Positions 1 to 8,192 of a stretch of DNA of 8,192 nt are shown piece after piece. The translations under genes and the position numbers were made by a program. The stretch spans positions 1 through 8,192 of the forward strand of contig JAUXHZ010000037.1 of NCBI GenBank assembly GCA_030621255.1. The letters run 5' to 3'. The DNA comes from Candidatus Latescibacterota bacterium (GTDB taxonomy: Bacteria > Krumholzibacteriota > Krumholzibacteriia > Krumholzibacteriales > WJIX01). The notes beneath the pieces were generated by a model. The model had not been told where the DNA came from, searched no databases, and saw only the letters and a list, made by a program, of their open reading frames with translations. How positions within the stretch are numbered: the first letter of the stretch is position 1; every line of letters starts with the position of its first letter.

Positions 1-1755
1 TACACTATTTTTTTCAAGGTCGATGCGGTAGAGTTTCTGATGTTGGTCTGCGGACGTACCGGTAAATACAGCGACCGGTTTATCGCCGGCAAAATCACCT
101 GATGAGATCACATCACAACCGGTTTGCAGCTCTTTAAAGTTCCGGCGGCGGGCAGAATATCTAAAGAGCCTGACAAACGATTTGTTTTCAGCGACAAGAT
201 AGATGTTGTTATCCGACTTTGACCAGTAAGTTCTTCTCACGGAGGGTTTAAATTCCCTGGTTATCGCTGTAACATCCTTGCTTTCGGGGTCAAATATATA
301 CACCTGGCCATCGTAATCATTTGGAATCGTATTTTCAGAAACATTCTTTCCAATCTTTCCGAATGAAGATGCTCCTGCGGAGACAGCTATTTTTTTTCCA
401 TCAGGAGACCACACAGCGTTGTTGAACCATTTCCCTTTCCAGAGGACCTCGCTGCTTGCCGCCTTCAGATTAACCCGGACAAGTTCCGTTTTCTGATATG
501 GTCTTTCTGAAAGATCTTCGTAACTGCGTGTGATAAGGATATCTTCCCCATCCGGATGAATATCGGCAAGATGGGAAGTGTATTTCCCTGTTGTAATTTT
601 TCTTGTAGTACCATTCCTTACCGATAGTAGATATAGGTATGATCTATGCCGGGCGAAATTGGTCCTATCGGATATTCCGCGGTGCCTCTTTACGCCGTCT
701 TCATTTTTTTCAGCTTCTGCAGAGGCTGAATAGATGATAAATTCACCGTCCGGGCTCCACTTATAGCTTTCAAATCTCTTGATCGATTCAGAAATATTTT
801 TATCATTACCGGATTTCAGTTCTATGATTCTTATAGATGTTTTCTCTTTTTTGGATACGGTATATGACAGCGATTTTCCGTCCGGAGTCCATTTGAATCC
901 CTTTATGCCTTCGCGGCAGATAATTGTTCTTACAAGGCTTCCGTCCGCGCTATTTCTGATTTCCAGTTTGTTTTCTATCTCTCCATCGGGGGAAATAATA
1001 GTGCGAATCATCAAGGCGGCAAGGTTGCCGTCCGGGGAAAGATTAACGCTGTTTATGTGAGGGGGATCTAGAATATCTCCAATAGTTATATTTCTGACGG
1101 GGACCAGAGACAAACGTGTGTCAGGTTCGGGTGTTTTCTGCGTCTCTATGAAGGCGTCGAATTTCCATGAGTCTATTGTATCTCCGGGGGCACAGACGGT
1201 TTTTACAATTATAGTGTGTTTTCCCCTTTTAAGTTTTACGGTTCCCTTCTTGTATTCTTCAGTCCCGTTCTCTTTACATTCTATGATGCTTTTCCCGTCT
1301 ATCATCAGTTTAAAGGGGTGTGTTCCTTTTGCTTTAAATTGCAATTCCGCCCAACGGGGCAGTTCCAGGTATGAGGCTAAATATGCTGTTTCAGGTTTAC
1401 GCGGGCCGTTTGATAGTATGACACCCGCATCGTCCGTTTTTACTACTTTCCACGAGAATCTCTGCCGGACAGGAAAATTGATTTCCTTCCCGGCTTCAGG
1501 TTGTAATTGTTCAGGGGGAATAAAATCGTATGACAGGAGAAAAATGCTTTTGGCTTCTTCCTTTTCTTCTTCATTGAAGGTCGGAAAGGGGGTCGAGGCT
1601 GGGCCAAGGACCAGCCATTCTTCAATTTTAAGACCGATCTTCTCTTCGTTGGCGGTCTCTTCAATTTGATTATTTGCCGGAGCCGATCGGGAGAAGATTG
1701 ATAGACAGCAAAAGATGCAAATCGCGATCAGAAGAATTTTTTTCAATGATTTCAT
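1..1755 (-). CDS. Exported beta-propeller protein, probable S9-family (prolyl oligopeptidase-like) peptidase, 3' part beyond window
   Basis: The frame is open for 585 codons from ATG 1755 to the left edge, and I checked every codon for stops. An AAAGGA-type ribosome binding site precedes the ATG. Residues 1-25 form a signal peptide (MKSLKK followed by a hydrophobic run). Residues 45-52 read EEWLVLGP, an entry motif I associate with N-terminal domains of some S9 peptidases. Residues of about 120-210 look like a beta-sandwich (ELPRWAELQFKAKG, then MIDGK and LKRGKHTIIVK). From about residue 235 there are five W/H-[ST]-PDG blade motifs: SPDG 240, WTPDG 289, WSPDG 333, HPDG 400 and WSPDG 449. These are the TolB/DPP-IV-type propeller signature. 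S9 peptidases place such a propeller before an alpha/beta-hydrolase domain with a Ser-Asp-His triad. That part would lie to the left and is not visible, so peptidase activity is inferred. A TolB-like propeller protein without a hydrolase domain is the main alternative. Confidence 0.8.
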   Translation of the reverse strand, partial: MKSLKKILLIAICIFCCLSIFSRSAPANNQIEETANEEKIGLKIEEWLVLGPASTPFPTFNEEEKEEAKSIFLLSYDFIPPEQLQPEAGKEINFPVRQRFSWKVVKTDDAGVILSNGPRKPETAYLASYLELPRWAELQFKAKGTHPFKLMIDGKSIIECKENGTEEYKKGTVKLKRGKHTIIVKTVCAPGDTIDSWKFDAFIETQKTPEPDTRLSLVPVRNITIGDILDPPHINSVNLSPDGNLAALMIRTIISPDGEIENKLEIRNSADGSLVRTIICREGIKGFKWTPDGKSLSYTVSKKEKTSIRIIELKSGNDKNISESIKRFESYKWSPDGEFIIYSASAEAEKNEDGVKRHRGISDRTNFARHRSYLYLLSVRNGTTRKITTGKYTSHLADIHPDGEDILITRSYEDLSERPYQKTELVRVNLKAASSEVLWKGKWFNNAVWSPDGKKIAVSAGASSFGKIGKNVSENTIPNDYDGQVYIFDPESKDVTAITREFKPSVRRTYWSKSDNNIYLVAENKSFVRLFRYSARRRNFKELQTGCDVISSGDFAGDKPVAVFTGTSADQHQKLYRIDLEKNSV

Positions 1756-1796
1756 GATTTCCTTTCGGTTAAATGTTTTAATTAACAACTTACCGG

Positions 1797-1825
1797 ATAT
1801 TATTACTTTCCGGAGCATTTTTCAA
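1797..1825 (-). promoter_or_regulatory. Sigma70-like promoter for the propeller/peptidase gene
   Basis: Read on the minus strand, a -35 box TTGAAA (1820-1825) is followed by exactly 17 bases and a -10 box TAATAT (1797-1802). Transcription would start near 1790, giving a leader of about 35 nt before ATG 1755. Two short inverted repeats lie here (CCGGA/TCCGG at 1793-1813 and GGAGC/GCTCC at 1812-1833). They overlap the -10 and -35 boxes and could be chance or an operator. The call is by eye against the consensus. Confidence 0.5.
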
Positions 1826-1854
1826 GAAGCTCCTTAAGGTAAATTCGATAATAT

Positions 1855-1883
1855 TTGAAAAGTGAAAGTAAAATGATTATTCT
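1855..1883 (+). promoter_or_regulatory. Possible sigma70-like promoter for the thioredoxin lipoprotein gene
   Basis: TTGAAA (1855-1860), a 17-base spacer and TATTCT (1878-1883) face right in an AT-rich divergent intergenic region. The start point would be near 1890, with a leader of about 64 nt before GTG 1954. The -10 matches the consensus at only four of six positions, so this is a weak call supported mainly by location. Confidence 0.35.
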
Positions 1884-1953
1884 TTTCACAATATATTATG
1901 GATTAAATAAAAGAAGATAGTGTAATACTGTTTGTTATGGAAAGGGAGTTGCT

Positions 1954-2442
1954 GTGAAAAATATCAAGAAGATTATCCTTGCCGGGGCCATTATTTTTAT
2001 GTTGACCGGCTGTGAGAATGCCGGGTCCTCTGGTGAATGGCTTTCAATTGAAAGGGGATTAGCCCTTGCCGAAAAAGAAAACAAGACTGTCGTAATAGAT
2101 TTTTACACTTCTTGGTGTAAATGGTGTAAGGTAATGGAAGAGCGTACCTTTTCCGAGGATAATGTTGCGAAATACTTAAGAAAAAACTATGTCTGCATTA
2201 GAGTTAACGCGGAGGATAAAAATAATACATTCAAGTACAGGGATAATGAATACAGTCCCTTTTCTCTGGCTCGGAAGCTTGGAGTCCGGGGATATCCCTC
2301 ACTGGCATATCTGGAAAGTGACGGGGAACTGATTCAGGTTGTACCGGGATTTATACCTCCGGAGACTTATATTAAAGTATTAAAATATTTCCGGGAGGGG
2401 CATTATAAAAAGAATATATCTCTGAAAAGCTTTATAGAGTAG
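1954..2442 (+). CDS. Thioredoxin-fold lipoprotein with CKWC active site
   Basis: This 162-residue protein is probably an envelope thiol-disulfide reductant or isomerase. GTG 1954 is chosen because AAAGGGAG (1941-1948) sits five bases upstream and because the encoded N-terminus is a proper lipoprotein signal (MKNIKK, hydrophobic run, lipobox LTGC with lipidated Cys20). The mature part has the order of a thioredoxin_7/DsbD-C-terminal type fold. VVIDFYTSWCKWC holds the redox pair Cys55 and Cys58, followed by KVMEERTF, and the cis-proline loop is GYPS (Pro115). WCxWCKxME with a following TF is typical of that family rather than of classical thioredoxin. It lies 99 nt before a phosphofructokinase gene with no evident terminator between, so co-transcription is possible, but no functional link is obvious. 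It is the second thiol-redox lipoprotein in the window, beside the Sec-containing one at 6271-7488. The physiological partner is unknown. Confidence 0.85.
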   Translation: MKNIKKIILAGAIIFMLTGCENAGSSGEWLSIERGLALAEKENKTVVIDFYTSWCKWCKVMEERTFSEDNVAKYLRKNYVCIRVNAEDKNNTFKYRDNEYSPFSLARKLGVRGYPSLAYLESDGELIQVVPGFIPPETYIKVLKYFREGHYKKNISLKSFIE

Positions 2443-2526
2443 TAAAACGGCAAAAAGATCTAATTTGTGATCACGCGTGAACAGGGAATGCCCGGTTTCA
2501 TAGCAGGTTACCGTATTTTGAATTGC

Positions 2527-2535
2527 GAGGGAGGT
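2527..2535 (+). promoter_or_regulatory. Ribosome binding site that fixes the phosphofructokinase start
   Basis: GAGGGAGGT ends six bases before ATG 2542. The frame is open back to a GTG at 2467, but that longer form would add 25 residues with no family counterpart and has no Shine-Dalgarno. The start is therefore ATG 2542. Confidence 0.8.
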
Positions 2536-2541
2536 TATTTA

Positions 2542-3627
2542 ATGAGAATAGGTGTATTGACAGGCGGAGGAGATGCCCCGGGGTTAAATCCGGCAATAGC
2601 GGGAATTGTAGAGAGAGCTTCAAAATATGGTTATGAAATTATCGGCCTGAAACGAGGGTGGGAAGCCCTTGTGGCTAAAGACACAACCCCATATGTGGTG
2701 GAGCTTGGCCCCGAGATTGTCCGTGAGTACAGCCGTCTTGGCGGCAGCAGGCTTCAGTGCAGCAGAACAAACCCGGTGTCCGAGGGAAGAGACCGGACAG
2801 AACTGGTAATAGAAAATGCGAAGAAGCTGGGGCTGGATGTAGTCATAGCAATAGGGGGAGATGACACGCTGGGTGCCGGAGCTGTTCTGAATGATAGAGG
2901 TGTGCCGATTGTTGGGATCCCGAAGACGATTGACAGGGATCTGGCCGGGACGGAGTATTCTCTGGGATATGATACAGCGCTTAATGTTATTTGTGATTCC
3001 GCCGAACAGATATCTCATTCCGCCAGGTCTCACCAGACTATTTTTTTCCTTGAGGTTATGGGCCGGCACGCGGGTTGGCTCGCGCTCAGAGGCGGAGAAG
3101 CGGCATTTGCTGATGTAATTCTGATACCGGAGTACTCTCTTAAAATAGAGAAGCTGATCTCACTTCTGGAAGAGAAGCTTGATAAAAGCAGCCGGATGGG
3201 GCTTGATCATATGTACAAATTGATAGTTGTAGCTGAAGGCGCTCACATAGCGGGTGAGGAGGAAGTCAGGAAAGACGCCAAGCTGGATGAATTCGGGCAC
3301 TATAGCATCGGTGGAGTAGGGAATTATCTTAAAGGCCTTCTCGAACATAACTTTGAGCATACCAGATATATGGCGCTTGCCTACTTACAGCGGGGAGCTT
3401 CCCCTTCACAAAAGGACAGGCAGATGGGGAGGCGTTTCGGGAATAACGCAGTGGAAATGGTCAAGAATGGAGATGTCGGCTATATGGTGGCTATGCAGAA
3501 ATCACGTTTAGTTAAGGTGCCTCTCAAAGAGGTGAAAAAATCTCCCAGCCTTGTCGATGTTGACAAGTATTACGACAGGGACAGGCTGAATGTAAAAATT
3601 GAATGGACTCATTCGGACATAAGTTGA
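2542..3627 (+). CDS. pfkA: 6-phosphofructokinase, predicted pyrophosphate-dependent
   Basis: This 361-residue cytoplasmic enzyme phosphorylates fructose 6-phosphate to the 1,6-bisphosphate. The phosphofructokinase signatures are all present: MRIGVLTGGGDAPGLN at the N-terminus, the LGGSRLQCSRTNP segment (67-78), GGDDT (105-109), PKTID (127-131), MGRHAGWLA (173-181), IPE (195-197) and YLQRG (281-285). The Asp of GGDDT and the Lys of PKTID replace the two glycines found at these places in classical ATP enzymes such as E. coli PfkA. That Asp/Lys pair is the established marker of PPi-dependent members, so the phosphoryl donor is probably pyrophosphate and the reaction reversible. The catalytic Asp131 and the following Asp133 are kept, but the residue between them is Arg (TIDRD) instead of the usual Asn. 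The gene ends in TGA, which shows that TGA works as a stop in this genome. The family call is near certain. The donor is inferred from residues, and pfp would be an equally fair symbol. Confidence 0.93.
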   Translation: MRIGVLTGGGDAPGLNPAIAGIVERASKYGYEIIGLKRGWEALVAKDTTPYVVELGPEIVREYSRLGGSRLQCSRTNPVSEGRDRTELVIENAKKLGLDVVIAIGGDDTLGAGAVLNDRGVPIVGIPKTIDRDLAGTEYSLGYDTALNVICDSAEQISHSARSHQTIFFLEVMGRHAGWLALRGGEAAFADVILIPEYSLKIEKLISLLEEKLDKSSRMGLDHMYKLIVVAEGAHIAGEEEVRKDAKLDEFGHYSIGGVGNYLKGLLEHNFEHTRYMALAYLQRGASPSQKDRQMGRRFGNNAVEMVKNGDVGYMVAMQKSRLVKVPLKEVKKSPSLVDVDKYYDRDRLNVKIEWTHSDIS

Positions 3628-3648
3628 TTTTTTATACGGCACTGTAAT

Positions 3649-3671
3649 AGGGGGAGGCTAATCCTCTCACT
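3649..3671. terminator. Hairpin between convergent genes, possible bidirectional terminator
   Basis: AGGGGGAGG (3649-3657) and CCTCTCACT (3663-3671) can pair over nine positions, with one G-U and one mismatch, around a 5-base loop. It lies between the TGA of the phosphofructokinase gene (3627) and the TAG of the convergent methyltransferase gene (3691). No T-run follows on either side, so it is not a standard intrinsic terminator. Position is its best support. Confidence 0.3.
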
Positions 3672-3690
3672 GCTAAATCATCAATGCGGG

Positions 3691-4842
3691 CTATTCGATT
3701 TTTTTGAAATGAATGACTGTCTCTATGTGGAATGTTCCCGGGAAAAGATCAATAAGATAGATGCCGGAAGGAGTATAACCTGCTTGAATCAGCCGGGAGG
3801 TATCTCTCGCGAGTGTGGGTGGGTCACAGGATATTATTATAAGTTCCTCCGGTTTGTGCCTTACGATTTCTTCAAGGACCTTCTTTGCTATTCCTGATCT
3901 TGGAGGATCGGCGAGGATGAGTTTGACTTTCCCCATTTTCTTAAATTTTTGTTCTACATTACCCTTTATAAAATTTGTATTCGGGATTTTGTTCAGTTTT
4001 GCGGCCGCGCGTGCATTCTCACACGCTTTTTCGGCCCCCTCTATTCCGATAATTTGTGTTGCTTTTCCAGCAAGCGGCAGTGTGAAAAATCCGGCGCCGC
4101 AATATAGATCCACAATTTTATTAGTCTTTTTTCGGATTAGAGAAAGGACTAACTCAAGAAGCTTGTTATTAAGAAGAGTGTTTACCTGGAAGAATGTCTC
4201 CGGAGAGATAGGGAAGAAATATCCTCCGGCTTCCATAAGTATATCAGGGGGGCTGAAGGTCTTGTTCAGGCCCCAGAAGTGAATCGCCCCGAACTTGTCC
4301 ATACGGACACGCACTTCACTGTTTGGTTTTAGAGAATCATTGCTGAGCCCGGCGATCGCTTCTCTCATGCTTTTCGGTAAAAGGAGACAGCCATTTTGAG
4401 GAAATGGTATAACTTTGTCCGATTCGGCCATAACGAAACCTGGACGGCCGGATTCGTCTGTACGGAAGATAGAATGATTTCTGTATCCAAAACGTGATGG
4501 GGAGGGAATGATATCGTTAATCACGGCTTTAAATTTGCCGATTTTCTCAAATGTTTCAAGAACCGTATTTTTTTTGGTTTTAATCTCATCTTCATAGTCA
4601 AGGTGAAGAAAATGGCAGCCTCCGCATTTGCCGAAATTGGGGCATTCGGGGGTTTTTCTCATACTTGAAGGTTCAAGAATTTCTTCTATACGCCCGAAAA
4701 TGACCTTTCCCTTCTTTTTTTCAACGGAGAATTTAACCTTATCTCCGGGGGCTGTATATGGCAGGAATACCGTTTCACCCTCATAGAACGCCAGGCCGAA
4801 CCCGCCCTGTATTATCTTTTTAACGGTTGTTATATCCTTCAT
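3691..4842 (-). CDS. rlmD: RNA uracil-C5 methyltransferase, RlmD/RlmCD (RumA) type
   Basis: This 383-residue cytoplasmic enzyme transfers a methyl group from SAM to C5 of a uracil in RNA, probably 23S rRNA. An N-terminal TRAM domain (about residues 3-58) is followed by the four [4Fe-4S] cysteines of the family: Cys67, Cys73, Cys76 (CPNFGKCGGC) and Cys152. The methyltransferase fold then shows FFQVN (about 217-221), the SAM loop DLYCGAGFF (245-253), DPPRSG (312-317) and the catalytic nucleophile Cys339 in SCDPPTLARD. A HIETV motif near the C-terminus carries the conserved Glu374. The start is ATG 4842, because AAAAGGAG lies eight bases upstream. The in-frame GTG at 4851 would overlap that site. 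The protein is shorter than E. coli RlmD (433 residues). Family membership is secure, but the exact target uridine, and RlmC, RlmD or the dual-site RlmCD, cannot be told from sequence. Confidence 0.9.
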   Translation of the reverse strand: MKDITTVKKIIQGGFGLAFYEGETVFLPYTAPGDKVKFSVEKKKGKVIFGRIEEILEPSSMRKTPECPNFGKCGGCHFLHLDYEDEIKTKKNTVLETFEKIGKFKAVINDIIPSPSRFGYRNHSIFRTDESGRPGFVMAESDKVIPFPQNGCLLLPKSMREAIAGLSNDSLKPNSEVRVRMDKFGAIHFWGLNKTFSPPDILMEAGGYFFPISPETFFQVNTLLNNKLLELVLSLIRKKTNKIVDLYCGAGFFTLPLAGKATQIIGIEGAEKACENARAAAKLNKIPNTNFIKGNVEQKFKKMGKVKLILADPPRSGIAKKVLEEIVRHKPEELIIISCDPPTLARDTSRLIQAGYTPSGIYLIDLFPGTFHIETVIHFKKIE

Positions 4843-4850
4843 GGAAGTCA

Positions 4851-4858
4851 CTCCTTTT
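4851..4858 (-). promoter_or_regulatory. Ribosome binding site that fixes the methyltransferase start
   Basis: On the minus strand AAAAGGAG lies eight bases before ATG 4842. The longer in-frame GTG start at 4851 would begin inside this site and is therefore unlikely. Confidence 0.75.
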
Positions 4859-4900
4859 CAGGCTTAGTGTGGCGATATCAGATTGAATCCCAAAGATACA

Positions 4901-4925
4901 AGGAAAGTGAACGGTTCTCTTTCCT
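4901..4925. repeat. 25-bp imperfect palindrome in a divergent promoter region
   Basis: AGGAAAG (4901-4907) is mirrored by CTTTCCT (4919-4925). Inside, after a single T/T mismatch, GAA pairs with TTC around a central CGG. The arms therefore match at 10 of 11 positions about one centre. It sits between the methyltransferase gene (minus) and the aminotransferase gene (plus), outside both coding regions. It could be an operator for a dimeric regulator or an RNA hairpin in the methyltransferase leader. No U-run argues against a simple terminator. Confidence 0.45.
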
Positions 4926-4984
4926 GAAGGATACATTCTGAATCGATAAATTGAAAGTGTAAAAAAACGGAAGGTTAATAACAC

Positions 4985-5013
4985 TTTACCTCCTCTTTTT
5001 GGAATACTATACT
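4985..5013 (+). promoter_or_regulatory. Sigma70-like promoter for the aminotransferase gene
   Basis: TTTACC (4985-4990), a 17-base spacer and TATACT (5008-5013) match the consensus at four and five of six positions. The start point would be near 5020, giving a leader of about 43 nt to ATG 5063. It lies 60 bases downstream of the palindrome at 4901-4925. Confidence 0.5.
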
Positions 5014-5062
5014 GAACCGGTATATCGTATGTGCGTTTAATATTTGGAGTTTGGAGGGATAG

Positions 5063-6178
5063 ATGGAAGTAAAACTATTGGATTTGATCCCGCAACATGA
5101 AAAAATTAAGGATGAGATTCACCGGGCCGTGGACCAGGTTTTTAACAGCCAGCAGTTTATACTAGGTCCTTCCGTAGACAGATTTGAAAAAAGTATGGAG
5201 AGCTATTACGGTGTTGAGCATGCTGTTGGAACCGCTTCGGGATCGGATGCAATACTTCTTTCTCTTATGGCCCTGGGTATAGGGCCCGGTGACGAAGTTA
5301 TAACCACTCCGTACACTTTTTTTTCCACGGTAAGTTCAATAGTGAGAGTTGGCGCCACTCCCGTTTTTGCCGATATAGATCCTCGGACATTTAATATTGA
5401 TCCGGAAAAAGCGGCTTCAGCTTTCTCGGAACGGACAAAAGCCGTGATTGTTGTTCACCTGTTCGGCCAGAGCGTTGAGATGGATCAGTTTACAGAGATT
5501 GCTGCTGAAAGAGGGGTGTTCATAGTTGAAGATGCGTGTCAGTCAATCGGGGCGCTTTATCATGGTAAGAGATGTGGAATGTTCGGTGATGTTGGGTGTT
5601 TTTCATTTTTCCCTTCAAAGAATCTTGGAGGCCCCGGTGACGGCGGAATGGTTATAACAGACAGCAGTGATATCGCGGACAGAATCAGAGCCCTTCGCAT
5701 GCACGGGGAAGAAGAGAAGTACAAGCACAAATATGTCGGGATAAACAGCAGGCTGGACGCTCTTCAGGCGGCTGTATTGGAAGTTAAGCTTCGATACCTT
5801 GAAGAATGGAACAGGGCTAGACGCCTAAACGCTTCACGGTATGAAAAGGCCTTTTCCGGCCTTCGGGGGATAACCCCTCCCTTTATCGAAGAGTATAACG
5901 AGAGTACATTTAACCAGTATGTTATTCGTACACCCCGGAGAGATGAGATGCGTGCATACCTTACCGATAAAGGGATAGGTACGGCGATTTACTACCCGGT
6001 GCCCCTTCATTGCCAGGAGTGTTTTTCATTTCTCGGATGGGAGAGGGGAAGACTGCCCGAATCGGAAAGGGCGGCTGATGAAACCCTTGCCCTCCCCGTT
6101 TATCCTGAACTGGGTATTCAGAAGCAGAATTATGTTATTAAAACAATTACGGAATTTCTTGATAAAAGGTCTCTGTAG
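5063..6178 (+). CDS. DegT/DnrJ/EryC1/StrS-family PLP-dependent sugar aminotransferase
   Basis: This 371-residue cytoplasmic enzyme would transfer an amino group, usually from glutamate, to a keto group of a nucleotide-activated sugar, feeding surface polysaccharide, glycoprotein or glycolipid synthesis. ATG 5063 is preceded by GGAGG five bases upstream. The family order is clear: FILGPSVDRFE (32-42), the PLP-phosphate region TASGSDAILL (57-66), TTPYTFFST (81-89), EDACQSIGA (156-164) with the PLP-ring Asp157, and FFPSKNLGG with the Schiff-base Lys186. RMHG (212-215) and YVGINSRLDALQAA (224-237) follow, then IYYPVPLHCQ (309-318) near the C-terminus. The length is normal. RMHG...KY.HK with NSRLDALQAA resembles WbpE/FdtB-like members, but substrate assignment within this family is unreliable, so no symbol is given. 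It is unusual to see it alone, with no glycosyltransferase or nucleotide-sugar enzyme in the window. Confidence 0.9.
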   Translation: MEVKLLDLIPQHEKIKDEIHRAVDQVFNSQQFILGPSVDRFEKSMESYYGVEHAVGTASGSDAILLSLMALGIGPGDEVITTPYTFFSTVSSIVRVGATPVFADIDPRTFNIDPEKAASAFSERTKAVIVVHLFGQSVEMDQFTEIAAERGVFIVEDACQSIGALYHGKRCGMFGDVGCFSFFPSKNLGGPGDGGMVITDSSDIADRIRALRMHGEEEKYKHKYVGINSRLDALQAAVLEVKLRYLEEWNRARRLNASRYEKAFSGLRGITPPFIEEYNESTFNQYVIRTPRRDEMRAYLTDKGIGTAIYYPVPLHCQECFSFLGWERGRLPESERAADETLALPVYPELGIQKQNYVIKTITEFLDKRSL

Positions 6179-6259
6179 AAACTTGGGTATCTCCTTGAAG
6201 AAGTCCAATATGCGGCAAGGATTATTCGAATGTGCGGATTAGTCATGAACGATTGGGAC

Positions 6260-6264
6260 AGGAG
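6260..6264 (+). promoter_or_regulatory. Ribosome binding site that fixes the selenoprotein start
   Basis: AGGAG lies six bases before ATG 6271, whose product starts directly with a lipoprotein signal. The frame is also open from a GTG at 6232, but that start has no site and would bury the signal peptide behind 13 mostly polar residues. Confidence 0.7.
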
Positions 6265-6270
6265 ACGGAA

Positions 6271-7488
6271 ATGATAAACAAAAAAAATGCCGGAGCTGTT
6301 GTGTTAATAATGATTCTTGTTTTTATGGGGTGTATGGGGGGAAAGGAAAAATCGGATCTTTATATTATGGAAGAGCTTGAGGCCGCTTCCTCAATAGAGG
6401 GTACAGCAAAGAGGATTGAACGGCTAAAGATATTTTTAAATAATCATCCGGAGCATATGTGCAGGGAATTTGCGTATAACAAGATTTTTGACACCCTCAC
6501 GGAGGATTCAGGGCAGTCGGGAAAAGCGATGGCATTCTTTGACGAAGTTATGGGAACAGAAGAAGATCCTGTTATCAGAGGGACTTTTTGCTATAAAAAA
6601 TTCACCTATTTATGGAGTGTTGACAGTACAGAGGCCATCGATTTTGCCGCAAGCCTTCTTGAGAGTGATGAAAAGGGCTTCCGACTCTTTGTCTATTTGG
6701 GTTTTGATCTGGGTTACAGAGGGAGAAACGAACTCGCGGGAGAAATGTTTAGAAAGGCTATCGATGTTGGGAATAGTTCATTTGAAAATTCTTTCGCCGG
6801 AATGCTCTACGGAGAATCCCTCAGCAAACAGGGGAAGGAAGATCTCGCCCTGGGACTATTAAAAAAGTCGGCGGACAACGTTTTTGCGGGAAAGCAGCTT
6901 GGGAAAATATTGTGGGAAAAAGGTGAAAGAAGGGGCGCGATAGAAGCCTATATTAATTTCGTCGCGGGGGTTCCGGGCGAACGCGGCGAAGTAAAGCTGG
7001 ACAGTCTTTACGCGATCGTATATCCGGACAATGCCGGTGAGCTTGACGAGAAAATTCTGGAGAGTAGGATCGGGCATAAGACATTATTGCACGGAAGCCG
7101 ATTTGTTGATACTGAGGGAAAATATTATAATCTATCTGATTATAAAGGCAAGAAATTGGTGATAAGCGCCTGGAGCCCAACCTGACCTCCCTGTATTGCG
7201 GAGTTGCCGCAATTGGAGAAACTGAAAAATATGGAGGATGAGCTCGGATTCAAATTATTCCTGATTAACATGAAGGGATATTTAAATAAAACAAGGGCAA
7301 TACTAAAAGAAAAGAATGTCACAATTCCGGTTCTCCTTGATTGCAAATCTTACTCACGCTGCGTTCTTCATGTAAATTATACTCCGACAACATTTATCAT
7401 TGATAAAGATGGAATTATTCGTTCAAGGCTTGTGGGAAACTGCGAAGGATTTAAGGAAATTGTGGAAGAGGTGATCGAACGGATCTAA
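6271..7488 (+). CDS. Selenocysteine-containing TlpA/redoxin-like lipoprotein with N-terminal helical (TPR-like) domain
   Basis: Read through the in-frame TGA at 7183-7185, this is one 405-residue protein. It starts with a lipoprotein signal (MINKK, hydrophobic run, FMGC with Cys21). About residues 30-260 are helical with TPR-like pairs such as LAGEMFRKAID and LALGLLKKSAD. The redoxin domain begins near 270 (RFVDTEGKYYNLSDYKGKK). ISAWSPT is followed by the TGA codon and PPCIAELPQLEKL. Compared with the family pattern FWATWCPPCRAEMP, the TGA takes the place of the first active-site Cys, giving Sec305-Pro-Pro-Cys308. After it the fold is complete: the cis-proline loop YTPTTFIIDKDGII (Pro372) and GNCEGF. 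Additional cysteines are Cys358, Cys364 and Cys391. The protein is probably an outer-membrane or periplasmic thiol oxidoreductase or peroxidase-like enzyme with a Sec-Cys pair. A hairpin fitting a SECIS element follows the TGA. It is 92 nt after the aminotransferase gene. A Cys-to-stop mutation is the alternative, but the intact downstream frame and the hairpin argue against it. Confidence 0.82.
7183..7185 (+). other. In-frame TGA read as selenocysteine (Sec305)
   Basis: The codon lies between ACC (Thr304) and CCT (Pro306) and aligns with the nucleophilic Cys of the CPPC motif of TlpA-like redoxins. The frame upstream (304 codons) and downstream (100 codons) is open and both sides encode halves of one domain. 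TGA is a normal stop for the phosphofructokinase gene at 3625-3627 and TGG encodes Trp, so a genome-wide TGA reassignment is unlikely. Confidence 0.8.
7186..7218 (+). promoter_or_regulatory. Bacterial SECIS element
   Basis: ATTGCGG (7195-7201) and CCGCAAT (7207-7213) form a perfect 7-bp stem around the loop AGTTG (7202-7206). A second short helix, CTCC (7187-7190) with GGAG (7215-7218), can extend the structure below an asymmetric internal loop. The apical loop starts 17 nt after the TGA and has a G at its second position. Known bacterial SECIS elements lie inside the coding region immediately after the UGA, with a small apical loop roughly 16-37 nt downstream and a G among its first two bases, bound by SelB. 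The hairpin is coding at the same time (for IAELPQ), as expected. Folding energy was not computed. Confidence 0.75.
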
Positions 7489-8192
7489 TGGCCCGCAGGA
7501 GAGTGGTGCGCGAGATTGCCCGGGTGAGAAACTGCTTTTATATTTGATTCAATTTCGTTTATTCTATTACGCCATTCCGGTTCAAGGCCTTTATCCTTTA
7601 ATTCATTCAGTATTGTTAAAGCGTATGAGCTATTGTTCATTTCCGAGCTGAGTAATTCCGCCATTGCAATTGAAGCCTTTATTGATAGAAGAGGCAGCGG
7701 GGAGTGTTTTTGAATATAGATGTATATATCATAGGCCTCATCATATCTTTCCTGGTTTACGAGCCATTTTCCGACCTTCAGCAGCAATTGAGAAGATGAA
7801 CACTGATCGGGGTTTTGTAAAATAAACTCTTTTGCCCAACTCGCGGCTTCATCATTTTTAGAACTCTGGAGGAGTTTTTTAAGTACGGGTTCGCCGGTTT
7901 TACGTGAGTCATCTTCAAGCCCGTTTTCTCTGTAAATCATTGCTATATCCCGCAGCAAAACAGTATCATCCGGATTTTCCTCGACAAGTTTTGAAAAGAG
8001 ACTTATTGCTCTTTCTGTGATTCCTTTCCGCATGAGTTCGCAAGCGTTATTGAAGCGAGGGTCTTTCAAAATGCCCGCGTCTATTTGTTTTTTGCGAACC
8101 TTTGTATGAAGGATATTTTTCTCAAATCCGGTCGCGCGGAAAATGAGAGCCGTTATTAAACCTGCCATATATCCGGCGATATGCGCGATGTA
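7485..8192 (-). CDS. Rhomboid-family intramembrane protease C-terminus fused to a TPR tail, 5' part beyond window
   Basis: The frame is open from the right edge to TAG at 7485-7487, 235 codons. The first residues visible, YIAHIAGYMAGLITALIF, match the last catalytic helix of rhomboid proteases: E. coli GlpG has AHIAGLAVGLAMAF there, with the catalytic His of the Ser-His dyad. A methionine at 8168 is internal to that helix and is not the true start. After the membrane helix the chain turns soluble and helical: NACELMRKGITERAISLFSK with LVEENPDDTVLLRDIAMIYR is a clear TPR unit, followed by further TPR-like pairs (ASWAKEFILQNPDQ, KWLVNQERYDEAYDIYI). The tail would be cytoplasmic or periplasmic depending on topology. 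Rhomboids cleave within membrane segments, and a TPR tail would serve substrate or partner binding. The serine-bearing helix lies outside the window. The stop overlaps that of the convergent selenoprotein gene by four bases. Confidence 0.8.
   Translation of the reverse strand, partial: YIAHIAGYMAGLITALIFRATGFEKNILHTKVRKKQIDAGILKDPRFNNACELMRKGITERAISLFSKLVEENPDDTVLLRDIAMIYRENGLEDDSRKTGEPVLKKLLQSSKNDEAASWAKEFILQNPDQCSSSQLLLKVGKWLVNQERYDEAYDIYIYIQKHSPLPLLSIKASIAMAELLSSEMNNSSYALTILNELKDKGLEPEWRNRINEIESNIKAVSHPGNLAHHSPAGH

What the first reader, a model, noticed from the sequence alone, without database searches (positions are those of the whole stretch)
7183..7218. Undeclared selenoprotein: UGA at the first Cys of a TlpA CPPC motif, with a matching SECIS hairpin
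The sequence directly shows an in-frame TGA between AWSPT and PPCIAELPQLEKL, exactly at the redox-Cys position of a TlpA-type domain. Downstream, the reading frame is intact for 100 codons with the cis-Pro TPTTF loop. A perfect ATTGCGG/CCGCAAT stem with loop AGTTG starts 10 nt after the TGA, and the loop begins at +17 with G second, which fits the known geometry of bacterial SECIS elements. Frame, catalytic position and RNA structure agree independently. Standard gene calling would give a 304-codon truncated lipoprotein plus a small ORF beginning at TTG 7204, inside the hairpin and without its own Shine-Dalgarno.
Basis: partly seen in the sequence, partly recalled or inferred. Interest (0 to 1): 0.93.

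Follow-up and report, generated by a model that had tools for sequence, protein, structure and literature searches.

The report
Unannotated TlpA-like bacterial selenoprotein
In an uncultured bacterium, a gene for a predicted membrane-anchored redox protein has a UGA "stop" codon exactly where its relatives' fold has the catalytic cysteine; the codon, a hairpin just after it and the reading frame beyond it recur in 20 related genomes, so the codon is likely read as selenocysteine, and most database copies are the length of a protein cut off there.

Summary
The window's gene (6271-7488, +) has TGA at codon 305. Of 25 genomes of its order, 21 (own included) have an orthologue, each with one in-frame TGA, at that column. 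Seven more distant TlpA proteins of the class have TGA followed by x-x-Cys. The hairpin meets the published bacterial SECIS model, its stem codons show almost no synonymous variation, and distant copies keep the stem by paired changes. The half beyond the TGA is under purifying selection (dN/dS 0.06-0.22, 8 pairs). A Cys (CPPC) homologue exists. The genome has selA and selB. tRNA-Sec is not in the 80%-complete assembly but is in both close relatives that carry the gene.

One serious loose end: the window's genome and those two relatives have only a selD stub where a congener has full selD, and no selD over cut-off elsewhere. I take this as a second selD in unassembled DNA, not loss of the trait, but it is unproven.

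Verdict: a mis-annotated family of UxxC redoxin-type selenoproteins in a Krumholzibacteriota-related order; a new member of a known kind. Sec in the protein has not been shown.

The parts
6271..7488 (+). Selenoprotein gene: lipoprotein signal, helical repeat domain, TlpA/redoxin domain; 405 residues with UGA read as Sec, TAA stop 7486-7488
   Evidence: orthologues in 21 of 25 genomes of the order, own included
6260..6264 (+). AGGAG, Shine-Dalgarno-like, 6 nt before ATG 6271
   Evidence: sequence
6331..6333 (+). Cys21 codon, predicted lipid-modified Cys (FMGC; LSGC, LPGC, PSC in relatives)
   Evidence: invariant in 19 of 19 aligned proteins; lipobox role recalled, no call tested it
6355..7068 (+). 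All-helical (TPR-like) domain, residues 29-266
   Evidence: AlphaFold2 model; no Pfam TPR hit in this protein; several relatives are named 'tetratricopeptide repeat protein'
7099..7485 (+). TlpA/ResA-like thioredoxin domain, residues 277-405
7183..7185 (+). UGA codon, predicted selenocysteine 305 (first position of UxxC)
   Evidence: same column TGA in 21 of 21 orthologues
7192..7194 (+). Cys308, second residue of the UPPC pair
   Evidence: invariant in 19 of 19
7195..7213 (+). Predicted bacterial SECIS hairpin: stem 7195-7201/7207-7213, loop AGUUG 7202-7206
7381..7389 (+). TPT, cis-proline loop of the thioredoxin fold
   Evidence: T371 and P372 invariant in 19 of 19; cis-Pro role recalled
7204..7488 (+). 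TTG ORF (94 aa) that a standard caller could report; judged not a separate gene
   Evidence: the TTG codon is TTT, GTT or TTA in 8 of 21 orthologues

Best explanation
The gene at 6271-7488 most likely encodes a selenoprotein: its in-frame UGA at 7183 is predicted to be decoded as selenocysteine with the help of the hairpin at 7195-7213. Inferred steps: SelA would charge tRNA-Sec with Sec from selenophosphate, SelB would bind the hairpin loop (AGUUG) and deliver the tRNA to the UGA 16 nt upstream, and the ribosome would go on to TAA 7486. The product is predicted to be exported, lipid-anchored at Cys21, with a helical repeat domain (residues 29-266) that may hold partners and a TlpA/ResA-type thioredoxin domain whose active pair is Sec305-Pro-Pro-Cys308. 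It would reduce (less likely form) disulfides in envelope proteins, Sec305 attacking the substrate and Cys308 resolving the selenenylsulfide. Shown here: the codon, frame, hairpin, their conservation, selection on both halves, selA and selB in the genome. Not shown: Sec in the protein, its location, its substrate, and the source of selenophosphate in this genome.
For: (1) Of 25 genomes in the order (own plus G001-G024), 21 have an orthologue (3 of them incomplete: G019, G021, G022); each has exactly one stop inside, TGA, in the same alignment column. (2) Hairpin: stem, loop, loop-G and spacing rules of the published bSECIS model (PMC13188914 section 5, read) met in 28 of 28; MFE rule met in 28 of 28 for the 45-nt window, in 16 of 28 for the bare hairpin. 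Covariation score 0.334 against 0.145 shuffled, 0 of 500; slid controls at most 0.077. (3) Synonymous freeze: the 4 testable codons in the hairpin (+5, +6, +8, +9) have mean normalised codon entropy 0.07 against 0.74 for 77 other conserved codons; 0 of 100,000 random draws as low. (4) dN/dS beyond the TGA 0.064-0.217 in 8 pairs, three of them among own, G002 and G003. (5) Cys homologue P0007 with CPPC at the same place: 46% over 93% of the query, 44% in the alignment. (6) Own genome: selA 492.6 bits, selB 308.1 bits, both over cut-off. tRNA-Sec over cut-off in 22 of 27 genomes searched, G002 and G003 included; ARAGORN reads anticodon TCA in the four genomes run (G001, G002, G003, G023). (7) AlphaFold2 pLDDT 91.5; the domain that holds the UGA folds as ResA.
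Against: No tRNA-Sec over cut-off in the own assembly (the four best hits are tRNA-Ser). The own contig C299 starts at the homologue of G002:C200 position 3681, while tRNA-Sec lies at 2281-2378 there, so it is probably just beyond a gap. No selD in the own assembly (the one weak hit, a 147-aa piece, is closest to ThiL, though below that family's cut-off too); own, G002 and G003 have only a selD stub of about 36 codons where G001 has full Sec-selD. tRNA-Sec was also not found at E <= 1e-12 in G006, G012, G019 and G022, which carry the TGA gene; only 105 of each genome's candidates were scored. The own selB is cut by a contig end. selB is not over cut-off in G002 and G004. G001, 97% complete with tRNA-Sec and Sec-selD, lacks the gene. 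Two of five covariation measures do not exceed the shuffles, and most two-sided stem changes lie between the order's orthologues and the 7 distant proteins, so they may be few events.
Confidence: 0.92

Rival explanations
1. UGA is a real stop: the gene makes a 304-residue lipoprotein, and 7204-7488 is a separate small gene or a decaying remnant.
For: Standard calling gives a stop at the TGA and the TTG ORF, and 21 of 22 database relatives are 284-329 aa long. The own assembly shows no selD.
Against: dN/dS 0.064-0.217 after the TGA, lower than before it in 5 of 8 pairs and slightly higher in 3; 100 codons after TGA in 20 of 21 orthologues and 108 in one; TTG codon missing in 8 of 21; the stop would remove the first catalytic position and all that follows from one domain; a full-length Cys homologue exists; frozen synonymous codons.
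Confidence: 0.03
2. UGA is read through with another residue (Cys, Trp or Gly) by an unusual tRNA or by near-cognate decoding, not as Sec.
For: No tRNA-Sec over cut-off and no selD in the own assembly; the fold would work with Cys.
Against: A SECIS-type hairpin with frozen codons is expected for SelB, not for plain read-through; selA and selB are kept; tRNA-Sec with TCA anticodon in G002 and G003.
Confidence: 0.03
3. The lineage is losing Sec: selD is already gone in this branch of the genus, and the gene is a recent casualty now translated to 304 residues.
For: A similar selD stub, without the rest of the gene, in own, G002 and G003; none of the three has selD over cut-off.
Against: If the deletion is ancestral to the three, frame, UGA and hairpin have lasted over dS 0.63-0.99 between own and G003 with dN/dS 0.20 beyond the UGA, while selA (in G003 on two contigs) and tRNA-Sec (G002, G003) are kept. 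Sister genome G004 has another, Cys-type selD fused to a NifS-like domain, and such a copy may sit in the missing 16-20% of each assembly.
Confidence: 0.06

Closest known systems
Redoxin family / Prx-like thiol:disulfide oxidoreductase / thiol-disulfide isomerase-like UxxC selenoproteins (table of PMC13188914)
   Same: PF08534/PF00578-type domain, Sec at the first position of UxxC, mostly predicted computationally
   Different: I could not compare sequences with the listed representatives; the lipoprotein plus long helical domain is not described in the passages I read, and the words krumholz and latesci do not occur in that paper's main text
NF041054 WAxxUGC_long, ResA-like selenoprotein family (NCBIfam)
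   Same: N-terminal extension followed by a ResA-like domain with Sec in the CxxC position
   Different: 32.5 bits against cut-off 300; motif here is SPTUPPC, not WAxxUGC; not a member
ResA / TlpA / CcmG (DsbE) thiol-disulfide oxidoreductases
   Different: Sec predicted for the first Cys; 58.1 bits against the ResA cut-off 170; an N-terminal part of about 266 residues, lipoprotein-like and helical

Membership tests
Bacterial selenoprotein | In-frame UGA at a redox Cys position, conserved among orthologues | tested here: met
   21 of 21 orthologues
Bacterial selenoprotein | bSECIS: loop 3-9 nt, stem 4-16 bp, G in first two loop bases, 16-37 nt from UGA, MFE <= -7.5 | tested here: met
   Own gene meets all (7 bp, AGUUG, 16 nt, -8.3 kcal/mol); rules from PMC13188914 section 5
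Bacterial selenoprotein | Cys homologue at the UGA position | tested here: met
   P0007 CPPC
Bacterial selenoprotein | selA and selB in the genome | tested here: met
   own selB is cut by the contig end
Bacterial selenoprotein | tRNA-Sec in the genome | tested here: inconclusive
   None over cut-off in the 80% assembly; present in G002 and G003; own contig starts 1.3 kb short of the place
Bacterial selenoprotein | selD in the genome | tested here: inconclusive
   None in the 80% assembly, only a stub; 24 of 27 genomes searched have it over cut-off, own, G002 and G003 being the exceptions
Bacterial selenoprotein | Sec present in the protein | not testable with these tools
   Needs mass spectrometry or 75Se
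Redoxin/TlpA-like thioredoxin fold (PF08534) | Profile score over cut-off, with fold | tested here: met
   64.2 bits, cut-off 26.6
NF041054 WAxxUGC_long | Score over 300 bits | tested here: not met
   32.5 bits
ResA (NF002854) | Score over 170 bits | tested here: not met
   58.1 bits
Redoxin-family UxxC selenoprotein of PMC13188914 | Homology to the listed representative sequence | not tested
   The representative's sequence was not at hand

The most novel reading that the evidence does not exclude
In this branch of the genus (own, G002, G003) Sec decoding has outlived the deletion of selD: selA, selB, tRNA-Sec and the UGA gene persist while the only selD locus found is a stub of about 36 codons, so selenophosphate would come from an enzyme other than SelD.
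Probability: 0.06. Interest if true: 0.85.

Novelty: new member of a known kind. Interest (0 to 1): 0.55.

Why it matters
It adds a family of predicted envelope-anchored Sec oxidoreductases, conserved across an order of uncultured bacteria, whose catalytic quarter is missing from 21 of the 22 database copies found, judged by their length. These proteins, several of them named 'tetratricopeptide repeat protein', have an active domain that goes unseen for want of one codon reading. The selD stub beside an otherwise kept Sec trait makes a concrete, testable case on whether Sec decoding can persist after loss of its usual selenophosphate synthetase.

Tried and rejected
Considered: a separate TTG gene at 7204 (no conserved start codon); the weak own selD hit on C41 (a 147-aa piece, best NCBIfam match ThiL at 61 bits, under that cut-off); tRNA-Sec next to selB (the own 478-residue selB finds nothing by tblastn at E 1e-10 in 29 loci, mostly around tRNA-Sec and selD of relatives); terminator-like sites in 6100-7700 (0 found); a redox operon (of seven other loci compared, the DegT aminotransferase upstream recurs in 4 and the opposite-strand TPR protein downstream in 4; the Cys thioredoxin at 1954-2442 matches only in G002's locus). 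R1, the SECIS model built from A1, finds one site in the own genome and 22 family sites in the other 26 genomes at E <= 0.05; its two extra weak hits (G007 E 0.005, G024 E 0.044) lie in TlpA paralogues without a stop. R1 contains these sequences, so this is no independent test. The helical N-terminal domain was not searched alone against solved structures. Paper searches that ran. 'Krumholzibacteri' with 'selenocysteine' gave 1 paper and 'Latescibacter' with 'selenocysteine' 3, seen as listings only. In PMC12013277 (deep-Sep) six words such as TlpA, redoxin and lipoprotein had 0 hits; PMC9312934 lists a redoxin-family UxxC selenoprotein (passage). I found no report of this family in these searches, which is weak evidence since many papers are not held.

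Full report
What is there. The gene runs from ATG 6271 (AGGAG six bases upstream) to TAA 7486-7488, with TGA at codon 305. The window is contig 224 of a 1.64-Mb assembly, 80% complete, 358 contigs. The nearest named records are a MAG titled Candidatus Latescibacterota and one titled 'bacterium'; two protein names among the relatives say Candidatus Krumholzibacteriaceae and Krumholzibacteria. I call it Krumholzibacteriota-related; the own genome carries no name.

Conservation of the codon. A search of 58 genomes (own included) with the read-through protein found 21 orthologues, all in the own order (25 genomes with the own one), each with one stop inside, always TGA. In the codon alignment all 21 have it in the same column. 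Identity of the 17 full-length relatives to the own protein is 39-91%; G019, G021 and G022 are incomplete. Four genomes of the order lack a copy with the TGA part: G001 (97% complete), G016 (89%), G023 (61%) and G018 (only a piece at a contig end). Many other TlpA paralogues in the same genomes have no stop. In the protein database 22 relatives were found; 21 are 284-329 aa, and the two of these that I read (P0001, P0006) end exactly at ...SPT before the TGA. The 22nd, P0007, is 408 aa with Cys there.

The hairpin. Folding gives z -3.66. On 28 sequences (A1; 27 distinct) 89.9% of pair cells are standard, covariation 0.334 against 0.145 in shuffles (0 of 500) and at most 0.077 when slid. Two of the five measures do not exceed the shuffles (pairs with two-sided change 4 against 3.3; further pair types 7 against 7.7). 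Most two-sided changes separate the order's orthologues from the seven distant proteins; within the orthologues the clearest is G004 (U-A to C-G at columns 15-29). The outermost pair, 13-31, forms in only 9 of 27. The stem encodes conserved residues, so I tested synonymous choice: GCG, GAG and CCG are used by 21 of 21 orthologues and CAA by 19 of 20 with Gln, mean entropy 0.07, while 77 other conserved codons average 0.74 (at least one of them, Phe at +22, does not vary either). By the published model (PMC13188914, section 5 read) stem, loop, G and spacing rules hold in 28 of 28 in the register that I fixed from the alignment, counting a 3-base loop where A20 can pair with base 24; the energy rule holds in 28 of 28 for the 45-nt window but in 16 of 28 for the bare hairpin.

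Selection on the second half. NG86 dN/dS after the TGA is 0.064-0.217 in eight pairs, before it 0.116-0.45; it is lower after the TGA in five and slightly higher in three, the three among own, G002 and G003. In own against G003, dS is 0.99 before and 0.63 after.

Machinery. Own: selA 492.6 bits, selB 308.1 bits with its end cut off by the contig. Of 21 further genomes selA is over cut-off in 20 (split on two contigs in G003) and selB in 19 (not G002 and G004). tRNA-Sec is over cut-off in 22 of 27, not in own, G006, G012, G019, G022 (105 candidates scored in each genome but the own, where 100 were). The own contig C299 matches G002's tRNA-Sec contig only from position 3681 on, the tRNA ending at 2378, so the tRNA probably lies in the gap. 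selD is over cut-off in 24 of 27, in 16 of these with a copy that has its own in-frame TGA; the exceptions are own, G002 and G003. G003 has two weak hits (58 and 54 bits, cut-off 125) that I did not identify.

The selD puzzle. G001 has full selD (CAGU motif). On one side of it lie a small ferredoxin-like gene and an M16-type peptidase, on the other a QueH-like gene; these three names are my reading of the sequences, not a search result. In own, G002 and G003 the peptidase and the QueH-like gene are there, but of selD only about 36 codons are left, found by tblastn in own and G002 and visible by alignment in G003. The stub keeps the TGA and its long inverted repeat (-19 to -23 kcal/mol), in G003 with paired changes; it may now serve the ferredoxin-like gene upstream, which is a guess. 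A search listing's abstract states that selenophosphate synthetase is conserved in all genomes that encode selenoproteins (PMC4561486). If assembly gaps were independent, all three genomes would miss a second selD in about 0.5% of cases (0.20 x 0.16 x 0.16), but gaps in related MAGs are not independent. Sister genome G004 has a NifS-like/SelD fusion with Cys (741 aa; the NifS reading is mine from sequence), and such a copy is my preferred answer. This is the weakest point of the case.

Novelty. UxxC redoxin, Prx-like and TlpA-type selenoproteins are listed in a 2026 review that counts more than 110 prokaryotic families (PMC13188914, passages read). The nearest NCBIfam selenoprotein model scores 32.5 bits against a cut-off of 300. 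I rate it a new family within a known kind; I could not exclude that a listed redoxin-family representative belongs to it.

Noticed in passing
G000:C154 about 12469-12582 (L131, - strand); L132 2145-2252; L133 within 6590-7110: selD stubs (about 36 codons) that keep the TGA and a strong inverted repeat, in three genomes that otherwise keep Sec machinery genes.
   Followed up: partly
L118 1785-4010 (G004): NifS-like domain fused to a Cys-type SelD, 741 aa (domain name read by eye); long open frames of 739-831 aa hold a selD match in nine of the 27 genomes.
   Followed up: partly
G001 (97% complete): Congener with tRNA-Sec, selA, selB and Sec-selD but no copy of the TlpA selenoprotein: the reverse of the own genome's pattern.
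   Followed up: no
L101-L105, L042, L049: Distant TlpA proteins of the same class with PT-UGA-x-x-Cys and a GUGG/CCAC-type hairpin after the UGA; how they are annotated was not checked.
   Followed up: partly
window 1954-2442 (+): Lipoprotein-like thioredoxin with an ordinary CKWC motif (Thioredoxin_2 / DsbH-like), upstream of the selenoprotein gene.
   Followed up: no
G006 and G012: Carry the TGA gene, selA, selB and a selD with TGA, yet no tRNA-Sec at E <= 1e-12 in rather complete assemblies (95% and 90%); an odd tRNA-Sec or a scoring limit.
   Followed up: no
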